DNA from: Ereboglobus sp. | GTDB lineage: Bacteria > Verrucomicrobiota > Verrucomicrobiia > Opitutales > Opitutaceae | NCBI GenBank assembly: GCA_029974595.1 | Contig: JARKRC010000069.1 | Coordinates: 1-64,000 of the forward strand | DNA length: 64,000 nucleotides | Direction of reading: 5' to 3' | Part shown: positions 1 through 64,000 of the stretch, in pieces | How the letters are laid out: each line of letters starts with the position of its first letter | Position numbering within the stretch: position 1 is the first letter of the stretch | Translations under genes and position numbers: made by a program | The notes under the pieces: generated by a model | What the model saw: only the letters and a program-made list of their open reading frames with translations | Databases searched by the model: none | What the model was told of the DNA's origin: nothing

Positions 1-77
1 ACCTCGTATTTGAGGCTGCTCCAAAATGACTCCATGTGGGCGTTGTCATAACAGTTGGCCTTGCGGCTCATCGATGC
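1..77 (-). pseudogene. IS3-family transposase (OrfB) fragment, cut by window edge
   Basis: The minus strand reads SMSRKANCYDNAHMESFW followed by SSLKYE, which matches the conserved stretch near the end of the rve catalytic domain of IS3-family OrfB transposases (consensus around SRKGNCYDNAxMESF). The reading continues off the left edge, so the 3' part is not visible. Upstream, the frame runs directly into a relic of an unrelated gene, with no transposase N-terminus and no visible terminal inverted repeat. This is therefore a transposase remnant joined to other DNA rather than a working IS copy. The family assignment is secure from the motif; whether the left part is intact cannot be seen. Confidence 0.8.
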
Positions 78-300
78 GTTTATCGTTTCGCAACTGACGC
101 TGTCGCTGGTGGCAAAATCACGCCGGAGCGCGAGCAGCACGAGGAAAGGGACGCAGTCAATCGTGCCGGTCTGATACTTCCGAATCAGGGCCATCACTTG
201 CCCGCCCGAAAGTCCGCCATAGGCGGGCGGCGTGAAATTCCCTCGCTTTTAATATATCTATTTTCCGCAGTTGTTGCGAGGTGCATCCTTGCAGTGTCGT
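78..300 (-). pseudogene. Relic of the 253-aa mobile-element protein (paralogue of 40819-41580)
   Basis: The minus strand encodes YGGLSGGQVMALIRKYQTG and then TIDCVPFLVLLALRRDF, closely matching YGGLSRGQVIALIRKYQAG and TIDCASFLVLHALRRDL of the intact gene at 40819-41580. An in-frame stop lies just upstream of the matching block (near 246-248). Similarity seems to continue weakly in another frame to roughly 300, so the copy is frameshifted and has no start. It runs in frame into the IS3 fragment on its left. I infer a decayed second copy of the same mobile element. The function of the family is unknown. Confidence 0.75.
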
Positions 301-469
301 TGCTTTCTCCCTGCTCCACCATCAATAAAATGATAGTCCGTCTTCTAAGACGTTCAGCAATGAACGAGGCCTTTCATAATTTTGAGATTCGAAAGATCAT
401 GAATAACTGTACCTCAGGAGTTTTACCGGGATGTTTTCAAAATGTTAATAATGCCAGAATCTACTACTA
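301..469. other. Non-coding stretch between relics and the glycan cluster
   Basis: I see no convincing gene here. The plus-strand ORF 36-473 is a shadow across the relics. The DNA is AT-richer than the neighbouring genes and contains a short inverted motif (gtcttctaagac). It lies downstream of the CE6-GH115 gene, whose stop is at 470, so it would hold the terminator of that operon, but I see no clear stem followed by a T-run. Confidence 0.4.
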
Positions 470-3445
470 TTAGCGTATTTTGTCTTTATTGCCGATTTTC
501 TCGTCGAAAATCTTCAGAAGTTTCTTGATTCCAAAATTCTTATCGCCTTCGTGCCAGCGCGCAAAACCTCCGGTATCTGTAGAACGCAGCAATTCACCTG
601 CTTCGGCAAGCGCGGCGCGCGCGGCAACAAGATGCACGCGCGTCTGCTCGTGAGCGGTTGGCGACTGCGAGTAAGCAATGACAATTTCGTTTAGCATAGT
701 GTTGAGCCGTTCCATGACGAGCGCGGGAATGCGTAGGTTTTGATCGAAGAACCAGCGGCTGTGCTCGGGGATTCCCGAGCGCAGATGTTCTGCTTCGCGG
801 GCGACAGCGGCGAATGCCCGGCCTGATTGCGCTGTGCCGCGCAGGAGCGCGCCGATCTGGCCGTTGTCACCAGGTTCAGGCTCAACACGGAAAAAACCCA
901 CGCTTCCGGTATTCGGATTGTCGAGGCGATGCCCGTCGAGGGGGTTCTGTTTGCGTGCATCGGTTGAGAGTGCGCCAAGAAGCATTTCCGCCGCACGGGC
1001 ATAACGCATGTCCTGAAAAATATACTGGCGCTCGAAGCCTTCAAGGTCGGCCTTTTTCTGGCACCAATAGGCGTAATAATAATCTCGATACAAGCGCGCG
1101 ATTTTTGGAGCGAGCGCAGTGTCGAAATATTGCGCGGAGTATTTTTCGAGAAATGCGCCGGCGTCGAAATCCGCAAAACGCCACATCATCGCGGCATTGG
1201 CCGAAAGTTCGGTGACATGCTCGCGAATGTTGCCTGCATTGACCACGGTGAAGGCGAGCGGACGGGCGTTAAGCGCGTCAAGCACACGATAGTTGGCGGC
1301 CATTTTCCACGGGCCTTCAGCGGCGACGAGATGCGAGCCGGTCGAGGTGAATTGGAAATTGAGATAATAGCCGATGAGCAAATCCGGAGGCGCCTTGAAA
1401 GTGCGCACATCGGCGGCGGGGAAATGGTCGCGGCGCGCGGCGACAAAATTCCAAATCAAAGTCGGCTCGGCCGGCGGACGCAGCAGCCCGGCGGCGAAGA
1501 GGTCGGAGTTTTCGTTGTAAAGCGTCGTGCGCATCAGCGGCGCGGGATTGCCAGTGACCTCCTTCACGATGGCGATTTGACGCGCGAGCATTTCGCCGAT
1601 GATGCGTCCGCGCGCAGCCATATCGCCGGGCGCATCGGCGAATGTTTGCCAGAACGGAATGTCCCCGCCGCCGCGAAACGTCACGGTCCAGATGCATTCG
1701 AATCCGGCGCGCACGGCAGTCTCAACATGATAGCGCCAAAACTCGCGCAGGGCATCCACATTTTTCACGCCAAGTTGCGGAACAGGCTTGTCGGGCGTCA
1801 GCTTTTCCCAAAACCGTTTCCATGATCCGAGACCGCGGCCAATGCGCGAGCCCAATGGAGAGTGGTGATGCGTGGTGATGACCAGACCGTGTTTGTGCGC
1901 ATCAAGCGCGATGCCACCCGGTGTGTAAAGCGGTGTCGTCTTGTCGAGGTCGATCACTGTTTCCGTTTCAAATGTATTATATTTGAGACGGAGTATGGTC
2001 TCAAACATTGCGTCCGTGTTGGCGCGTTTCTCTGCCCTCCAAGGTCCCAGCATGTCCTGGTCGTTGTTAAACCAAGCCCGCCAGCGCACGTAAGGTGCAG
2101 CGTGCAGGCTTTCGAAATCGCCGGGCAGCATGACGCTCGTTTTGCGCTGCGGCTGCCAGTTGCTCCAAAACCAGAGCGGCGGCACACCGAGACATTCCTC
2201 GGTAAACGAGTAAATGGCATAAATGAGTCCGCGCATGTCGCCGCCTTCGAGAACAAGACGCGGGCCGGCGGCAGTCTTGACAAGACGCATGCCATGCGAC
2301 TCCGGCGTGGACAGACGTAAATCACGTTGCCATTCCCCAGCCTGTTCACGCCCGGTAAGGATCACGATGGCGGGCGCGCCGCCGGCTTTTGAGACGTCGG
2401 CGCCCATGAAAAGCGGTGAGGATTTGCCGAGGACTTTTTCCAAATCGCGTAACAGGTGGTTGATTGCGATTTGCTCGGGGCCGGAGAGTTTGCCGACGAC
2501 GAGGACGGGGATGCCGGGTTGGAGAGTGACGGATTTCCCTTTCGAAACCACGGGCTGGAAGCCCGTGCCACTCGACCCCATGGGCGAGACGCCCATGCCA
2601 CCCAACCCAAGAAGCGGAAGCATCGCCTTGGCGTAGGACTGACCGAGCAGGCGCGCAGAGGGGGCATCGTAATGAGGGATGTCATCGGGTTTATTGCGGA
2701 GGTTGTTCTCGAACTCGGGAGCGAGTGTGTCGATGGCTGCGGTGTGTGGCACGCGCGCGGGAAGTTCGAGGTAAACTTGATTGAGCGCGGAACTCGCCGA
2801 ACGGCGCCACGGACCGAGCGTGGCGCCGACAAAAGGCAAATCGGGTTTGCCGAGTGTAGAGCGGAAATCGGCGATGAGCGTGTCGAGTTGTTTGCAATAG
2901 TTGACGCCATTGTCTTTTTGTGCGCGGCGGCTGTCGGCTTCGCCTTGATTCCAGATGATTCCCGCAAGCGTGCCGTCCTTCGATGCGGCAAGCGCGGACT
3001 CCGTGGCCAATTGGAAAAGTGTGCGTCCATCGGGCCAATGGAAATCGCCTTTGTAGTCTTTCTGCCACTGACCGATTGACGTGCCGCCGAACGCAGCCGG
3101 TATCAGTCCAATGGATACATCGTCGGGCAGGGATTTCAGGAGTTCGCGGGCAAATGCGAGACCGGGGCCGACGCCTGCGACTTTCGGTTTGTCCTTGTGG
3201 AGTGGTTCGGTCGCCGGAACCCAACGGTCAGGTGAATCGAAAGCAAGGATGCGCGGATCGGCGGTTTTGTCGGACGCTACGAGTTTGCCCCGCCCCGCCA
3301 TGTTGGATTGGCCGGCGAGAAGAAAAACAAGAAACTTTTTCGCAGGCGGCGGTGTGATGGCTTGCGACGCTTCCGCAGCGCGCAAGATGCCTGTGAAACC
3401 GATAACGGGGATGAGGAGCGCAGGGATGAGGTTTTTGAAAAACAT
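470..3445 (-). CDS. Secreted CE6 (SASA) acetylesterase - GH115 alpha-glucuronidase fusion
   Basis: The protein has two parts. After a signal peptide (MFFKNLIPALLIPVIGFTG), residues ~35-290 form an SGNH/SASA esterase of the CE6 type: GQSNMAG carries the nucleophilic Ser, IWNQGEAD is the second conserved block and HYDAPS lies near the catalytic His. Residues ~310-990 resemble GH115 alpha-1,2-glucuronidases: GGDMRGLIYAIYSFTEECLG, ITTHHHSPLG and VTFRGGGDIPFW match family blocks. Together they would remove acetyl and (methyl)glucuronic acid groups from glucuronoxylan or a similar polymer in the periplasm or outside. The track start is a TTG; I chose the ATG six codons later because it begins the signal peptide. 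The linker holds two palindromes, annotated separately. It is the last gene of the minus-strand cluster, 48 bases after the GH3 gene. Confidence 0.85.
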   Translation of the reverse strand: MFFKNLIPALLIPVIGFTGILRAAEASQAITPPPAKKFLVFLLAGQSNMAGRGKLVASDKTADPRILAFDSPDRWVPATEPLHKDKPKVAGVGPGLAFARELLKSLPDDVSIGLIPAAFGGTSIGQWQKDYKGDFHWPDGRTLFQLATESALAASKDGTLAGIIWNQGEADSRRAQKDNGVNYCKQLDTLIADFRSTLGKPDLPFVGATLGPWRRSASSALNQVYLELPARVPHTAAIDTLAPEFENNLRNKPDDIPHYDAPSARLLGQSYAKAMLPLLGLGGMGVSPMGSSGTGFQPVVSKGKSVTLQPGIPVLVVGKLSGPEQIAINHLLRDLEKVLGKSSPLFMGADVSKAGGAPAIVILTGREQAGEWQRDLRLSTPESHGMRLVKTAAGPRLVLEGGDMRGLIYAIYSFTEECLGVPPLWFWSNWQPQRKTSVMLPGDFESLHAAPYVRWRAWFNNDQDMLGPWRAEKRANTDAMFETILRLKYNTFETETVIDLDKTTPLYTPGGIALDAHKHGLVITTHHHSPLGSRIGRGLGSWKRFWEKLTPDKPVPQLGVKNVDALREFWRYHVETAVRAGFECIWTVTFRGGGDIPFWQTFADAPGDMAARGRIIGEMLARQIAIVKEVTGNPAPLMRTTLYNENSDLFAAGLLRPPAEPTLIWNFVAARRDHFPAADVRTFKAPPDLLIGYYLNFQFTSTGSHLVAAEGPWKMAANYRVLDALNARPLAFTVVNAGNIREHVTELSANAAMMWRFADFDAGAFLEKYSAQYFDTALAPKIARLYRDYYYAYWCQKKADLEGFERQYIFQDMRYARAAEMLLGALSTDARKQNPLDGHRLDNPNTGSVGFFRVEPEPGDNGQIGALLRGTAQSGRAFAAVAREAEHLRSGIPEHSRWFFDQNLRIPALVMERLNTMLNEIVIAYSQSPTAHEQTRVHLVAARAALAEAGELLRSTDTGGFARWHEGDKNFGIKKLLKIFDEKIGNKDKIR
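2549..2603. repeat. Pair of short palindromes inside the CE6-GH115 linker
   Basis: Two hairpins lie in tandem: cacgggctggaagcccgtg followed by ccact, then catgggcgagacgcccatg followed by ccacc. Each is a 7-8 base perfect stem with a 4-5 base loop and a trailing GCCAC. They sit in frame and encode the peptide GGMGVSPMGSSGTGFQPVV between the two catalytic domains. In other frames the unit reads GWKPVP or HGRDAHAT, tags I recall in Verrucomicrobiota and Planctomycetes proteins. Similar units occur at 5874-5930 and 60796-60820. Confidence 0.85.
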
Positions 3446-3493
3446 TTTTCTATGGTGATTCAATTACAACTGATTTTGCGAAGATGCCAAATA

Positions 3494-5281
3494 TTAGAGC
3501 CGCGAAAGCGAGAGTTTGCCAGTTGGCTTTATTTTTCCAGTCAGCACTTCAGCCAATGCGCGAATGTTTTCGCGCCCGGACGGGCAAAAGGAAACCACGG
3601 CGGTGTCGGCCCACGCGGGAACGCCAAACTTTTCGTAAGGTGTGTTGCTCACGACGACGAGCGGCTTGCTGCATACTCGCAGCTCTTCGAGCATCGGCAG
3701 CATGATGGCGTGGCTGCGGTAGTTGTAATAACTCGTGGAAATGATGATGTCGGCCTCGGTCAAACGACGGCGGATGGCAACGCGGTCGCTCTCGGTGAGT
3801 TTTTCGTTCACCGCCACGGTGGCGATGTTCGGCGCGATGGCGCGCAATTCTTGCCAAAGCATGCCGGGGTGCGAATAGCCGTTGTTAATGAAACGGTGGA
3901 AGTGGTGGATTTGCTCGATGAGCAGGATTTTTTTCGTCGATGAAAGCGGCAGCAATCCGGCGCGGTCCCGCAACACGATTGTGGACCGGCGCGCGGCTTC
4001 CTTCGCAAGCGAGATAATGCGCGAGTCGTTGAACAATTCGCCCGCGGCAGATGCATCGACTTTCCCGCCGTTTTCCGCGAGGCCCATGCGCCAGCGCATT
4101 TCGAGAATGCGACGCACCGAGATGTCGAGGTCAGCCTCACGATAGCGTTTTTCGTTCACGGCGGCCTTGATGGCGTTAATTACTTGGAGACGCTGCGGAC
4201 TGTAGGCGCGGCAGAGCACGAGGTCGCAACCTGCAATGAGACAACGCACGACAGCTTCGCCCATATCGTATTTTTCGAGCAAGCCGCCCATCTGGACATT
4301 GTCGGTGGTAACAACGCCTTTAAAACCGAGTTCGTCGCGCAATAAATCGGTGACGATGGCACGGCTCGTCGCGGCGGGAATACCTGCGGCCCCGAGTGCG
4401 GGATAAGCCGTAAATGCAGCCATGATTGCGGGCAGGCCGGCGGCGATGAGCGCCTTGAACGGCGCAAGATGGTCGCGCCAGAGCTCTTCGCGGCTGAGCG
4501 CGATTTCTGGAAGGCCGAAATGCGCGTCGGTGCGCGAGTGCCCGCGTCCAGGAAAATGTTTTCCGGTTGCGATGATACCCGCTTCGTCGAGACCGCGAAG
4601 AGCGGCGAGCGCATAGCGAGTCACGGTGTCGGGATTGTCGCCGTAGGAGCGCGGGCCGATTTCGGGATTCGCGGGTTCGGTGTTCACGTCGAGCACTGGC
4701 GAGTGAATCATGTTGGCACCGAGAGCACGCGCTTGCATGCCGATGGCGCGAGAGACGCGGCGCGCGAAATTCGGGTCGTTATCGACAGTTTGGCCGAGCG
4801 GGAATGGGAAGAGGCGTTGTTCAAAAAGAAAATCAGCGCCCTCGCCTTCCTGGTCAAAGGCCATGTGCAACGGCACACCGCCGGCGCGTTCCATGGCCAT
4901 GTCGCGAAGTTCGTTTAGTTTTTCGGCAAATTCGGATGCGGTGCATGCGATGCGGTCAAGCGATTCGGGGCGGTCGAAGGTATTGACGTCAGGGCGACGG
5001 TGGATGTCGTCCATCGCGCCGTCTTCACGGCTGTCAGTCGCGCCGGGCAGGAACTTTTGCGCGATGCGCAGGCCGCCGACGTGGTGTCTGCGAACGAATT
5101 CCTCCACGTCGGGCGTGATGAACGGGCCGTAGTGCGGGAACACGAGAAGCTGGCCGATTTTTTGGTCGAGATTCAGTGCGCCAAGTTTCTGGTCAACCCA
5201 GCGTCCGGCGGCTTCGTCAATGGGAAGCAGGCCGGATTCCGGTGATGCGACTAGAGCGTCGGTATCTATTATTGTGGACAT
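3494..5281 (-). CDS. GH3 glycosidase, beta-N-acetylhexosaminidase (NagZ-like) type
   Basis: This is a two-domain GH3 enzyme. GKHFPGRGHSRTDAHFGLP near residue 240 is the loop that supplies the general acid in NagZ-type beta-N-acetylglucosaminidases, with the Asp-x-His dyad kept (TDAH). TTDNVQMGG near residue 328 carries the expected nucleophilic Asp. A C-terminal alpha/beta GH3_C-like domain starts near STIVLRDRAGLLPL. No signal peptide is visible from this start, so it probably acts in the cytoplasm. The track ORF starts 22 codons earlier, inside the HAD gene; I prefer the ATG of MSTIIDTDALV, which clears the HAD stop by 19 bases. It follows the HAD gene closely and precedes CE6-GH115, suggesting one transcript. 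The actual sugar is unknown. Confidence 0.85.
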   Translation of the reverse strand: MSTIIDTDALVASPESGLLPIDEAAGRWVDQKLGALNLDQKIGQLLVFPHYGPFITPDVEEFVRRHHVGGLRIAQKFLPGATDSREDGAMDDIHRRPDVNTFDRPESLDRIACTASEFAEKLNELRDMAMERAGGVPLHMAFDQEGEGADFLFEQRLFPFPLGQTVDNDPNFARRVSRAIGMQARALGANMIHSPVLDVNTEPANPEIGPRSYGDNPDTVTRYALAALRGLDEAGIIATGKHFPGRGHSRTDAHFGLPEIALSREELWRDHLAPFKALIAAGLPAIMAAFTAYPALGAAGIPAATSRAIVTDLLRDELGFKGVVTTDNVQMGGLLEKYDMGEAVVRCLIAGCDLVLCRAYSPQRLQVINAIKAAVNEKRYREADLDISVRRILEMRWRMGLAENGGKVDASAAGELFNDSRIISLAKEAARRSTIVLRDRAGLLPLSSTKKILLIEQIHHFHRFINNGYSHPGMLWQELRAIAPNIATVAVNEKLTESDRVAIRRRLTEADIIISTSYYNYRSHAIMLPMLEELRVCSKPLVVVSNTPYEKFGVPAWADTAVVSFCPSGRENIRALAEVLTGKIKPTGKLSLSRL

Positions 5282-5300
5282 GAAAGTGAAAGGGACGGGA

Positions 5301-6146
5301 TTAGTTTCCGAGCGTCGTGTGAAAGTTTCTGAGCCAGCGTGCGGCATCCGGCGGCGGCCATTGCCCGGCTATAAATGCGGGCAGCGCGTCGAGGCGGAAC
5401 GTCTCCCACGATTCGTGCTCGGAGCCGGGAATCACGGGGAAAAACGCGCATCGGGCGGCGCCAGCGGCTTCCTCGTCGAGGAGTGAATCGCCGAGCATGA
5501 GCACGCGCGATGGCAAGCCTGCGCGCACGGCGAGTTTTTGGAGAATGGCGGTTTTTGAACCGGTTTCCTGTGTAAGATATTCTGAAGCGAATGGCGAAAG
5601 CCCAGCGTGCTGCCACTCGGCGCGGATGGCCGCGTTGTTGCCGCCGGAAACGACGACAATTTCCGCGCACGCATCAGCGTCGCAGAGCGCGGCGGCAGCC
5701 CCGACGAAAGGCGCGGGCGGCGGCAGCGCGGCGCAGCGGCGGTTTACCTCGCGGCTGTAGGCGAGCGCGCGGGTGAGAGCGAGGTCGCCGGGGTGAGTGG
5801 CGAGGGCGCGCGCGAGCGAGAATTCGTTGCGCGGCGCGCCGGAATCGAGCCAGGTGAAAAAAGCATCAAGGCACACGGACTGGCAGCCCGTGCCACCCGA
5901 ACCATCACGGGCTGGCAGCCCGTGCCACTCCCGGAGAAAAATGCCGAGGGCTTCGAAGCGGTTTGCGCCGCGATGGCGCGAGCGGAGGTTGATGTTGAGG
6001 AAGCGTTCGGCGGCCTCGTTTGCGCGGTTTTTTATTTCCCAGATGTCAATGAGCGCAGGCGTAAAGGCGTGCCGGTGCTTTGGAGCCATCGCATCCAACA
6101 CGGTGCCATCTGAGTCTACCGCGATAATGAAAGGTGCGTGCTGCAT
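5301..6146 (-). CDS. HAD-superfamily phosphatase-like hydrolase
   Basis: Haloacid dehalogenase fold with all four motifs: DSDGTVLD (motif I, residues 11-18, nucleophile Asp plus acid/base Asp), VVVSGGN (motif II), GSKTAIL (motif III Lys) and MLGDSLLDEEAA (motif IV). It has 281 residues and no signal peptide, so it should be a cytoplasmic phosphatase or related enzyme; the substrate cannot be told from sequence. The cap region contains a glycine-rich insertion (DGSGGTGCQSV) made by the palindromic repeat at 5874-5930, probably a surface loop. It starts 3 bases after the autotransporter stop and ends 19 bases before the GH3 start, so it is likely in the same operon. Confidence 0.8.
   Translation of the reverse strand: MQHAPFIIAVDSDGTVLDAMAPKHRHAFTPALIDIWEIKNRANEAAERFLNINLRSRHRGANRFEALGIFLREWHGLPARDGSGGTGCQSVCLDAFFTWLDSGAPRNEFSLARALATHPGDLALTRALAYSREVNRRCAALPPPAPFVGAAAALCDADACAEIVVVSGGNNAAIRAEWQHAGLSPFASEYLTQETGSKTAILQKLAVRAGLPSRVLMLGDSLLDEEAAGAARCAFFPVIPGSEHESWETFRLDALPAFIAGQWPPPDAARWLRNFHTTLGN
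5874..5930. repeat. Pair of short palindromes inside the HAD gene
   Basis: Two copies of the unit occur: cacggactggcagcccgtg followed by ccacc, and cacgggctggcagcccgtg followed by ccact, separated by a few bases. The unit is the same as in the CE6-GH115 linker. The open reading frame is kept through it. The first copy has one stem mismatch (gga against ggg). Confidence 0.85.
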
Positions 6147-6149
6147 GTC

Positions 6150-8627
6150 TCACCATGTGCGACGATAGCCGAGGCTCACCGCCCAAGGGCGCGTGTAGAA
6201 GTCGGCTTTGTTGTATTCATATCCCAAATACAGAATACTCTGGTCGGAAATGGTGACGGCGATGCCGCCGCCAGCCTCGAAACGCCAGCCCGCATATTGG
6301 GTTTCCCAGGATTGTTTGCCCACATGGACGAGACCTCCGCCGGCATCGCTGCGCACGATGCCGGCCTTCGCGTAAGGATACCAGCGTTTGCCACCCCTGA
6401 AGCCCAAAGACACCTGGCCGCGATATTGCGTGGCCTTGGAACGGTCGATTTCCACATGCATTCCGGTGCTGGTGTCGTAATCGCCGCCGTTAAACCATGC
6501 GCTCGCCATTTGCACGGATGGCTCAATCCAGAAGCGATGCCCAAACGAAAACTTGCGGCCAAACTCAGCAGAGAAACCGCCGGCCCACGTGTTGTAGTCG
6601 CCGGTGGTATGGACTTTGGCAATGGATGTGACGGCGAAGCTGCTTTTGTATTGGTTCCCCTTAATGACAAAATCCGCGAACCACCCGGCATCGTGCAGCC
6701 AGGTGACATAAACGCCGCCGTTGTGATCGATGGTGTTGCCCTCGCCGAAAGTATCGTAGGTGCGGTCGGAACGGTTTATTGAAACATACGCGCCGAAAAG
6801 AACGCGCGACTCGGCGCGCGGGATGATGCGATCAACGCCGAAGATGCCGCCGTAGGTGTTCTGCTCGTAGGGAACGGTGGTAAGCTCTTTCTGCGTTTCG
6901 AGCCGATAGGCGGAAGCTTGATACCATGTGCTGGTGAGGGCCTTCTCGGGCTTGGGCAGCGCGCGGATTTCGCCAAAGCGATTGCGAAGCGAGTCGAGAC
7001 TGTAGTGCCATTCAGTGCCGAGCGAGGCGGCAGTGCTGATGATGGCATCGGCGGCGATGCTGTTGTTTCCCGTGGCCGCGAGTTTGTATTCGGTGGCACC
7101 GCTGCTGGCGTTGATTTCGGGCACGAGGAAAAAGGTGCCCATGCCGCCATCCACGTCGTTGGCGGTTATCAACGCATCACCGCCTTTGTTGATTGTGAGA
7201 ATCGTGAGTTTTTTCTCCGGGTCAATCGAGCCGCCGATATTCTGGAGCCGAAGTTCGTGGTCTCCCGTCGCGGAGCCGGTAACAAGTATTTTGTCGCCGG
7301 TCTCATTGCCGAGATGCACGGACATTTCGATGACGCCGAAGCCTGACATGTCGCCGTCAATCGTGAGGGTGCGGCCAACGGTATCCTGGTCCGTGCCGAA
7401 GCGCACGGCGCCGCGATTTTCGAGCTTTTTGATGGTCTGGTCGAATCCGCCCATGTCGAAAGCCGCGCCTGAATCTATCGAAATGCGGCTGTGCGCAAGG
7501 ATGTTCGCGGTGCCGCTCAAAAGCACGCCTTCGGCGATGTGTGTCACGCCATTCATGGTGTTTTCGGCGTAAAGAATGAGCGTGCCTGCGCCGATTTTCC
7601 TGAATGCGACCGTGTCCTCGGCGCCGTTGTATCCGAAGGTGCTGCTCATGATGACTTCGTTCGTGCCGGTATCGACGGTAAAGGCGCTTTTGTCCGCGGC
7701 GACGCCGGTTGCATTGATAGTGAGTTCGCCAAAGCCGCCAAAGAAATCCCCGATGTCTGCGATGGCGCGCACACCACCGCCGTTGAGGTCGAGTTCGGCA
7801 AAACCGTCGCCGCGCGCAATGCCGGCGGAGGCAATGACGCCGCCTTGAAGATGGACAGTGCCATGTCCGCTAACCTCCCTGCCGATATAAACTATCGGAG
7901 CTTCAATCGTGGCATCGTCCGTGATGATAAGCGTGCCCGTTCCCGTGTGCCCGATTGTCAGATATTGGGTCGCCGATTCATAACCCACAATCAGATGCGA
8001 ACTGCCGCTCAGCAGCAACGTGCCCTCCCCACCGGTACCGCTCTGCCCTCCGACTCTCATGTAGCTACGGGTTGTGAATGTTGCATTGTCACGAAGGCTC
8101 AAGGTTCCAGATGCAGGGAACGTTCCGGTAACACCTATGCGCACGGATACTGTTGTGAAAATCGAAGAGTTTCCAGACATGTCCACCACGCCCACATTCT
8201 CGGAGCCGATTTGAAATGAACTGCCTGCCGTATTCATTGATGCGTTTTCCGACAGGATGAGCCGTCCGCCCCACCCCGTGCTTCTTCCCACATTCATCGA
8301 ACCAGCCTCCAAGTAAGCCGAGCCTGTGATTTCCATCTGTCCGCCTGCGCCTGATATTCCGAAGTTCATCGCGCCAATTGCGAGGCTTCCTGAAGCAAAA
8401 ACCGGCGCATTGGTTCCATACGAAGCGTCCGTGATATAAACGTTGTCTTCAGTTGTAGGAGGTGTCGTGCCCACCCCGGCACTCGTCGTCCAGTTGCCCG
8501 TGCCGGTGAAATCATTGCTATCACTACCGGAAAAATACTTATTTGCGGCAAAGGTGGCTGGGGCGCAGGCAAGCGCCAACGTTCCGAACACTGTGGCGAG
8601 AATATTGAAATTTTTGTGCGAGTGCAT
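6150..8627 (-). CDS. Autotransporter with beta-strand-repeat passenger and C-terminal barrel
   Basis: An 825-residue exported protein. It has a signal peptide ending near ATFAANK. The passenger (about 30-520) is rich in Gly/Ser/Thr strand repeats of the PATR type, for example KIGAGTLILYAENTMNG. The last ~280 residues form an outer-membrane autotransporter barrel that ends in aromatic YRRTW. The barrel begins after a linker typical of these proteins (WHYSLDSLRNRFGEI). The passenger shows no catalytic motif, so an adhesive or surface role is inferred. It lies 39 bases downstream of a longer paralogue, and both lie inside the glycan cluster. They may help hold the cell to the polymer or be co-regulated surface proteins; the function is not shown by the sequence. 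Confidence 0.85.
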   Translation of the reverse strand: MHSHKNFNILATVFGTLALACAPATFAANKYFSGSDSNDFTGTGNWTTSAGVGTTPPTTEDNVYITDASYGTNAPVFASGSLAIGAMNFGISGAGGQMEITGSAYLEAGSMNVGRSTGWGGRLILSENASMNTAGSSFQIGSENVGVVDMSGNSSIFTTVSVRIGVTGTFPASGTLSLRDNATFTTRSYMRVGGQSGTGGEGTLLLSGSSHLIVGYESATQYLTIGHTGTGTLIITDDATIEAPIVYIGREVSGHGTVHLQGGVIASAGIARGDGFAELDLNGGGVRAIADIGDFFGGFGELTINATGVAADKSAFTVDTGTNEVIMSSTFGYNGAEDTVAFRKIGAGTLILYAENTMNGVTHIAEGVLLSGTANILAHSRISIDSGAAFDMGGFDQTIKKLENRGAVRFGTDQDTVGRTLTIDGDMSGFGVIEMSVHLGNETGDKILVTGSATGDHELRLQNIGGSIDPEKKLTILTINKGGDALITANDVDGGMGTFFLVPEINASSGATEYKLAATGNNSIAADAIISTAASLGTEWHYSLDSLRNRFGEIRALPKPEKALTSTWYQASAYRLETQKELTTVPYEQNTYGGIFGVDRIIPRAESRVLFGAYVSINRSDRTYDTFGEGNTIDHNGGVYVTWLHDAGWFADFVIKGNQYKSSFAVTSIAKVHTTGDYNTWAGGFSAEFGRKFSFGHRFWIEPSVQMASAWFNGGDYDTSTGMHVEIDRSKATQYRGQVSLGFRGGKRWYPYAKAGIVRSDAGGGLVHVGKQSWETQYAGWRFEAGGGIAVTISDQSILYLGYEYNKADFYTRPWAVSLGYRRTW

Positions 8628-8666
8628 GATGAATGTGGGCGAGGCGGATTGCGGTGTTGATTGGGT

Positions 8667-11600
8667 TTACCAGAAAAGGCGGTAGCCGAGATTGAACGAC
8701 CAGGGTCGCGTGTAGTAATCGGCGCGCGCGTATTCGTAGTCGAAGTAAACCTGGCTTCGTTTGGTCAGCGCATAGTTTGCACCGAGACCGGCTTCCATGC
8801 GCAGGCCGTCGATGTCGGCGCGCAGGCTGGCGTCGCTTCCGTAGAAACGGACTTCGCCGTCGTCGTTGTTCGTGCCGACGAGCGCCGCTTTCATCCACAG
8901 CGAGAGGCGGTCCTTGAAGATTTTGCCCCAGCGGACGGAACCGCGATACTGCGTGGCCTCGCTGTCAAAAATGACAACGCGCGAGCCGGTGCTCGTGGTG
9001 AAGCGGGCTTCGTCGATTTTTGCATAGGCAAACTGGCCGGCAACCTCGACCCACCAGCCGGCGCGGCTCTGGAAAAGGCGGCCAAACTCGAATGAGGCGC
9101 CGCAGGCTTTGTTGTCGTAGGCGGCTGTCGAAAGCAGGCTGCCGTCGGCGTCGCGCGCGGCGAAGTCATTGTCGTATTTGTTCATCTTGACAGTGGCATC
9201 GACATACAATCCGGACTTGTGGAACCAGGTGATGTAAAGGCCGGCGGACAGGCTGTCGGTGGAACCGTCGCCACGATTGTCGAAACTGCGCTCGATGGTG
9301 GTGAAACCGGCAAATGCGCCGGCGAGAACGTGTGCGTTTTGACCAAGGCGGAAGGCCTTGTCGCCGCCGACCGTCACGCCGTAGGCATCCTGGGAGAAAG
9401 CGTAGCCGCCGAGTTCGGCATCCGCATCAACATGGTAGGCGCTGCCGCGCGCCCAGACATTGCCACCGGGCCGCTGCCCGCCGGACGCGGCGAACTCGCG
9501 ACGGACGTCGCCCATGCGGCTGCCGAGGCTATCGAGCTCGAAGTGCCAGTCGGCGGACATGACCGCGGCGGTGTTCAACACGGCGTCGGCTTCGTGGCTG
9601 AGGCTGTCGGTCGCATACAAGTAGTGCGTGCCGCCATCCTGACGAAGTCCGTAAGTATAACCGGTGCTGCTGGCGATTTCGTTGGCAAGCGTGAAGCGGG
9701 CCTGCGGGTCGTTGCCGGTAATGATGTCGAGACGTTCGACACCCCAATAATTCGGAGTGTCCGTATTGTTCACGATGACCTTGTAATTGGACGCAACACC
9801 TGCGGGCTCCCCAAGGGTCAACCGGTCGCCGAGGCCGCGGGAAAGGTCGGTGCGGAAGACGATGACACCCGTGCCGGTGGACGTGAGTTTCCGTCCGATG
9901 GCGACGTTGCCGTAACTGCCTGTGCCGGCAATGGCGGGGTCGCTGATCCAGAGCGTGCCGCTGAGCGCGAGTGACGGAATCGCGAGGCTGGCCCGGCGAT
10001 TGACGAGGCCGGATGTCGCGTCAACCGAAACCACGGCGTCGGGGCCAAACGGATTGGCGACGGATGCAGCAACATAAAGATTGGAACCGTTGTTCACGCT
10101 GACCGTTGGAATAATGTTCGTCTGCGTGAGGATGATGGACGTGCTGTTGCTGACAACGAGCCCGCCTGTCGTGCCGGTACTGACAATCGGATGCGCAAGC
10201 GTGACGGGTGTTGCGCCGCCGGAACTGTATTCGAGGGTGGCGTCATCGCCCATTGTGATGCTTTTTGCGCCGGTGATGAGGTTCGAAGAGCCCGAGGCAA
10301 TGATGCGACCGGCTTCAATCGAAACCGCGCCGCTGAATCCGCTGTTGTCGCCAGTAAAGGCAATGGTGCCGCCGCCCGCCTTGATAAGTTGTCCCGCGCC
10401 AGTCGCCGCACTGACAAGATTGTTGGACATGGTGTCCGCGCCGGAGATGTCCAACGAGAGCACGCTGCCCGTGCCGCCAAACGTGATTGCGCCGCTGCCG
10501 AGACCCGTGGCGTTATTGAGCAAAACCGCGGCGGTATTGGCGATTGTGGTGGATGCGGTGAGGCCGGTGTTCGCGCCGTTGATGGCGAGCGTGCCGCCCG
10601 CGATGCTGAGCGCGCCCGCTCCGGTGAGCACGCCGTTTGCAAGGCCGCCCGTGTTGATTTTGAGGGAACCGCCGGCGAAATTGAGTGTGGAGCCCGCGGC
10701 AGTCGTGAGATTGCCGACCGTCTGCGAACGAGCGTTGAGATCGATTTCGGCACCCGCCGAGAGATCGAGCGCAACGGTCTGGCTGAGGGCGTTGTTGACG
10801 CCGAGTATGAGCTTGCCCGCAGTGATACTGGTCGTGCCGGTGTAATTGCTGGCGACGGCGAGCGTGACCGGGGCATTGGCGGCATTGATGGCGAGATTCC
10901 CGCTGCCGCCAATGGCCGCCGAGAAAACCGTGCCGACGCCGGTCGCTCCAGCGTCGGGCGCGAGGGTTAGCGTTTGCCCGTCCAGAATGGAAACACTGAG
11001 AAGCCTGAAGTTCACGCCGAGTCCGCCATCGGTGACAAAACCATAATTGTAGGTGCCGGTGGCGACGGCGCTGCCGCCTTGCGTGATGTCCACGGTGCGC
11101 GCAGTGGCGGCACTCACAGCATGACCGTCCTGATCAACAAGCGTAAGTCCGCCCGTGCTGCCGGTGACAGTCGTGGCGTTGATGAGGCGCGTGACGGCGG
11201 CTCCATCGTCCTGCGCGAGAAGATTCGCATCAGGCATCTCGGCGGCACCGTCAGACGGGAAGGAAACCTGAATCGTGCCGGTGCCGAGTGTCAGCGTGTT
11301 GGTGGAGATGATTCCGGCGGCGGCGGTGTCGGGTGGAATCGTAACGGAGAAAACAAGTTTGCCGCCATCGAGCGACAGGCTGCGGATGTTTTGCGTGCCC
11401 GTGCCGACGGTGGTGACGTTGCCTGCGGCGAGCTGGAGCGCGGTGTTGGCGAGGGAGCTCGTGTTCTGGCCGGAGAGGTTGAGCGTGCTTTGTCCGAGAC
11501 GAACAGTGCCTGCGAAAGCGTTTCCGGCGGCAGCGGTAAAGCTCACGGCGGATGCAGGCGCATCAAGAGAGATGAAAAGCGTGCCTGCGCCGCTAAGCGC

Positions 11601-14081
11601 GTTTTGAACGGTATAGGAAGCGCCATTTGTGATGCGAAGCGCCGCGCCGGCGGCGATGTTGACGGCGCCTTGGGTGGCGACGCCGCTGTTTTGGAGTTCG
11701 AGCGCGCCGCCCGCGACGCTGATACCGCCCGCATAGGAATTGGCGGCATTGTTGAGTGTGAGCGTGCCGGTGTTGATTTTGGCGAGGCTGCCGTTGCCTG
11801 TGATGGCGGCGGTGTAGGTGGCGGCGCCAGCCTGGTCGAAGATAAGCGCGGCGTTGTTGGCGATGTCGGCATTGCCGAGCGTGCGTGCGTTCCCTTGAAG
11901 CGTGCCGCCAGCGAGGACGATGCCGTGCTGGAAGTAATTCGAACCGGAGTTTGCGAGGATGAGCGCGCCCGCGCCGGTTTTTGTGAGCTTTCCCTCCGCG
12001 CCGGCAGCAGCGGGAGCAACGGTGCTGGTGCTAATGGCGTAATTGCCCGTGAACGTGTAGCCGGTGGCGGTGTCCACTGTCATATCGGCTGCATGGACAT
12101 CGACATCCACGGACACAGTGTGCGTGCCGGCTGCGGTATCGTCAAAGATAACGGAATCGCCGCCAATGAACAAAGTGTCGGCAGCCTGCCAGTTGGCGAA
12201 ATTGTCTTTCCACGAACCGGTATTGGTGCCGCTCCACTTGTTGTCGGCGATGTTGCTGCTGGCCACGTCAAGCCAGAGTTCATTACCGTTGAGAATTGAA
12301 TAGCTGGCCGTCGTGCGTCCGCTGAGCGCGCCGGAGTTGATGGTGGTGTTGAGGGCGCTGGTATCGCTGAGGGAAAGCGGCGTGCCGGTGGCGGTGATGA
12401 GCTTGTAAGACCCGGTTAATCCAGAACTGAGATCGATGGTGCTGGAGCCGCTGCGGACAAGAGTGCCGACGATGAGACTGTCGTTCGAACCATCGAAGAG
12501 ATCGTAGCGAAGCGTGGTGTTGTTCACCAGCGCAAGCGTGCCTGTGATGGTAAGCGTTTCAGCCGAGGGAGCGCCGTGTGTTGCGCCGATGGTGATGACG
12601 CTGCCACCGGCAGTATTCACCTTGGCAAGCGTGCCGTTGCCGCCGAGTCCGGCACCGGCGGCGAGGTTGACCGTGCCGCCGAGCCTGGCATTCGCGCCAT
12701 TAAGGATGAGGCTGCCGGCATTGACATTGGTGACTCCGGCAAATGCCGAATGGTTGGCGGCGAGCGTCAACGCTCCCGTGCCGGTTTTCGTGAGGGAGGT
12801 CATGCCGTTCAGCGTGCCGCTAAAAACGGTGTTGGCTGCATTGGAGAGCGTGAGCGCGCTGCCGGCTGCGGCGACATTGCCGGCGCCGGAAAGTCCGTTA
12901 AGCGTTTGGGCCTGTCCGTTGGCATCGAGTATCGCGCCTGCCGCGATGTCCATGCCGCTGCTGCTCGCGAGAGCATTGGCAACGTTTAGTTTGAGCGTGC
13001 CCGCGCCGACGCGGGTCGCACCGGCATAGGCGCTCGCCTTGCTGAGCGTAAGCGTGCCGCTGCCGATTTTTGCGAAGGCGACCGAGTCACTGGCACCGTT
13101 GTAGGCGAAGGCGTTTGTCGCGGTGACATTGAATCCATTGGTGTCGAAGGTGAACGCGCTCTGGCCTGCGGCGACTCCCGTGCCGTTGATGGTCAGATTG
13201 CCAAGACTCGCGAAGAAATTGGTGCTGGCGGCGGCGGCGCGCACGGTGCCGCCGTTGAGGTCGAGCGTGCCGTCGCCCGCGCCCTTCGTTATGCTGGTTG
13301 TGACAAGCACGCCGCCCTTGAGCTGGAGCGTGCCTTTGCTGCTTGCCCCAACGGCGATAGTCGTGCTCTCTACAGTCGTGAGTGTGGCGGCGTCATTGAT
13401 GACAAGCGTGCCAGTTCCACTGTTTCCGACGACGAGCCCTCTATTGATAGTCACGCGTGAGCTTCCGCTCAGTAGCGCCGTCCCCAAGGATGCCATTGCG
13501 GCGGTCGTGTTTGTCCCTCCGATGAGCATAAATCCATTTGTGGATAATTGCGCATTATCACTGATCAACAAGGTGCCGCTTGCGGTTGGACCAGCCCCGA
13601 TTGTCACATTGGCCTTTGCAATAAGCGAGCTGTTTTCAAACATGTCAAGCACGCCGACAGACTCATGCCCGATAAAGACAGTTGTATTGTGGGTGCTGCT
13701 GAAAACAGCCGAGCCTGACATTACAAGTTTTCCACCCACCGTGCTGCGTCCAATTTGGAGTGCTCCAGTCTGAAAATAAGCCGATCCATTCAGCCATAGT
13801 TCGCCATAAGTGCTGCTCATTCCAACATTCACCGCCTGGGCTGCAGTAAGGAAAGTGCCCGAACTAAGAATTGCATGGAAATTGTCACCATTGAGGACGT
13901 ATAAAGTTGTATATATTCCCTCTACCAATGGCACGTCGGCTCCTTCAGAACTCCAATTGGCCGGATCATTCCAATCGGAACTATTGGTCCCCAGCCAACG
14001 TGCTGCGGCCTGAGCTTGGGCTGGAAAAATGAAAGTCGCTAGTATTGCGATAACGCTGAGAAGGATTTTGCTCGGATGCAT
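8667..14081 (-). CDS. Large autotransporter (1804 aa) with PATR repeats
   Basis: The longest gene of the window. A signal peptide (MHPSKILLSVIAILATFIF, cut near AQAQAAAR) is followed by ~1450 residues of repeats such as KIGSGTLTLSKASAYAGATR and KTGTGALTLAANHSAFAGVT, the autotransporter-associated beta-strand (PATR) unit, folding as a beta-helix. About residues 1490-1804 are the outer-membrane barrel, ending in NLGYRLFW with a terminal aromatic. No protease, glycosidase or binding motif was recognised in the passenger. The repeats make the opposite strand look open (plus-strand ORFs at 10081, 12514 and 13123), but these are shadows. A palindromic operator candidate lies about 90 bases upstream of the start, so this gene may have its own promoter. 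Confidence 0.9.
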   Translation of the reverse strand: MHPSKILLSVIAILATFIFPAQAQAAARWLGTNSSDWNDPANWSSEGADVPLVEGIYTTLYVLNGDNFHAILSSGTFLTAAQAVNVGMSSTYGELWLNGSAYFQTGALQIGRSTVGGKLVMSGSAVFSSTHNTTVFIGHESVGVLDMFENSSLIAKANVTIGAGPTASGTLLISDNAQLSTNGFMLIGGTNTTAAMASLGTALLSGSSRVTINRGLVVGNSGTGTLVINDAATLTTVESTTIAVGASSKGTLQLKGGVLVTTSITKGAGDGTLDLNGGTVRAAAASTNFFASLGNLTINGTGVAAGQSAFTFDTNGFNVTATNAFAYNGASDSVAFAKIGSGTLTLSKASAYAGATRVGAGTLKLNVANALASSSGMDIAAGAILDANGQAQTLNGLSGAGNVAAAGSALTLSNAANTVFSGTLNGMTSLTKTGTGALTLAANHSAFAGVTNVNAGSLILNGANARLGGTVNLAAGAGLGGNGTLAKVNTAGGSVITIGATHGAPSAETLTITGTLALVNNTTLRYDLFDGSNDSLIVGTLVRSGSSTIDLSSGLTGSYKLITATGTPLSLSDTSALNTTINSGALSGRTTASYSILNGNELWLDVASSNIADNKWSGTNTGSWKDNFANWQAADTLFIGGDSVIFDDTAAGTHTVSVDVDVHAADMTVDTATGYTFTGNYAISTSTVAPAAAGAEGKLTKTGAGALILANSGSNYFQHGIVLAGGTLQGNARTLGNADIANNAALIFDQAGAATYTAAITGNGSLAKINTGTLTLNNAANSYAGGISVAGGALELQNSGVATQGAVNIAAGAALRITNGASYTVQNALSGAGTLFISLDAPASAVSFTAAAGNAFAGTVRLGQSTLNLSGQNTSSLANTALQLAAGNVTTVGTGTQNIRSLSLDGGKLVFSVTIPPDTAAAGIISTNTLTLGTGTIQVSFPSDGAAEMPDANLLAQDDGAAVTRLINATTVTGSTGGLTLVDQDGHAVSAATARTVDITQGGSAVATGTYNYGFVTDGGLGVNFRLLSVSILDGQTLTLAPDAGATGVGTVFSAAIGGSGNLAINAANAPVTLAVASNYTGTTSITAGKLILGVNNALSQTVALDLSAGAEIDLNARSQTVGNLTTAAGSTLNFAGGSLKINTGGLANGVLTGAGALSIAGGTLAINGANTGLTASTTIANTAAVLLNNATGLGSGAITFGGTGSVLSLDISGADTMSNNLVSAATGAGQLIKAGGGTIAFTGDNSGFSGAVSIEAGRIIASGSSNLITGAKSITMGDDATLEYSSGGATPVTLAHPIVSTGTTGGLVVSNSTSIILTQTNIIPTVSVNNGSNLYVAASVANPFGPDAVVSVDATSGLVNRRASLAIPSLALSGTLWISDPAIAGTGSYGNVAIGRKLTSTGTGVIVFRTDLSRGLGDRLTLGEPAGVASNYKVIVNNTDTPNYWGVERLDIITGNDPQARFTLANEIASSTGYTYGLRQDGGTHYLYATDSLSHEADAVLNTAAVMSADWHFELDSLGSRMGDVRREFAASGGQRPGGNVWARGSAYHVDADAELGGYAFSQDAYGVTVGGDKAFRLGQNAHVLAGAFAGFTTIERSFDNRGDGSTDSLSAGLYITWFHKSGLYVDATVKMNKYDNDFAARDADGSLLSTAAYDNKACGASFEFGRLFQSRAGWWVEVAGQFAYAKIDEARFTTSTGSRVVIFDSEATQYRGSVRWGKIFKDRLSLWMKAALVGTNNDDGEVRFYGSDASLRADIDGLRMEAGLGANYALTKRSQVYFDYEYARADYYTRPWSFNLGYRLFW

Positions 14082-14156
14082 GGCAGGATTGGGTGAAGAG
14101 AGAGGGGCTGAGTGCAGTGTTGATGCTTAAAAGATGCGGGGTTGCAGGGCAAAGTC

Positions 14157-14192
14157 ACGTCATGCGAATGCTAACTCGTTAGATACGTCATG
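14157..14192. promoter_or_regulatory. Operator-like palindrome upstream of the large autotransporter
   Basis: The core ctaactcgttag (14171-14182) is a palindrome with arms CTAA/TTAG around a 4-base centre. It is flanked on both sides by the direct repeat acgtcatg (14157-14164 and 14185-14192). It lies ~75-110 bases upstream of the 8667-14081 start. A similar core, ctaaaccgttag, lies upstream of the TonB receptor. The shape fits a LacI-type operator; the regulator is not known. Confidence 0.45.
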
Positions 14193-14234
14193 GCTTAAAC
14201 TTTTTCCAAATGCTCTGCCGTTTGTGTGAAATAC

Positions 14235-15896
14235 TTATTGAGTCGCAGATGATACCGTGAATCTTCGTCCGGTGGCGGTTTGCAGCGTGGTACCGTCCGC
14301 GCCAGGCGCGCCCTTGGACACTTTCACCACATAGCATGTGCCAGATTCGAGTTTTTCCCCGGAAGCAAATGTGAACGTGGTGTTGCGCATCGTAGGCGTC
14401 CATTTCCCGAAAACCGCCTTGCCGGTCTGCGTGTTTACCAAGCTCAGGTAATCGGCGATTTTCGAGACGTCCATCGCCGAGAGGAAACGCACGGTTACGG
14501 GCGCGTTGACCGATTGCGTTCCCAAGTCTTTCGGAAGAATTGCATCGTCGGGAAGCACGCGGAATGTGCCGTCGGCGCTCACGTTGTGTTCACCTTCCTT
14601 GGGCAAGATATAAAATACTTCCGGGTTAGTGTGTTCCTCCGGCTTCAGATGGCGGTCAAAAAAAGTTTTCATGAGCGAGTAACGGCGCAGGCCGGTCGCA
14701 AGGTCGTCGCCAATGGCGGGATAAGTGTGGCCGAGCTCTTCCATCCAAAGGCCAAGGTGGTTGTTATCCACTTTGTCGAGGTGGCTGAGAATCAGGGGAA
14801 ACTGCGTCCAGTGATGCGTGAATTTGTCGAACTTGCCCATGGAAACGACCATCGGGACGGTGTCGGCATCGACGAGTTTGGGAATATGGCGTGTGCCCAT
14901 GCCCGAAGCGGCGTAGGCGACTTCCACCTTGCTGCTGTAGCCTTGGTATGGCTGGAGCGCGGCAGGCTGCCCGTAGCGGGTGGATGCCTCGGGCTGGCGG
15001 TCATTGTGAATTCTGGCGGAGATCACCGCGGAGTAGGATGCTTTCGAAATGCCCATTGTGCCGATGCGTCCGTTAAGATTATATTTGCCCGCAACGGAAC
15101 GTATGTAACGGATGCTTGAGGTCACATAGGCGACAGCGGTGTAGTTATCGAGAGAGTAAGGCTGAACGAACCCGTAAACGCCGGTTCTGGCCATGGGGAT
15201 GAAGCAGTGGTCGAGATTTGCGAAAGCGTAGCCCGAGATGAGAAAACCGATCGGAAAAATAACACGGCAGGCGACTTCCTTTTTCCCCTCGGGCGAGAAG
15301 GGCGAAAAGCGCGGAGAGCCCGATGCGAAATTAAGCAGGAGCGGAACTTTCTCCCTCGGCGTCCCGGATGGATATATAAAATCCATATACATATTGTAAT
15401 CAAGCGGCCCGCCGTCCCGAGCGACCATTTCGGCGGCGGTTTTGACGGGTTTGATTTTGAATTTTTTCGCGATGGCCGTGTTATAGGTTTCCAGAATGTA
15501 ATCCTGGATGCGAGGCGGGCCGTGTTTAAGGATGTTCCAAACGGGAATGTTTCGCGCGACACGGTAACCGGCGGGCACGTAGAAGATCGTGCGAAAATCG
15601 ATTTTGACGTCCGCAGGCACGCGCTCTTTGAGCCAGGCAGGCGACGCGAGATGAAACGCCGCAAGGCGGTCTTCGAATGCAGGAGATGTCTTCGGGTAGC
15701 CGACGCAATCAATTTCGAAGACCAGAAAACCGTCGGCACGCAGGTCCCTGATGATGTCTTCGTCCGAATCGGTGCCGATGCGCGGACAAGGCGGATTTTT
15801 GAGATAAAAGGCGACGGGACTTTGCGCGGTGGCAACGCTTGCGCCGGGCAATGCGAGCAGGAATGCGGCGAGAATGATTGGAAATGCCTTGTTCAT
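14235..15896 (-). CDS. Secreted alpha/beta-hydrolase-like protein with C-terminal Ig-like domain
   Basis: The signal peptide is MNKAFPIILAAFLLALPG, cut near ATAQSP. The middle of the protein looks like an alpha/beta hydrolase: SGSPRFSPFSPEGKK, a nucleophile-elbow-like GTMGISKASYSAV near residue 295, and a late His-containing segment (EELGHTYPAIGDD). The C-terminal ~90 residues (VTVRFLSAMDVSKIADYLSL onward) resemble a bacterial Ig-like Big_5 domain. An esterase or peptidase role on the glycan is possible, but the family is not identified. The track start (MQRSN) lies nine codons upstream; I chose the Met that begins the signal peptide. It lies between the Gfo/Idh gene and the autotransporter, in the same direction. 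Confidence 0.6.
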   Translation of the reverse strand: MNKAFPIILAAFLLALPGASVATAQSPVAFYLKNPPCPRIGTDSDEDIIRDLRADGFLVFEIDCVGYPKTSPAFEDRLAAFHLASPAWLKERVPADVKIDFRTIFYVPAGYRVARNIPVWNILKHGPPRIQDYILETYNTAIAKKFKIKPVKTAAEMVARDGGPLDYNMYMDFIYPSGTPREKVPLLLNFASGSPRFSPFSPEGKKEVACRVIFPIGFLISGYAFANLDHCFIPMARTGVYGFVQPYSLDNYTAVAYVTSSIRYIRSVAGKYNLNGRIGTMGISKASYSAVISARIHNDRQPEASTRYGQPAALQPYQGYSSKVEVAYAASGMGTRHIPKLVDADTVPMVVSMGKFDKFTHHWTQFPLILSHLDKVDNNHLGLWMEELGHTYPAIGDDLATGLRRYSLMKTFFDRHLKPEEHTNPEVFYILPKEGEHNVSADGTFRVLPDDAILPKDLGTQSVNAPVTVRFLSAMDVSKIADYLSLVNTQTGKAVFGKWTPTMRNTTFTFASGEKLESGTCYVVKVSKGAPGADGTTLQTATGRRFTVSSATQ

Positions 15897-15958
15897 AAAG
15901 TCGGTGTCATTGCTTCTCTGCATCCAATGGTTTCAGCATATTTATATTCTCAAAGCAT

Positions 15959-15981
15959 GCCGGGCAGCGTCGCCGCCCGGC
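15959..15981. terminator. GC-rich hairpin between the Gfo/Idh gene and the hydrolase gene
   Basis: A perfect 7-base stem, gccgggc / gcccggc, encloses a 9-base loop just 8 bases past the stop of the Gfo/Idh gene. No T-run follows on the minus strand, so it could be a weak terminator, an attenuator or an mRNA 3'-end stabiliser rather than a strong terminator. Confidence 0.4.
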
Positions 15982-15988
15982 TCTGCCG

Positions 15989-17302
15989 TTATATCAATTT
16001 CATCACGCCGGGAATTGCGATTTCGACCTCTGGCGCGTCGCCAAACTCATATTTCGGAGGTGTCAGATCCATCTTCGACACGCCGAGCATCCACGCGAAG
16101 TTGATTTCCTTTCCGGTGTAGGCCGAGGTGCGCCCGAGTATCGCCGTGAGCGTGCTCTCGGCGACGGTTTTGGCTTCATTGATCGGTCTGCCCGCGCGAA
16201 TGCTGGCGATGAGGTCGATGTGCTCCTGCCGATACGCGCTTATCTCGTTGCCGTCGTATTTCCACGCGTTGGCTCCGGTGATTTTTCCGTCGCCTTGCGC
16301 AACGCCTTTCGCGCCGACGATGCGCTCGCTGTTGCGGCTGGATGCGCCGGGAGCCTGACGGCAGAAACTCTGCACGCGGGTGCCATTGGCGTATTCAAAC
16401 TCGACGGAAAAATGGTCGAAAACATTTCCATATTTTGGATCGGTGCGGCTCTGGCGGCCTCCCATGCCGATGGCTTTCACCGGCGGGCCGCCGAAGGCCC
16501 AGTTCATCACGTCGATATTATGGACATGCTGCTCCACGATATGGTCGCCGCTGAGCCAGGTGTAATAAAGCCAGTTGCGAATCTGGTATTCCATGTCCGT
16601 CCAATCCGCCTGACGCTCGCGATGCCAGAGTCCCTGCGTCATCCAGTAGCATTGGCCGCCGACAAGCTCCCCGATGGCGCCATCGTGGATGCGTCTCATT
16701 GTTTCAATGTAACTGGCGGCATGGCGCCGCTGCGTTCCGGCGCCTATGGCGAGTTTTTTCTGCGCGGCAAGCTCGCCAACCGAGATGACCTTTCGCGCCC
16801 CAACAGCATCCACTGCGACGGGTTTTTCGGCAAAGACGTGCAGGCCGGCGTTGATCGCAGCTTCGAGGTGCAGAGGACGAAATTGCGGCGGCGTGGCGAG
16901 AATGACAAGGTCCACGCCGGAGTTGATGACGCGCTTGTAGGCATCGAAACCGGTGAAGCAGCGTTCGCGAGTGACGGCGAAGCGATCCCTCGCAATCGGT
17001 TTCGTGGGTTTGCGCGCCTTGGGGTTGCCTTTGGCGCTATTTTCAAAGGCGGCGTCAATACGGTCGGCGAAAAGATCACCGAGCGCCCAGATTTGCACGG
17101 AAGGGTCGGCGTCGATGCAGTTGCGCATGGCGCCGATGCCGCGACTTCCAGTGCCAATGACGCCGACCTTGATGCGGTCGGAACCGGAGGCAAATACAGC
17201 CCCGGGAAGCTTTGAGAGGAGCGGCGCGGCAGTGAGCGCGGTGGCAGCTCCGATGAAGTTGCGACGCGTGAGGACGGAGGCCGAATTGGAGATGGACGAC
17301 AT
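15989..17302 (-). CDS. Tat-exported Gfo/Idh/MocA-family oxidoreductase
   Basis: The N-terminus carries a twin-arginine signal (LTRRNFIGAATAL) and then a Rossmann fold starting KVGVIGTGSRGIGAMRN, the dinucleotide-binding GxGxxG. AEKPVAVD is the EKP block of the family, where the Lys takes part in catalysis, and a C-terminal alpha/beta substrate domain follows. Export by Tat fits a protein that folds with its NAD(P) cofactor before transport; some GH109 and 3-keto-sugar enzymes belong here. It is one of two such genes around a DUF1080 gene, suggesting joint action on a (keto)sugar in the periplasm. The spacing to the DUF1080 gene is 36 bases. The substrate is not visible from sequence. Confidence 0.85.
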   Translation of the reverse strand: MSSISNSASVLTRRNFIGAATALTAAPLLSKLPGAVFASGSDRIKVGVIGTGSRGIGAMRNCIDADPSVQIWALGDLFADRIDAAFENSAKGNPKARKPTKPIARDRFAVTRERCFTGFDAYKRVINSGVDLVILATPPQFRPLHLEAAINAGLHVFAEKPVAVDAVGARKVISVGELAAQKKLAIGAGTQRRHAASYIETMRRIHDGAIGELVGGQCYWMTQGLWHRERQADWTDMEYQIRNWLYYTWLSGDHIVEQHVHNIDVMNWAFGGPPVKAIGMGGRQSRTDPKYGNVFDHFSVEFEYANGTRVQSFCRQAPGASSRNSERIVGAKGVAQGDGKITGANAWKYDGNEISAYRQEHIDLIASIRAGRPINEAKTVAESTLTAILGRTSAYTGKEINFAWMLGVSKMDLTPPKYEFGDAPEVEIAIPGVMKLI

Positions 17303-17338
17303 GGCGGGCGGATGCGGGTTGGAGGTTGCCGGTTTTGA

Positions 17339-18088
17339 TTAATCGAGCGGTGTCAGGGCAATGTTGCGAAACTCGGCAGGCGAACCCTCGGCCTGAAGGC
17401 AGATATGGCCTTCGCTTACGGTCACGCTGGTGACGCGGTTTTGTTCCACGCCGTTGACGCTTGCGACGATGGTGTCACCGCGACAGACGATTTCGTAGCG
17501 GTTCCATTCACCGGAGGGGTTTTCGGAGGAGATTTTAGGCTTCGGCAGACGGCGGCTGGTCCCGGCTTTTTTCTTTGCGGCGGCATCGTTGCCAGCAGCG
17601 GCGATGGCTTTGGCGCGGCTGGATTTGTGTTCGTTGGTATCAACACCGCCGATGATCCAAAAATCTCCGGCGTCATCTTCGCGGAGCTGCGCTTCGATGG
17701 ACTTGGGCCAGACGGCATCCTCGCCATGCATGTGCAGAAGCACGCCGCTGTTGCGCGGCTTGGGATTGCCCTTGGCATCGAGCGACGGGGCCTTGGGCCA
17801 GCGCCATTCAAGCGTGAGACGATAATTGCCGTAACGTTTCCCGGTTCGCAAATAGCCGTTGGGTTTGCCGGTGCTCGTAATGACACCGTTGGCAACGCTC
17901 CACGTTTTCATGGCTTGGGACGGACTCACGCCCTTGCCGAATGCCGTCCAGCCGAAGAGGTCCTTGCCGTTAAAAAGTTCGACAGAGGCTTGGCCGGCCT
18001 TTGCGTCGCAGGCATTGAGCAAAAATGCGGATGCGAGCGTGAAAGCGGAGGTGAACGTGAAAAAGGCGCGCAGGTGAAAAGTCTTCAT
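17339..18088 (-). CDS. DUF1080 (3-keto-disaccharide hydrolase-like) secreted protein
   Basis: A 249-residue exported protein. The signal region ends in LLNACDAK, close to a lipobox, so it may be a lipoprotein. The rest is a DUF1080 jellyroll: ELFNGKDLFGWT, NGVITSTGKPNGYLRT, YRLTLEWRWPK, NSGVLLHMHGEDAVWPKSIEAQ, GEWNRYEIVCRGDTI and SPAEFRNIAL are all family landmarks. Members have been linked to 3-keto-disaccharide or 3-keto-glycoside cleavage. Its place between two Tat-exported oxidoreductases supports such a pathway here: oxidise the sugar at C3, then cleave the glycosidic bond. The exact reaction is inferred. Confidence 0.85.
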   Translation of the reverse strand: MKTFHLRAFFTFTSAFTLASAFLLNACDAKAGQASVELFNGKDLFGWTAFGKGVSPSQAMKTWSVANGVITSTGKPNGYLRTGKRYGNYRLTLEWRWPKAPSLDAKGNPKPRNSGVLLHMHGEDAVWPKSIEAQLREDDAGDFWIIGGVDTNEHKSSRAKAIAAAGNDAAAKKKAGTSRRLPKPKISSENPSGEWNRYEIVCRGDTIVASVNGVEQNRVTSVTVSEGHICLQAEGSPAEFRNIALTPLD

Positions 18089-18097
18089 CGGATTTGC

Positions 18098-19720
18098 TTA
18101 TGATTTTTGCGAAGTGGCTGATGAGCGTTTAGCGGCTGACGGGCGTTTGAGTCCACTCCCCTCCAAAGGCCGCGGCATTGGCATCGCGTCTTTGTTTGTG
18201 GGCATCGAAGGATACGCAGGACGCTCAAGACCTGTCACGAGACTGGCGATGCTGACGGTCTTGCCGGTCTCGAAGCTGATATTGGCTGCCGCGCCAACCA
18301 GTATCGAGGCCGCGCCGCCGCGCTCGTCGGAATCGCGCTGATATTTGTCGGCAGGCGGATTTGGGAGAAAGATGTCATCGAGCATGACCGAGTCGCCGCC
18401 ACCGTGGCTGCCCGATCCGCGCCAGGTCTTGTATGCGATGGCTTCGTCGCGCAATGGGATGACACGCGTGCTGGTGCCGCCGGCCTTGATTGCCCCCTGC
18501 GCGTCGTCGCTGTCGGCTCCGTTGACATAGATTTGCTCGGCGACGGAATGCTCAAGGCGGCCCTTGGTGCCGTTGAAGGCGATGTTGTAGCCCTCCCATG
18601 CGTTGAAAGCATTGAGCGAATAATTCAGCGTCGCGCCGGTGTCGTATTTTACGATGACGTTCATCGTGTCTTCGATGTCGATGTCGGGGCGGAACACGCA
18701 GCGATCGCGCATGTAACCGTCGTATTTTTCGTTGTCGAGGTAGAGCGATTTGAGCCCGGAGTTGCCGGCGAGGTCCGTGAAGAAGCCGCACTTTTTTGAC
18801 TCGGGGCAGGTCAGGCAGCGCTCGTGCGCGCCGGAGAGTCCGAAACGCCTGGCCATCGCGGGAGTATAAAAATCGCGTTTGCCGACGGCGGTGACTTCGA
18901 CCGGCATCGCGCTGAGCCACCAGTTGACAAGGTCGAAGTGGTGCGTGGCTTTGTGAATCATAAGGCCGCCGGAGTTTTTCTTGTTGCTATGCCACCGGTG
19001 GAAATAGTCGGCGCCGTGACGGGTATTGAGCAGCCATGCAAAATCAACCGAAAGCACATCGCCAATGACGCCCGACATGAGCAAGTCCTTCACCTGCGTG
19101 CGGGACGGCGAGTAACGATAATTGAAAGTGACACGCACATTTTTGCCGGTGCGTTTTTTCGCATCGAGAATACGCTGGCATTTTTCCGGTGTGTTGGTCA
19201 TCGGCTTTTCGCTGATGGCATCGCAGCCGAGCTCCATGGCGCGGACGATGTAGTGATCGTGCGCGGCATCGGTGGTCGTCACGATGACAATATCCGGACG
19301 GGTTTCTTTTATCATTGTTTCGAACTCGGGGATGGCTCGGTCGAAATCGGGCGTCTTGGGATTGGCGCCCATCTGCGGATGATAGCCCTTGATTTTGACA
19401 CCAGACTTGGCGGCGGCTGCGACAGCGCGCGCAACCCGGCCTTGATTGCTGTCGCACAGGGCCACGAGCTCGGCGACTTCCTTGTATTTTTCCAGAATCG
19501 CATGGAAATACATGCGATGCCGGCTGCCGCAGCCAACGATGGCGTAGCGCTTGCGCATGCCGCTGACGGATGAGGTGGCTTTGGCTACGGTGCCGATTGC
19601 AGAACTCATCGCGAGTCCTGCGCCAGCAAGCGCGGCAGTTTTGACGAAGGTGCGGCGGTCGATGCCATTTGTTGCCGCCAACGAGGAATTACCAGCAGTC
19701 TGTGGTTTTGAAGTGTTCAT
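18098..19720 (-). CDS. Tat-exported Gfo/Idh/MocA-family oxidoreductase with Cys cluster
   Basis: A 540-residue protein with a twin-arginine signal (IDRRTFVKTAALAGAGLA) and the Rossmann start RYAIVGCGSRHRMYFHAI. SEKPMTN is the EKP catalytic block. In the middle, CLTCPESKKCGFF gives three Cys in a C-x2-C-x5-C arrangement, which could bind a metal; this is unusual compared with the other Gfo/Idh protein here. The gene ends 9 bases before the DUF1080 gene, a typical operon join. It likely oxidises or reduces a sugar released by the upstream glycosidase; the substrate is unknown. Confidence 0.85.
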   Translation of the reverse strand: MNTSKPQTAGNSSLAATNGIDRRTFVKTAALAGAGLAMSSAIGTVAKATSSVSGMRKRYAIVGCGSRHRMYFHAILEKYKEVAELVALCDSNQGRVARAVAAAAKSGVKIKGYHPQMGANPKTPDFDRAIPEFETMIKETRPDIVIVTTTDAAHDHYIVRAMELGCDAISEKPMTNTPEKCQRILDAKKRTGKNVRVTFNYRYSPSRTQVKDLLMSGVIGDVLSVDFAWLLNTRHGADYFHRWHSNKKNSGGLMIHKATHHFDLVNWWLSAMPVEVTAVGKRDFYTPAMARRFGLSGAHERCLTCPESKKCGFFTDLAGNSGLKSLYLDNEKYDGYMRDRCVFRPDIDIEDTMNVIVKYDTGATLNYSLNAFNAWEGYNIAFNGTKGRLEHSVAEQIYVNGADSDDAQGAIKAGGTSTRVIPLRDEAIAYKTWRGSGSHGGGDSVMLDDIFLPNPPADKYQRDSDERGGAASILVGAAANISFETGKTVSIASLVTGLERPAYPSMPTNKDAMPMPRPLEGSGLKRPSAAKRSSATSQKS

Positions 19721-19810
19721 TGACTGAAGTGATTATTTTTTCTGCGAAGGGACACGGCGGACAAAATGCAAACGTCCGCCGCGTCAGCTAATCCATTGAT
19801 AAAATCCGCT

Positions 19811-22800
19811 CTAGCGGCGGAATCTTCGGCTCAAGATGAGCGCGGCGATTGCAGCCAGCATCCAGAACGAAGGCGCGCCACCGCCGCCGCTGCTGCCGTT
19901 GCCGTGATTGTAGAAATCATCAATCGGCGGGGGCTGCGGTTTCGTCGAGGCCGGCAGCGTGGTCACGTTGTCGTCGAGGTCGATGACGCGAATGACGCCG
20001 TTGCCGGTGTCGGCTATGTAGAGCTTTCCATCAGCACCGAGTGCAAGCGATTCGGGGTTGGAGAACCATGCGGATTCGCCTTTGCCGTCTTTGTAGGCGG
20101 CGAGACCGGGCACGGCGTCACTGCCGGAAAGCCCCGCAATGGTGGTCACGGTGCCGCCTGAGATGGCGCGGATAAGCGAATTGCCCGTGTCGGCCAGATA
20201 GATTGTGCCATCTCCATCAACAACCATGCCACGCGGTTCGCGGAAGCGGGCGGAGAGCGATGGACCGTCAGAACTGCCGGGGGTCGCAGGCGCGCCGGCA
20301 AATGTGGTGACTTGTCCGTTCGCAGAGATTTTGCGGATGGTGTGATTTCCAGTGTCGGCAACATAAACCACAAGATTCTCACCCGTTCCCATGACGGCGA
20401 TGCCCGCAGGCAAAGAGAAGAGCGCCTGCGTGCCGAGGTCGTCGCGCGCGCCGTATATGCCAGGCGTGCCGGCAATGGTTGTAATGGCGCCGCTGACGGC
20501 GATTTTGCGAATGGTATGATTTTCGGTGTCGGCAACGTAAATATTGCCCTCGGCGTCGCTGGCAACGCCTTCAGGATGATTGAAACGCGCCGCGGCTCCG
20601 AGTCCGTCGGCATGGGCATGCACGCCGACCCCGCCGGCATACGACAGAACGGTGGCGTCGCCGGAAACGGAGCGGATGACGGCGTTGCCCGTGTCGGCTA
20701 CATAGAGTTTGCCACCGCACACAGTCAAACCGGTGGGATTGCGGAATTGCGCGACAGTGCCGACGGCATTTCGCGCGCCGGCGGTTCCGAAACTCCCGAC
20801 AAATGTGCTGACGTAATTTGTGGGCGCGACACTGCGAATGATATGCTGCGAATAATCGGACACGTAGATATTATTGGCCGCATCAACGGCAATGCCGACG
20901 GGCTGGGTGAAAGGGCTGACGGGCGTTGTGGCAGGTTTAATCACCACAATGGCATCCTGACTGGTAGCGTTACCGGAGCCGTTGGTCACAATGACGTAAT
21001 AAACACCAGCGTCAGCAAGCGCGCCCGGAAGTGTCAGCGTGGCAGAGCTGGCGCCTGTGATTTTTTGGCCATCCTTATACCATTCATAGCTGGCGCCCGC
21101 CGTGTTTTCCAATCCGACGGAAAGCGTCACCGGCGTGCCTTCGTTTACTTGCGTGCTCATTGGCTGCGCGGTAAGCGTGGGGCCGGAGGGCGGCATTGTC
21201 GCTGCGACAAGCAGGCGAGGTCCCTTGAGCACGCCGGACCCTCCTTCGCGCGACACGATGCTGATGCCGCAGTTTTGGGTGTCGCCGGGTATCAGCGGTT
21301 CCTCGTCACCGCTCACATTGGGATCGCCGGGGCTCGGGGATGTGACGCCGAGGGTGATGTCCCAGCGAAAATCCTGCACGATGAGGAATGATGCGAAGCC
21401 GTCGGTTTGCGCGCGCACGAAATCAGTGACGTTGACCATTTTTTCCGAGGGCGTCGTCGATGTCACAATGAGCTGGCCGAGAATCTTGGTGAGGCTGCCT
21501 TGGTTGGCGATGACGTTGTTGTTGATTTTGTTTCCGACGGCTACGTTCTGTTTCAAGCCGGATGTGAGCGACGCCCAGGTGACGGTGCCTTCGTCCCAGT
21601 TGTCATCCTCCAGTCCGTAAACGTGCGTGTGCGCCCAAGTGCCACTGTTGGTCGTGGCTGCGAATATGTCGAGCAGGGCGACCTGTATGTCTCCGGGCGC
21701 GATTGCGGGCATGGGGATCTTGATGAGCGTGACCTGGCGTCCGTCGGCGGTGAGTCCGTCGCTGCGAACAATGATCGAGTCTCCGGCGCCGTTTGGCACG
21801 GACTTGAGCGCGCCGTCGGCGAGCTGGGCGGCGGCGGCGGCATTTATTTCCAAAATACGCGAGCCACCGTCGCCCATGGATGCCTGGGGTTTGGTCGGGA
21901 TGGTGATGAGCGTGACGGCCGAGCCGGGAAGCGTGGCCGTGATGATGCCGTTCGCGGCGGTTGTGCCGCGCGCGACAACGCCGCCGCGACTGCGATCGCT
22001 GACCTCCTCAACCGTATAGAGATTGCCCTCCGGAATATTGAATACGGATAGGTCGAAGTTCACATCGACATTCGCCGAGTTTCTGCTGGCGGCGAAAATA
22101 TGCACAAAGCCGTTTGCCTCGTCGCGGGTGACAAGCATGTAGCGCTGGGTTGACTCGCTGGTGATCGTGTAGCTGTCACCCGTGCATTTGAAATAGGGGC
22201 GGGCGGCCTTGGACGCCTTGATAAAGAGCCGGTAAACCTCGGCTGTTTGCGCGGCGCCGCCATAGGAATTCAAGCTGCCGGATGCCGTGTCATTGTTCAC
22301 GTAGTGTGTGCCGTTTTTCTGGATGGGGTAGTTCACTCCATCATAAGAAGACATTGCGAATTTGAAGAGATACATCTGCGGCGTGCGCACATTTGTGAGA
22401 CCGATGAGGACGCAACCGAGCGATGAGAAATGCAAGGAGTGGTCGGCGGTTTCGGGAACCTGATCCCAAAGGCGCGCGGTCCAGGTGTTAAATTCCGTTG
22501 GAACAAACTCGACGGGCGTCTCGCCAGCGAGGATTGCGTTGAACGTGTTTCGCGAAGTGGTGACGCTGGTCACATACTCATTCGCGTTTCTGGCATATCT
22601 TTGATAATTATAGACATGAAAATTGCGCCACTCCGGGTCGATTGTGCCGTCATAACGGCGGTGGATGTTTTGTGCGGAAGGTATTCCCCAGGTGTTCATC
22701 AACCCGGCATCAATGCCGGAGACATTGGGAGCGACGATTTCGGGAACGAGATTCTTTCCATAGCGCGCATTGACGTCGGCGATTCCGCATTGGATGGCGT

Positions 22801-23467
22801 CGGAAGCCAGTTCCAGACGCATCTGCCACTCCTCGACCGTCACTCCGGAAGCCAGATTCGGCTCGTTAAACATGCCATGACGATGAACATCGAAATCGCG
22901 GGCAAAATAAAATGCGTGTGTGTAATAATACTGCCAGAGCATCCATTTGCCGGCCCAATCATCATTGCCGGTTATGACAAACCGGGTGATGCTCGCCGAG
23001 GAATTGATCAGGATGTCAACTCCCTGCCGCCGAAGCTCGGTGAAGGTCGGGACCACGACAAAGCGGTTGTCCGTCATCTGGGAGTTTTTGTATCTGTCCT
23101 CAAAGTAAGGGAGGTTGATGTAGTCGGTGTTTATCGGCCTGGCGGGATTGGAGACATTGGCGCGCACCAGTTCGCGGCGGGCGTTGAAGGATTCGAGGTC
23201 GGTCACATTGCCGGCATTGCCCGAGGCCGCATCGGCGGCGCTCGGCGTGATGAATGCGCGCGCGCCGTTGGGTCCTGTGTAGCGCCACCAGTCGGCGGCG
23301 TTGGAGCCTTGCATGAAATGCCCGAGGTTATACGCAAGCACCGCGGGCGTGGCGCCCTCCTGCTCGGTTGTAACAGTAATGTTCAGCGGCGCGGCGTATG
23401 CGGAAAGCGCGCCCAGGAAACTGCCGGCGGCGAGCGCGATGCGAAATAATGGCATGTGGGTATTCAT
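19811..23467 (-). CDS. Multidomain secreted clan-A glycosidase (GH86-like?) with Ig, NHL and C-terminal sorting tail
   Basis: A 1218-residue exported enzyme. A signal peptide is followed by a (beta/alpha)8-type catalytic part (~25-545): HRHGMFNEPNL near residue 199 holds the expected acid/base Glu, and VPTEFNTWT near residue 325 the nucleophilic Glu. The opening LAYNLGHFMQGSNAADWW reminds me of GH86 agarase/porphyranase proteins, but I cannot confirm the family. Residues ~555-730 look like a DNRLRE/CBM96-type beta-sandwich, ~745-830 are an Ig domain (ASYEWYKDGQKITGASSATL), and ~840-1180 are NHL beta-propeller repeats (GIAVDAANNIYVSDYSQHII). The end, GGGAPSFWMLAAIAALILS followed by RRFRR, is a membrane/sorting tail. 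It lies 46 bases after the TonB receptor gene. Confidence 0.8.
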   Translation of the reverse strand: MNTHMPLFRIALAAGSFLGALSAYAAPLNITVTTEQEGATPAVLAYNLGHFMQGSNAADWWRYTGPNGARAFITPSAADAASGNAGNVTDLESFNARRELVRANVSNPARPINTDYINLPYFEDRYKNSQMTDNRFVVVPTFTELRRQGVDILINSSASITRFVITGNDDWAGKWMLWQYYYTHAFYFARDFDVHRHGMFNEPNLASGVTVEEWQMRLELASDAIQCGIADVNARYGKNLVPEIVAPNVSGIDAGLMNTWGIPSAQNIHRRYDGTIDPEWRNFHVYNYQRYARNANEYVTSVTTSRNTFNAILAGETPVEFVPTEFNTWTARLWDQVPETADHSLHFSSLGCVLIGLTNVRTPQMYLFKFAMSSYDGVNYPIQKNGTHYVNNDTASGSLNSYGGAAQTAEVYRLFIKASKAARPYFKCTGDSYTITSESTQRYMLVTRDEANGFVHIFAASRNSANVDVNFDLSVFNIPEGNLYTVEEVSDRSRGGVVARGTTAANGIITATLPGSAVTLITIPTKPQASMGDGGSRILEINAAAAAQLADGALKSVPNGAGDSIIVRSDGLTADGRQVTLIKIPMPAIAPGDIQVALLDIFAATTNSGTWAHTHVYGLEDDNWDEGTVTWASLTSGLKQNVAVGNKINNNVIANQGSLTKILGQLIVTSTTPSEKMVNVTDFVRAQTDGFASFLIVQDFRWDITLGVTSPSPGDPNVSGDEEPLIPGDTQNCGISIVSREGGSGVLKGPRLLVAATMPPSGPTLTAQPMSTQVNEGTPVTLSVGLENTAGASYEWYKDGQKITGASSATLTLPGALADAGVYYVIVTNGSGNATSQDAIVVIKPATTPVSPFTQPVGIAVDAANNIYVSDYSQHIIRSVAPTNYVSTFVGSFGTAGARNAVGTVAQFRNPTGLTVCGGKLYVADTGNAVIRSVSGDATVLSYAGGVGVHAHADGLGAAARFNHPEGVASDAEGNIYVADTENHTIRKIAVSGAITTIAGTPGIYGARDDLGTQALFSLPAGIAVMGTGENLVVYVADTGNHTIRKISANGQVTTFAGAPATPGSSDGPSLSARFREPRGMVVDGDGTIYLADTGNSLIRAISGGTVTTIAGLSGSDAVPGLAAYKDGKGESAWFSNPESLALGADGKLYIADTGNGVIRVIDLDDNVTTLPASTKPQPPPIDDFYNHGNGSSGGGGAPSFWMLAAIAALILSRRFRR

Positions 23468-23513
23468 GGCGGGAATGCGTTAAATGTTTTCGAGGAAGAA
23501 CGTGACTGGCCGT

Positions 23514-26357
23514 TTAAAATGAGAAGCTGTTTGTCCATGTGAAGGTGCGAGGTTGGACGAGTTGATAGCGGTCAACCACACCGTCGGCGCGCGCGCGGCC
23601 TGCCTGCAGATCGGTATTATCAAGGAGATTGCGCACACCGAGCTGTGATTTCCACCTGATGCGCCGCTTGAAAAAGGTGCGTTCGTAAGAGATGAATGCA
23701 TCCGTTTGCCAGAGATAACCACCGTAGTAAGTAATATCGCGGTTGATGGTGTTATCCGAATTTGTCCCGAACCCGATGATACGGCGGTCACGGAATCGCA
23801 ATGAACCGCCGATGGAGAAACCTTTCAACCAGGAGGGCTGGCTAAAACGATAACGGGTGACGAGCGTGGCCGACCACGGACGAATGAAGGCCGCCGTGTC
23901 GCCTTCCTGCGCTTTGACTTCGTAGTAGGATGGCATCAGGTCTTGATTGATAATGTCGCCAACGGTGCCAGCCGGAGCGGGCCAATCGGCTTTGCTGCGC
24001 CATTCGTCCATGTATTTGGCCATGTATGTGTCCACTTCCGGAACGAGATTTGAATACACGGTGTTGTTATAAGCGCCCGTGAGCGAAATGCGCCAGTTGC
24101 GCGTCGGATTATAGGTGAGCTCAAGCTCGACGCCCTTTGCCTCGAAATCACGCGTGAATCTGTAACTGCCGTATCCCGCGCCGATGCGGCGTATGGAATT
24201 GGTGGGCTCGCCTATGCTGTCCCATATATCCTCTATGGCGCCTCTTAATCCTGAAAGGCCGCTGGTGGCGGACACCATGTTCGTGGGGGCATCGTGTTCT
24301 TTGCTGTTTTTATAAGCACCGAGCGAGCCGGCGAGCTTCCCGCCAAAGAATTGAAACTTGATGCCGGCATCCTGCCCCTCGCCAACCGAGATGGGAATCA
24401 TGCTGCCGTTGATATCGCGTCGGGTTGTGGACGGGGAGAAATTGTCGGCCCGGTTGTAGAAAACAGAGAGCCATTTGGTGATGTGAAGCACCGCGCCCAT
24501 GCTTTTGGTTATTATGCCATCGTCAGTATCGTAGACGACGGGAACCATTTCGGACTGGACTGCAGGGGTGTATTGTTGCGTGACGGGGTTATAACCGCTG
24601 TCAAGCGCCCGCTCGTAGGCCTCCGTTGTGTCGCGGCGAATGCCCGCAATGGTGACCAGGCGGCCCTTCAGCCAGAAGCTTTGGATGGCGCCGAAGAGGG
24701 AATCCGCGTTCAGCTTTTCGGCAGTGGGCATGTCAAGCAACGCGAGCCCGGAATTTATGCCGCCTTTGCCTTCCTTGATGGGGTCGAGATTCGGGCCCGT
24801 GGTGAGAATGCCCTTGTCGCGATAAACATAATGACGGCGATAAATATAGTTGGACGCGTCGTTCAGGGCGGCGGGATAACCACCCAGCGGCGTGAGATTC
24901 ACCTCGCGATAGCTGCTGACATAATAAGCTGTTTTGCGCCGGTCGAAAGAACCGACAATCCGGTGCAGGCCGAGCCATTGATTGGCCTTGCGCAGATCGA
25001 GCTCATACGTAAGCGAGGCGCGGAACGTGGATTCCTCGCGGTTGTATTCCTGCGGACGCATATTCTTCTCAAAATAATACTGCCCCACGTTGGGGTTATA
25101 GGGAGCGTTGGCGTCCTGCATGCCGCTGCGGCTGGGGAGCTGCTCATTGACATCGACACGCAGTTCCGTGAAACCGCTGTTGGACCAGGTGCGGTATTGC
25201 TCCCACTTGTAATCGTTATAGGCGAGCTGCACATAAAGGTTCTTTCCGACACGTTGCTCGATATAGATGGTGCGATAGCGTTGTTTTTCATCGTCCAGGG
25301 AGGCGCCAAGCCCCATCGAGTTGATATACATCGGCCAGGTTTCTTCACTGGCAGGCAAAATACCGCTCGGATCCGCCGCGCCGCGCGCAGTATTGCGCCA
25401 GTTCAAAACCGGAATGGGCGTGAGGCTTTGGTCAACCTTTACGAGGTAATTGGTGGAGCCCTGCCGTGTCGCGCCTGCCGGTGTGGTTGAGCTGCCAGTG
25501 ACACTGTTGCCATAGGGCGCGGTGATGCTGCCTTTCGATTTCCAATAGTTTACGGACTCGGTGATGACGTCCACACGGGCACGATTACGCAAGCGATGCA
25601 GTTGCTCGTAGTCGAAACGCACTGTGAGTTGATAGTTTTTCTTATCCACGAGAATTGCGGTTCCAGCTATGTAGAAAGCCTTCCAATCATCATAGGCAGG
25701 CTTGCGAAAGCCTTTGAGGTTTTGGTCGAGTCCATCCACGCGAATTGCGACGCGTTTGGGCACAATCACATGATTGATGCCGGCGGTGACACGCCACGCG
25801 TCCTCGCTGTCAAAACGCGTGCTCACATTGTAACGATTGCGAGAGGCATTCGCCATTTTGGTGGACTGATTGACGATGCCGGAGGGGTCGGCATTACCAA
25901 AGAGAATGGAATTGGGACCGCGGGAGAAAGTCGCACGGTCTATATTATAGGAGTCGCTCGGGCCAATGCTGCGCATGAAGTTATTGCGCCCGTAGTTCCG
26001 GCTGCGGATGCCGCGCACGCGGTAGCCTTCGTCGTCATTCTCTGTATGGGTTTCGGTATTAAGGCCGTAGTTGAGCGCATCGTCGATATTAACGGCGCCG
26101 ATGTCGTCCAAAAAATCCATCGTCATAATGGTGATGGCCGCCGAAGTATCGAGCAGACGTGAATTCAACCGGCTGCCGGCTTCGGTAAGAGTGGCCTGAT
26201 AGCCTTGATCGCTCGCACTGGTGACGACAAAGGGCGACATTTCCACGATATCCTCAGCAGGAGCTTCAGATTCGACTGGCTGGACGGATTGAGCCGTCGC
26301 AACGGCGCCGGAGATGGTAAACGAAAACAATGCGACGAAGGCGTGCTGGAGTTTCAT
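23514..26357 (-). CDS. TonB-dependent outer-membrane receptor
   Basis: A 947-residue TonB receptor of the verrucomicrobial style. A signal peptide (MKLQHAFVALFSFTISGAVA) is followed by a TonB-box-like segment (EDIVEMSPFVVTSASDQGY), a plug domain with RLNSRLLDTSAAITIMTMDF and VRGIRSRNYGRNNFMRS, and a long beta-barrel ending in FTWTNSFSF with a terminal Phe. It should import oligosaccharides or other large products across the outer membrane using TonB energy. It has no SusD partner, unlike Bacteroidota loci. It is the first gene of the long minus-strand cluster, with an operator-like palindrome ~135 bases upstream. Confidence 0.93.
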   Translation of the reverse strand: MKLQHAFVALFSFTISGAVATAQSVQPVESEAPAEDIVEMSPFVVTSASDQGYQATLTEAGSRLNSRLLDTSAAITIMTMDFLDDIGAVNIDDALNYGLNTETHTENDDEGYRVRGIRSRNYGRNNFMRSIGPSDSYNIDRATFSRGPNSILFGNADPSGIVNQSTKMANASRNRYNVSTRFDSEDAWRVTAGINHVIVPKRVAIRVDGLDQNLKGFRKPAYDDWKAFYIAGTAILVDKKNYQLTVRFDYEQLHRLRNRARVDVITESVNYWKSKGSITAPYGNSVTGSSTTPAGATRQGSTNYLVKVDQSLTPIPVLNWRNTARGAADPSGILPASEETWPMYINSMGLGASLDDEKQRYRTIYIEQRVGKNLYVQLAYNDYKWEQYRTWSNSGFTELRVDVNEQLPSRSGMQDANAPYNPNVGQYYFEKNMRPQEYNREESTFRASLTYELDLRKANQWLGLHRIVGSFDRRKTAYYVSSYREVNLTPLGGYPAALNDASNYIYRRHYVYRDKGILTTGPNLDPIKEGKGGINSGLALLDMPTAEKLNADSLFGAIQSFWLKGRLVTIAGIRRDTTEAYERALDSGYNPVTQQYTPAVQSEMVPVVYDTDDGIITKSMGAVLHITKWLSVFYNRADNFSPSTTRRDINGSMIPISVGEGQDAGIKFQFFGGKLAGSLGAYKNSKEHDAPTNMVSATSGLSGLRGAIEDIWDSIGEPTNSIRRIGAGYGSYRFTRDFEAKGVELELTYNPTRNWRISLTGAYNNTVYSNLVPEVDTYMAKYMDEWRSKADWPAPAGTVGDIINQDLMPSYYEVKAQEGDTAAFIRPWSATLVTRYRFSQPSWLKGFSIGGSLRFRDRRIIGFGTNSDNTINRDITYYGGYLWQTDAFISYERTFFKRRIRWKSQLGVRNLLDNTDLQAGRARADGVVDRYQLVQPRTFTWTNSFSF

Positions 26358-26492
26358 GGGGACAGTGTGAACGGTTTTGGCAAAGATTGTGGGGAGAGAT
26401 TTTCAGGTGAGGCCGCGCTAAGGAACGGGATTTGGTGCTTGAACAAGCCCACACATTGGCGAACAAAATAAAAAAATCACGCTGCACGTTAT

Positions 26493-26504
26493 CTAAACCG
26501 TTAG
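26493..26504. promoter_or_regulatory. Operator-like palindrome upstream of the TonB receptor
   Basis: Sequence ctaaaccgttag, arms CTAA/TTAG around a 4-base centre. It has the same design as the core upstream of the large autotransporter (ctaactcgttag). It lies about 135 bases upstream of the TonB receptor start, plausible for a repressor site. The regulator is not known. Confidence 0.4.
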
Positions 26505-26580
26505 CAGCAGAGCGAAAATAGCGCCGATGCACAGGCGCAGGAATCGTTATTCATCCCGCGAAAAAAGAACTTACCCTTAT

Positions 26581-26592
26581 GCTAACGATAGC
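26581..26592. promoter_or_regulatory. Operator-like site upstream of the symporter/GH36 operon
   Basis: Sequence gctaacgatagc, a near-palindrome (arms GCTA/TAGC), itself within atgct...agcat. Its core ctaacgata also occurs, on the other strand, upstream of the GH2 gene at 34660-34669. The pair is the natural candidate target of the LacI protein encoded at 30311-31411. Confidence 0.45.
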
Positions 26593-26732
26593 AGCATATG
26601 CCGGTATTGCTTTGAGCCAGCGCACGCTTCAGAAAATGTAGTTATCGGTCATCTGTTACAAAGCCTACGCACCGCCGTCTCCGGCAGCACATGCGCCCCA
26701 CCCCGCACTTGCAGCCCTATCCACGCTCCGCC

Positions 26733-28160
26733 ATGCCTCAAAAGCCCTCTCAGCCCAAAAAAACACTCTCCTTCACAACCAAGCTCGGCTACGGGCTGGG
26801 CAATCTATCAGTGATGACCGCCAAGCAGGCGCCCAAACAACTTTCGCTCCCTATCTACAACATCGCGCTCGGCGTGAATCCCGGCATCATTGGCACGCTG
26901 CTCGCGCTCGGGCGCGTATGGGATGCATTTACCGACCCGCTCGTCGGACATTGGTCTGACAAACTCGTGTCACGCTGGGGCCGTCGCAAACCCTTCATCG
27001 CCATCGGCTCTTTTTTGACTGCGTTGTTTTTCGCCGCCATATGGATGTTCCCGCGCGGACTAACGCCGGCGCAATACGTCGGATATTACGCCGTCTCATC
27101 GGCCCTGTTCTATCTGGCGCTCGGCGCGTTTTCCGTGCCGTGGTATGCGATGGGGTACGAACTCGCCGAAAGCTACGATGAGCGCACAAAGCTGATGGCA
27201 TTCCCCGCCATCTTCGGCCCTGTAGGGCAAATTGTTGTAGGCTGGCTTTACTGGTTCACCCAGCGCAGCTTCTTCGCGGACACAATAGAAGGCGTTCGCT
27301 ACACCGGCATCGGTGCGGGCGTCATCATGTTATTCTTTGGTATGATGCCTGTGTTGCTGGTCAAAGAGCGCTCCATCCCAACAGCAACCACAAAAGTACC
27401 AGCACAGGCGAAAAAACGCACCTCGTTTTTCGCAGGCGTGAAAGCCGCGGTGAAAAACAAGCCCTTCCGAAAACTCACGATCGCTTTCACGCTGATAATC
27501 TGCGGCACATCACTCGTCGGCGGCCTCGGCTTGTATGTGTTTGTTTACTGCCTGCACGGCGGCAACAAGAACGCCGGCTCGCTGCTCATGGGCACACACA
27601 CGACCATCTGGCTCGTTTCCTCGATGCTCATGACGCCGCTCGTGACGAAGCTCTCCCTAAAGTTTGGCAAAAAAGAAATCTTCGTCGCCGCCCTTGTGTG
27701 GAGTGTATTTCGCATGATTCTGCTCTGGTTTCTGCTCACGCCCAGTTACCCGTGGCTGGCGCTGATTAATTCTGCACTGAGCGGCGTAGACAACGCCGCC
27801 ATCTTCATGCTCTGCCACGCGATGATTGCCGACGTGTGCGACTTCGACGAACTCGAAAACGGCACACGCCGCGAAGGCCTTTTCGGCGCGCTTTACGGCT
27901 GGTTTTTCAAGACCGGCATCGCCCTCGCCTTCGCTGTCTCGGGCTACATGCTCGTACTGGCAGGCTTCGACTCCAAACTTGGGGGCGCGCAAACGGAAAG
28001 CACGCTGCTGCTCATGAAAATCTGCTACTGCGGCATCCCTGCGCTCATGTTCATCGCGGCCATCGCCGTGTTCGCGAGCTACCCACTCAGCCGCCGCATG
28101 GCCGACAACATTCGCGAGCAACTCAAAACACGCGCTCTTTCACAAAACACAACGACCTGA
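26733..28160 (+). CDS. GPH/MelB-type sugar:cation symporter (MFS)
   Basis: A 12-helix membrane transporter. The region GYGLGNLSVMTAKQ, the RVWDAFTDPLVGHWSDK block and the adjacent SRWGRRKPFIAIGS loop are hallmarks of the glycoside-pentoside-hexuronide:cation symporter family (MelB-like). It should bring a di- or oligosaccharide, probably an alpha-galactoside given the next gene, across the inner membrane with a cation. The track ORF starts 14 codons upstream in a Pro/His-rich stretch; I chose the Met of MPQKPSQPKK because the homologous part begins just after it. The GH36-like gene begins 11 bases after its stop, so they form an operon with the LacI gene. Confidence 0.88.
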   Translation: MPQKPSQPKKTLSFTTKLGYGLGNLSVMTAKQAPKQLSLPIYNIALGVNPGIIGTLLALGRVWDAFTDPLVGHWSDKLVSRWGRRKPFIAIGSFLTALFFAAIWMFPRGLTPAQYVGYYAVSSALFYLALGAFSVPWYAMGYELAESYDERTKLMAFPAIFGPVGQIVVGWLYWFTQRSFFADTIEGVRYTGIGAGVIMLFFGMMPVLLVKERSIPTATTKVPAQAKKRTSFFAGVKAAVKNKPFRKLTIAFTLIICGTSLVGGLGLYVFVYCLHGGNKNAGSLLMGTHTTIWLVSSMLMTPLVTKLSLKFGKKEIFVAALVWSVFRMILLWFLLTPSYPWLALINSALSGVDNAAIFMLCHAMIADVCDFDELENGTRREGLFGALYGWFFKTGIALAFAVSGYMLVLAGFDSKLGGAQTESTLLLMKICYCGIPALMFIAAIAVFASYPLSRRMADNIREQLKTRALSQNTTT

Positions 28161-28171
28161 ATCAAGCACAC

Positions 28172-30274
28172 ATGAAAACGATATTTTCACAACGCACGGG
28201 TGCTCTCACCGTCCTTGCCGCATTCCTGCTTTTATGCGTCACCGCGCCCGCAGGTAGCGTAAATTTCAAGACATGTTACGCGCGTTGGGGCGATACCGAA
28301 CTCGTCATCGGCAACAGCCACATCGAACGCAAATGGCGGATTCAAAACGGACTGCTTACGGCGACTTCGCTCCGTGACATCAGCACGGGCATTGAGTGGA
28401 TTCGCGAGCCTGCAAAACGTCCCGCGCCCATCCCCGGCGACACCTTTCCCGAAGAAGCGCGTGTCCTCACAGTAAACACAAAAACCGGACGCGCCGCCGT
28501 TACCGAAGAAGAGTCACTCGTGCTCGAACTAACCGCGACCGGACAACGGACATTCTCGTATCGTTTTCAAATTTTCCCTGACGCACGTGGCATCGGAATA
28601 CGATTCCATGGCGGTGAAGGGGCAGCAGGCAAAATAAATGCAAACCCCGCCAGCGACCAGTCGGCCGCTGAGCGACTGACGGGTGTCGAAAGTTCCCGGC
28701 CAAAAAAAGCCATCAATACAGCCGGCGATTCGTTGGAGCACCTGCTGCTTGCGCCGCAACACTTGCGCTTCACCCAGATTCACATGCTCGACCGCACGGA
28801 CGCGCATAGCGAATTGGTTTTCGAAAACGAATGGCTCGTGCGCAAGGAAAACCCGCTCGAAGCGCCGGGCAATGTGTTTTTCGTTGAGAATCCAGAGAGC
28901 GGCGCGGGTCTGATTTTTGTGAAATTCGCCCCATTGCCCCATGCGCGTCCGGAGCCAACCGCGTGGGATGCTCGCATGACCGGTTCGGCGCGCGAACTGC
29001 GTTTCGCGGGCCAGGGCTATCAATTCGCGCTGCTTGCATATTCCGGCGGACGCGCCGGACGCATCGAAACACTCCAGACCTACCAACGCCAGTTGCGCCG
29101 CTACGTGCCCGGGCGCGACGGCTTATTCTTGAGCAACACGTGGGGCGATCGCTCGCGCGACGCGCGCATCAACGAAACCTTTATGCTCAAGGAAATCGAG
29201 GCCGGCGCAAAACTCGGCGTGGAAGTCATCCAAATAGATGACGGCTGGCAAAAAGGCGTGTCGGCCAATTCCTCCCGCGGTGAAAAAGGCAGGAAAGGCG
29301 CGTGGGCCAGCTATTGGGACAAATACCCCGACTTTTGGGACATTGACACAAAACGCTTCCCGCGCGGCATGACGCCGCTCGTCGCACTTGCGAAGGAAAA
29401 CGGAGCGAAGCTCGGACTCTGGTTCAGCCCCGACTCCACAAACAAGGGCGCTTACTGGCAACGCGATGCCGACTTCATTTTGAAAATGCACCGCGAGGAA
29501 GGAATCGACTACTTCAAGGTTGACGGAGTTCGCACCCGCTCGGTCGAAGCCGAGGCGAACATCCGCCGCTTCTTCACCAAGGTGCTCGAAAATTCCGACG
29601 GCAAAATCGTCTGCGATGTGGACGCCACCGCCGACCGTCGGCCAACCTTTTTCGGCGTGCCTGATGTCGGCCCCATCTTTGTCGAAAACCGCTACACCGA
29701 CTACCATAATTACTGGCCGCACATGACGCTCCGCACCCTATGGAAATTGGCACAGTATGTGGATCCGCTCCGCCTGCGCATGGAATTCCTGAACAACACC
29801 CGCAACACCGACAAATATGAAGGCGACCCGCTGGCGCCCGCCTGCTACACGCCCGACACCCTGTTCGCCACGGTGATGTTTGCCAACCCTCTCGGCTGGT
29901 TCGAAGTCTCCAATCTCCCCGACGATTATTTCCGCTTGCTCGGCCCGCTCGTCAAAACATGGAAACAGGAACGCGCGAGCATGTTCTCCAACACCATCAT
30001 TCCCATCGGCATGGCGCCGGACGGCGTGTGCTGGACAGGTTTTGCATCAGTGAGCAAAGATCGCCGTACTGGCTATGTTCTCGTCTTCCGCGAGCTCAAC
30101 CAAGCCGCCGAGTGGACTGTTGATCTGCCACTCTTCAGCGGCAGCCACCGCCTCACCGTGCTCGCAGGCAAAGGCACCGCGCAGATTGCCGCAAACAAAC
30201 TCACCGTGCGCATCGCGGAAAAATTGCAATATCTCTGGCTGCGCGTGGAAGATGACACCGCGCAAGCAAAATGA
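28172..30274 (+). CDS. Secreted GH36-like alpha-galactosidase
   Basis: A clan GH-D glycosidase with a signal peptide (MKTIFSQRTGALTVLAAFLL). After an N-terminal beta-sandwich, the catalytic barrel has EVIQIDDGWQKG near residue 352, KLGLWFSPDS, and IDYFKVDGVRT near residue 448 with the nucleophilic Asp of the KxD motif. CDVDATADRR near residue 480 is a candidate for the acid/base Asp. GH36 enzymes mostly remove alpha-galactose; other activities exist in the clan, so alpha-galactosidase is likely rather than proven. The track ORF begins far upstream inside the symporter gene; the Met at 28172 starts a clear signal peptide. It is the second gene of the symporter-GH36-LacI operon. Confidence 0.85.
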   Translation: MKTIFSQRTGALTVLAAFLLLCVTAPAGSVNFKTCYARWGDTELVIGNSHIERKWRIQNGLLTATSLRDISTGIEWIREPAKRPAPIPGDTFPEEARVLTVNTKTGRAAVTEEESLVLELTATGQRTFSYRFQIFPDARGIGIRFHGGEGAAGKINANPASDQSAAERLTGVESSRPKKAINTAGDSLEHLLLAPQHLRFTQIHMLDRTDAHSELVFENEWLVRKENPLEAPGNVFFVENPESGAGLIFVKFAPLPHARPEPTAWDARMTGSARELRFAGQGYQFALLAYSGGRAGRIETLQTYQRQLRRYVPGRDGLFLSNTWGDRSRDARINETFMLKEIEAGAKLGVEVIQIDDGWQKGVSANSSRGEKGRKGAWASYWDKYPDFWDIDTKRFPRGMTPLVALAKENGAKLGLWFSPDSTNKGAYWQRDADFILKMHREEGIDYFKVDGVRTRSVEAEANIRRFFTKVLENSDGKIVCDVDATADRRPTFFGVPDVGPIFVENRYTDYHNYWPHMTLRTLWKLAQYVDPLRLRMEFLNNTRNTDKYEGDPLAPACYTPDTLFATVMFANPLGWFEVSNLPDDYFRLLGPLVKTWKQERASMFSNTIIPIGMAPDGVCWTGFASVSKDRRTGYVLVFRELNQAAEWTVDLPLFSGSHRLTVLAGKGTAQIAANKLTVRIAEKLQYLWLRVEDDTAQAK

Positions 30275-30295
30275 CCGTCTGGCTTTACCCAAGAC

Positions 30296-30301
30296 AAGGA
30301 G
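30296..30301 (+). promoter_or_regulatory. Ribosome-binding site deciding a GTG start
   Basis: AAGGAG, 9 bases before the GTG at 30311. It supports GTG as the LacI start over the ATG eight codons later. Confidence 0.7.
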
Positions 30302-30310
30302 CGTGTTATT

Positions 30311-31411
30311 GTGACACAAAAAATTACAGGCATCATGGGGTCGGCTGTCACCATTGCTCAAATTGCAAGACATTGCAATGTTTCTACATTCACCGCGTCG
30401 CTTGCGCTGCGCAATAGCCCGCGCGTCGCCGTGGCCACGCGCGCGCATGTGCAGGACGGCGCGCGCGAACTCGGCTATCGTCCGAATCCTCTCATCAACG
30501 CCCTCATGGCGAGCGTGCGCAGCCGCCGCAATCGTCCCTCTGGCGACATGATTGGGTTTATCATTTCCCGCGAAAAAGTTGTCCACCCGGGTCAACTCGA
30601 CCACCAAACCCGCATGCTCAAAGGCGCCGCGGCCCGCGCTCTCGAACTCGGTTATAAACTCGACCCAATCCGCCTTTCATCCGTCAAAGGATGCGGCAGC
30701 CGTTTGCAACAAGTCATTGAAGCCCGCGGCATCCACGGCCTCATCATCGCGCCTGTGTCGGGCCACGATTTCAAACTCAACTTGGATTGGAAACGCCTCG
30801 CCTGTGTGACCATCAGCTATTCGTTTTCCGAAGTGCCCGTGCATCGTGTCACACACAACCACTTCCGCTCGATGCGCCTAGTGCTCGACACCTGTCATGC
30901 GCGCGGCTGGAAGCGCCCCGGCATTCTTCTCAGCCAGCACGTGCTCGAAGCCGTTGATCAAGGATTCCTCGCCGGCTATCTCACCGGCACATACAACCGC
31001 CACCAAAACATCCCTGTGCCGCCGCTCCTGTATGCCGACGACACCTTCAACCGCAAAACGCTCCTGGACTGGATAAAAAAGCACGACGTGGACGCCGTCC
31101 TTTCGCTTCGTCACGATACCCATACCTGGCTAACAAGCGTAGGCTATAAGATCGGACGGGACATCGGACTGGTCATGCTCGACTGCAATGAAACAGCCGA
31201 TGAAATCTCCGGCATCAACCAGCATCAATCCGACATCGGGGCCGCCGCTGTCGAAATGCTCGCGAATGCGATGCAGAACGGCGAATATGGAATCCCAAAG
31301 CTGCCCCGCATCATCGGCATCGACGGCATCTGGCACGAAGGCGGAACACTTCCGCCGCGCAAAAAAACGCCCATGAGGCAGCCAAAAATAATCTCCAATC
31401 CTTCCGGCTGA
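30311..31411 (+). CDS. LacI-family transcriptional regulator
   Basis: An N-terminal LacI helix-turn-helix (VTIAQIARHCNVSTFTASLAL) is followed by the hinge region (LGYRPNPLINALMASVR) and a periplasmic-binding-protein-like sensor domain (~65-350). It is in operon with the symporter and GH36 genes, so it most likely represses this locus and the facing GH2 gene until the sugar is present. Operator candidates with the shared core ctaacgata lie upstream of both units. The start is GTG, supported by AAGGAG at good distance. The inducer is unknown. Confidence 0.9.
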   Translation: MTQKITGIMGSAVTIAQIARHCNVSTFTASLALRNSPRVAVATRAHVQDGARELGYRPNPLINALMASVRSRRNRPSGDMIGFIISREKVVHPGQLDHQTRMLKGAAARALELGYKLDPIRLSSVKGCGSRLQQVIEARGIHGLIIAPVSGHDFKLNLDWKRLACVTISYSFSEVPVHRVTHNHFRSMRLVLDTCHARGWKRPGILLSQHVLEAVDQGFLAGYLTGTYNRHQNIPVPPLLYADDTFNRKTLLDWIKKHDVDAVLSLRHDTHTWLTSVGYKIGRDIGLVMLDCNETADEISGINQHQSDIGAAAVEMLANAMQNGEYGIPKLPRIIGIDGIWHEGGTLPPRKKTPMRQPKIISNPSG

Positions 31412-31442
31412 TATCGGTTATCATTTGCGCAAAGAAAAGCAT

Positions 31443-31470
31443 AACCGGACGATGAAGGGCCGGTTACTTT
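31443..31470. terminator. Terminator between convergent LacI and GH2 genes
   Basis: Stem aaccgg / ccggtt with an 11-base loop, followed on the plus strand by actttttgg. The T-run follows the stem for the LacI transcript. It overlaps the GH2 stop codon, and AAAAG on the other side may let it act in both directions. Confidence 0.6.
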
Positions 31471-34400
31471 TTGGCTTTGTTTATAAAGACGAGATACATG
31501 TTCGGCTGAACTGCGGCTTCGGATTTTATCTCAACATTGTCGCCCATGGTGACGTTTTCATTTGATTTTGCGGTGCGCGCAAAAAGCGTCATCGGCTGGC
31601 CGAGGATGATGATTTTTTGCGGCGTGGCCTCAAATTGAGACGTGAGCCAGCTCGGACGCGAAAGGCGGTCATCGTGGGCGACCATGATGGTTACACCGGC
31701 GGGCACGACAATTTCGACAAAGTCAACCGCACTGTAGAGCGCGTCGGCATTGGCCGTTTGTATCCAGTCTGCGGATTTAAGCGATGCAGGCAAGTCGGTG
31801 GAAAACGGCGAGCTTTTGTCCGCGTAGGCGTTGCGCCCCGGTTGCGCATCGTTTGCAAGCTCCACAATGGCCGCTCCCGGGCCGGAGTAGGAAAAGGTTT
31901 TTGTAAAGCGTCCGAGCATTTTCCCGGCGGATGCGGTAATCTTTACAAGCGCGGGCTGTGGAGTGGCGAGCGAGGGAATGGATTTCCAGTCGGGGGCTTT
32001 TTGCAGTGCAGAGGTCCAGCCTGCATGGACGCTGTTTTTAATGGGAGAGTCAGGCAGGCTGGAAACCGGTCTCGATACCAAAGGCAGCCTCGCACTCTTG
32101 AGAGTCGCAGCACATGCCATAAGCGTAATTTTCCCCGGTTTGAGGGTGCTTTTTATTGCGATGCGGTTGATGCCGCATTCGAGGTCGAGCCAGGTGTTGT
32201 TAATCGTATCCGTTTTCCCGCTATTATAGCCACCGCGCCAGATTGCCGGGCCTTGAAGCGTGAAATCCACACGCCCCTGCCAAGTGGGACAGCGGTTGCC
32301 TTCGGCATCAATGGCTTCCACGTCAATGAGCGCGATGTCGGAACCGTCTGCGACAAATCCAGTGTCGGGATTTGTGATGGCTGTCATGCGCAACGCAACC
32401 GCGGGACCGGCGGTGCGAAGCGCATGAGCAGCGAGTTTTTGGCCGTCGCGATACGAGACGGCTTCAAGCTCGCCCGGCGCAAAGGCGATTTCAGCAAATG
32501 AAAACAAATAGGTTTGCTCCGGTTTTGCGCAATCAAGGGGTTTTCCATTCAGAAACAGTTCCACGCAGTCCGCTTCGTTGTTTGCAACCACATATACGGT
32601 TTTCTTTGTGCCGGGAGGATATGTCCAATGGCCGATGATATGCACACGCGGCTCGGCTGTCCACATGACCTGGCAAACATAATAGGCTTCCTTCGGCAAA
32701 CGCACGCCATCGACTTCGCCTGATGCGCGGGCAACTTCGGTTTCAACGCGACCGCCGCTTGTGGAGTCGGAGAATATCCAATTCGCGCCGCCACTGTGTG
32801 CTTTGGGACCGAGTTTATTTATCCAATGTCTGACTTGGTTGACGGCAAATTGCTCTGAATTGAGACGGTAGGTTTGCACTTTGTCAGGAACGGGCGCATA
32901 GCCAAAAGTTGGAGGCGATTGATCGTCCCACACGCGACGCGGAGATTCCTCGCGATTATATTCTCCTTCCACGACGGGCATGCGCGCGATTTCACGCCTG
33001 CCTTCGGTGCCGATGCCTATGTCCATGGATTCGGCGGTGATTTCATCGGCACGACGATGGGCGTAGGCGCGGCCTCCGTGCGGATCGTATGTGTCCATGT
33101 AGCCGCGCAACTCGGCGGCGTGTTCGCGGGTGACCTTTTGATTGCCGCCTTCCCATATGAGGATGCTGGGGTTGTTGCGATAGTAGATAATGATGTCGCG
33201 AAAGAGCGAGGCGCGGAGCTTCCAAGCGGCCCCAGCGGTGTCTTTTTCACCGTCAGCGCCGGGTTGAAGCGCGATGATGCCAAGACGGTCGCCTGCTGTA
33301 ATCGAGGCGGGCCCGGCGGCGGCGTGCCCCCAACGCACGAAATTGGCGCCGGCATCGCGCATGAGGCGCATGGTGTAGGCGTGGAGCCAGTCGGGTTGCG
33401 CAGCGCCGAGGCCGGGCCATTCGTCAGTGGGCTTTTGTCCCCAACCACGAAGCTTGAGATGGTGCCCGTTGATGAAAAATCCTTCGTCGGCAGTCCATCG
33501 AACAGTGCGAATGCCAAGGGGAATCTCCACGCAATCGATGATTTTGTCACCAATGGCAAGCGAGCAGACGACACGATAAAGGTGCGGATAATCCGGTTCC
33601 CAAAGGCGCGGGCTGGTAATGTCGCCGCAGAGGTTGAGCTTGGCAGCACGCCCCGGCGCGAGGTAACGGGTGACGTTGTCCGCAAAAACACATTTTCCGT
33701 CGGCATCGTAGATTTCGACGCGAGCAAAAACATTTTCGCCTTCGGCACGATCGTTGCGGATGGGAATGTCGATGCCGATGGTCGCTTGAGCAGCGCTGAT
33801 GTAGGTGGCATAGGCGTAAGGGCCTTCTGTTTCAAGGAATGAGTAAAGGGGAAGCGTGATATGGAGCGGGTCGGCAATGTGAAGGCGGACGTTGCGATAA
33901 AGCCCGCCGTGGGCGGGATGCCAATGCGGATTATTCCAAGGGATTTGCCTTGCCTGCAGGTCTTCGATATTCTCAGGCATGTCGCGTTCCATTTTGCTGA
34001 GCATGTCGTGAAGCGAGCCGACACGATCCTGCCCGGGGACAAGTTTTGCATTTGGATCAGGATCCTTCATGAACCGGTTGTCCACCATGACGGCGAGCAC
34101 GTTGGACTGCCCGTCGGAATGCAAGTGAGGCGTGAGGTCAAAACCGAATGGGCTGAATCCGGTTTTCGACACGCCGAGTTTTTTGCCATTAAACCAGACT
34201 TCGGCGATTTGACGGGCACCCTCAAACTCGATGAAGACTTTTTTGCTGCGCCAAGCGAGGGAGGTCGGGAAAGTCTTCCGATACCAAGTGCAACCGCTCC
34301 ACTGTTCGCTTTCGCCGCGATGGCCGGAAGGCGACCAGTTGTCGAAAGTATCAATGTCATTAAAAGTATGCGGCACGGAGACGCATTCCCAGGCGACATC

Positions 34401-34574
34401 GTCAAAAGCGGGTGTTGCAGCGTCGGCGACATCGGATCTCGTGAAGCGCCAATCTGCATTAAAATCGACGGTGTCACGCGCCTTGAGAGCTGCGGATGAA
34501 CTCGCAACGAAATAACAAGCGAACGCAAACAATCCAAAAGTTCCAAGGTGCGCGAAAGTAAAACGCATTGTCAT
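31464..34574 (-). CDS. Secreted GH2 glycosidase (beta-galactosidase/glucuronidase type)
   Basis: A GH2 enzyme with a signal peptide (MTMRFTFAHLGTFGLFAFAC). An N-terminal jellyroll sugar-binding domain holds the GH2 landmarks WYRKTFPTSL and KVFIEFEGARQIAEVWFNGK; an Ig-like domain and a TIM barrel follow. NNPSILIWEGGN near residue 473 carries the acid/base Glu and VVEGEYNREE near residue 534 the nucleophile. The C-terminal third has two or more Ig-like domains (DUF4982-like). Beta-galactosidase is the likely activity, but GH2 also includes glucuronidases and mannosidases. The track start lies 61 codons upstream in non-coding DNA; I chose the Met before the signal peptide. It converges with the LacI gene and is probably controlled by it. 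Confidence 0.88.
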   Translation of the reverse strand: MTMRFTFAHLGTFGLFAFACYFVASSSAALKARDTVDFNADWRFTRSDVADAATPAFDDVAWECVSVPHTFNDIDTFDNWSPSGHRGESEQWSGCTWYRKTFPTSLAWRSKKVFIEFEGARQIAEVWFNGKKLGVSKTGFSPFGFDLTPHLHSDGQSNVLAVMVDNRFMKDPDPNAKLVPGQDRVGSLHDMLSKMERDMPENIEDLQARQIPWNNPHWHPAHGGLYRNVRLHIADPLHITLPLYSFLETEGPYAYATYISAAQATIGIDIPIRNDRAEGENVFARVEIYDADGKCVFADNVTRYLAPGRAAKLNLCGDITSPRLWEPDYPHLYRVVCSLAIGDKIIDCVEIPLGIRTVRWTADEGFFINGHHLKLRGWGQKPTDEWPGLGAAQPDWLHAYTMRLMRDAGANFVRWGHAAAGPASITAGDRLGIIALQPGADGEKDTAGAAWKLRASLFRDIIIYYRNNPSILIWEGGNQKVTREHAAELRGYMDTYDPHGGRAYAHRRADEITAESMDIGIGTEGRREIARMPVVEGEYNREESPRRVWDDQSPPTFGYAPVPDKVQTYRLNSEQFAVNQVRHWINKLGPKAHSGGANWIFSDSTSGGRVETEVARASGEVDGVRLPKEAYYVCQVMWTAEPRVHIIGHWTYPPGTKKTVYVVANNEADCVELFLNGKPLDCAKPEQTYLFSFAEIAFAPGELEAVSYRDGQKLAAHALRTAGPAVALRMTAITNPDTGFVADGSDIALIDVEAIDAEGNRCPTWQGRVDFTLQGPAIWRGGYNSGKTDTINNTWLDLECGINRIAIKSTLKPGKITLMACAATLKSARLPLVSRPVSSLPDSPIKNSVHAGWTSALQKAPDWKSIPSLATPQPALVKITASAGKMLGRFTKTFSYSGPGAAIVELANDAQPGRNAYADKSSPFSTDLPASLKSADWIQTANADALYSAVDFVEIVVPAGVTIMVAHDDRLSRPSWLTSQFEATPQKIIILGQPMTLFARTAKSNENVTMGDNVEIKSEAAVQPNMYLVFINKAKK

Positions 34575-35018
34575 AAAGATGGAAGCAGACTTGTGCTGGT
34601 ATAATGGCATGTCTGCCAATACGTGGATGCGAACGCTAAAAGCAATACCACCATATTGGTTATCGTTAGATTGGCATCGCGACATAAACAAAGCCGTCTG
34701 TGACACATGCTTCATCAGCACCGTCCTATGAGGGGAATCCCCACCGAAACCATCCACGGAAACACGCTCTCCATGAAGTTCTCCGCGTCATGGAAAAACA
34801 TCCACTGGATCACTCGCGGTTATATGCACTTGCTCGTGTCTAGACCAAACGACGGCAACACCGCCAACAGTCCACCGAACTCGCCAGAACCCACACAGAT
34901 TCCGCAATCATTTCTCGGCACAGTCGCCATTGAGCAAGGCAGGCCTCCATTACGCGAGACCATTAAAAAATCAAAGCTCACTGCGAACAGCAGTTTTTTA
35001 ATTTTGCATAACACGGCA
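34575..35018. other. Intergenic region upstream of GH2, ending at mobile-element relics
   Basis: It contains the GH2 promoter region and an operator-like site (34658-34669). ORF 34707-35033 on the plus strand has no recognisable family and looks like chance. From about 34700 the DNA gives way to the relic area. I see nothing else I can support. Confidence 0.4.
34658..34669. promoter_or_regulatory. Operator-like site upstream of GH2
   Basis: Sequence ggttatcgttag, whose reverse complement contains ctaacgata, the same core as at 26581-26592. It lies 84-95 bases upstream of the chosen GH2 start and is embedded in a larger tccaa/ttgg-type symmetry. Confidence 0.45.
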
Positions 35019-35466
35019 TCATACCGTGACTGAGCGCAAAAGCGATCCTGCCACACGGTCCTGCAAAAATCGTTCGACCGCAGAGCGCATGGGGCGGGCG
35101 CCAAGTGTCTTGTGGAATCCCGCACGCAACATCGTCTCAACGTCGTCAGGGGAAATTTCCAGACTGTGTCCGAGCTTGCGCAGCCGTGCCAATTCACCGG
35201 CAATCATGGATTCGCAAATCTCGCGCTGCACCGCATATGGCAAGCGCGCAAACACCACTTTTTCAGTCATGCGCCCCACCAACTCAGGCCGCAGGCTTTG
35301 CCCGACTCGGGCCAGCACCGTGCGCTCAATGGACGCAAACGGCGCCGATTGCATCCGCATCGCTTCCGCCGCGCCGATGTTCGATGTGCAGACGATATAG
35401 AAGCCGGACAGATTTTTCCGCTCGCCGCTCGCAAGCGTGATGCTGGCGTCGTCCAATATCTGCAAA
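35019..35466 (-). pseudogene. ClpB-type AAA+ ATPase C-terminal fragment
   Basis: The frame reads FLQILDDASITLASGERKN, then FYIVCTSNIGA (sensor-1 region) and FHKTLGARPMRSAVERFLQD (sensor-2 region): the end of the second ATPase domain of a ClpA/B-type protein, from just after Walker B to the C-terminus. The Walker A and B motifs and the whole N-terminal half are missing. The fragment is joined upstream to an unrelated HTH relic in another frame. I infer a recombination scar inside a decayed mobile element. It is not expected to be functional. Confidence 0.75.
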
Positions 35467-35635
35467 AATAAACGAAATGCCCAAGCCGGTGATATGGAAT
35501 GCAGCGCAGTTTTATCCATTCGCGCAATGTGTGAATTAAGAGTTCGCACCCTTCTGGGAATATTCCACGCAGTCCGACAAGGTCTGTGCGTGAAGCGATG
35601 GGATTTTTTGATGTATTTGATGTAGCGGTTTTCAT
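35465..35635 (-). pseudogene. Relic of an excisionase-like HTH protein (paralogue of 40160-40417)
   Basis: In one frame the minus strand gives LVGLRGIFPEGCELLIHTL then REWIKLRCIPYHRLGHFVYF, matching INGLRMSGIFPKGKEPSIRTL then REWTRQRRIPCHRLGHFVYY of the intact gene at 40160-40417. It has a plausible ATG (MKTATSNTSK) but stops matching at HFVYF, where the ClpB-type frame takes over. This is a truncated second copy of the same DNA-binding gene and marks an older copy of the element. Confidence 0.78.
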
Positions 35636-35804
35636 ACCTATAGTAAGAAATCGGTCGAAACGAAAAACGCTTCGCATCAGAGCCGATGTGAGGTGCTTCA
35701 ATATATTATTCGAAAATATATCACGCAGCCTTGGGCATAACCTCGCCTCGACATGTGACGGCATCTCGATTTTTGCATGGTGCCGGACTTTTGTATGGCA
35801 CGCA

Positions 35805-36226
35805 CACTTTGGAAACATACGCGGATATCCTGATCGCACCGGCATTCAAACCGCTATCCTCCGGCTTGAGTTTTCTGATTTCACCGTAAGGCACGCCGGG
35901 ACGAACGCCGACGAACAGGAAAAGCGCAAAATGAGGTATCCAACGGCCTCCTTCGAGAGCTTCAAAGTGTTCCATTAGTTTCTGCGCTTGTTTAACACTG
36001 AATGTTTCCGCCATGCCACCACGGCGCCGAATGCGATACTGGGATGCCTTGAGGATAGGGTTTTCCGAATGCGAACATCGCGGAGGCGTCCATTATCGAC
36101 GCGCCAAGCAGGCGTTCCGTCACTATTTTTGAACTGAGAAACGACAACTTTTCCGTTTTTCACGTAAGAGTTACCCAATCGGTTGGATAACTTTTCAAAT
36201 TCGCCAAAGGAAAATCTGCTAGATTC
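35805..36226 (-). pseudogene. Broken tyrosine recombinase (integrase) gene
   Basis: Two frames carry parts of one integrase. From about 36226 one frame reads SRFSFGEFEKLSNRLGNS and FKNSDGTPAWRVDNGRL, like the N-terminal arm and core-binding start of verrucomicrobial integrases. After a frameshift near 36015, the other frame reads FSVKQAQKLMEHFEALEGG, then FALFLFVGVRP and EIRKLKPED, the start of the catalytic domain around the first catalytic Arg. The core-binding middle and the C-terminal HxxR/Tyr part are absent. The gene starts next to the attachment-like site at 36262-36292, the usual place for such integrases. Confidence 0.65.
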
Positions 36227-36261
36227 CATTAGATGCTCCAACCCTTGAATCACTTGTGCAA

Positions 36262-36292
36262 CTCCAAGAGTTGGCGTCCCCACGGGGATTCG
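36262..36292 (-). other. tRNA 3'-end-like attachment core (att candidate)
   Basis: The minus strand reads ggttcgaatccccgtgggga followed by cgcca, which looks like a T-loop, T-stem and acceptor end with CCA. No matching 5' half lies upstream, and the 5' T-stem side pairs poorly. So this is the 3' part of a tRNA (or tmRNA) left as an attachment site, not a whole gene. It lies immediately upstream of the broken integrase. No second copy was found by eye in the window. Confidence 0.6.
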
Positions 36293-36307
36293 AACCGCTC
36301 CTGACAA

Positions 36308-36716
36308 AATCGTTAAGTTTCCGAAAGATCGGGACTTAGTTGATTGTTAATGGTTTAGAACGTGCTGATGAGAACAGGTTGGTGTGGAAAAGTGAAGCCA
36401 AAAACACGTTTTTGGGCAACTTTTGGGCAACTTTTATGCGATGGTAAATCACACTGTATCCTAAAAACGGATACGCAAGCCACATGCCCTTGTTGAAGCC
36501 TTCATCATGCCATGCAATCGAGAGGTTCGCTTTTGATTGTCGTTCGCGTGCTGCGCTTGTCACGCAGGAAAATCAACATGCAGGACTTGTCTGCGCCCTA
36601 TTCGCAACTACGGCAGCTCTTTGAGGCGCAGGCACCGTCAGACACCGAATAAATCGGACGCCAAATAACAAAACAAAATGCCCTTGTGTGCTCGCATGCG
36701 TGCTTGGCATTTCGAT
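36308..36716. other. Non-coding junction between relics and the AbiE module
   Basis: It contains a tandem gggcaactttt repeat near 36412-36435. A 75-aa minus ORF (36336-36563) and a tiny plus ORF (MQDLSAPYSQLRQLFEAQAP, about 36580-36651) show no recognised family. I annotate no gene here. Confidence 0.35.
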
Positions 36717-37562
36717 TTATTTGGGCGCGTCTTGGAATTCGATCATGTCCGCAAGCTGGGAAAAATAATCCACTGACCAAATATCCATGACCTTGGCATC
36801 TTTGATGAACGGGCGCACATCCGCTTTCACGGAATCGATGTTTGTTACGGCGATTTTTTCCTTTAGCAGGCGTATGAATGATTCCTTCGTCAGTTCGCTT
36901 TTCTTGAGCGATCCGAATTGATATGCGCGCTGGAGGAAATGCGCGAAGTGCAGTTTTACTCCGTTGCGGACATACCACTCAAAATCATACCAATCGCGAC
37001 CTTTCACCCGATTTTTCCAAGTGCGAAACAGAAGCGCGTGCATTTTGCCAGCATACAAATCCGGCAGCGAGTAGCATCGCGTCATGAACGAAAAGGGCAG
37101 CAGGAGGAGTTTTTGTTCCGTCGAAAAACCGGGAGGCGGGTGAATATCCACTTCGAGTTTGATTTTTACATCATGCTCTTTTTTGAAGCTAAGGTCATAC
37201 ACGGCGGTGTCGTCTTTCAAGAAGGCCGACTCGATATTGGTCTGTTTCGCCTTCCGTTTTTTGCTGATGACGATGTCGCGGCCCAGCGCCTTGAACTCGA
37301 CGGTTATCGCGTCAAAATAGTGCTCCAGCGAAAACGCGGCATCCTCTTTCAGGAGCGAAAAATCCATGTCCTCGGAGAAGCGTTGCATGCCGTAAAAAAT
37401 GCGAAGGCACGTGCCGCCGTAAAACGCCGCCTTGTCGAAAAAACCGCCTCTGTGCAAACCGGCCAATGCGATTTGCTGCATGACTTCATGAAGCGCGTTG
37501 GTGTAATCGTCGTTTGTTTTCACCTCATAGCGGGAAAACATTTGGTCAAAGATGGCGGTCAT
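36717..37562 (-). CDS. abiEii: AbiEii-type nucleotidyltransferase toxin
   Basis: A 281-residue protein of the AbiEii/MenT nucleotidyltransferase family. AAFYGGTCLRIFYGMQRFS followed by EDMDFSLL is the active-site block (GG plus the D-x-D metal ligands), and VKGRDWYDFEWYVRNG is the later conserved block. Such toxins act on cellular RNA or related targets and are neutralised by the AbiEi partner in a type IV toxin-antitoxin or phage-abortive module. The start codon overlaps the antitoxin stop by 4 bases (ATGA), so the two are translationally coupled. It is cargo of the mobile region. The precise target is unknown. Confidence 0.88.
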   Translation of the reverse strand: MTAIFDQMFSRYEVKTNDDYTNALHEVMQQIALAGLHRGGFFDKAAFYGGTCLRIFYGMQRFSEDMDFSLLKEDAAFSLEHYFDAITVEFKALGRDIVISKKRKAKQTNIESAFLKDDTAVYDLSFKKEHDVKIKLEVDIHPPPGFSTEQKLLLLPFSFMTRCYSLPDLYAGKMHALLFRTWKNRVKGRDWYDFEWYVRNGVKLHFAHFLQRAYQFGSLKKSELTKESFIRLLKEKIAVTNIDSVKADVRPFIKDAKVMDIWSVDYFSQLADMIEFQDAPK

Positions 37563-38206
37563 TTTTTGAGGAGTTTGTAAAGATGCGTGAGTTCAATTTT
37601 CTTTTTTCCGCATGCAGCGCATTGCCCGATGATTTCGGTGTCAAACGCGCTGAGGGCGTCGGGATCGATGCGCATGTCTTCTTCGAGCCAGACGCGCACC
37701 GCCTTTGGCGACTGCAAACGAAGCCCTCGCGTGGTGACAATCATGTCGCATATCGCCTTTTCCGGGGACGCCATGAGCCAAGCGTATTGCTTCCCGATGA
37801 TTTGCTGTCTGATGCCGATGGCGTAATAATCACCGGGGACAGTTATGTATTCAAAATCGCCAAGCAGCGTGGCGATTTTTTTGCCGCGTTTGGCGGTCAC
37901 AGAGCGAACCACATGCACACGTTCCGGTATCAACCCGTAGTGGGCCAACGCGCTTTCAAGCGACACATACGACGGGCCGTAGAGATGATTCGCGACCAGT
38001 TCACGTGAAAATATTTGCCCGTGAATATCCCCTGAAACGAGGTAAACGCCCTTCTTTAGCCGGACAAGCGATCCCTCTTTTTCCAGCGATGCGATTTTAT
38101 TTTGAGGGGATTTGTAGTCACCGAGAATGTCCGCAAGCGTGCCGAAACCAACGGGGACGATTCCAAATTGGGTCAGAGGATTCGTTTTTTGTCTAAGTCG
38201 CTTCAT
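37559..38206 (-). CDS. abiEi: AbiEi-type antitoxin / transcriptional regulator
   Basis: A 215-residue protein with an N-terminal winged-helix-like part (KIASLEKEGSLVRLKKGVYL) and the conserved AbiEi stretch (YGPSYVSLESALAHYGLIPE) of type IV antitoxins. In this family the N-terminal domain binds inverted repeats in its own promoter, while the rest counters the toxin. A matching inverted repeat lies 17-41 bases upstream. The gene is directly coupled to the AbiEii gene. Unusually for a plain regulator, the C-terminus has a CAACGKK Cys pair. Confidence 0.85.
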   Translation of the reverse strand: MKRLRQKTNPLTQFGIVPVGFGTLADILGDYKSPQNKIASLEKEGSLVRLKKGVYLVSGDIHGQIFSRELVANHLYGPSYVSLESALAHYGLIPERVHVVRSVTAKRGKKIATLLGDFEYITVPGDYYAIGIRQQIIGKQYAWLMASPEKAICDMIVTTRGLRLQSPKAVRVWLEEDMRIDPDALSAFDTEIIGQCAACGKKKIELTHLYKLLKK

Positions 38207-38222
38207 CTAGCAAAATTTGACG

Positions 38223-38247
38223 CGATAATTTAAATTAATTCAATTAT
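38223..38247. promoter_or_regulatory. Inverted repeat in the abiE promoter
   Basis: Perfect arms gataatt / aattatc, 11 bases apart, in a very AT-rich stretch 17-41 bases upstream of the AbiEi start. It is the likely site for autorepression and overlaps the probable -10 region. Confidence 0.6.
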
Positions 38248-38348
38248 CTTCTCAAAAATCACTTAAATTGGTCTTGAGTCAATACAAATCCTTATCCGGC
38301 ATCCGCCCAGCCAATGGTTGAAAAAACCTTTGAAGAAGCGGGACTGCT

Positions 38349-39668
38349 TTATTTTTTCGACGAGCGTTGCGCGTCTTCGCGCAACCGACGGGTTTGAACC
38401 AGCATCTCCTTTTCCCAAATCCCCGTGATGCTTTCAGGGACACCGGCATATTTTGCAGCAGCGCGCCAGCCGCCGATAGTTGCATCCTCGACTTGCGCGT
38501 AGATTGATTTTGCGGCACGGCGGTCGATGCCTCCGAGTTCGGCGAGTTTTAAGATTTGATCAAAGCGTGTTGGTATTTCCACGCTGCCGAGCCATGTGAG
38601 GGCGATGAGCACCGTCGCCACGTTTGGGTTCATGTCGTAGGCTGGCGAGAGCATCCAGGTGCGGTCGGTTTCGTTGTAGAGAAATGCGTGATTGCGTCCG
38701 TGGTCGTCGCGATTGGTCGTGAGCAAATTGAAAACGGCGCGGCGGAAACATTCGCGCGCTTCCTCGGCCCCGCCCAAGGCACGCGAGAGTCGGATGAAAT
38801 CCTCGTAGTCGATTGCACCGTCAGACGCACGGCGGTGCAACATGCCGCTGAGTGTGTGGACGTGCCTGCGTGTCCAAGTGCCATCGGCGCGTTGGTGGCG
38901 GTCGAACCGGGCGCTCGCAAAATGCCGGCGCTCGCCATCATGCACGAGACATGCGTGTGGCACGCGAATGCCGGCATGTTTTGCCATGAGCCAGAATGCA
39001 AACTCGACGCTTCCGCCGCCTTCGTCATCCAAGGGCGATAATTTCAGAATGCTTGGCGCATGGCCGGGTGGGGTCGCCCCTCCGATGAGGATATTTTTGA
39101 GCTCCAAAAAATCTCCGCCATCCGGAATGTGCGCGGATACTTTGGGAAATGCGCCCCCGAGGCTTCCGCCGCCGCGAGCGAGCGCGGCGTCAACTGCGCT
39201 TGGAGTGAGGACAACCGGCACTGTGGAACGTTTCGCTAACTTGGCAGCATCGCGCGCCAGTTCGGCAAGGTTTGCCTCAACAGTTTCCGTGTCCGCACCT
39301 TTTCCCAAGACGGGCTCGAACGTGATGGCACCAGGACCACGTTCGCCGATGGCGGCGAGTTTCCCCATCACTGAATTCAAACCGGGCACTTCCAGTTTCA
39401 ACATGCGCTCGCCCCATGAGTCCGGCAACGAGTCGGTGATGAGGCCGGGCAATCCCCCGTCGAAGGGCGAATCGCCGGGGCGAAATACACGCGGGCCGCG
39501 CGCGAAGCTGTCGAGCGGGAGATTGAGCGGCGAAAGTTCGTGCCGCAGCGCCATGAATTCGCGCTCCAATTCGAGGGCGTAGAACGGCCCGTCGGGACGA
39601 TATGCCAGCACGCCCATTGGAGCGCCGAGAAAACGCAAACGCAGGAGGTTGGGTTCTATTTCGGACAT
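38349..39668 (-). CDS. hipA: HipA-type Ser/Thr kinase toxin
   Basis: A 439-residue HipA-like kinase. The N-terminal subdomain has VFRPGDSPFDGGLPGLITDS followed by LPDSWGERML, the family entry block. The catalytic loop is NRDDHGRNHAFL and the metal-binding loop is SPAYDMNPN. HipA kinases phosphorylate tRNA synthetases or similar targets and cause dormancy when not held by HipB. It lies 18 bases downstream of the HipB-like gene. The N-terminus is somewhat longer than E. coli HipA's and the glycine-rich loop differs, so the target may be different. Confidence 0.88.
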   Translation of the reverse strand: MSEIEPNLLRLRFLGAPMGVLAYRPDGPFYALELEREFMALRHELSPLNLPLDSFARGPRVFRPGDSPFDGGLPGLITDSLPDSWGERMLKLEVPGLNSVMGKLAAIGERGPGAITFEPVLGKGADTETVEANLAELARDAAKLAKRSTVPVVLTPSAVDAALARGGGSLGGAFPKVSAHIPDGGDFLELKNILIGGATPPGHAPSILKLSPLDDEGGGSVEFAFWLMAKHAGIRVPHACLVHDGERRHFASARFDRHQRADGTWTRRHVHTLSGMLHRRASDGAIDYEDFIRLSRALGGAEEARECFRRAVFNLLTTNRDDHGRNHAFLYNETDRTWMLSPAYDMNPNVATVLIALTWLGSVEIPTRFDQILKLAELGGIDRRAAKSIYAQVEDATIGGWRAAAKYAGVPESITGIWEKEMLVQTRRLREDAQRSSKK

Positions 39669-39686
39669 GGTGAATAACGATAATTT

Positions 39687-40007
39687 TCAGGTGGTTTTCC
39701 TACGACGCGGTGCACGCTGGCGGGCTCGCGTCGGTACGGACGCGAGGAATTCGTCGATGCTTTTTGGTGCTGGTTTCGGCTGTTGCAGTCCTTCGATAAA
39801 TTTGTCCGCAAGCCCAAGTGCTACGAGCAATTTGGCCAATCCGGAAAAGCCGATTCGTCCAGTGTTCTCAAAGCGTCGAAGCGTGGCGATTCCAACGCCG
39901 CTTCGCTGTGCCAAATCATCCTGCCGCCACGACAGAGCCATACGGTGTGCGCGAATTAACTCGCGTACTTCACGGAGAATATCGGCTTCATTTTTAAGTG
40001 ATAACAT
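39687..40007 (-). CDS. hipB: HipB-like XRE-family antitoxin
   Basis: A 106-residue DNA-binding protein with an XRE helix-turn-helix (LSWRQDDLAQRSGVGIATL) followed by RRFENTGRIGFSGLAKLLVA, and a basic tail (RARQRAPRRRKTT). It pairs with the HipA gene directly downstream. HipB proteins bind their promoter and the kinase. The upstream 40010-40070 stretch is AT-rich and would hold the promoter, but no clear repeat was seen. Confidence 0.85.
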   Translation of the reverse strand: MLSLKNEADILREVRELIRAHRMALSWRQDDLAQRSGVGIATLRRFENTGRIGFSGLAKLLVALGLADKFIEGLQQPKPAPKSIDEFLASVPTRARQRAPRRRKTT

Positions 40008-40159
40008 TCGAGCGTTAAATCCTTATTTTTATAGATAAGCAATCATTTTTAATATTTAAATTGAAGCCATAATTTGTGTTCTTCAACCCACCGAGCTCGG
40101 CAAAACGTGTGTGCATTTTCTCTCCTTGCCAAGTTCACTCGACGACAATGCTACAAAAC

Positions 40160-40417
40160 ATGCAAACAACACCCACCAACATCCAAACACCTTCTTTGCA
40201 CGATGGCTCAGCAAACCGGGTCAATTCGCTTGCTGACATCAACGGTTTGCGCATGAGCGGAATATTCCCGAAAGGAAAAGAGCCGTCCATTCGGACGCTC
40301 AGAGAGTGGACGAGACAACGGCGCATTCCATGCCATCGCCTTGGCCATTTTGTTTATTACGACATCGCCGAAGTGGAAGCGCACATCCGCACCAAACTTC
40401 TCGTGCCAGCTCGATAA
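40160..40417 (+). CDS. Small excisionase/MerR-like HTH protein
   Basis: About 85 residues. IRTLREWTRQRRIPCHRLG and HFVYYDIAEVEAHIRTKL fit the helix-turn-helix of excisionase-like (HTH_17/MerR-type) proteins that bind bent DNA. I chose the Met of MQTTPTNIQT because the decayed copy at 35465-35635 starts at the same place (MKTATSNTSK); the Met four codons earlier (40148) is possible. It is the only plus-strand gene in this mobile region. It may be an excision factor or a regulator of the element. Confidence 0.65.
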   Translation: MQTTPTNIQTPSLHDGSANRVNSLADINGLRMSGIFPKGKEPSIRTLREWTRQRRIPCHRLGHFVYYDIAEVEAHIRTKLLVPAR

Positions 40418-40500
40418 GCAACGGCATGCGCAAATCACTCAGCCGGACGACACGGTCACCAAAGCCGTGTCGTCCGGCACTAGCTTGAAGCGAGGGGATA

Positions 40501-40773
40501 TTAGGCGGCAGTGGCGGCATGTTGATTGAGACGGCGCAGGAGTTCTTTTTCGGCCCAGTTGCGTTCGCGGGCACGTCCGATACGGATGGCGTCAACCAGC
40601 GCGAGCAAATCATAGAGCCGAGGTTCGTTGCGCGCGGCATGCGGCACACTCGGATAAAGCGGTTTCACGGCGGCACCCTGCAACATGCCCTCAGCGTCGG
40701 GCCAAACGGGAGAAACCTGCCCGTCCCCATTGAACTGGTTCTGCATCACCGGCGCGGCCCAAGCTGTGGGCAT
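40501..40773 (-). CDS. Small protein of unknown function
   Basis: A 90-residue ORF with ATG start. The C-terminal half (LYDLLALVDAIRIGRARER followed by NWAEKELLRRLNQ) is an amphipathic, basic helix pair and could be a partner-binding or DNA-contact segment. No family was recognised. It lies between the HTH gene and the 253-aa gene, on the minus strand like the trb operon. It may be the last gene of that long transcript. Support is only the intact frame and the coding-like composition. Confidence 0.45.
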   Translation of the reverse strand: MPTAWAAPVMQNQFNGDGQVSPVWPDAEGMLQGAAVKPLYPSVPHAARNEPRLYDLLALVDAIRIGRARERNWAEKELLRRLNQHAATAA

Positions 40774-40818
40774 CCCCCGTGTGATTTGTGGGCTGTTTCA
40801 GAGATGTGCCGACGTTTG

Positions 40819-41580
40819 TTAAATTTTCGGATTCTTCTTGGGCCTGCCACGGCGGGAGTCCCTGGCAATTTTGTGCTGTCGGCAGAATCTGCGAATGTCT
40901 GAAGGATCGACTTGCAGCTTCAGTCCGGCCAAGTGCCTCAGCAACTCACCAGTTCGATATGTTGGTTTCGGATGGTGGAGCATGTAGCCGAGGAGATTCA
41001 ATTTCCACCACGCCGAGTAACCGAAGTGAGAGCTTTTGATGGCGCCAATTTTTTGCCCGTCAAAAAATTCCGCCGCACGCGCGAGTTGGTGAATGAGTTT
41101 CGGTTCTTCGCCCGACACAGCGCCTTTCAACAGGCGCATCGCCGCATTTGCTGTGGAGAGTCCAACCGCGCCGCTGGAGGCGAGATCGCGCCTCAGCGCG
41201 TGCAGAACGAGAAACGACGCGCAATCAATCGTGCCGGCTTGGTATTTTCGGATCAAGGCGATGACTTGTCCGCGCGAGAGCCCGCCGTATGTGAGCGGTG
41301 CGAAGTTCGCTTGCTTCAATTTTTCGATATCGTGGCGCGCGTTGTCCTTTGCGCCTGCGATCCAACGAAGAAGCGGACGCCCCGAAGACACATTGATTGT
41401 CGGCGTCATTTTCCCGTCGAGATAGGCGTCGAGTTTTTGGCGGGCCATCGGATCGAGGGTGACCGAGCGATACCACTGACGCAGGCCGGGGACGTGTCGC
41501 AGCAGCGTCATGAATTGCTCCACGCCGGCAACGTCATCGCCAGTCGAAAGTATTGCGAAGATTTCTTCTGTGAGGGACAT
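40819..41580 (-). CDS. Unknown 253-aa mobile-element protein
   Basis: No family recognised. The protein is mostly alpha-helical by look, with TYGGLSRGQVIALIRKYQAG in the middle and a basic end (RRGRPKKNPKI) that resembles an AT-hook-like or nucleic-acid-binding tail. The segment RHLAGLKLQVDPSDIRRFCRQ near the end could be a helix-turn-helix. A decayed paralogue lies at the left edge of the window (78-300), so it belongs to a repeated element. It sits at the downstream end of the trb operon. A DNA-binding or transfer-related role is inferred only from position and charge. Confidence 0.7.
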   Translation of the reverse strand: MSLTEEIFAILSTGDDVAGVEQFMTLLRHVPGLRQWYRSVTLDPMARQKLDAYLDGKMTPTINVSSGRPLLRWIAGAKDNARHDIEKLKQANFAPLTYGGLSRGQVIALIRKYQAGTIDCASFLVLHALRRDLASSGAVGLSTANAAMRLLKGAVSGEEPKLIHQLARAAEFFDGQKIGAIKSSHFGYSAWWKLNLLGYMLHHPKPTYRTGELLRHLAGLKLQVDPSDIRRFCRQHKIARDSRRGRPKKNPKI

Positions 41581-41682
41581 GGGGGGTGCTTTCGTTTAGC
41601 AGAAAACAAAACACGGATAACCCAGCGTGAGCATTCGCCGGATTATCCGTGCGCAGTCATCCAGAACCTAACGCCAAATGTT

Positions 41683-42069
41683 TTAGTATGGATTGCCCGC
41701 CGATGCGGTCTGCCCCTGTCGCATCCCGACGGTGGCGATGACGCCACGTGCGATGCGCGTGAACGCGCCTTCGCGTTGTGCTTCGGGGATGCGTTGCATG
41801 CGGCGTTCGACCTCTTGCTTGATGTTCGGGTTTTCCTCCACGTATTTCCGGACTTCCTCGCGGTAGCCCTGCCGTTGTTCGTTCGTGCGCATGATGTCAT
41901 ACATGCGTTTGCGCACGAGTTCGTCGTGGGAATAGCCCGAAATCCTGGCGAAAAGTTCCGGGTTCTCTTTTATGAAGGCGTCGATTTTTGCGTCGATTTC
42001 AGGGTTGTGGCGAATGCCGGCTTCGCCGTCCTGCTGTTTCTTTTTAGCGATTGCGTCTTTGAGTGCCAT
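41683..42069 (-). CDS. Unknown 128-aa protein of the trb operon
   Basis: A small, charged, helical protein (MALKDAIAKKKQQDGEAGIR, then VRKYVEENPNIKQEVERRMQ). No signal peptide and no known domain. It lies 53 bases after the 109-aa gene and 102 bases before the 253-aa gene, in the same direction, suggesting co-expression with the secretion genes. Confidence 0.65.
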   Translation of the reverse strand: MALKDAIAKKKQQDGEAGIRHNPEIDAKIDAFIKENPELFARISGYSHDELVRKRMYDIMRTNEQRQGYREEVRKYVEENPNIKQEVERRMQRIPEAQREGAFTRIARGVIATVGMRQGQTASAGNPY

Positions 42070-42122
42070 GATGGGTGTCGTTATGTTTGATTTTTCGTTT
42101 GTTGGCCGATGTGCGGCGTTGG

Positions 42123-42452
42123 TTAGAGAGCCAGGAGGCTTTGGTTGTAGTCCTCGCCGGGGAGCGGCATCAGGTCGCTGCCTGCGATATCGAGGACGGC
42201 GCTTTCAAATGTGCGGGCGACATCCCACGCGGTGGCGGTTGCGAGCCAGAGACGCATGAGGTCGTCGGTTGTCGGCGACTTACCGAGCGATTTTTCGAGT
42301 TGCTGGCGGGCTTGCTCGAAGATGGTGCGATGGCGCTCCATGACGGGCAATGACTCGGCAGATTTATCGCTGCCATGACTGGCGACGACGCGGTCTTGAG
42401 CGGCGGAAGCTGCCGTAGCAGGAGGAGTGACGGGAGGTGCGGATGTATTCAT
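42123..42452 (-). CDS. Unknown 109-aa protein coupled to the lipoprotein gene
   Basis: A cytoplasmic-looking protein with a Pro/Ala-rich N-terminus followed by a helical part (ERHRTIFEQARQQLEKSLGK). The ATG overlaps the stop of the lipoprotein gene (ATGA, 4 bases) and is preceded by AAAGGA. No family recognised. Tight coupling suggests a role with the trb system. Confidence 0.65.
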   Translation of the reverse strand: MNTSAPPVTPPATAASAAQDRVVASHGSDKSAESLPVMERHRTIFEQARQQLEKSLGKSPTTDDLMRLWLATATAWDVARTFESAVLDIAGSDLMPLPGEDYNQSLLAL

Positions 42453-42970
42453 TTTTCCTTTGTGTTTTGTGGTTGTGCCTCGCGCAGGCGGGCGAGTTCG
42501 CGGTTGAGCCGAGCGAGCTCGGCGACAAGGGTTTCGTTTTGCTCGGTGAGCGCGGCCATCAACCGGGTTTGCGCATTCATGCGCTGCTCGATGTCGGCAT
42601 TTGTAGGCGCGGGTTTTTCAGCGGGATCGGAAACCGCCAGCACTGGGCCGAGGGGGACAACGGTCGGGGCGTGCGGGGAAAGATTCCAGCCGGCGGATGC
42701 TTCCTTGCGATAAACCAGATGCGCCTCGTGAAGCAGGTTCGGATCCTTGGGATCAACGTATCGGTTTATCGGATACGCTTTCAAAGTCTCGCCGAGGCGG
42801 ACTTTTTCGAGATTGGCCTGGTCGAGTTCGGTGCCGGAAACGGGCACGGCCACGGTGACGGGTGGCTGCGCGGGAGGCGGAGCTTTTTTGCGGAACATCG
42901 AGCAGCCGCCGAGCAGCGTGGCTGCGATGAGCAGAGCGGGAGCGAGTTTGAGGAGGTGTTGTGTGTTCAT
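42449..42970 (-). CDS. Outer-membrane lipoprotein of the T4SS (TrbH/VirB7-like position)
   Basis: A signal peptide with the lipobox LLGGC (MNTQHLLKLAPALLIAATLLGGCSMF), so it is lipid-anchored. After a Pro-rich linker it has a C-terminal coiled coil (LTEQNETLVAELARLNRELA). It is placed directly after trbI, where Ti-type operons have lipoprotein genes such as trbH nearby. It may stabilise the outer-membrane core of the channel. Identity as TrbH is by position only. Confidence 0.7.
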   Translation of the reverse strand: MNTQHLLKLAPALLIAATLLGGCSMFRKKAPPPAQPPVTVAVPVSGTELDQANLEKVRLGETLKAYPINRYVDPKDPNLLHEAHLVYRKEASAGWNLSPHAPTVVPLGPVLAVSDPAEKPAPTNADIEQRMNAQTRLMAALTEQNETLVAELARLNRELARLREAQPQNTKEK

Positions 42971-43029
42971 GGTGGATTGGAAGTAGGAGTCAGGATGGAA
43001 GGAGTAAGGAGTCAGGAAACGGAAGGGCG

Positions 43030-44142
43030 CTATCGCGCCAATGGGAGGGCAGAGTTAAATGTCTTTTCTTCCGGCTCCTTTTCGCTGCTTTTTTGCCAGA
43101 GTTTCGCGCCGCTGTTGCCGCGCACGGCGCGGGCTTTGTCGAGGGTTTGCGTGACGTAGAGGTAGAACTGTTTTCCAGCGGGCACGCGGATATAAAAACC
43201 GTCCTCGGCTATCATTTTGGCGATTTGCGCGGCATAGGTGTTCAGCACGTCGGCGGTGCCCGCGAGGGCTGCGTTTTTGGCTGTTGTTTTGGGGACTTGG
43301 GTCGTCGTTCCAAACGCGGTCGTCTGGTCCTGCATTTCCTGCAGGCCGCCCGCCATGCCGGCAAGAAACGTGGAGGCGAAGAGTTTTATTTCCTGCCAGT
43401 CGTCGGTTTTGATGATGTGCCCGACGAGGCCGGCGGAGCCGTCGCGCAGGCCGTATTCGCCGGAAACCTCGTCGCGCTGGCGGTCGAGTGCGATGCCGTT
43501 GAGCGTGAGTTCGATTCCGTTGTCGGTTGTGCGGTCGCGCCAGACGATCACCCATTGGCCGGAAGCGGCGATGCGTTCGCGTGAGCGGTCTTGCGCAGCG
43601 CGTCCGTGCACTTCAGCGCCAGCGGGAATGATGAGCCGCCCGTTGTGCCAGACGTCCTCGGTAACGAGCCCGATGATCGGGGTGTCGGTTTTAGAGGATT
43701 CGAGGGTGATGATGGTTTCACAAGGGATCAGACGGCCATAGGGCGCGTAGTTCTGCGAGATGGGCTCGCCAGCCACCGAATTTGTAGTTGGAGCGAGGAG
43801 GCTGATCGGGAGAACTGGCGGCCCCTTGGTATTCCGGGTCGGCGTGTTGTTTTCCTGACGCGCCGCACGCGGACGGGAAATCGGCTCGCCATCGCCTGCA
43901 TTTTCCGGCTTCGGCTCGGATCGATTTGGTTGGGGCATCGCTGGCGCGGGGATTTTAAGCGGCTGCCCTTCCCTCGTAATCGTGTGCCGCTCCATCGGCG
44001 GCGGCGGTGTCGATGCAGCTGGCACAGGGCGCTCGCTGCGATTGCCGCCATGAATAAGCAGCGCGCCCACGATCACAAACACGATAATGGAAAGCACGCT
44101 GCCCAGCGGCGTTTTGACGAATTTGATGACGCGTTTGATCAT
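43030..44142 (-). CDS. trbI: TrbI/VirB10-family T4SS core protein
   Basis: One N-terminal transmembrane helix (VLSIIVFVIVGALLIHGG), a long Pro-rich periplasmic stretch, and a C-terminal VirB10/TrbI beta-barrel domain: YGRLIPCETIITLESSKTD, GRLIIPAGAEVHGRAAQDRS and IRVPAGKQFYLYVTQTLD. VirB10 spans both membranes and links inner-membrane energy to the outer pore. The start overlaps the trbG stop (ATGA). Confidence 0.88.
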   Translation of the reverse strand: MIKRVIKFVKTPLGSVLSIIVFVIVGALLIHGGNRSERPVPAASTPPPPMERHTITREGQPLKIPAPAMPQPNRSEPKPENAGDGEPISRPRAARQENNTPTRNTKGPPVLPISLLAPTTNSVAGEPISQNYAPYGRLIPCETIITLESSKTDTPIIGLVTEDVWHNGRLIIPAGAEVHGRAAQDRSRERIAASGQWVIVWRDRTTDNGIELTLNGIALDRQRDEVSGEYGLRDGSAGLVGHIIKTDDWQEIKLFASTFLAGMAGGLQEMQDQTTAFGTTTQVPKTTAKNAALAGTADVLNTYAAQIAKMIAEDGFYIRVPAGKQFYLYVTQTLDKARAVRGNSGAKLWQKSSEKEPEEKTFNSALPLAR

Positions 44143-45053
44143 TTCGGGGCGATCAGGCGCGCGTCGCGGGAGACGCGCGGCACGATGATATTGAAATTAT
44201 TCCTCACGCTCAGATTCGCGCGTCCGCCGTCGGGCGTACCGGTGATGGCAAAATAGGCGACCGTCTCCGCGCGCGGAGGAATCAGCCCTGACGCGTCCGC
44301 GATGGATGCCGGGTAAAGACGGCTGCCAATGCGCACGGCGAGACTTTGCGGCTGGTAGGCGATTTCCGAGTCGCCGGTGTTTTCGAGTTTTATTTTGAAA
44401 ACGAGCGTGTCCTCGGGATCAAAGCGATACACCTCCTCGACGGTCGCGGAAAAATCCCTGTATTGTGTTTTGTTTTCCGGCGCAGACGGCGCGCGGTGCT
44501 CGATTTGCTGCACGGCCTCGGGATACTGCTGGTTGACGAGGCGGAAACTTTTTGCGCGGTCGAGCAGCGCGAGGAGCATTTCGGGAGAGGCGCGCCTGGC
44601 GAGCGCCGCGCTTTTCCCGGTGATGCGATCCTCATAAAACGTGACCGAGCCATAGGGATTCGCGGCGACGGCAAAGCGGATGATGTAGGTGCGGTTCTGC
44701 AAAATGACGTTGAGTGTCGCGCGGGCGTCGGGTGTCAGCGCGCGCACGCTGAAATAATACCGACCGGCGACATGCGAGAGGAGCACCGGCGCGGGCGTTT
44801 CGGTGTTTGTGGTGAGTCCGGCCCCTTCGAGCGCGGAGGGCGCGCTCGGAAACATGAGTGTCGTCGGTGCGTCCGCGCTGATGGGGATTTGATAGACGAT
44901 GCGCTCATCGAGCGGCAGTTGCTTGACGACGGGCGCACTGTTCGCGGAAAGGATCGGATTCACCACAAAGGCACAAAGGACACAAAGAGAATACATGATT
45001 ATTATATAACTCCTTTGTGATCTTTGTGCCTTTGTGGTGAATAATGTATTCAT
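44139..45053 (-). CDS. trbG: TrbG/VirB9-like T4SS protein with hairpin-encoded signal peptide
   Basis: A periplasmic beta-rich protein of the VirB9/TrbG position. The first ATG overlaps the stop of the VirB8-like gene (ATGA), so I start there rather than at the track's ATG 8 codons earlier. Residues ~4-32 (LFTTKAQRSQRSYIIIMYSL then CVLCAFVVN) are encoded entirely by the hairpin element at 44958-45042. They form a signal peptide with basic n-region and hydrophobic core, cut near ILSANSA. The rest has VirB9-like strands (RIVYQIPISADAPTTLMFPS, RYYFSVRALTPDARATLNVI) and a C-terminal domain. Similarity to VirB9 is weaker than that of the neighbours and rests partly on gene order. Confidence 0.75.
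   Translation of the reverse strand: MNTLFTTKAQRSQRSYIIIMYSLCVLCAFVVNPILSANSAPVVKQLPLDERIVYQIPISADAPTTLMFPSAPSALEGAGLTTNTETPAPVLLSHVAGRYYFSVRALTPDARATLNVILQNRTYIIRFAVAANPYGSVTFYEDRITGKSAALARRASPEMLLALLDRAKSFRLVNQQYPEAVQQIEHRAPSAPENKTQYRDFSATVEEVYRFDPEDTLVFKIKLENTGDSEIAYQPQSLAVRIGSRLYPASIADASGLIPPRAETVAYFAITGTPDGGRANLSVRNNFNIIVPRVSRDARLIAPK
44958..45042. repeat. Hairpin (MITE-like) element in trbG
   Basis: An 85-base element with 30-base inverted arms: attcaccacaaaggcacaaa to ...gacacaaag on the left, and ctttgtgatctttgtgcctt to ...tggtgaat on the right. They differ at 2 positions. The loop (agaatacatgattattatataactc) is AT-rich. It belongs to the caaaggcacaaag-type hairpins I recall from many bacteria (peptide TTKAQRSQR / CVLCAFVVN). 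It starts just after the trbG start codon and keeps the frame. Confidence 0.88.
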
Positions 45054-45727
45054 AAAATCGAGAGTTCGTAATTCCATACGGCGAGTGGATAGCGTTTGTT
45101 GGCGATCATATCCGGGTTGCGGACGAGCGTGAGAATGAGCGTGAAACGCGGGGACTCGGTGAAGGCCTGCCGCTCAAATACGCCGGTGCGCACAAGCTGG
45201 CCCTCGACCTTGGCGATGACCTGATCCTCGCGCGTGCGCAAAACATCCACTTTGAAAATTTCCGGTTTTTGATGGATTTGCTTTACCTCGAACTCCTCGC
45301 GGTTTTTCAGCACATCGTCCTGCGTGCGGGCGCAGGCGTCGGTGAGGTAGAGGCGTTGCAGCAGGTCGGGAAAATCGAAGTTTTTTGGATTGCGCTGAAG
45401 AAATGCCAGCGTCGCCCAAATCGTCAGGGTTTCATGCAACGTCTTCGCCTCCTCGAAACCGAGCAGCGGAGAAATGGAAAACGTGCCCGCGCCGTCGAGA
45501 ATGACCACACGCTCGCGCGTGCGGTAGGCTTCTATTATTATGAACGGCTGGATGACCGCGAGCACGACCGCGCCGATGGCGACAAGCGCCCATGCGCGCG
45601 CCGCGAAGGCGTAATCGGCAAACAGGCGCGCAGGATTCCACGAACGACGCGGCTTTGCAGACGGCGGCAGCGGCTTCGCCGTATCGACGGACGTGGTTCG
45701 CAGTGGAGATGGTTCGTCAGCGTTCAT
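45050..45727 (-). CDS. trbF: TrbF/VirB8-family T4SS protein
   Basis: A short cytoplasmic N-terminus, one transmembrane helix (WALVAIGAVVLAVIQPFIII) and a periplasmic VirB8-like domain (VDVLRTREDQVIAKVEGQLV). VirB8 proteins nucleate assembly of the channel at the inner membrane. It begins 3 bases after the TrbL/VirB6-like gene and overlaps trbG. Confidence 0.82.
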   Translation of the reverse strand: MNADEPSPLRTTSVDTAKPLPPSAKPRRSWNPARLFADYAFAARAWALVAIGAVVLAVIQPFIIIEAYRTRERVVILDGAGTFSISPLLGFEEAKTLHETLTIWATLAFLQRNPKNFDFPDLLQRLYLTDACARTQDDVLKNREEFEVKQIHQKPEIFKVDVLRTREDQVIAKVEGQLVRTGVFERQAFTESPRFTLILTLVRNPDMIANKRYPLAVWNYELSIL

Positions 45728-45730
45728 AAA

Positions 45731-46648
45731 TCAGAGTCCCGGTGTGTGGCGCGCGGACGGCGGCGGAGCGGATGCGGGAGTCATCATCGCAGGGGCGGCG
45801 AGCATGCGCGTGGCGGCCGTCGCGCGGCTGGCGAACTCCGACGCGCCGCGACCGATTGCAACCGGCGATGCCGATTGTCCGGTGAACGCATAACCGTGCG
45901 CAAAGAGCATCTGGCAGACGACCGGCGTCGTGAGCGTTCCGATGAGCAGCGTCAGCGCTGCAATGATGCCGCCCATGTTGACGAGTGTCGGCGCATAGAC
46001 CGCAGCGCCCAGTTCGCCGGGGCCTGGCGCTGCGACCTGCACAAAGTCGCGCCAGATTGCGATGGTGAGAAGATTGGTGATCGCGAATCCGACCGGCCAC
46101 GCGAGCACGGCAAGAACTTGCTGAAAAAAGCGCACGGCCATGCCCTGCAATGCCGGAACCATGAAACAGCCGAGCGCAAACGGCGTGAGCAGATAAAGAA
46201 TCCAGCGCAGCACGTATTGCAGGAGCAGCATCGGCGCGGTGATGAGTGTGCTGATTTGAATAAACACCCACGACACGCCATCGACGACCGCATTATAAAA
46301 TGACTCGGCGAGTTTTCTCCACGACCACTCGCGGCCCTCGGCGTTCGGATTCGCGGCCTCGCGAATGGTGTCGGCGGCGCGCGTGGGGTTGTCCGAATAC
46401 TCCGGGTTGATGTAATCGGCGGCGCCGGTCAGCGTGTTTTCGACAAGCGGAAACCACCAGCCCATCGAGGCGATGAGCGCGGTGATCGTGATGGCGCGGG
46501 CGACGGGCCGGATGAAATCCGTGCTGTGATACTGCGGCCGGTTCACCTGCACGACGAGTCCGGCCACCATCATCGCAAACACAACAAACCGGAACGCCGT
46601 GATGAGCGTCTGGATTTTGTTTTCGAGGAGTGGGAGTATGAAGTTCAT
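45731..46648 (-). CDS. trbL: TrbL/VirB6-family polytopic inner-membrane T4SS protein
   Basis: Several transmembrane helices (TAFRFVVFAMMVAGLVVQV, ITITALIASMGWWFPLVEN, ILYLLTPFALGCFMVPALQG, AVLAWPVGFAITNLLTIAIW) and periplasmic loops, typical of TrbL/VirB6. These form part of the inner-membrane channel. The C-terminus is Ala/Pro-rich. The track start lies 11 codons upstream inside the second hairpin; I chose MNFILPLLEN. Order and topology support the call more than strict motifs. Confidence 0.78.
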   Translation of the reverse strand: MNFILPLLENKIQTLITAFRFVVFAMMVAGLVVQVNRPQYHSTDFIRPVARAITITALIASMGWWFPLVENTLTGAADYINPEYSDNPTRAADTIREAANPNAEGREWSWRKLAESFYNAVVDGVSWVFIQISTLITAPMLLLQYVLRWILYLLTPFALGCFMVPALQGMAVRFFQQVLAVLAWPVGFAITNLLTIAIWRDFVQVAAPGPGELGAAVYAPTLVNMGGIIAALTLLIGTLTTPVVCQMLFAHGYAFTGQSASPVAIGRGASEFASRATAATRMLAAPAMMTPASAPPPSARHTPGL

Positions 46649-46655
46649 TTGTATT

Positions 46656-46755
46656 GAACAGCAAAGGCGCAAAGTTCGCAAAGATTCGGAAAGATATTAT
46701 GACTATTATAATTATTCCTTCTGTCTGATCTTTGCGAACTTTGCGCCTTTGCTGT
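46656..46755. repeat. Second hairpin element, between trbJ and trbL
   Basis: Perfect 28-base inverted arms, starting aacagcaaaggcgcaaagtt (46656-46683) and ending gcgcctttgctgtt (46728-46755). The 44-base loop is AT-rich (tattatgactattataatta). It is related in design, not identical in sequence, to the element at 44958-45042. It fills the gap between the trbJ stop and the trbL start, and a ribosome crossing it would meet a strong stem. Confidence 0.88.
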
Positions 46756-46763
46756 TTATTCAA

Positions 46764-47567
46764 TTAACGGCCCGCTTTGCGCGGATTGAACGACTGCATG
46801 AATACGGTCACGCGCTTGTTCGCCAGATGGTCGTCCTTTGCGCGAAGCTCGGCGGCGGCGAGTTGCTCGACCTCGCGGCGGTTTTCGTTCGCGAGCTTTT
46901 GCAGGATCACCTCGTCCACCTGGCGGCGGCGCGTCGATTCGAGCTGCGAAAGCTGGCCATTGAGGACGACGAGCTTGGCATTGAGTTTTTGCACCTGCGC
47001 ATCGGTTGTGGCGGAGCGCAGGTCGATAAGCGTCAGGGCGATTTCCTCCTGAAGCTCGCGTTCGCGGGAGCGCGTTTCATCGGTGACGGCGCGGGCGTTG
47101 TCCTGACGGGTATCGAGCACCGAATATCTCCGGTAAAGCTGCGCGTCGTGCCGCACAAGGCCGCCGTCGAGATCGGCAAGATCGACGGGGCGATAGGTGT
47201 TTTGATCGTCGCGGTTGAGCGCGCCAAGACTGTCCACGGTGCGCGTGATCGTGTCGCGCGCGTGTCCAAACTCGCGCGTCAAATCGCCTTCGCGCAGCAC
47301 GTCGAGCGCGAGGGAGCGTGCGGCCTTTGCCGGATCGCCCGCCCATGCGCGCAGGTCGTTCTGGATCGCGACGCTTTGCTTGAGTTGCGTGATCTGCGCT
47401 TTCAGTTGCGCGATGTTTTCGACCCACTTCGCGATGGTCGCGATATGCGAAATCTGGCTGTTCGCGAGATTGGCGACATCGACCACGGGAATGCCGGAGG
47501 CGACAAGCAGCGCCGTGCCCGCGATGCCGGCGGACAGAAATGAGAATATGCGTGTGATGGTTTTCAT
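46764..47567 (-). CDS. trbJ: TrbJ/VirB5-family T4SS protein
   Basis: A signal peptide is followed by GIPVVDVANLANSQI, the typical opening of TrbJ proteins, and then long coiled coils (WVENIAQLKAQITQLKQSVA, LVVLNGQLSQLESTRRRQVD). TrbJ/VirB5 proteins are minor pilus or surface components. The C-terminus VTVFMQSFNPRKAGR is basic. It lies 4 bases after the small lipoprotein gene. Confidence 0.85.
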   Translation of the reverse strand: MKTITRIFSFLSAGIAGTALLVASGIPVVDVANLANSQISHIATIAKWVENIAQLKAQITQLKQSVAIQNDLRAWAGDPAKAARSLALDVLREGDLTREFGHARDTITRTVDSLGALNRDDQNTYRPVDLADLDGGLVRHDAQLYRRYSVLDTRQDNARAVTDETRSRERELQEEIALTLIDLRSATTDAQVQKLNAKLVVLNGQLSQLESTRRRQVDEVILQKLANENRREVEQLAAAELRAKDDHLANKRVTVFMQSFNPRKAGR

Positions 47568-47571
47568 GGAG

Positions 47572-47982
47572 TCATTCGGTGCGGATGGTTGCGGTTGAGG
47601 GACGGATCACGACGCCGTCGGCGGTGACGGTTTCGGGAAGCTGGACGGTGACGTAGCGCGGCTCGGACGCGGACACGCCGTCGCTGCGCTGATGGTTTTG
47701 GATGATCCAGTATTGCTGCTTCACGGACTGGTTAATGGCGTGGTCGAAGCCTCGCTTCTCCGCGTCGGCAATCGCAGCGTCGATTTCATTAAGGGCAATT
47801 TTTGAGGCGATGTAACCGGCGCCCGCGCCGATTGCCGCGCCGCCGATTTTTTTGCCGCTTGCTTCGTAGCCAATGTAGCCACCGGCGCCGGTGAGCACGA
47901 CATCGGTCGCCGGCTGGCGCATCGTGCCGCAACCTGAAAGCATCAAACATGCGATGATAATAAACGAAGGGATTGTTTTCAT
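47572..47982 (-). CDS. Small lipoprotein with glycine-zipper (T4SS, TrbK-like position)
   Basis: A lipoprotein signal (CLMLSGCGTM; Cys after SG) and a glycine-zipper stretch (TGAGGYIGYEASGKKIGGAA followed by IGAGAGYIAS), which could insert in the membrane. Ti-type trb operons have a small lipoprotein (TrbK, entry exclusion) next to trbJ. This gene precedes trbJ instead of following it. Entry exclusion or core assembly is possible, but neither is shown. Confidence 0.65.
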   Translation of the reverse strand: MKTIPSFIIIACLMLSGCGTMRQPATDVVLTGAGGYIGYEASGKKIGGAAIGAGAGYIASKIALNEIDAAIADAEKRGFDHAINQSVKQQYWIIQNHQRSDGVSASEPRYVTVQLPETVTADGVVIRPSTATIRTE

Positions 47983-48001
47983 AATTTCTAATTCCTACTT
48001 T

Positions 48002-50608
48002 CTACTTTCTACTTTTTCCCGGTTGTATGTTGCGCACGGTGCCGCATAGCGGCGGATCGGTGACGGGCGTGAAAAAGCAAATGGAAGAAAACTTCTGTCC
48101 ATCGGGCTGCTGTTCGGGCATGGGGTAATTCTGGATCGCCGAGCACACGCTCTCGGGAAGGCCGATGTCGTGCGCGATGTCGTCGATGTCCGTGCGGTCG
48201 AACTGCCGCATGAGGAAGAATTGCTTCGAGTTGCCGATGACGACGGGCCGGATGCGCGAGGATTTGAAGCGGCTGTATTGCTGGACAATCGAAGCCGTCC
48301 AGCACGAAAACTTGCGCAGTTGCGCGTAGGCTTCGGCGACGACTTTCTCGCCGCCGGGAACGTCGAGAAAGCGTGCCAGCTCCTCGTAGAGGATGCGTTT
48401 TCGCAGATGGCGCGGCAGCGAAATAATATGCTGGCGCGAGAATCCGCTGATAAGCAGGCCGGCGGCGGTTTTGAGTTCGATGGATTGCTCGGGGATGTAT
48501 CCGAGTTCAAAATGCGCGATCTGCCCTGTGAGAGAAATATTCGTGATGCCGTCGAAGAGCCGCCCGTATTGTCCATGCGCGCACCACGAGGCGAGAAGCG
48601 TCGCGAGGTGATCGACGGTTTCCTTTTTGTGCTCGGGAAAGCGGGAAAATTGCATCAGCTCCACGAGGCTCGCGTGCTGGGGATAATCGGCGGGCTCGTA
48701 GAAGGCATGCGCCATCGCCATGACGGCGCGCTCGGTTTGCGAGTCTTGCAGAAACGCTGTGATGTCCGCCTCTGGAATCGCGGCTATGAATTGCTGCGCC
48801 TCGTCATCGTTTGCCGCGATGCGGTCGCGCAGATCGGCGTAGGATTCGAGATCCGTCGCGCCTTGCTGCATTTTTATATACTTCCAACGATGCGCGGCGC
48901 AGGCCATGCGCTGGATTTGCGGGAGCAAATCGCGATGCCGTTTCGACCAGTCCTCGAATGCGTCCTGATAAAGCTGGTTGATATACTGGCCCAGCATCGC
49001 CTGGCGGATTTGCTGTGTTTCCTCGTCGGAGGCCTCGCCGATCATGCGCGACACGAGCGCGACGGCGGTGGCAATTTGCAGTTGGTTGAGCGGCAGTTTT
49101 CTCGTGTCGAGATAGTTGATGGTCAGGTCGCCGTCGGGATGGAGAATGATCGGACGCTCGCCCATCGCCTCCGTGAATTTTCCATAGGACAATCCCTCCT
49201 CGATGATGACGGTATAGTGGTAGTAGGCGGCGGTCTGTTCGAGCAGATCGCACATGTGCACGGATTTTCCCGCGCCGGTCGCGCCGAGGAGCACGGCGTG
49301 CTGGGGCGTGGGCGGATTGCCAATAAACGTGCGCAGGCCGACGAGATTGCCTTGCTGCGCGCCGTCGTAGATTGCCTCGGCTCCGTCGAGCAATCCGGTG
49401 AACGTTGCCGAGAACGGCAGCAGGTCGGCAAGGTAGGTGTCCTCGGCGTAGAGATTGCGGTGGCGATACGGCGAATGCGTCCATCCCGGCCATGAAGCGA
49501 AGAAGAGTTTTTTGGCGGTCGAGGGCAGCGCGCACTCATTGTATTGCGCGCCGTTGAGATTGTTGATGGCGTTGCGAACGGCGGCGCATTTTGTGGAGAG
49601 GCCCGATTCGGTGTCATCCCATACGCGAATCATGTAGCAGACGGAAAACGGGCGGATGAAACCGGATGAGAGTGATTCGACTTTGCGCTCCTTTTTGTTG
49701 ATGGCGACGACGAGCGAATGGCGTTCGCTGTCGCGGTATTCGCCGCGCAGCCGTTCGATGGCGCGCTCCTCCTTTTCGACTTCGCCTTTTGTCGGCAGCG
49801 GTTCGAGGTTGACCGTGACTTGATAGTCGAGAAACGGCAGCGTGGTGAGTCGCAAAATGATGCCCGGATAGGTGCGGCTCGGCCAGCGTTTGAACGTGAA
49901 GACCGCGTGGTAGCGCCCGTCGAGATAAAAACCGGTGCCGGTATTCACGCCGTCGGAGCACCAGCAGTTTTCATGGATGGTTTGCTGCGGGTTGAAGCGC
50001 TCGGCGAAGTCGATGTCAAAACCGTCGGCGAGCGACGGGCTCATAAATTTTGAGACATACGTGAAGTGCGCGAGATCATCCATTGGCGTGACCGTCGTGT
50101 CGCCGCCGAAAAGCGTGCGCAGGGAATGGGTGATTTCGTCGAAACGCGCGCGCAGTTGTGCGAGCACTTTCGAGTAACTGGCATCGAGTCCGCTGCGGCT
50201 GGCGGCGAGCGGCGCATAGCTCGCGAGCGAGGTTGATATGAACATCACCAGCTGCTCGCGGCGCAGTTCGCGCCGGTGCATTTTTTCCCAATAGCGTTCG
50301 AATCGTTCCGTCCGCACGCGGCGAACATGCGGATGCGTGCCGATGGCTTCGGTGGCGCGGTGATACCGGGTTAATTCCTGGCGGTAATCGCAGTTGCACG
50401 TCCACTGGAATTGCGCGCGCAGGCCGTCGCCGAGAAGTGAGAGCAGCGCGCGGATTTTGTCCTGATAGGCGTTGAGCTGCGCGGTTGTGCCGCCGCGCAG
50501 GTCGGGCGGATGCAGGATGTAGCCCTTGCCCGCCACGCCTTTTTCAAGCGTGCCGTAGAGGATCATGCCCTCTGCAAAGTAACCGTTCGGTGCGCTGCTA
50601 TTGAGCAT
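48002..50608 (-). CDS. trbE: TrbE/VirB4-family T4SS ATPase
   Basis: An 868-residue ATPase. The N-terminal VirB4 domain is followed by Walker A AVLLGATGAGKSVHMCDL near residue 445 and a Walker B-like hydrophobic run later (ILYEELARFLDVPGGEKV). VirB4 powers channel assembly and substrate passage and is the best marker of a real type IV system. Upstream, GGGAG sits 8 bases before the ATG. It overlaps the trbD-like gene by 11 bases. Confidence 0.93.
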   Translation of the reverse strand: MLNSSAPNGYFAEGMILYGTLEKGVAGKGYILHPPDLRGGTTAQLNAYQDKIRALLSLLGDGLRAQFQWTCNCDYRQELTRYHRATEAIGTHPHVRRVRTERFERYWEKMHRRELRREQLVMFISTSLASYAPLAASRSGLDASYSKVLAQLRARFDEITHSLRTLFGGDTTVTPMDDLAHFTYVSKFMSPSLADGFDIDFAERFNPQQTIHENCWCSDGVNTGTGFYLDGRYHAVFTFKRWPSRTYPGIILRLTTLPFLDYQVTVNLEPLPTKGEVEKEERAIERLRGEYRDSERHSLVVAINKKERKVESLSSGFIRPFSVCYMIRVWDDTESGLSTKCAAVRNAINNLNGAQYNECALPSTAKKLFFASWPGWTHSPYRHRNLYAEDTYLADLLPFSATFTGLLDGAEAIYDGAQQGNLVGLRTFIGNPPTPQHAVLLGATGAGKSVHMCDLLEQTAAYYHYTVIIEEGLSYGKFTEAMGERPIILHPDGDLTINYLDTRKLPLNQLQIATAVALVSRMIGEASDEETQQIRQAMLGQYINQLYQDAFEDWSKRHRDLLPQIQRMACAAHRWKYIKMQQGATDLESYADLRDRIAANDDEAQQFIAAIPEADITAFLQDSQTERAVMAMAHAFYEPADYPQHASLVELMQFSRFPEHKKETVDHLATLLASWCAHGQYGRLFDGITNISLTGQIAHFELGYIPEQSIELKTAAGLLISGFSRQHIISLPRHLRKRILYEELARFLDVPGGEKVVAEAYAQLRKFSCWTASIVQQYSRFKSSRIRPVVIGNSKQFFLMRQFDRTDIDDIAHDIGLPESVCSAIQNYPMPEQQPDGQKFSSICFFTPVTDPPLCGTVRNIQPGKSRK

Positions 50609-50945
50609 GATTTTTTCTCCCTTGTTTCATGCTGCGTTGTCCGGCAGGCGCATGGCTGAACCCTTCGCGATTCAGCAGATGGTCAAAAAAGTCCTCCGCA
50701 TAGCCGTCCGGCTTGTTGCGGCGGAACAGCATCACCCATGCCGTGGGAATCGCGAAGATCGGCATCGCGCACGCGCAGGCCGCCAGCAAGCTCGTGTGAA
50801 ACATGCCGAAGAGGAGCAGGAACACGCCAATCGCCCCGACGATCCCTCCAATGATAAAGAGAAAATCGTTTCCCTCAAACCCCAGCGCGCGCCCCTTGCT
50901 GTCGTTGGCGCTGTTGGTGTCGGTGATGCGCAGTTCGCCGCTCAT
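50598..50945 (-). CDS. trbD: TrbD/VirB3-family T4SS protein
   Basis: A 115-residue protein with two close transmembrane helices (FLFIIGGIVGAIGVFLLLFG, LLAACACAMPIFAIPTAWVM) and a basic C-terminus, as in VirB3/TrbD, which works with VirB4 at the inner membrane. It overlaps trbE by 11 bases. Confidence 0.8.
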   Translation of the reverse strand: MSGELRITDTNSANDSKGRALGFEGNDFLFIIGGIVGAIGVFLLLFGMFHTSLLAACACAMPIFAIPTAWVMLFRRNKPDGYAEDFFDHLLNREGFSHAPAGQRSMKQGRKNHAQ

Positions 50946-50987
50946 GGCCGTCCAATTAGTAATTCGTCATTTGTAATTGGTAATTTT

Positions 50988-51329
50988 CTAAAACTGCGGT
51001 GTCAGCGCGCCGTCGCTCATGCCGAAGATGTAGAACATCGCCGCCATTATGGATGCGGCGCCGGCAATGATGATGCCCGAGACAATGCCCATTTTCCCGT
51101 CGGCATCGCCTTTCTTGAGGCGGTCGGCCCCGCCCCAGATGTTTATGACGCCCCAGATGAACCCGATCATGAACAGCAGGCCGAGGCCGTATTGGAAGCC
51201 GGTCTTCACCTGCGAGGGAACTTGCGCGACGACTGATGGAACTGCTGACGCAGCGGACATTCGAGCGCACGTGAGCATCATGCCGGCAAATACAATGGCG
51301 ATTCGGAGCAAAGAGAGGATACTTTTCAT
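50988..51329 (-). CDS. trbC: TrbC/VirB2-family pilin-like protein
   Basis: A long signal peptide (MKSILSLLRIAIVFAGMMLT, cut near MSAASA) and two hydrophobic helices (FQYGLGLLFMIGFIWGVINI, GIVSGIIIAGAASIMAAMFY) separated by a short charged loop (RLKKGDADGK). This is the fold of TrbC/VirB2 major pilins. I start at MKSILSLL, ten codons inside the track ORF, because it begins the signal peptide. It is the first trb gene; trbB, expected upstream in Ti-type operons, is missing. Confidence 0.82.
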   Translation of the reverse strand: MKSILSLLRIAIVFAGMMLTCARMSAASAVPSVVAQVPSQVKTGFQYGLGLLFMIGFIWGVINIWGGADRLKKGDADGKMGIVSGIIIAGAASIMAAMFYIFGMSDGALTPQF

Positions 51330-51403
51330 GACGGAGATTGTGATCCCTCCGCGCTCCACGCCGCGTGGAGTTATCCGAAAGAATCATGCCCCATCATGCC
51401 CGA

Positions 51404-52318
51404 TCATCCCTCATCTGCATTGGAAGATTCTGCGCCGGTTGGTAAAATGCCGTGGTAATTTTTCAAATCATCCCGACAAAATTGCTTTATCGCATGGTAA
51501 AGATGGCTCTCGTCATAGAACCCTGATTCCGCCGCAATTTGCGCGTTTGTCATAGTGCCCATGTTTTTCAGGCGCCGAACATAAGCAAGACGAAGCGCTA
51601 TAATATAACGATGAGGAGAAAATCCCGTTGATGTTTTGAACAAATGCGCGAAATGGTCTTTTTTAAGACCTGCAACTACGGCTAGATCATTAACGGATAT
51701 GCGTTCGCTAAGATTCTCTTCAATGTAAATTTCCACGTTTCTAAGCTGAAGAGGTGTCAACCCGCCGAATGTTGTAGCCTTGGAATTTTTATCAATTGCG
51801 AGAAGGTGAGACACCAAAGCCTGCGCATGTCCTTTGAGATCGTGCGGATGAGGCAAATCCGCCATATAGCAGTATGAGCGCAACACTTGTATGATGCTCC
51901 AAACAAATGGATCCAGCCTGAGCGTTTTCCACCACTGCGCGACTCGGACAGACTTCCATAGATTGCCTAAAGTTATTCGTTTCGCTTCATCGTCGGAAAC
52001 GCCGAGGCTGATAAATACACCACGATTCCCAGTGCGAAATGCATGGATTGTCCCAGCTTCCACATAAATTATATTCTGTCCATTCAATAGCGCGTTTTTT
52101 CTCACACCCGAAGCCAAAATCCATGATATTTCGCACTCTGACTTCGGCTCCAACATTAATATGATTTGATGTTTATCATGAATATGATCCGTCCAAACAT
52201 GATTTTTTTTCGTAGTATAATGAAGACAAACATCGCCGTCCCCGATATACGATGGAATAGGAACCAATTTTGCGTCCGATTGTTTGTAAAAAATCTCGGG
52301 ATTTTCTATGCTCACCAT
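51404..52318 (-). CDS. AraC-family transcriptional regulator
   Basis: An N-terminal cupin-like sensor domain (WTDHIHDKHQIILMLEPKSE, IYVEAGTIHAFRTGNRG) is followed by an AraC/XylS double helix-turn-helix (ISVNDLAVVAGLKKDHFAHL, FKTSTGFSPHRYIIALRLAY, MTNAQIAAESGFYDESHLYH). The track ORF starts at TTG; I chose the ATG of MVSIENPEIF ten codons later. It lies beside the second glycan cluster and likely controls it, but it also borders the trb operon (75 bases from trbC). Confidence 0.88.
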   Translation of the reverse strand: MVSIENPEIFYKQSDAKLVPIPSYIGDGDVCLHYTTKKNHVWTDHIHDKHQIILMLEPKSECEISWILASGVRKNALLNGQNIIYVEAGTIHAFRTGNRGVFISLGVSDDEAKRITLGNLWKSVRVAQWWKTLRLDPFVWSIIQVLRSYCYMADLPHPHDLKGHAQALVSHLLAIDKNSKATTFGGLTPLQLRNVEIYIEENLSERISVNDLAVVAGLKKDHFAHLFKTSTGFSPHRYIIALRLAYVRRLKNMGTMTNAQIAAESGFYDESHLYHAIKQFCRDDLKNYHGILPTGAESSNADEG

Positions 52319-52542
52319 ATGATAACAACATAAGGATATAAATTGCAATTTGATTGCAAATATCTGGGATTTCAGGAAAAATCTGCTTTAAAAATAAAGT
52401 CATTTTCTGCTGCACGAATTCCACACGACAGACTTTATAACTGATGAAGATTTAAGCGAAATTCACATGGATATATATAAATACATATATATCGCCCTTG
52501 CGGGTCGATCCTTGATCCACCTCATTGCTGGAGCATTACAAA

Positions 52543-53601
52543 TTACCCTACATGCGGATGCGTTTTCAACATGCTCAGAGTGGAGCCCTCGTTCCAATGT
52601 GGAGAAACTCCCATCCTTATTGGTTGCTCAGGAATGCCATATTCACCCCGCTGCAATTGAGCAATAACCTGCTCAATGCCACGGATGCCAATCAAACGTG
52701 CCTTCCAATCTAAACCTGCGCAGTTAAAATCTGCCTTCTTTGTGATATTAAGGCAGCAAAAACCATGTGTTTCAGGAACGCGCGCCCCTTGATCAATCAT
52801 CCATTGCATGACTTCGACGTTATGTGCAATCACGACATCAGGTTTGTATTTTTGAAACCAGAGAGCAAAATCGAGACACATCCCCTCAGACACGGTGAAA
52901 ATGGATTCTGGCGTCTTTTGCACATGACCGCATTCAACATCGAAAAAGGCCGCGCTCCAACGATGCTGTAAATAACGCTCCTCCGATTGTTCCAGCACAA
53001 GACCAGGACGGCGATAGCCAAGTTCGCAAAGCCGACGTAGTGCCATCCGTATGGCTGCAAGTTTATCAAAACATACATTATGCAACGCAGGTAAACCATC
53101 ATTATAATCAGTGTAAACAATGGCATATCGCGACCAATCAATACTGACAATCGTCTGCGCATCATGCACCGGAAGGATTAACCCACCAAGGATTCCGTTC
53201 GATTGCAGTATATTCTCAATGTTCACACCGGCATGCTGTCGCAGCGCGAGAAGCTCGGTCCGGAATCCCAGATCAAGCGCGCGTTCAGTGGCTCCCTTGA
53301 TAACTTCGTGACGGTAGATGGCAGCAGCGCGGGAGTGCAGTTTCGAGCTGTCGAGGTCGATGATTCCGAGAGTGCCGCGAAACGCATGTCCGGATTTCAA
53401 ACGCATCCCTGCCATCACCAAGCTCGCAAGCGGGTTGCGCTGGTAACCAATTTTGCGAGCCGCTTTATGCACGCGTTCACGCGTTGCAAGTTTCACCCGC
53501 GGATTGTTGCGGAGGGCTTGCGAGACCGTCGTATGCGAGATACCAAGCACACGCGCGAGATCGCGCAGAGACCGATGGGCCGATCGTTTTGTCAAAACCA
53601 C
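52543..53601 (-). CDS. LacI-family transcriptional regulator
   Basis: The helix-turn-helix SLRDLARVLGISHTTVSQAL is followed by the hinge (GYQRNPLASLVMAGMRLKS) and a sensor domain. The start is GTG; no better ATG lies near. It follows the LacZ-type GH2 by 42 bases in the same direction, so it is probably co-transcribed and regulates the GH2-PL26-GH2 cluster. The inducer is unknown. Confidence 0.88.
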   Translation of the reverse strand: MVLTKRSAHRSLRDLARVLGISHTTVSQALRNNPRVKLATRERVHKAARKIGYQRNPLASLVMAGMRLKSGHAFRGTLGIIDLDSSKLHSRAAAIYRHEVIKGATERALDLGFRTELLALRQHAGVNIENILQSNGILGGLILPVHDAQTIVSIDWSRYAIVYTDYNDGLPALHNVCFDKLAAIRMALRRLCELGYRRPGLVLEQSEERYLQHRWSAAFFDVECGHVQKTPESIFTVSEGMCLDFALWFQKYKPDVVIAHNVEVMQWMIDQGARVPETHGFCCLNITKKADFNCAGLDWKARLIGIRGIEQVIAQLQRGEYGIPEQPIRMGVSPHWNEGSTLSMLKTHPHVG

Positions 53602-53643
53602 GTTCGACGTTGGAAGACGATTTTTTGCGTATGTTCTCGCCGA

Positions 53644-56600
53644 TTACTCCTTTGGCATCGAACCCACGATGCGCGACGAGATTTCCGGGTTGCCGAGCAC
53701 GGTCTGAAAAACCTCGGGCCATTTGCCGGCGACGAGTGGCAACAGGCGCAAGCTGCCACTGACAGGTTTCAGGTCTTTGGCCGGAATATTGGCTCTCGAT
53801 ATCGTGCGCTTTTCACCATGACCGGCGGAAAGGAGGATGTGGCTGAGGTAGGCTGCACTAGCTTCGGATTCGAGCGAGAGTGTTGCCGACTGGCAGACGA
53901 TTCCCAAGCCGTTGCCCTTGGTGTCGGTCGCAGCAGCAATATCAACTTCCGTGCGATCTCCCCCATACATGCGATTGGCCGAATCGAAATCCTCCCGTGG
54001 TTCGACAGTATAAACACCCCGCTCCATTCCTTCCGCTTGGATCGGATAAACGGCATAGGGGCCTTTGCCGAGCCAAGTCAGGCGCGTCGCTGTTTTTGGC
54101 AAGGGGAATGCAAGGCCGAGTTCGAGCAGGTGGTCCCGCGCGTTTACCGGGGTCAGTGTGTAGCCAACGTCAAGCCAGCCTTGTTTGGAGAACGTCAGAT
54201 GGACGTCGGCAGCGAAGCCCTGATCGCTGACATTGCCGCGCGATTTGTCCGCGGAGACCCGGGTGAATTGAAGTTTCAGCCTGACTTTCACGCTGTCGTT
54301 CGCCGACGCATTTACAGAGACCAGTTTCATTACAGGCTTGGTCAGGAGATACGGCATCCAGTAAGCAGAGCCTATTGCCTTGTAAGCGCGGATTTCCGAC
54401 ATTTGCGGCTCGCGACCCACACGCAGGGCAAAATCCCTAAAGGCGAAAGAGCGCGCGTCGGCGGCGCTGAATTGCACGTCGCCGGTTTCTTTGTTCACTT
54501 GCAAACGACTTTTGCCTGCGGTGTAGGTGACGGTCGCACCGGTTTCCGAAGTTTTGATGCCGTTGCCCGGAGCACGCTCCGTCCATGCTTTATAGATGTT
54601 GCCCCGCATCGTATCAGGCATGAGACGGATAGTGCGCTGCGTGATTTCCGCGCCTTTGGCATCGGTGAATGTGAAACGCAGGAACTGGTCGTGCATCGCC
54701 GGATTTTCGGGAATATCAACCGTGAAATCGACCGACACATCGCTATGAGGCTTGGCCTGCAATTTGAGTTCGCCGCTTTGCGCAATCTGGCCGTCGATGC
54801 GCAATTCCCACGAAGCGCGCACGTCCGACAGGTCCGTGAAATCGTAGCGGTTTTCAACGGGGATGTGCAGAGCCTGTCTGCCGGGCTTGACGGAAAGCGT
54901 CTCGATCGGAATCACGACAGGGGAATAGATTTTCTGCACCGCCCAATAGTCGCTTTGCGGCACGCGGTCGGCATCAACGATTCCGTCGGCGCCATCCTGC
55001 CCGTTGGTGTCGATCACGCGGTCGGGGGCGACCCATGTCTTTGCATTCACTTTGCCGATGATGATCGGCGCGGTGTCGGTTTCCTTCGGAATACCGGGAT
55101 AGGTGCCGACGGGGACAGTGCGATAAACACCTTGATCCTGAAAGTGCCAGATACATCCGCCGATAAAGCGGTCATTCTTTTGCATGATTTCCCAACTTTC
55201 CTTGAGCATTTCAATGGAGGTTCCAGCCGCGTGAGCATATTCGGTTATGAGCACCGGACCGTTGAGCTCGGGACGATCCAGAATATCATCGAGATAAGCA
55301 GAGGCTTTGCGCCTTTGGAATTGAGACCAAGAGCGGGGAACCAAATAGTGGGGAGCGAGGATATCCAGTTCCGGCGGCAGCTCGAAATAATATTTTCCGG
55401 TGGGATGCGCGAGGCAGCGCGAGCGGAAAGGATCCAGCGCTTTCACGATTCCAGCCGTGCGCACAACCATCGGTGTATAGGGATTTTCGTTGCCAATCGT
55501 CCAGATGAGGACGGAGGTCTGGTTTTTATCACGGGCCACAGTCGCCCTTGCGCGCAAGGCGAGGTTGTCCTCGTAGGAATCATCCGTAAGGTGCTTGTCG
55601 CCAAAGCCAAAAGGCACTTCGTCGATGACATACATGCCGTATTCGTCGCAGAGATCGAGGAACATCTTTTGCGGCGGATAATGCGACATGCGGATCGTGT
55701 TAATATTAGCGGCCTTCATCATGATGATGTCCTCAATATATTGATCGCGAGTCATGGCGCGGCCTGTTTCCGGGTGCATGTCGTGGTGCGTGATTCCGCG
55801 GAATTTTACAGACTGACCATTCAGCTTATAGACATTGTTCTCTATCGTGGCGGTGCGCAGGCCGATGCGCTGGGTAATTTGGTGAACGGGCTTGCCGTCG
55901 ACCATGAGCTGGACGTCAAGACGGTAAAGGTTGGGCGTCTCCGCATTCCAAAGCTTTGGATTGGCGATGGGCATCTCGTCCTCGACCATCGCGAGGCCGG
56001 GGCCAGTGAATGTCACGGGCTTGGAGAGCGAACCCACAATATTTCCGCCTGCATCGACAACATTGACGTTAAGCGCCGCCTGGGCGGTCTTTTTCGAAAA
56101 GGTTTCCATCCATGCCTTGATGCGAACGGACGCCTGCGTAGCTGTCGCGGTGACAGTAACCGGCGTGACGACGGTATAGTCTTTCACGTGTGTTTCGGGC
56201 ATCGAGAAAAGGACGACATCGCGGTGAATGCCAGAGAGCGCCCAATCATCGTTGGTATCGAACTCCCAGCCTTTTTCGCGGCGCATCACACGCACAGCGA
56301 TGACGGCCGGCTTGTCCGGCGTCACGAAACCGGTAATGTCGAATTCGCTCCGGTTAAAGCTGCTGGCGAACGAGCCGACCCGTTTGCCATCGATAAAAAA
56401 CTCGAATGCAAAACCGACGCCCTCGAAACGAATGAACGCGCGTCTGTCCTTCCATGCGCCGGGCACGGTGAAGGTCGTGCGATAATACCCGTCCTTGTCG
56501 CCGGGCTTTGTGTAGCTGGGGTTTTCAAAACCCTGAAGCTCCCAGTTACCCGGAACGCGAATCCGCTTCCATGCGCCGTCGTTGTAAGAAGGTTGAGCGT

Positions 56601-56790
56601 AGTCGGCATCGACACCTCCGAGCTTGAATTTCCACACGCCGTTCAGCGATTTTGAAAATTCCGCACGTTGATCCACTGGATAATACGTCAACGGGAGCGC
56701 TGGAATTGGCTGCTGACTTGCTTGTGCGGCACATGCCAAGCCGATGGCGGCAAGGGCGATTCCGAGAATTTTAGGAAACTGCATTTTCAT
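53644..56790 (-). CDS. Secreted LacZ-type GH2 beta-galactosidase
   Basis: A full five-domain GH2 of the LacZ type. A signal peptide (MKMQFPKILGIALAAIGLAC) is followed by the sugar-binding domain (GVWKFKLGGVDADYAQPSYN, VPGNWELQGFENPSY), Ig-like domains, a TIM barrel with acid/base in LIWTIGNENPYTP near residue 430 and nucleophile in PVLITEYAHAAGTS near residue 517, and a C-terminal beta-sandwich (DUF4981/bgal_small-like). Likely exo-beta-galactosidase on galactan side chains. The track start lies 37 codons upstream; I start at the Met of the signal peptide. The 1150-aa ORF on the other strand (53203-56655) is a shadow. Confidence 0.9.
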   Translation of the reverse strand: MKMQFPKILGIALAAIGLACAAQASQQPIPALPLTYYPVDQRAEFSKSLNGVWKFKLGGVDADYAQPSYNDGAWKRIRVPGNWELQGFENPSYTKPGDKDGYYRTTFTVPGAWKDRRAFIRFEGVGFAFEFFIDGKRVGSFASSFNRSEFDITGFVTPDKPAVIAVRVMRREKGWEFDTNDDWALSGIHRDVVLFSMPETHVKDYTVVTPVTVTATATQASVRIKAWMETFSKKTAQAALNVNVVDAGGNIVGSLSKPVTFTGPGLAMVEDEMPIANPKLWNAETPNLYRLDVQLMVDGKPVHQITQRIGLRTATIENNVYKLNGQSVKFRGITHHDMHPETGRAMTRDQYIEDIIMMKAANINTIRMSHYPPQKMFLDLCDEYGMYVIDEVPFGFGDKHLTDDSYEDNLALRARATVARDKNQTSVLIWTIGNENPYTPMVVRTAGIVKALDPFRSRCLAHPTGKYYFELPPELDILAPHYLVPRSWSQFQRRKASAYLDDILDRPELNGPVLITEYAHAAGTSIEMLKESWEIMQKNDRFIGGCIWHFQDQGVYRTVPVGTYPGIPKETDTAPIIIGKVNAKTWVAPDRVIDTNGQDGADGIVDADRVPQSDYWAVQKIYSPVVIPIETLSVKPGRQALHIPVENRYDFTDLSDVRASWELRIDGQIAQSGELKLQAKPHSDVSVDFTVDIPENPAMHDQFLRFTFTDAKGAEITQRTIRLMPDTMRGNIYKAWTERAPGNGIKTSETGATVTYTAGKSRLQVNKETGDVQFSAADARSFAFRDFALRVGREPQMSEIRAYKAIGSAYWMPYLLTKPVMKLVSVNASANDSVKVRLKLQFTRVSADKSRGNVSDQGFAADVHLTFSKQGWLDVGYTLTPVNARDHLLELGLAFPLPKTATRLTWLGKGPYAVYPIQAEGMERGVYTVEPREDFDSANRMYGGDRTEVDIAAATDTKGNGLGIVCQSATLSLESEASAAYLSHILLSAGHGEKRTISRANIPAKDLKPVSGSLRLLPLVAGKWPEVFQTVLGNPEISSRIVGSMPKE

Positions 56791-56893
56791 TTTTATGGAA
56801 TTGTTGGGAGATGCGTAAGCGCGGAACTGTTTTTTGCTTCGGGTTGTGAGGAGCACTTTTTTACCAAGATAACGAAGTGGATTAAACCTCGGC

Positions 56894-56911
56894 ATCACCA
56901 ATTATGGTGAT
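56894..56911. promoter_or_regulatory. Palindrome between PL26 and LacZ-type GH2
   Basis: The sequence atcaccaattatggtgat has perfect 6-base arms (atcacc/ggtgat) around a 6-base centre. It lies ~105 bases upstream of the GH2 start and just past the PL26 stop. It could be an operator for the LacI or AraC protein, or an mRNA hairpin. Confidence 0.45.
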
Positions 56912-57007
56912 TCTTGCGCGTGTATTTTGCAGCAAATGTCTCCAACTTGCACTGGTATCCGCACACACAAAACATCCAGGCAACAGCTAAGCCTGCGTTG
57001 CCAAAAG

Positions 57008-59863
57008 CTATTTTCGCCGGCTGGCCACGGAAATGGACGCAGGTAATCTGTCTCCCACGAGCGCGAGGCACTCGATGGCGGCAAGCCCCCACTGGGCGCT
57101 GAGATTGGTGCCAACCCATGTCGCTTCGTCAACCGGGTTGAGCACCGCAGGACCCTCGATTCGATTGGTCGCGAGAACGACCTCGGCCCAATCGCCGGAA
57201 TATCCGGGATAATCGGCCGTGGCGAAATTTTTCCATGCGCGCGCGGCAAGCGCGGGGTCATCAGCCATTTTTGCTGCATAGGCAATGAGCCGGGAGTGCG
57301 CCTGCACGAGAGCGCCGTTTCTGATGTCCATGCCAAGCGCGGCGATGCGTTCTTCCTTGGGCGCAGAGTAAAGCGTGCAATATTGGAGCCATGCCTTTTT
57401 GAAGCCTTCATATTCGCCCTGCCCCGCAGTAAGCTGGATGAGTTCGGCAAAAATTTCAACGGCCCCAAAAACGGAGTCGAGATGAGAAACGGAAATCGGC
57501 TTGTTGCCGCCGTCTCCAAGTGGACGCACAATAAGCGGTTCGATGCTGCCGTCGGCAATTTTGTAGCCGTAGCGGTCGCTCGTGAAAAAGCCCAGCGGCA
57601 TTTTGCCCCAATCGCGCATGCCCCGCAGAAGCTTGTCTCGATATTTCGGATCGCCGCCACGCTCCCACTCGGTAAGCCACGCGGCAGCGAGGTTGGCCCA
57701 GTCGGTGCCGAAGCTCACACGCGCATCATACGCGCCGAGCGGGGATGCATCCCCAAGTTTGCGCGCCGGATCGATGTCGTTCAGTTTTGCATCAACATCA
57801 AGAAGCTCGCGCATGATGTCGCCAACGCGTTCGTCGGCAGTGAGATAATAATAGATGCGGCGATAGGCGGCGGTGCTGATGCGCACCTGCTTCGCCGAGC
57901 AGCCCCAATGTTGCACATTATGGCGCGTGCCAAGTCCCGCGAAACGCCCGGCATGGTAGGTATCCACCTCGCTGGTGTGACGCGTCATCGCCTCGGCGAG
58001 ACGGAAAACGTCCGCGCGGCCTGTCCGCAGGTAATATTTCCAAAGCCAGAGGTCGGTGGAGAGCTCGGAATTGTCCCACGCATTGCCGCCGATGTCGTAT
58101 TTCCAGACATGGCGGTCACGGTCATAGCTGTGCATGACGTCGCCGTGATTCCAGAAACCATACCAGTGTCGCTGGTCTATTTGGTTTTGATAATACGCAA
58201 ACGACCATTCGAGACGGTCTTCAATCGCGGCCTTGGCAGGCGTAGAGCGATCGGGGAGCGACCAGATGGGACCGAAAACGCCCGCTGAAAGCAGGCGCTT
58301 GGGAGGACAAACAAGACGCGCCGGCTCGCGCACGAGCGCGGCCATGTTCACGATTTCGTCACGCGAGGGCGTCGTGGCGAATGCCCAAAGGCAGATTTCG
58401 CTCGTGCGGGCAATGCCGTGGGCATCACCAAAGCCGGGCTCGTAATCCTCATATGTGATTTCGAGCCCTCCCTTATATTGTTTTTCAAAGGTATCCATGC
58501 CCATGCCGTCATGGTAGAAACGGAGGTCCATCGCGGGAGCCTCGGGCGAATAAAGCCAGATGGTCACCTCGGCAGAGTCGGTATGGGCGTTGCGAATGTC
58601 GAGTTGCGCAGGATGACGCTGCCAGAAATCGCGCAGGCCAAAAACAACACCGCCGCCTTTTGCGCCGCCGATGTAGCCAACACCAGAAGCGCGTTTGCCT
58701 TGGTCGACATCAATCCAGCCATGCTCGGCCTTGGTGCGTTTGCGAATGCTAAAACCGTTTGCCGTCGGTTGCGAGAGCGTCGTGTCGCCCCAAGCCGGAA
58801 TGTATTGCAAGCGCTCTCTGACTTGCGGATTGAAGGTTTCGACGGGCGGGCACGCAAGACCGGCAATCTGGGCTTTCTTAATGGCGTTGCCCGGAGTCTT
58901 CGCGTCGGGATCGCGACGGATGCCAGTGAGGCCGCGCACAGCCTCGGCCCAGAGGCCCCTGCCCTCGCCCACGTAGCGCACATGACGGTCATGCATGTGA
59001 TCGCTCATCGGCACTTCGAAACGAAGGCCTAGTCCGCGAATAAAATCATTCTCCGTGTCGCCGTCGAAAACAAAGGTATGCATCACGCGAAGCGCATCCC
59101 CACCCGCGTAAAAGTAGAGGCGCAATGTGAATGGGAGCCACGCGCGCCCGTTGCCGGAATGGCGGCCTTCAATTTTTATGACGGCACGCACAGGACCGCC
59201 CTGCTCGACGGTTACGGCGGCAATGTCACTTTGAAATGCGTTCGTACGCCGGCTATGTGACACATTGTCGAGGTCGGGTGTCGGCGAACTGAGCGCGATC
59301 AGACGGCCATTTGTCAGAACTGTTTTCCCATCGCGCACGATGCTGCGAACAAGCGCGCCGCCCGCTTTTGGGATTATGCAACGAATGACGCCCGTATCCA
59401 CTTCGACGGTGGCGTCATTGTCGCGAACACTGACGGGGGTTTCTGGCGGTTTAGGCGCGCCTCGCGTCACCGTAAGATTGTTACCAACAGCGATGCCCGC
59501 GGGCACGGCGTGCGCAGTCCATTTTATTGAGCCATCAGGCCACCATGCAGTGGGCCAGCTTTGCATCGGAAGCGGTTTTCCGAAAGCATTGGTGAGCGCG
59601 AACGTGGAGTCTTTCGACGCGCCACCCATAGGCCACGGCATGCCCCATGTGGCGCCGATATTGAGCGCGGGCGCGTCATCGTCGAGCCACACGGTATCAG
59701 CGGTCGTTTTGAGTTTTGCGTTTTCCTTGTTTGATGCATCCGGCGGAGCGGAACCATCTTTTACCGCGCGCATGAGCGATGCGACAAATGGCGTCGAAGC
59801 AAAAGCGAGCGCTGTGCTTTTGACAAATGAACGTCGTGAGAGAGCTGAAGTTGTTTTTGCCAT
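57008..59863 (-). CDS. Tat-exported exo-rhamnogalacturonan lyase-like protein (PL26 / YetA type)
   Basis: A 951-residue protein with a twin-arginine signal (SRRSFVKSTALAFASTPFVA). The beginning, GKPLPMQSWPTAWWPDGSIK followed by WTAHAV, is typical of the PcRGLX/YetA-type N-terminal RIFT-barrel domain. The rest is a beta domain and a helical (alpha/alpha) domain (WYGFWNHGDVMHSYDRDRHV, YDIGGNAWDNSELSTDLWLW). PL26 enzymes cut unsaturated disaccharides from the ends of rhamnogalacturonan I. It sits between two GH2 enzymes, fitting pectin side-chain and backbone removal. Catalytic residues were not assigned. It lies 18 bases after the upstream GH2 stop. Confidence 0.8.
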   Translation of the reverse strand: MAKTTSALSRRSFVKSTALAFASTPFVASLMRAVKDGSAPPDASNKENAKLKTTADTVWLDDDAPALNIGATWGMPWPMGGASKDSTFALTNAFGKPLPMQSWPTAWWPDGSIKWTAHAVPAGIAVGNNLTVTRGAPKPPETPVSVRDNDATVEVDTGVIRCIIPKAGGALVRSIVRDGKTVLTNGRLIALSSPTPDLDNVSHSRRTNAFQSDIAAVTVEQGGPVRAVIKIEGRHSGNGRAWLPFTLRLYFYAGGDALRVMHTFVFDGDTENDFIRGLGLRFEVPMSDHMHDRHVRYVGEGRGLWAEAVRGLTGIRRDPDAKTPGNAIKKAQIAGLACPPVETFNPQVRERLQYIPAWGDTTLSQPTANGFSIRKRTKAEHGWIDVDQGKRASGVGYIGGAKGGGVVFGLRDFWQRHPAQLDIRNAHTDSAEVTIWLYSPEAPAMDLRFYHDGMGMDTFEKQYKGGLEITYEDYEPGFGDAHGIARTSEICLWAFATTPSRDEIVNMAALVREPARLVCPPKRLLSAGVFGPIWSLPDRSTPAKAAIEDRLEWSFAYYQNQIDQRHWYGFWNHGDVMHSYDRDRHVWKYDIGGNAWDNSELSTDLWLWKYYLRTGRADVFRLAEAMTRHTSEVDTYHAGRFAGLGTRHNVQHWGCSAKQVRISTAAYRRIYYYLTADERVGDIMRELLDVDAKLNDIDPARKLGDASPLGAYDARVSFGTDWANLAAAWLTEWERGGDPKYRDKLLRGMRDWGKMPLGFFTSDRYGYKIADGSIEPLIVRPLGDGGNKPISVSHLDSVFGAVEIFAELIQLTAGQGEYEGFKKAWLQYCTLYSAPKEERIAALGMDIRNGALVQAHSRLIAYAAKMADDPALAARAWKNFATADYPGYSGDWAEVVLATNRIEGPAVLNPVDEATWVGTNLSAQWGLAAIECLALVGDRLPASISVASRRK

Positions 59864-59880
59864 GGGTCCAATACCGGCCT

Positions 59881-62832
59881 TTATTTTGCGGCTTCGTAAA
59901 ACTCGGCTTCGATAATGCTCAGTGCTTTGCCGCCGATTTTTTCATCGCCGGTGGATGCATTTTTCTGATTCGCGAGTTCTTTTATTTTCAGTTCGTCGTT
60001 CGACTCAGATGAGGCGATGAGACTGACGCGCACGGTTTTTCCCGCGGCTGCCGGTTGCACCGGAAGAGTGACGTAACCGAGCGTTTTATCCGTGGAGCCG
60101 TTGTAGATTTCCGCTCCGTCAAGAGTGATGCGAATCGGATAGCTGCGACTCTTCCATCCCGAAAGTCGGAGGGTGATTTCGCTGAGTTTTGCGGAGCGTT
60201 CGAACGTGTATTCAATCCATGCGGCGGCGGTTTCGTTGGCACTGGTCCATTCCGTGGTTTCATCATCATCGTAACTTTTCGCGGCGTTCGCATTGTTGGA
60301 ACCAGCCCGCGCCGAGACAACCTCAACAGGGATGCGCGTAACCTTGTAAGAAGGTGTCGATGGCGTCGGGCCACGGTCAATGCGCGGGATGCCGGGAGCG
60401 GCGGGAACGGAGGCAAGTCCGTTGACAGACGGATATGCGATTGACTGAAGCGTTAGCGTGGCGGGTTCCAACACGCCGGATTTTGCGCTGAGCATGATTG
60501 TGCCGGGCTGGCGTGTGGTGCGGACAAGAACGCGATTCACACCACATTCCAAGGGAAGGTTTTTCGAGAGGATGCAATTGTCCGGACCTTGCGCGATGCC
60601 ACCGCGCCATTCTGCGGGGCCGTCGAGGGTGAAGTGGACGGTGTCTAGCGCGGTCGGACAACGGCGGCCATAGGCGTCGATCATTTCGACTTCGATTAGC
60701 GCGAGATCGTGCCCATCAGCATCGTAGGATTTTTTCCCGAGATTGGTGAGGCGCAGCGCCACAGGATCGCCTGCGGTTTGCCTGGTGTCCTCACACACGG
60801 GCAAGCCGCCCGTGCCACTCAAACCGACCGCGCGCAGTTCGCCCGGCTGCCATTGCACATTCTTAAAGGTGAAGAGGAATCGTTTGCTTTGCAGGCCGTA
60901 TCCGAGTGATTTGCCGTTGAGGAAAAGTTCAACGGTGTCGGCGCTCGAAACGACATGGACATCTTTCACGGTGTCCGGGGCATAATTCCAATGACCGATG
61001 ATGTGTGCGCGCGGTTTTTCGACATCAACCCAGCCGTCCCACATGACTTGGTGCGCATAGAAGCCGTCCTTCGGAATGCGCATCGCATCCACCACGCCTG
61101 TGCGGCGGTAGTTTTCGGCGCCTCGATGATGCGTGTTGGAATCGGAAAAAATGATTTTCGCACCACCACTGTTCACGCGACGTCCAGTGCCGGGGCGTTC
61201 GAGCCAGTAGTCATGCCAGCGCACGACATTTTCCATAGCGAGCGAGTCCTGATTCCGATTGTATTCATGCGCGGGCTTGCCCCTATGCTCAGGACCGTCA
61301 CCATCCTTATGATAAGGTGGCGAGAAATCGTCCCAGTATTTGCGCAAACCTTCGTCGCGAGAATACTCCATCATCCAGTAAGGGATGCGAGCGCTTTTAT
61401 TTATATAAAGCATGTGGCCGCCATATTCCGCCACTTTGCTGTTGAGCATGTCGCGACTGCCGCTGGCGCGTCCGCCATGGGGATCGTATTTATCGCGCAG
61501 CGCTTTCATCTCCGCCATGTGCGCCTCGCTAACGCCGGCATTGCCGGACTCGTAAAAGAGTATGCTGGGGTTGTTGCGATTGTAGATGATGGCATCACGC
61601 ATAAGCTCAACGCGCTGTCCCCACCAGCGTCCCTTTGCATCCTTTTCGGAGTCGCCGGCGGGCATTGCCTGGATGAGGCCGACACGGTCGCACGACTCCA
61701 CATCCTGCTTCCAAGGTGTGATGTGCATCCAGCGCACGAGATTGCCACCGCTCGCAACCATGAGGCCGTTGCTGTAATCGGTAAGCCATGCGGGGACGCT
61801 TGCGCCGACGGCGGGCCATTCGTTCGAAGTGCGTTGCGCATAGCCGTGCATCTGGATGACCCGGTCGTTGAGTTTGATCATGCCATTGGAAAATTCGGTC
61901 TTACGAAATCCGGTGCGCGTGGTGACCGTGTCGGCGGGCTTGCCGTCAACGATGAGCATGGTGCGCACGTCGTAGAGCGCACCGTGGCCCCAGCTCCAGA
62001 AATCGATGTTCGAAACGCGGACACTCGTTTTGACGAGGGTGGTTTTTCCAGGAGCGAGTTTGACGGCAGGCCCGGCGCCCTGGGCCACGCCAAGCGCGGG
62101 TATTTCCAATGTGTAAGAAAACGTCTGCGTTTCCCCGGTATCGTTGCGCACTTCGGATTCGGCGTAAATCGTGGCGGTTCGTTTCGCCATGTCGAAATCG
62201 GCGGCATATATATAAACACCCGTCGTCTGGAAATTCGAGTAGAGAGGCAGTGTTTGATATAATTCGCCCGTTATATGCAAACGGACGTTTTTTGTGATGC
62301 CGCCATAGTTGGCGTTGAAGTTTTTATCCGACCACTGATATCGCGAGCCGGTGGCTTTTTCCTTGTAGGCCCAGTCGTTGTCAATACGCACGGCGATGGT
62401 ATTTTCGCCGGTCTTGATATTGGATGTAAGGTCGAAACCAAAGGCCATGACGCCGTTTTCGCTGAGGCCGACATGCTTGCCGTTTACGTAAACCTCGGCT
62501 ACCTGCCGCACGCCCTCAAACTCGATGAACACCTTCGATCCCTTGAGCTGGGCGGCTGTAAGCGTAAAATGCTTTCGATACCACGCGATGCCGGTGGAGT
62601 GGTCTGCGATGTCCTTGCAAAACGCGTCATCCTCATTCCATGCGCGCGGAAGCGTGACGAGCTTCCATTGCGAGTCGTCGAAGCGCGTTTCGCTTGCGCC
62701 CGCGGGATCGCCGACGTGAAGATGCCAGTCGAGGTTGAGGTTGTAGGTCGCGCGTTCAACAGCTTTGACAGCGATCGCAAAAAATGTCGCGAAAAACGCG
62801 TTTGCTACACAGAGAAACCTTCCTATTTTCAT
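59881..62832 (-). CDS. Secreted GH2 glycosidase with discoidin-like C-terminus
   Basis: A signal peptide (MKIGRFLCVANAFFATFFAI) and the GH2 N-terminal domain (WYRKHFTLTAAQLKGSKVFI, EFEGVRQVAEVYVNGKHVG). The TIM barrel has NNPSILFYESGNAGVSEAH near residue 423 (acid/base Glu) and RIPYWMMEYSRDEG near 487 (nucleophile). Ig-like domains and an F5/8 (discoidin)-like domain follow (SYDDDETTEWTSANETAAAW, IEYTFERSAKLSEITLRLSG). It is a paralogue of the 31464-34574 enzyme. A palindromic unit in the Ig region encodes GTGGLPVCED. I start at MKIGRF; the track start lies inside the inverted repeat upstream. Galactoside or glucuronide activity is likely. Confidence 0.88.
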   Translation of the reverse strand: MKIGRFLCVANAFFATFFAIAVKAVERATYNLNLDWHLHVGDPAGASETRFDDSQWKLVTLPRAWNEDDAFCKDIADHSTGIAWYRKHFTLTAAQLKGSKVFIEFEGVRQVAEVYVNGKHVGLSENGVMAFGFDLTSNIKTGENTIAVRIDNDWAYKEKATGSRYQWSDKNFNANYGGITKNVRLHITGELYQTLPLYSNFQTTGVYIYAADFDMAKRTATIYAESEVRNDTGETQTFSYTLEIPALGVAQGAGPAVKLAPGKTTLVKTSVRVSNIDFWSWGHGALYDVRTMLIVDGKPADTVTTRTGFRKTEFSNGMIKLNDRVIQMHGYAQRTSNEWPAVGASVPAWLTDYSNGLMVASGGNLVRWMHITPWKQDVESCDRVGLIQAMPAGDSEKDAKGRWWGQRVELMRDAIIYNRNNPSILFYESGNAGVSEAHMAEMKALRDKYDPHGGRASGSRDMLNSKVAEYGGHMLYINKSARIPYWMMEYSRDEGLRKYWDDFSPPYHKDGDGPEHRGKPAHEYNRNQDSLAMENVVRWHDYWLERPGTGRRVNSGGAKIIFSDSNTHHRGAENYRRTGVVDAMRIPKDGFYAHQVMWDGWVDVEKPRAHIIGHWNYAPDTVKDVHVVSSADTVELFLNGKSLGYGLQSKRFLFTFKNVQWQPGELRAVGLSGTGGLPVCEDTRQTAGDPVALRLTNLGKKSYDADGHDLALIEVEMIDAYGRRCPTALDTVHFTLDGPAEWRGGIAQGPDNCILSKNLPLECGVNRVLVRTTRQPGTIMLSAKSGVLEPATLTLQSIAYPSVNGLASVPAAPGIPRIDRGPTPSTPSYKVTRIPVEVVSARAGSNNANAAKSYDDDETTEWTSANETAAAWIEYTFERSAKLSEITLRLSGWKSRSYPIRITLDGAEIYNGSTDKTLGYVTLPVQPAAAGKTVRVSLIASSESNDELKIKELANQKNASTGDEKIGGKALSIIEAEFYEAAK
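60796..60820. repeat. Short palindrome inside the GH2 gene
   Basis: cacgggcaagccgcccgtg followed by ccactc: the same unit as at 2549-2603 and 5874-5930, here as a single copy. It sits in frame, in a loop between Ig-like strands. Confidence 0.8.
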
Positions 62833-62858
62833 AAAAATGTCACTCATCGGAGCGCAGT

Positions 62859-62918
62859 TTTTGTAGCGCAACCCGTCCCCTTTGACGATTTGTCAAACTA
62901 AAAGGCTGCGCTACAAAA
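62859..62918. repeat. Nested inverted repeats between the FN3 gene and GH2
   Basis: Outer perfect 12-base arms ttttgtagcgca / tgcgctacaaaa (62859-62870, 62907-62918) enclose an inner hairpin tttgac / gtcaaa (62881-62897). It lies between the FN3 gene stop and the GH2 start. It could be a terminator, an mRNA element or another mobile hairpin. There is no clear T-run after the stem. Confidence 0.6.
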
Positions 62919-62930
62919 TGCGAACGACTG

Positions 62931-63329
62931 TTATTTTTGCTCAATCGCGATGGGACCGATTTCAAGCGGTGCCTTATTGGTGCGCGTTGCTTTCAGCCAA
63001 TACCAGTATTGTTTATTCGAATCAGGAACACTATCGACATAGCTGCTGGTTTTTCTGGGATTCACCTCTTTCACCTTTTCGCGCCCCTTGGGGCTGGCTT
63101 TGTCGTTGCGGCTCACAATAATCATACGCCAATCATCCTTGGGGAGCGCCCATGTGATGGCAACCTTATCGCCGTCTTGCACCGCCTTGACCTCCGCGCC
63201 CTCTGGTTTCGCAACATTTTGGACGGTTGTTTTGGGTTTCCTTGCCGCATTGTCCCTGTCGGGAGCAGCGGGTGCGGCGGTGGAAAACGTAACAAAGATA
63301 ATTGCGGCTATAATAAAAATGTATCTCAT
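62931..63329 (-). CDS. Small secreted FN3-like protein
   Basis: A 132-residue exported protein. A signal peptide (MRYIFIIAAIIFVTFSTAAP) is followed by a fibronectin type III-like unit (DKVAITWALPKDDWRMIIVS, YVDSVPDSNKQYWYWLKATR). The middle is Lys-rich and basic. No catalytic site. It may bind a glycan or help assembly of surface proteins. It lies 32 bases from the autotransporter stop. Confidence 0.7.
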   Translation of the reverse strand: MRYIFIIAAIIFVTFSTAAPAAPDRDNAARKPKTTVQNVAKPEGAEVKAVQDGDKVAITWALPKDDWRMIIVSRNDKASPKGREKVKEVNPRKTSSYVDSVPDSNKQYWYWLKATRTNKAPLEIGPIAIEQK

Positions 63330-63361
63330 AATACTATGTGATTGATTTTGAGTTTTATGTC

Positions 63362-64000
63362 TTAGAAGCGGTATCCGACACCTGCGCGGATGGCGACGGT
63401 TTGGTCCACGATTATATTGCTGTCATTGCCATAACTGGCGAAAATTGAGAGGCCGCTATGGAAATCGACTGATGCACCGGCCTCGATGTGCCAGCCGTTG
63501 CGATTCGATTGGGCAGCCTTCACTGTGACCGTTTCGCCCATGACAGTGGCCGTGAGGTCGCGGTTGTCGCGGCTCATTGTGTATGCCCAATAGGCGTTCA
63601 AAAACGGGCGAATCACTGCCTTGCCCTTGAGAATGCCAAAATTGCGGGAAAGCTGCGCGCCGAATGTGCCAATCGTCGAATCCGCGTTTTGCTTGGCAAC
63701 GAAGAGCGTGGCCTCGTTGGCGTTTCCGCCTTCGGTGAATCCGTCAACTTTCCATTTCAAATACTGAAGGCCCAGCGTCGGGGCAAAATCTAACCAACGG
63801 AGCTTGAAGGTGTGGCTGATCTGCGCACGCGCGCCATAGCGCGTCCCGTCGGTATCGGCAGTTGCGTGGGAACCGAGATGAGTGAGACTCACGTCGCGGT
63901 TTGCCGTGTAATTGTCGGTTCCGTAGAAACCGATGAGATTCGCTTGAAAAGCGCCGTTGCGATAGCGGAGATAGGCGCCGTAGATGTGACTTTTGGAATC
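63362..64000 (-). CDS. Autotransporter outer-membrane barrel, partial (N-terminus beyond the window)
   Basis: The frame is open from the right edge to 63362. Alternating strands (SHIYGAYLRYRNGAFQANLI, LRWLDFAPTLGLQYLKWKVD, IRPFLNAYWAYTMSRDNRDL, WHIEAGASVDFHSGLSIFAS) and the end AIRAGVGYRF with a final Phe are typical of autotransporter barrels. The track calls only 63362-63892, from an internal GTG; the frame continues without a stop to base 64000. The passenger is not visible. Confidence 0.82.
   Translation of the reverse strand, partial: DSKSHIYGAYLRYRNGAFQANLIGFYGTDNYTANRDVSLTHLGSHATADTDGTRYGARAQISHTFKLRWLDFAPTLGLQYLKWKVDGFTEGGNANEATLFVAKQNADSTIGTFGAQLSRNFGILKGKAVIRPFLNAYWAYTMSRDNRDLTATVMGETVTVKAAQSNRNGWHIEAGASVDFHSGLSIFASYGNDSNIIVDQTVAIRAGVGYRF

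Follow-up and report, generated by a model that had tools for sequence, protein, structure and literature searches.

The stretch of an Ereboglobus contig analysed here (64,000 nucleotides, hereafter the window) contains an open reading frame with a CE6 and a GH115 part, and two palindromes lie where these parts meet. The question is whether such palindromes serve as a translated linker between catalytic domains and whether they belong to a REP-like family that can enter genes without breaking the frame, as the original prediction held. The search for an answer leads from the palindromes to their transposase, which is itself found within the frame of an unrelated enzyme.

The palindromes of the window and their family

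Both palindromes are tagged hairpins of 23 bp, at a spacing of 30 bp (Table 1). The host frame stays open through both of them: they encode residues 287-305 (19 aa, GGMGVSPMGSSGTGFQPVV) between the Pfam SASA and GH115 matches, which confirms that two in-frame palindromes of one family form the linker. Homologues of the CE6 part end around residue 285 and those of the GH115 part begin around residue 311, which makes the REP pair itself the CE6/GH115 junction. A second fused homologue, including one with a REP-free linker, was not found in a sample of 132 genomes of the order, and when plasmids were searched with the CE6-GH115 protein, no match spanned most of it. As no REP-free fusion was found for the proposed comparison of homologues with and without the repeat, insertion at this exact spot is one possible origin of the linker.

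It might be argued that the REP pair did not enter an existing linker, but fused two genes, either through recombination between a REP after the CE6 gene and a REP before the GH115 gene, or through read-through of a stop-free REP. We regard this as a serious possibility, at somewhat less than even odds: both the ends of the homologues and the lack of another fusion in the 132 genomes fit with it, whereas these genomes are a sample only and REPs have clearly entered existing genes elsewhere (PurL and alpha-2-macroglobulin, A2M).

Table 1. Repeats and host frames in the window, and enzymes that carry an in-frame RAYT.
Feature	Position or locus	Strand	Details
REP copy 1	2549..2571	+	CACGGGCTGGAAGCCCGTGCCAC; loop TGGAA; GCCAC foot 2567-2571; host frame reads GTGFQPV
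REP copy 2	2579..2601	+	CATGGGCGAGACGCCCATGCCAC; loop GAGAC; GCCAC foot 2597-2601; host frame reads GMGVSPM
CE6-GH115 host ORF	470..3463	-	SASA/CE6 residues 44-282; GH115 residues 456-802 (Pfam)
REP copy in HAD-like ORF	5874..5896	+	reads WHGLPAR/GTGCQSV as a pair with the copy at 5906..5928
Second REP copy in HAD-like ORF	5906..5928	+	loop TGGCA
HAD-like hydrolase ORF	5301..6146	-	REP pair is residues 73-92, within the Pfam Hydrolase match (8-231)
Single REP in GH2 ORF	60796..60818	+	residues 691-699, between DUF4982 (641-692) and Glyco_hydro2_C5 (720-814)
GH2 ORF with single REP	59884-62892	-	Pfam
RAYT host ValRS	L268, L291, L292, L299		four sites; profile
RAYT host LeuRS	L274, L289		same region; profile
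RAYT host, IleRS-type	L300		Pfam gives the class I family; IleRS by eye
RAYT host AlaRS	L320, L321, L322		L320 and L322 by profile; L321 by eye
RAYT host FabZ	L330		profile; five more by alignment
RAYT host IspG	L272		profile
RAYT host PurH	L337		profile
RAYT host HypF	L281		profile
RAYT host HsdR	L273, L279		profile
RAYT host MetH	L265, L276		by eye
Further RAYT hosts			PglX-like, Eco57I enzymes, B12 radical-SAM proteins, creatininase, adenosine deaminase; profile

A search of the 4.07-Mb genome for the core pattern GGGCN5GCCCRTGCCAC gives 204 exact matches, and the reversed-pattern control gives 0. Loop positions 1 and 5 covary (T..A, G..C, A..T), which means that the stem itself is conserved, beyond mere sequence. 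In 111 aligned copies the GTGGC foot is almost invariant and is followed by a weaker YCRAMCC, and the close neighbour pairs (n=41) comprise 22 inverted pairs with the feet outward and 19 tandem pairs. Given the high copy number, the foot, the outward inverted pairs and a cognate RAYT flanked by the same REP (see below), the palindromes are a REP/REPIN family; the genome-wide pattern search thus bears out the proposal of a REP-like element.

Copy numbers of the core pattern differ strongly among relatives: 293 in G136, 213 in G135, 73 in G405, 28 in G091 (Ereboglobus sp. PH5-10, of the same genus, with identical match coordinates in G430) and 0 in many others. A scan of public genomes with a slightly stricter pattern also gave matches in records of Planctomycetota, Lentisphaerae, Kiritimatiellae, Hydrogenedentota, Sumerlaeota, Acidobacteria, Armatimonadetes and Cyanobacteria, of which single matches are weak proof because a handful is expected by chance (as an estimate) at that collection size. 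Elsewhere in the window, positions 6150-14081 are occupied by two large ORFs of 825 and 1804 aa; their sequence is repetitive and passenger-like, the C-terminus is beta-barrel-like, and both resemble autotransporters.

Repeats inside genes and the transposase inside MenF

To describe REPs within genes we used 1.47 Mb of sampled contigs with 145 REP elements in 92 clusters, of which the 80 that are not at an edge were classified by calling the surrounding sequence as coding with a simple codon score. The reading frame continues through 24 clusters with coding sequence on both sides, 14 clusters have one coding side and 42 have none; not a single one breaks a frame. For random positions these values are 51% in frame and approximately 6% opposed, shifted or stopped. 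The predicted entry into genes without a break of the frame is therefore observed, and the zero broken frames point to selection, which is no proof of frame-preferring insertion.

In-frame REPs are hosted by AroA, Lpd, SucB, PurL, MetH, CobN (two), MutL, Mpl, Fmt, IspH and A2M. The suggested preference for inter-domain loops holds in part: domain calls place the repeat between domains in SucB and at the CE6-GH115 junction, and the sites in MutL and the first one in MetH are presumably inter-domain as well, but in AroA, CobN, Lpd and IspH the copies lie within a domain. In this genome PurL carries a REPIN plus other inserted sequence, absent in two sister species; the A2M insert is also absent in sister species, and the MutL REPs occupy one site that is kept in three species.

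A similar refinement applies to the claim that the unit can be read in other frames. All six frames are possible, but the bias is strong: one register (GTGFQPV antisense, with its mirror HGLEARAT in sense) accounts for 34/40 in-frame copies and for 11/11 singletons, and the other four frames total 6/40. The register is its own mirror on the opposite strand, and its excess possibly reflects tolerance of the peptide or a codon-phased choice of target.

Some further observations concern PurL. Its ORF (L063:10161-14636, +) also reads FRIPHSAFRIFSD and STIPHSAIRIPHSKRM, which look like a second, different in-frame repeat; one of the two is near the start of the ORF and perhaps upstream of the true start. 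The insert (L063, ~13790-13860) continues after the REPIN with CTCCGTGATCTCCGTGCCTCCGTGGTG, which is repetitive and absent in the two sister species, making the insert longer than the REPIN. In G133, of the same genus, contigs C267 and C269 break at the position of the PurL REPIN of the window genome, as is expected from a repeat there.

A Y1/RAYT transposase gene was indeed found upon searching. The genome contains 6 Y1 matches, one of which (C10) sits between two clusters of three REPs each, of the same family. This RAYT lies in frame inside isochorismate synthase (MenF): a single open frame of 770 aa holds the RAYT at approximately residues 277-469 and Chorismate_bind at 505-760. With the NF047646 profile the C10 copy scores 78.7 bits (cut-off 80) and the other copies 58-73 bits. 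Three other Y1 genes (L253, ~11124-11876; L254, ~10176-11105; L252, ~9368-9943) have different hairpins on both sides; because these differ in sequence, one REP family per RAYT is suggested.

In two other genera of Opitutaceae (G136 and G411), the same MenF site is occupied by an in-frame RAYT that has the same REPs. Elsewhere this site holds a decayed REPIN (G091 and G132) or no recognisable REP (G114). We initially took the MenF genes of sister species as clean empty sites, a reading that was withdrawn in view of the decayed REPIN (20/23 REP bases, against at most 17 in other 150-base windows of the same loci). Among the three MenF carriers the RAYTs are 62-65% identical and the hosts 60-83%. 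As the RAYT identities do not follow those of the host, simple co-divergence of RAYT and MenF is unsupported, and repeated arrival or replacement at the site is as likely as descent.

A clean co-occurrence between REP number and a C10-like RAYT is contradicted by G135, which is rich in REPs (213, as given above) yet lacks a close relative of the C10 RAYT; the link between REP and RAYT consequently rests on flanking and not on co-occurrence. Two side observations can be added. The MenF loop of G134 (L229) holds a long, perfect-looking in-frame palindrome (GATGTGGGCGGAGTGCC...GGCACTCCGCCCACATC) that is unlike the REP, as if the site were a hotspot. In G133 the RAYT profile gives 75 weak matches; many lie in frames of ~360 aa, and they probably represent a multicopy element related to IS200-type transposases.

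RAYTs in frame inside other enzymes

When the C10 RAYT is searched against 289 genomes of the same phylum, many of the top matches lie within open frames of 700-2175 aa. The picture is similar in 294 genomes of the phylum of G439 (Sedimentisphaerales, Planctomycetota) and in some of 25 genomes from mixed phyla. Counting a RAYT as embedded if at least 75 aa precede and at least 60 aa follow it in frame, 39/64 best loci contain an embedded RAYT; these loci are the best match per genome instead of a random sample, and many carriers are MAGs. The hosts (Table 1) were identified by profile matches, often on both sides of the RAYT, with the exceptions assigned by eye or by alignment.

By alignment to solved structures, the LeuRS insert of L274 is located between residues 374 and 379 of the T. 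thermophilus enzyme and the ValRS insert of L268 between residues 420 and 447. Junctions of RAYT and host recur, for FabZ in six species and for radical SAM in three, and are also present in G136, whose genome is complete, and in the cultured Ereboglobus sp. PH5-10, where the RAYT lies in an ORF of the creatininase family and MutL carries REPs. Contig C18 of the latter genome has, close to one end, an AlaRS-like frame (L416/L418) preceded by a different Y1 transposase and by REP-like peptides, perhaps a further embedded case.

Guest RAYTs at shared sites are under purifying selection. For the RAYT, dN/dS is approximately 0.05-0.06 in two radical-SAM pairs out of three, and in FabZ pairs it amounts to roughly 0.1-0.3; these values are rough, as several pairs have a dS that is saturated or cannot be computed. 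The HUH motif (NHVH) and the catalytic Tyr are invariant or nearly so in 31 aligned RAYTs, and the linkers between RAYT and host span 19 to 60 residues, with length changes that are always in frame. On the side of the host, the strong match to LeuRS, ValRS or AlaRS in genomes checked for these enzymes is the one that bears the RAYT; a second synthetase match of comparable strength was not seen there. One RAYT-bearing AlaRS (G564:C30:27062-27789) is split over two frames of 692 and 638 aa, due to a frameshift, a sequencing error or early decay.

In predicted models the RAYT fold is confident and the REP linkers are disordered, with lower confidence for the MenF part. The model of L330 matches, as a single chain, both the REP-bound TnpA_REP (4er8, the first match) and FabZ. 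The REPs of the window genome belong to the same mobile-element family as these embedded RAYTs; since the RAYT gene lies in frame within that of the host, RAYT and host enzyme apparently form one protein chain.

A transposase probably lodged in genes that are hard to lose

Overall, we consider it probable (roughly 70%) from the sequences that a REP/REPIN family and its related HUH/Tyr RAYT live in frame in genes that are hard to lose, free of splicing and seemingly as a single chain with the host. In such a scheme a RAYT related to IS200/IS605 transposases would mobilise the REPs: judging from its family, the HUH enzyme would act on single-stranded REP hairpins and move REP, REPIN or REP-RAYT-REP units. 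These may enter genes and spacers alike, with frameshifting or protein-inactivating copies being lost, so that surviving genic copies would be stop-free, a multiple of three bases long and translated as a flexible linker. Similarly, a RAYT gene bracketed by REPs, in frame and in sense within an essential or conserved enzyme, would apparently be translated as an extra self-folding domain. An indispensable host gene might then keep the transposase, and with it the REP population, in the long term and without splicing. What we infer is that the fusion is translated as a whole, that both of its parts are active, that the RAYT carries out transposition and that residence in such genes favours persistence. 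For a broader statement the odds seem about even, namely that a RAYT lineage of Verrucomicrobiota, Planctomycetota and neighbours is a translated guest domain of essential enzymes with REP-encoded linkers, comparable to an intein without splicing.

The simplest alternative is that these are ordinary intragenic REPs, neutral insertions tolerated in loops or linkers, with RAYT fusions that are incidental and irrelevant to persistence. Intragenic REPs and RPEs are published (PMC3733652) and several hosts carry their copies in linker regions; still, the 39 embedded loci in many host families and the purifying selection on same-site RAYTs across saturated synonymous distances make this explanation unlikely, though it deserves some weight. 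More doubtful is a co-option of the RAYT for the host enzyme or cell, with selection acting on host benefit instead of persistence of the element. It would agree with the view of RAYTs as domesticated transposases (PMC8266576, PMC8049555) and with purifying selection at fixed sites, but the host functions are unrelated (tRNA synthetases, FabZ, restriction enzymes, MenF) and the RAYT is absent from the MenF site in close relatives.

Chance read-through, misjoined contigs or pseudogene hosts appear very improbable as a general cause. The many MAGs among the carriers and the split AlaRS might raise such a suspicion, and long RAYT proteins were discarded by earlier authors as fusions or annotation errors (PMC6006769), whereas the recurrence of the FabZ and radical-SAM junctions (also in a complete genome and in Ereboglobus sp. 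PH5-10), the conservation of both host halves and the bearing synthetase as the only copy found argue against it. Least probable of all is removal of the insert after transcription or translation, as RNA, as protein or through ribosome bypass. Removal would render insertions into essential enzymes harmless, and IStrons achieve this via group I introns (PMC4227781). Ten RAYT loci gave no match to an RNA family in Rfam, however, and the Pfam matches of RAYT-bearing ORFs include no splicing-type domain, and self-splicing RNA and inteins were rejected on these grounds; moreover, the inserts are in frame and stop-free with linker lengths that vary only in frame, none of which is required under removal.

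Residence of RAYTs in hard-to-lose genes, our preferred reading, adds to what is known of REPs in one respect: the new part is the cognate RAYT in frame within host enzymes, as REPs in genes are already published. Di Nocera et al. (2013) described intragenic REPs, with GTAG copies most numerous in Opitutus terrae, which also has a GTGG-footed family (PMC3733652). Like the present family, those GTAG-20 REPs (foot mostly GTGG) form tagged hairpins and dimers, have copies in frame within housekeeping genes and come from the same bacterial family, a likeness that is by description only; the survey reports REPs in genes and REP-flanked RAYT genes, but not RAYTs in frame within enzymes. With RAYT/TnpA_REP and REPtrons (PMC2817692, PMC6006769, PMC8266576) the present elements have in common the HUH motif, the catalytic Tyr and flanking cognate REPs with a GT[AG]G foot, whereas in that literature RAYTs are free-standing genes and here they lie in frame inside other enzymes. 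In RAYT subclass 2.4, REPs occur in frame within the tnpA_REP genes themselves, and members of unexpected length were excluded as fused genes or misannotations (PMC6006769). No publication on RAYTs inside host enzymes was found in the open-access literature.

The Rickettsia RPEs are alike in being palindromes read in frame inside housekeeping genes (likened by description; we do not claim membership). For these no associated transposase is described in the literature consulted, whereas the REP family here has a cognate RAYT that is itself embedded. Inteins, homing endonucleases and IStrons likewise place a selfish nuclease or transposase within essential, conserved genes; inteins and IStrons, however, bring a splicing domain or ribozyme, while the embedded RAYTs were found with neither and the guest apparently stays in the protein.

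RAYTs have been described as mostly single-copy and domesticated, with no evidence of tnpA_REP mobility (PMC8266576, PMC8049555). If our reading is true, RAYTs would have to be mobile or to re-home, given that they reside at several tRNA synthetase sites and, in three genera, at the same MenF site; their host genes would shield them from loss. Since REP-bracketed RAYTs occur in many unrelated genes and sites differ in presence and absence among relatives, this mobility would be directly testable. Proteins bearing a RAYT may at present be annotated under the wrong half. The cases would also provide natural examples of the insertion of a whole domain being tolerated by tRNA synthetases, FabZ and others, and suggest a possible way for a mobile element to inhabit essential genes without splicing.
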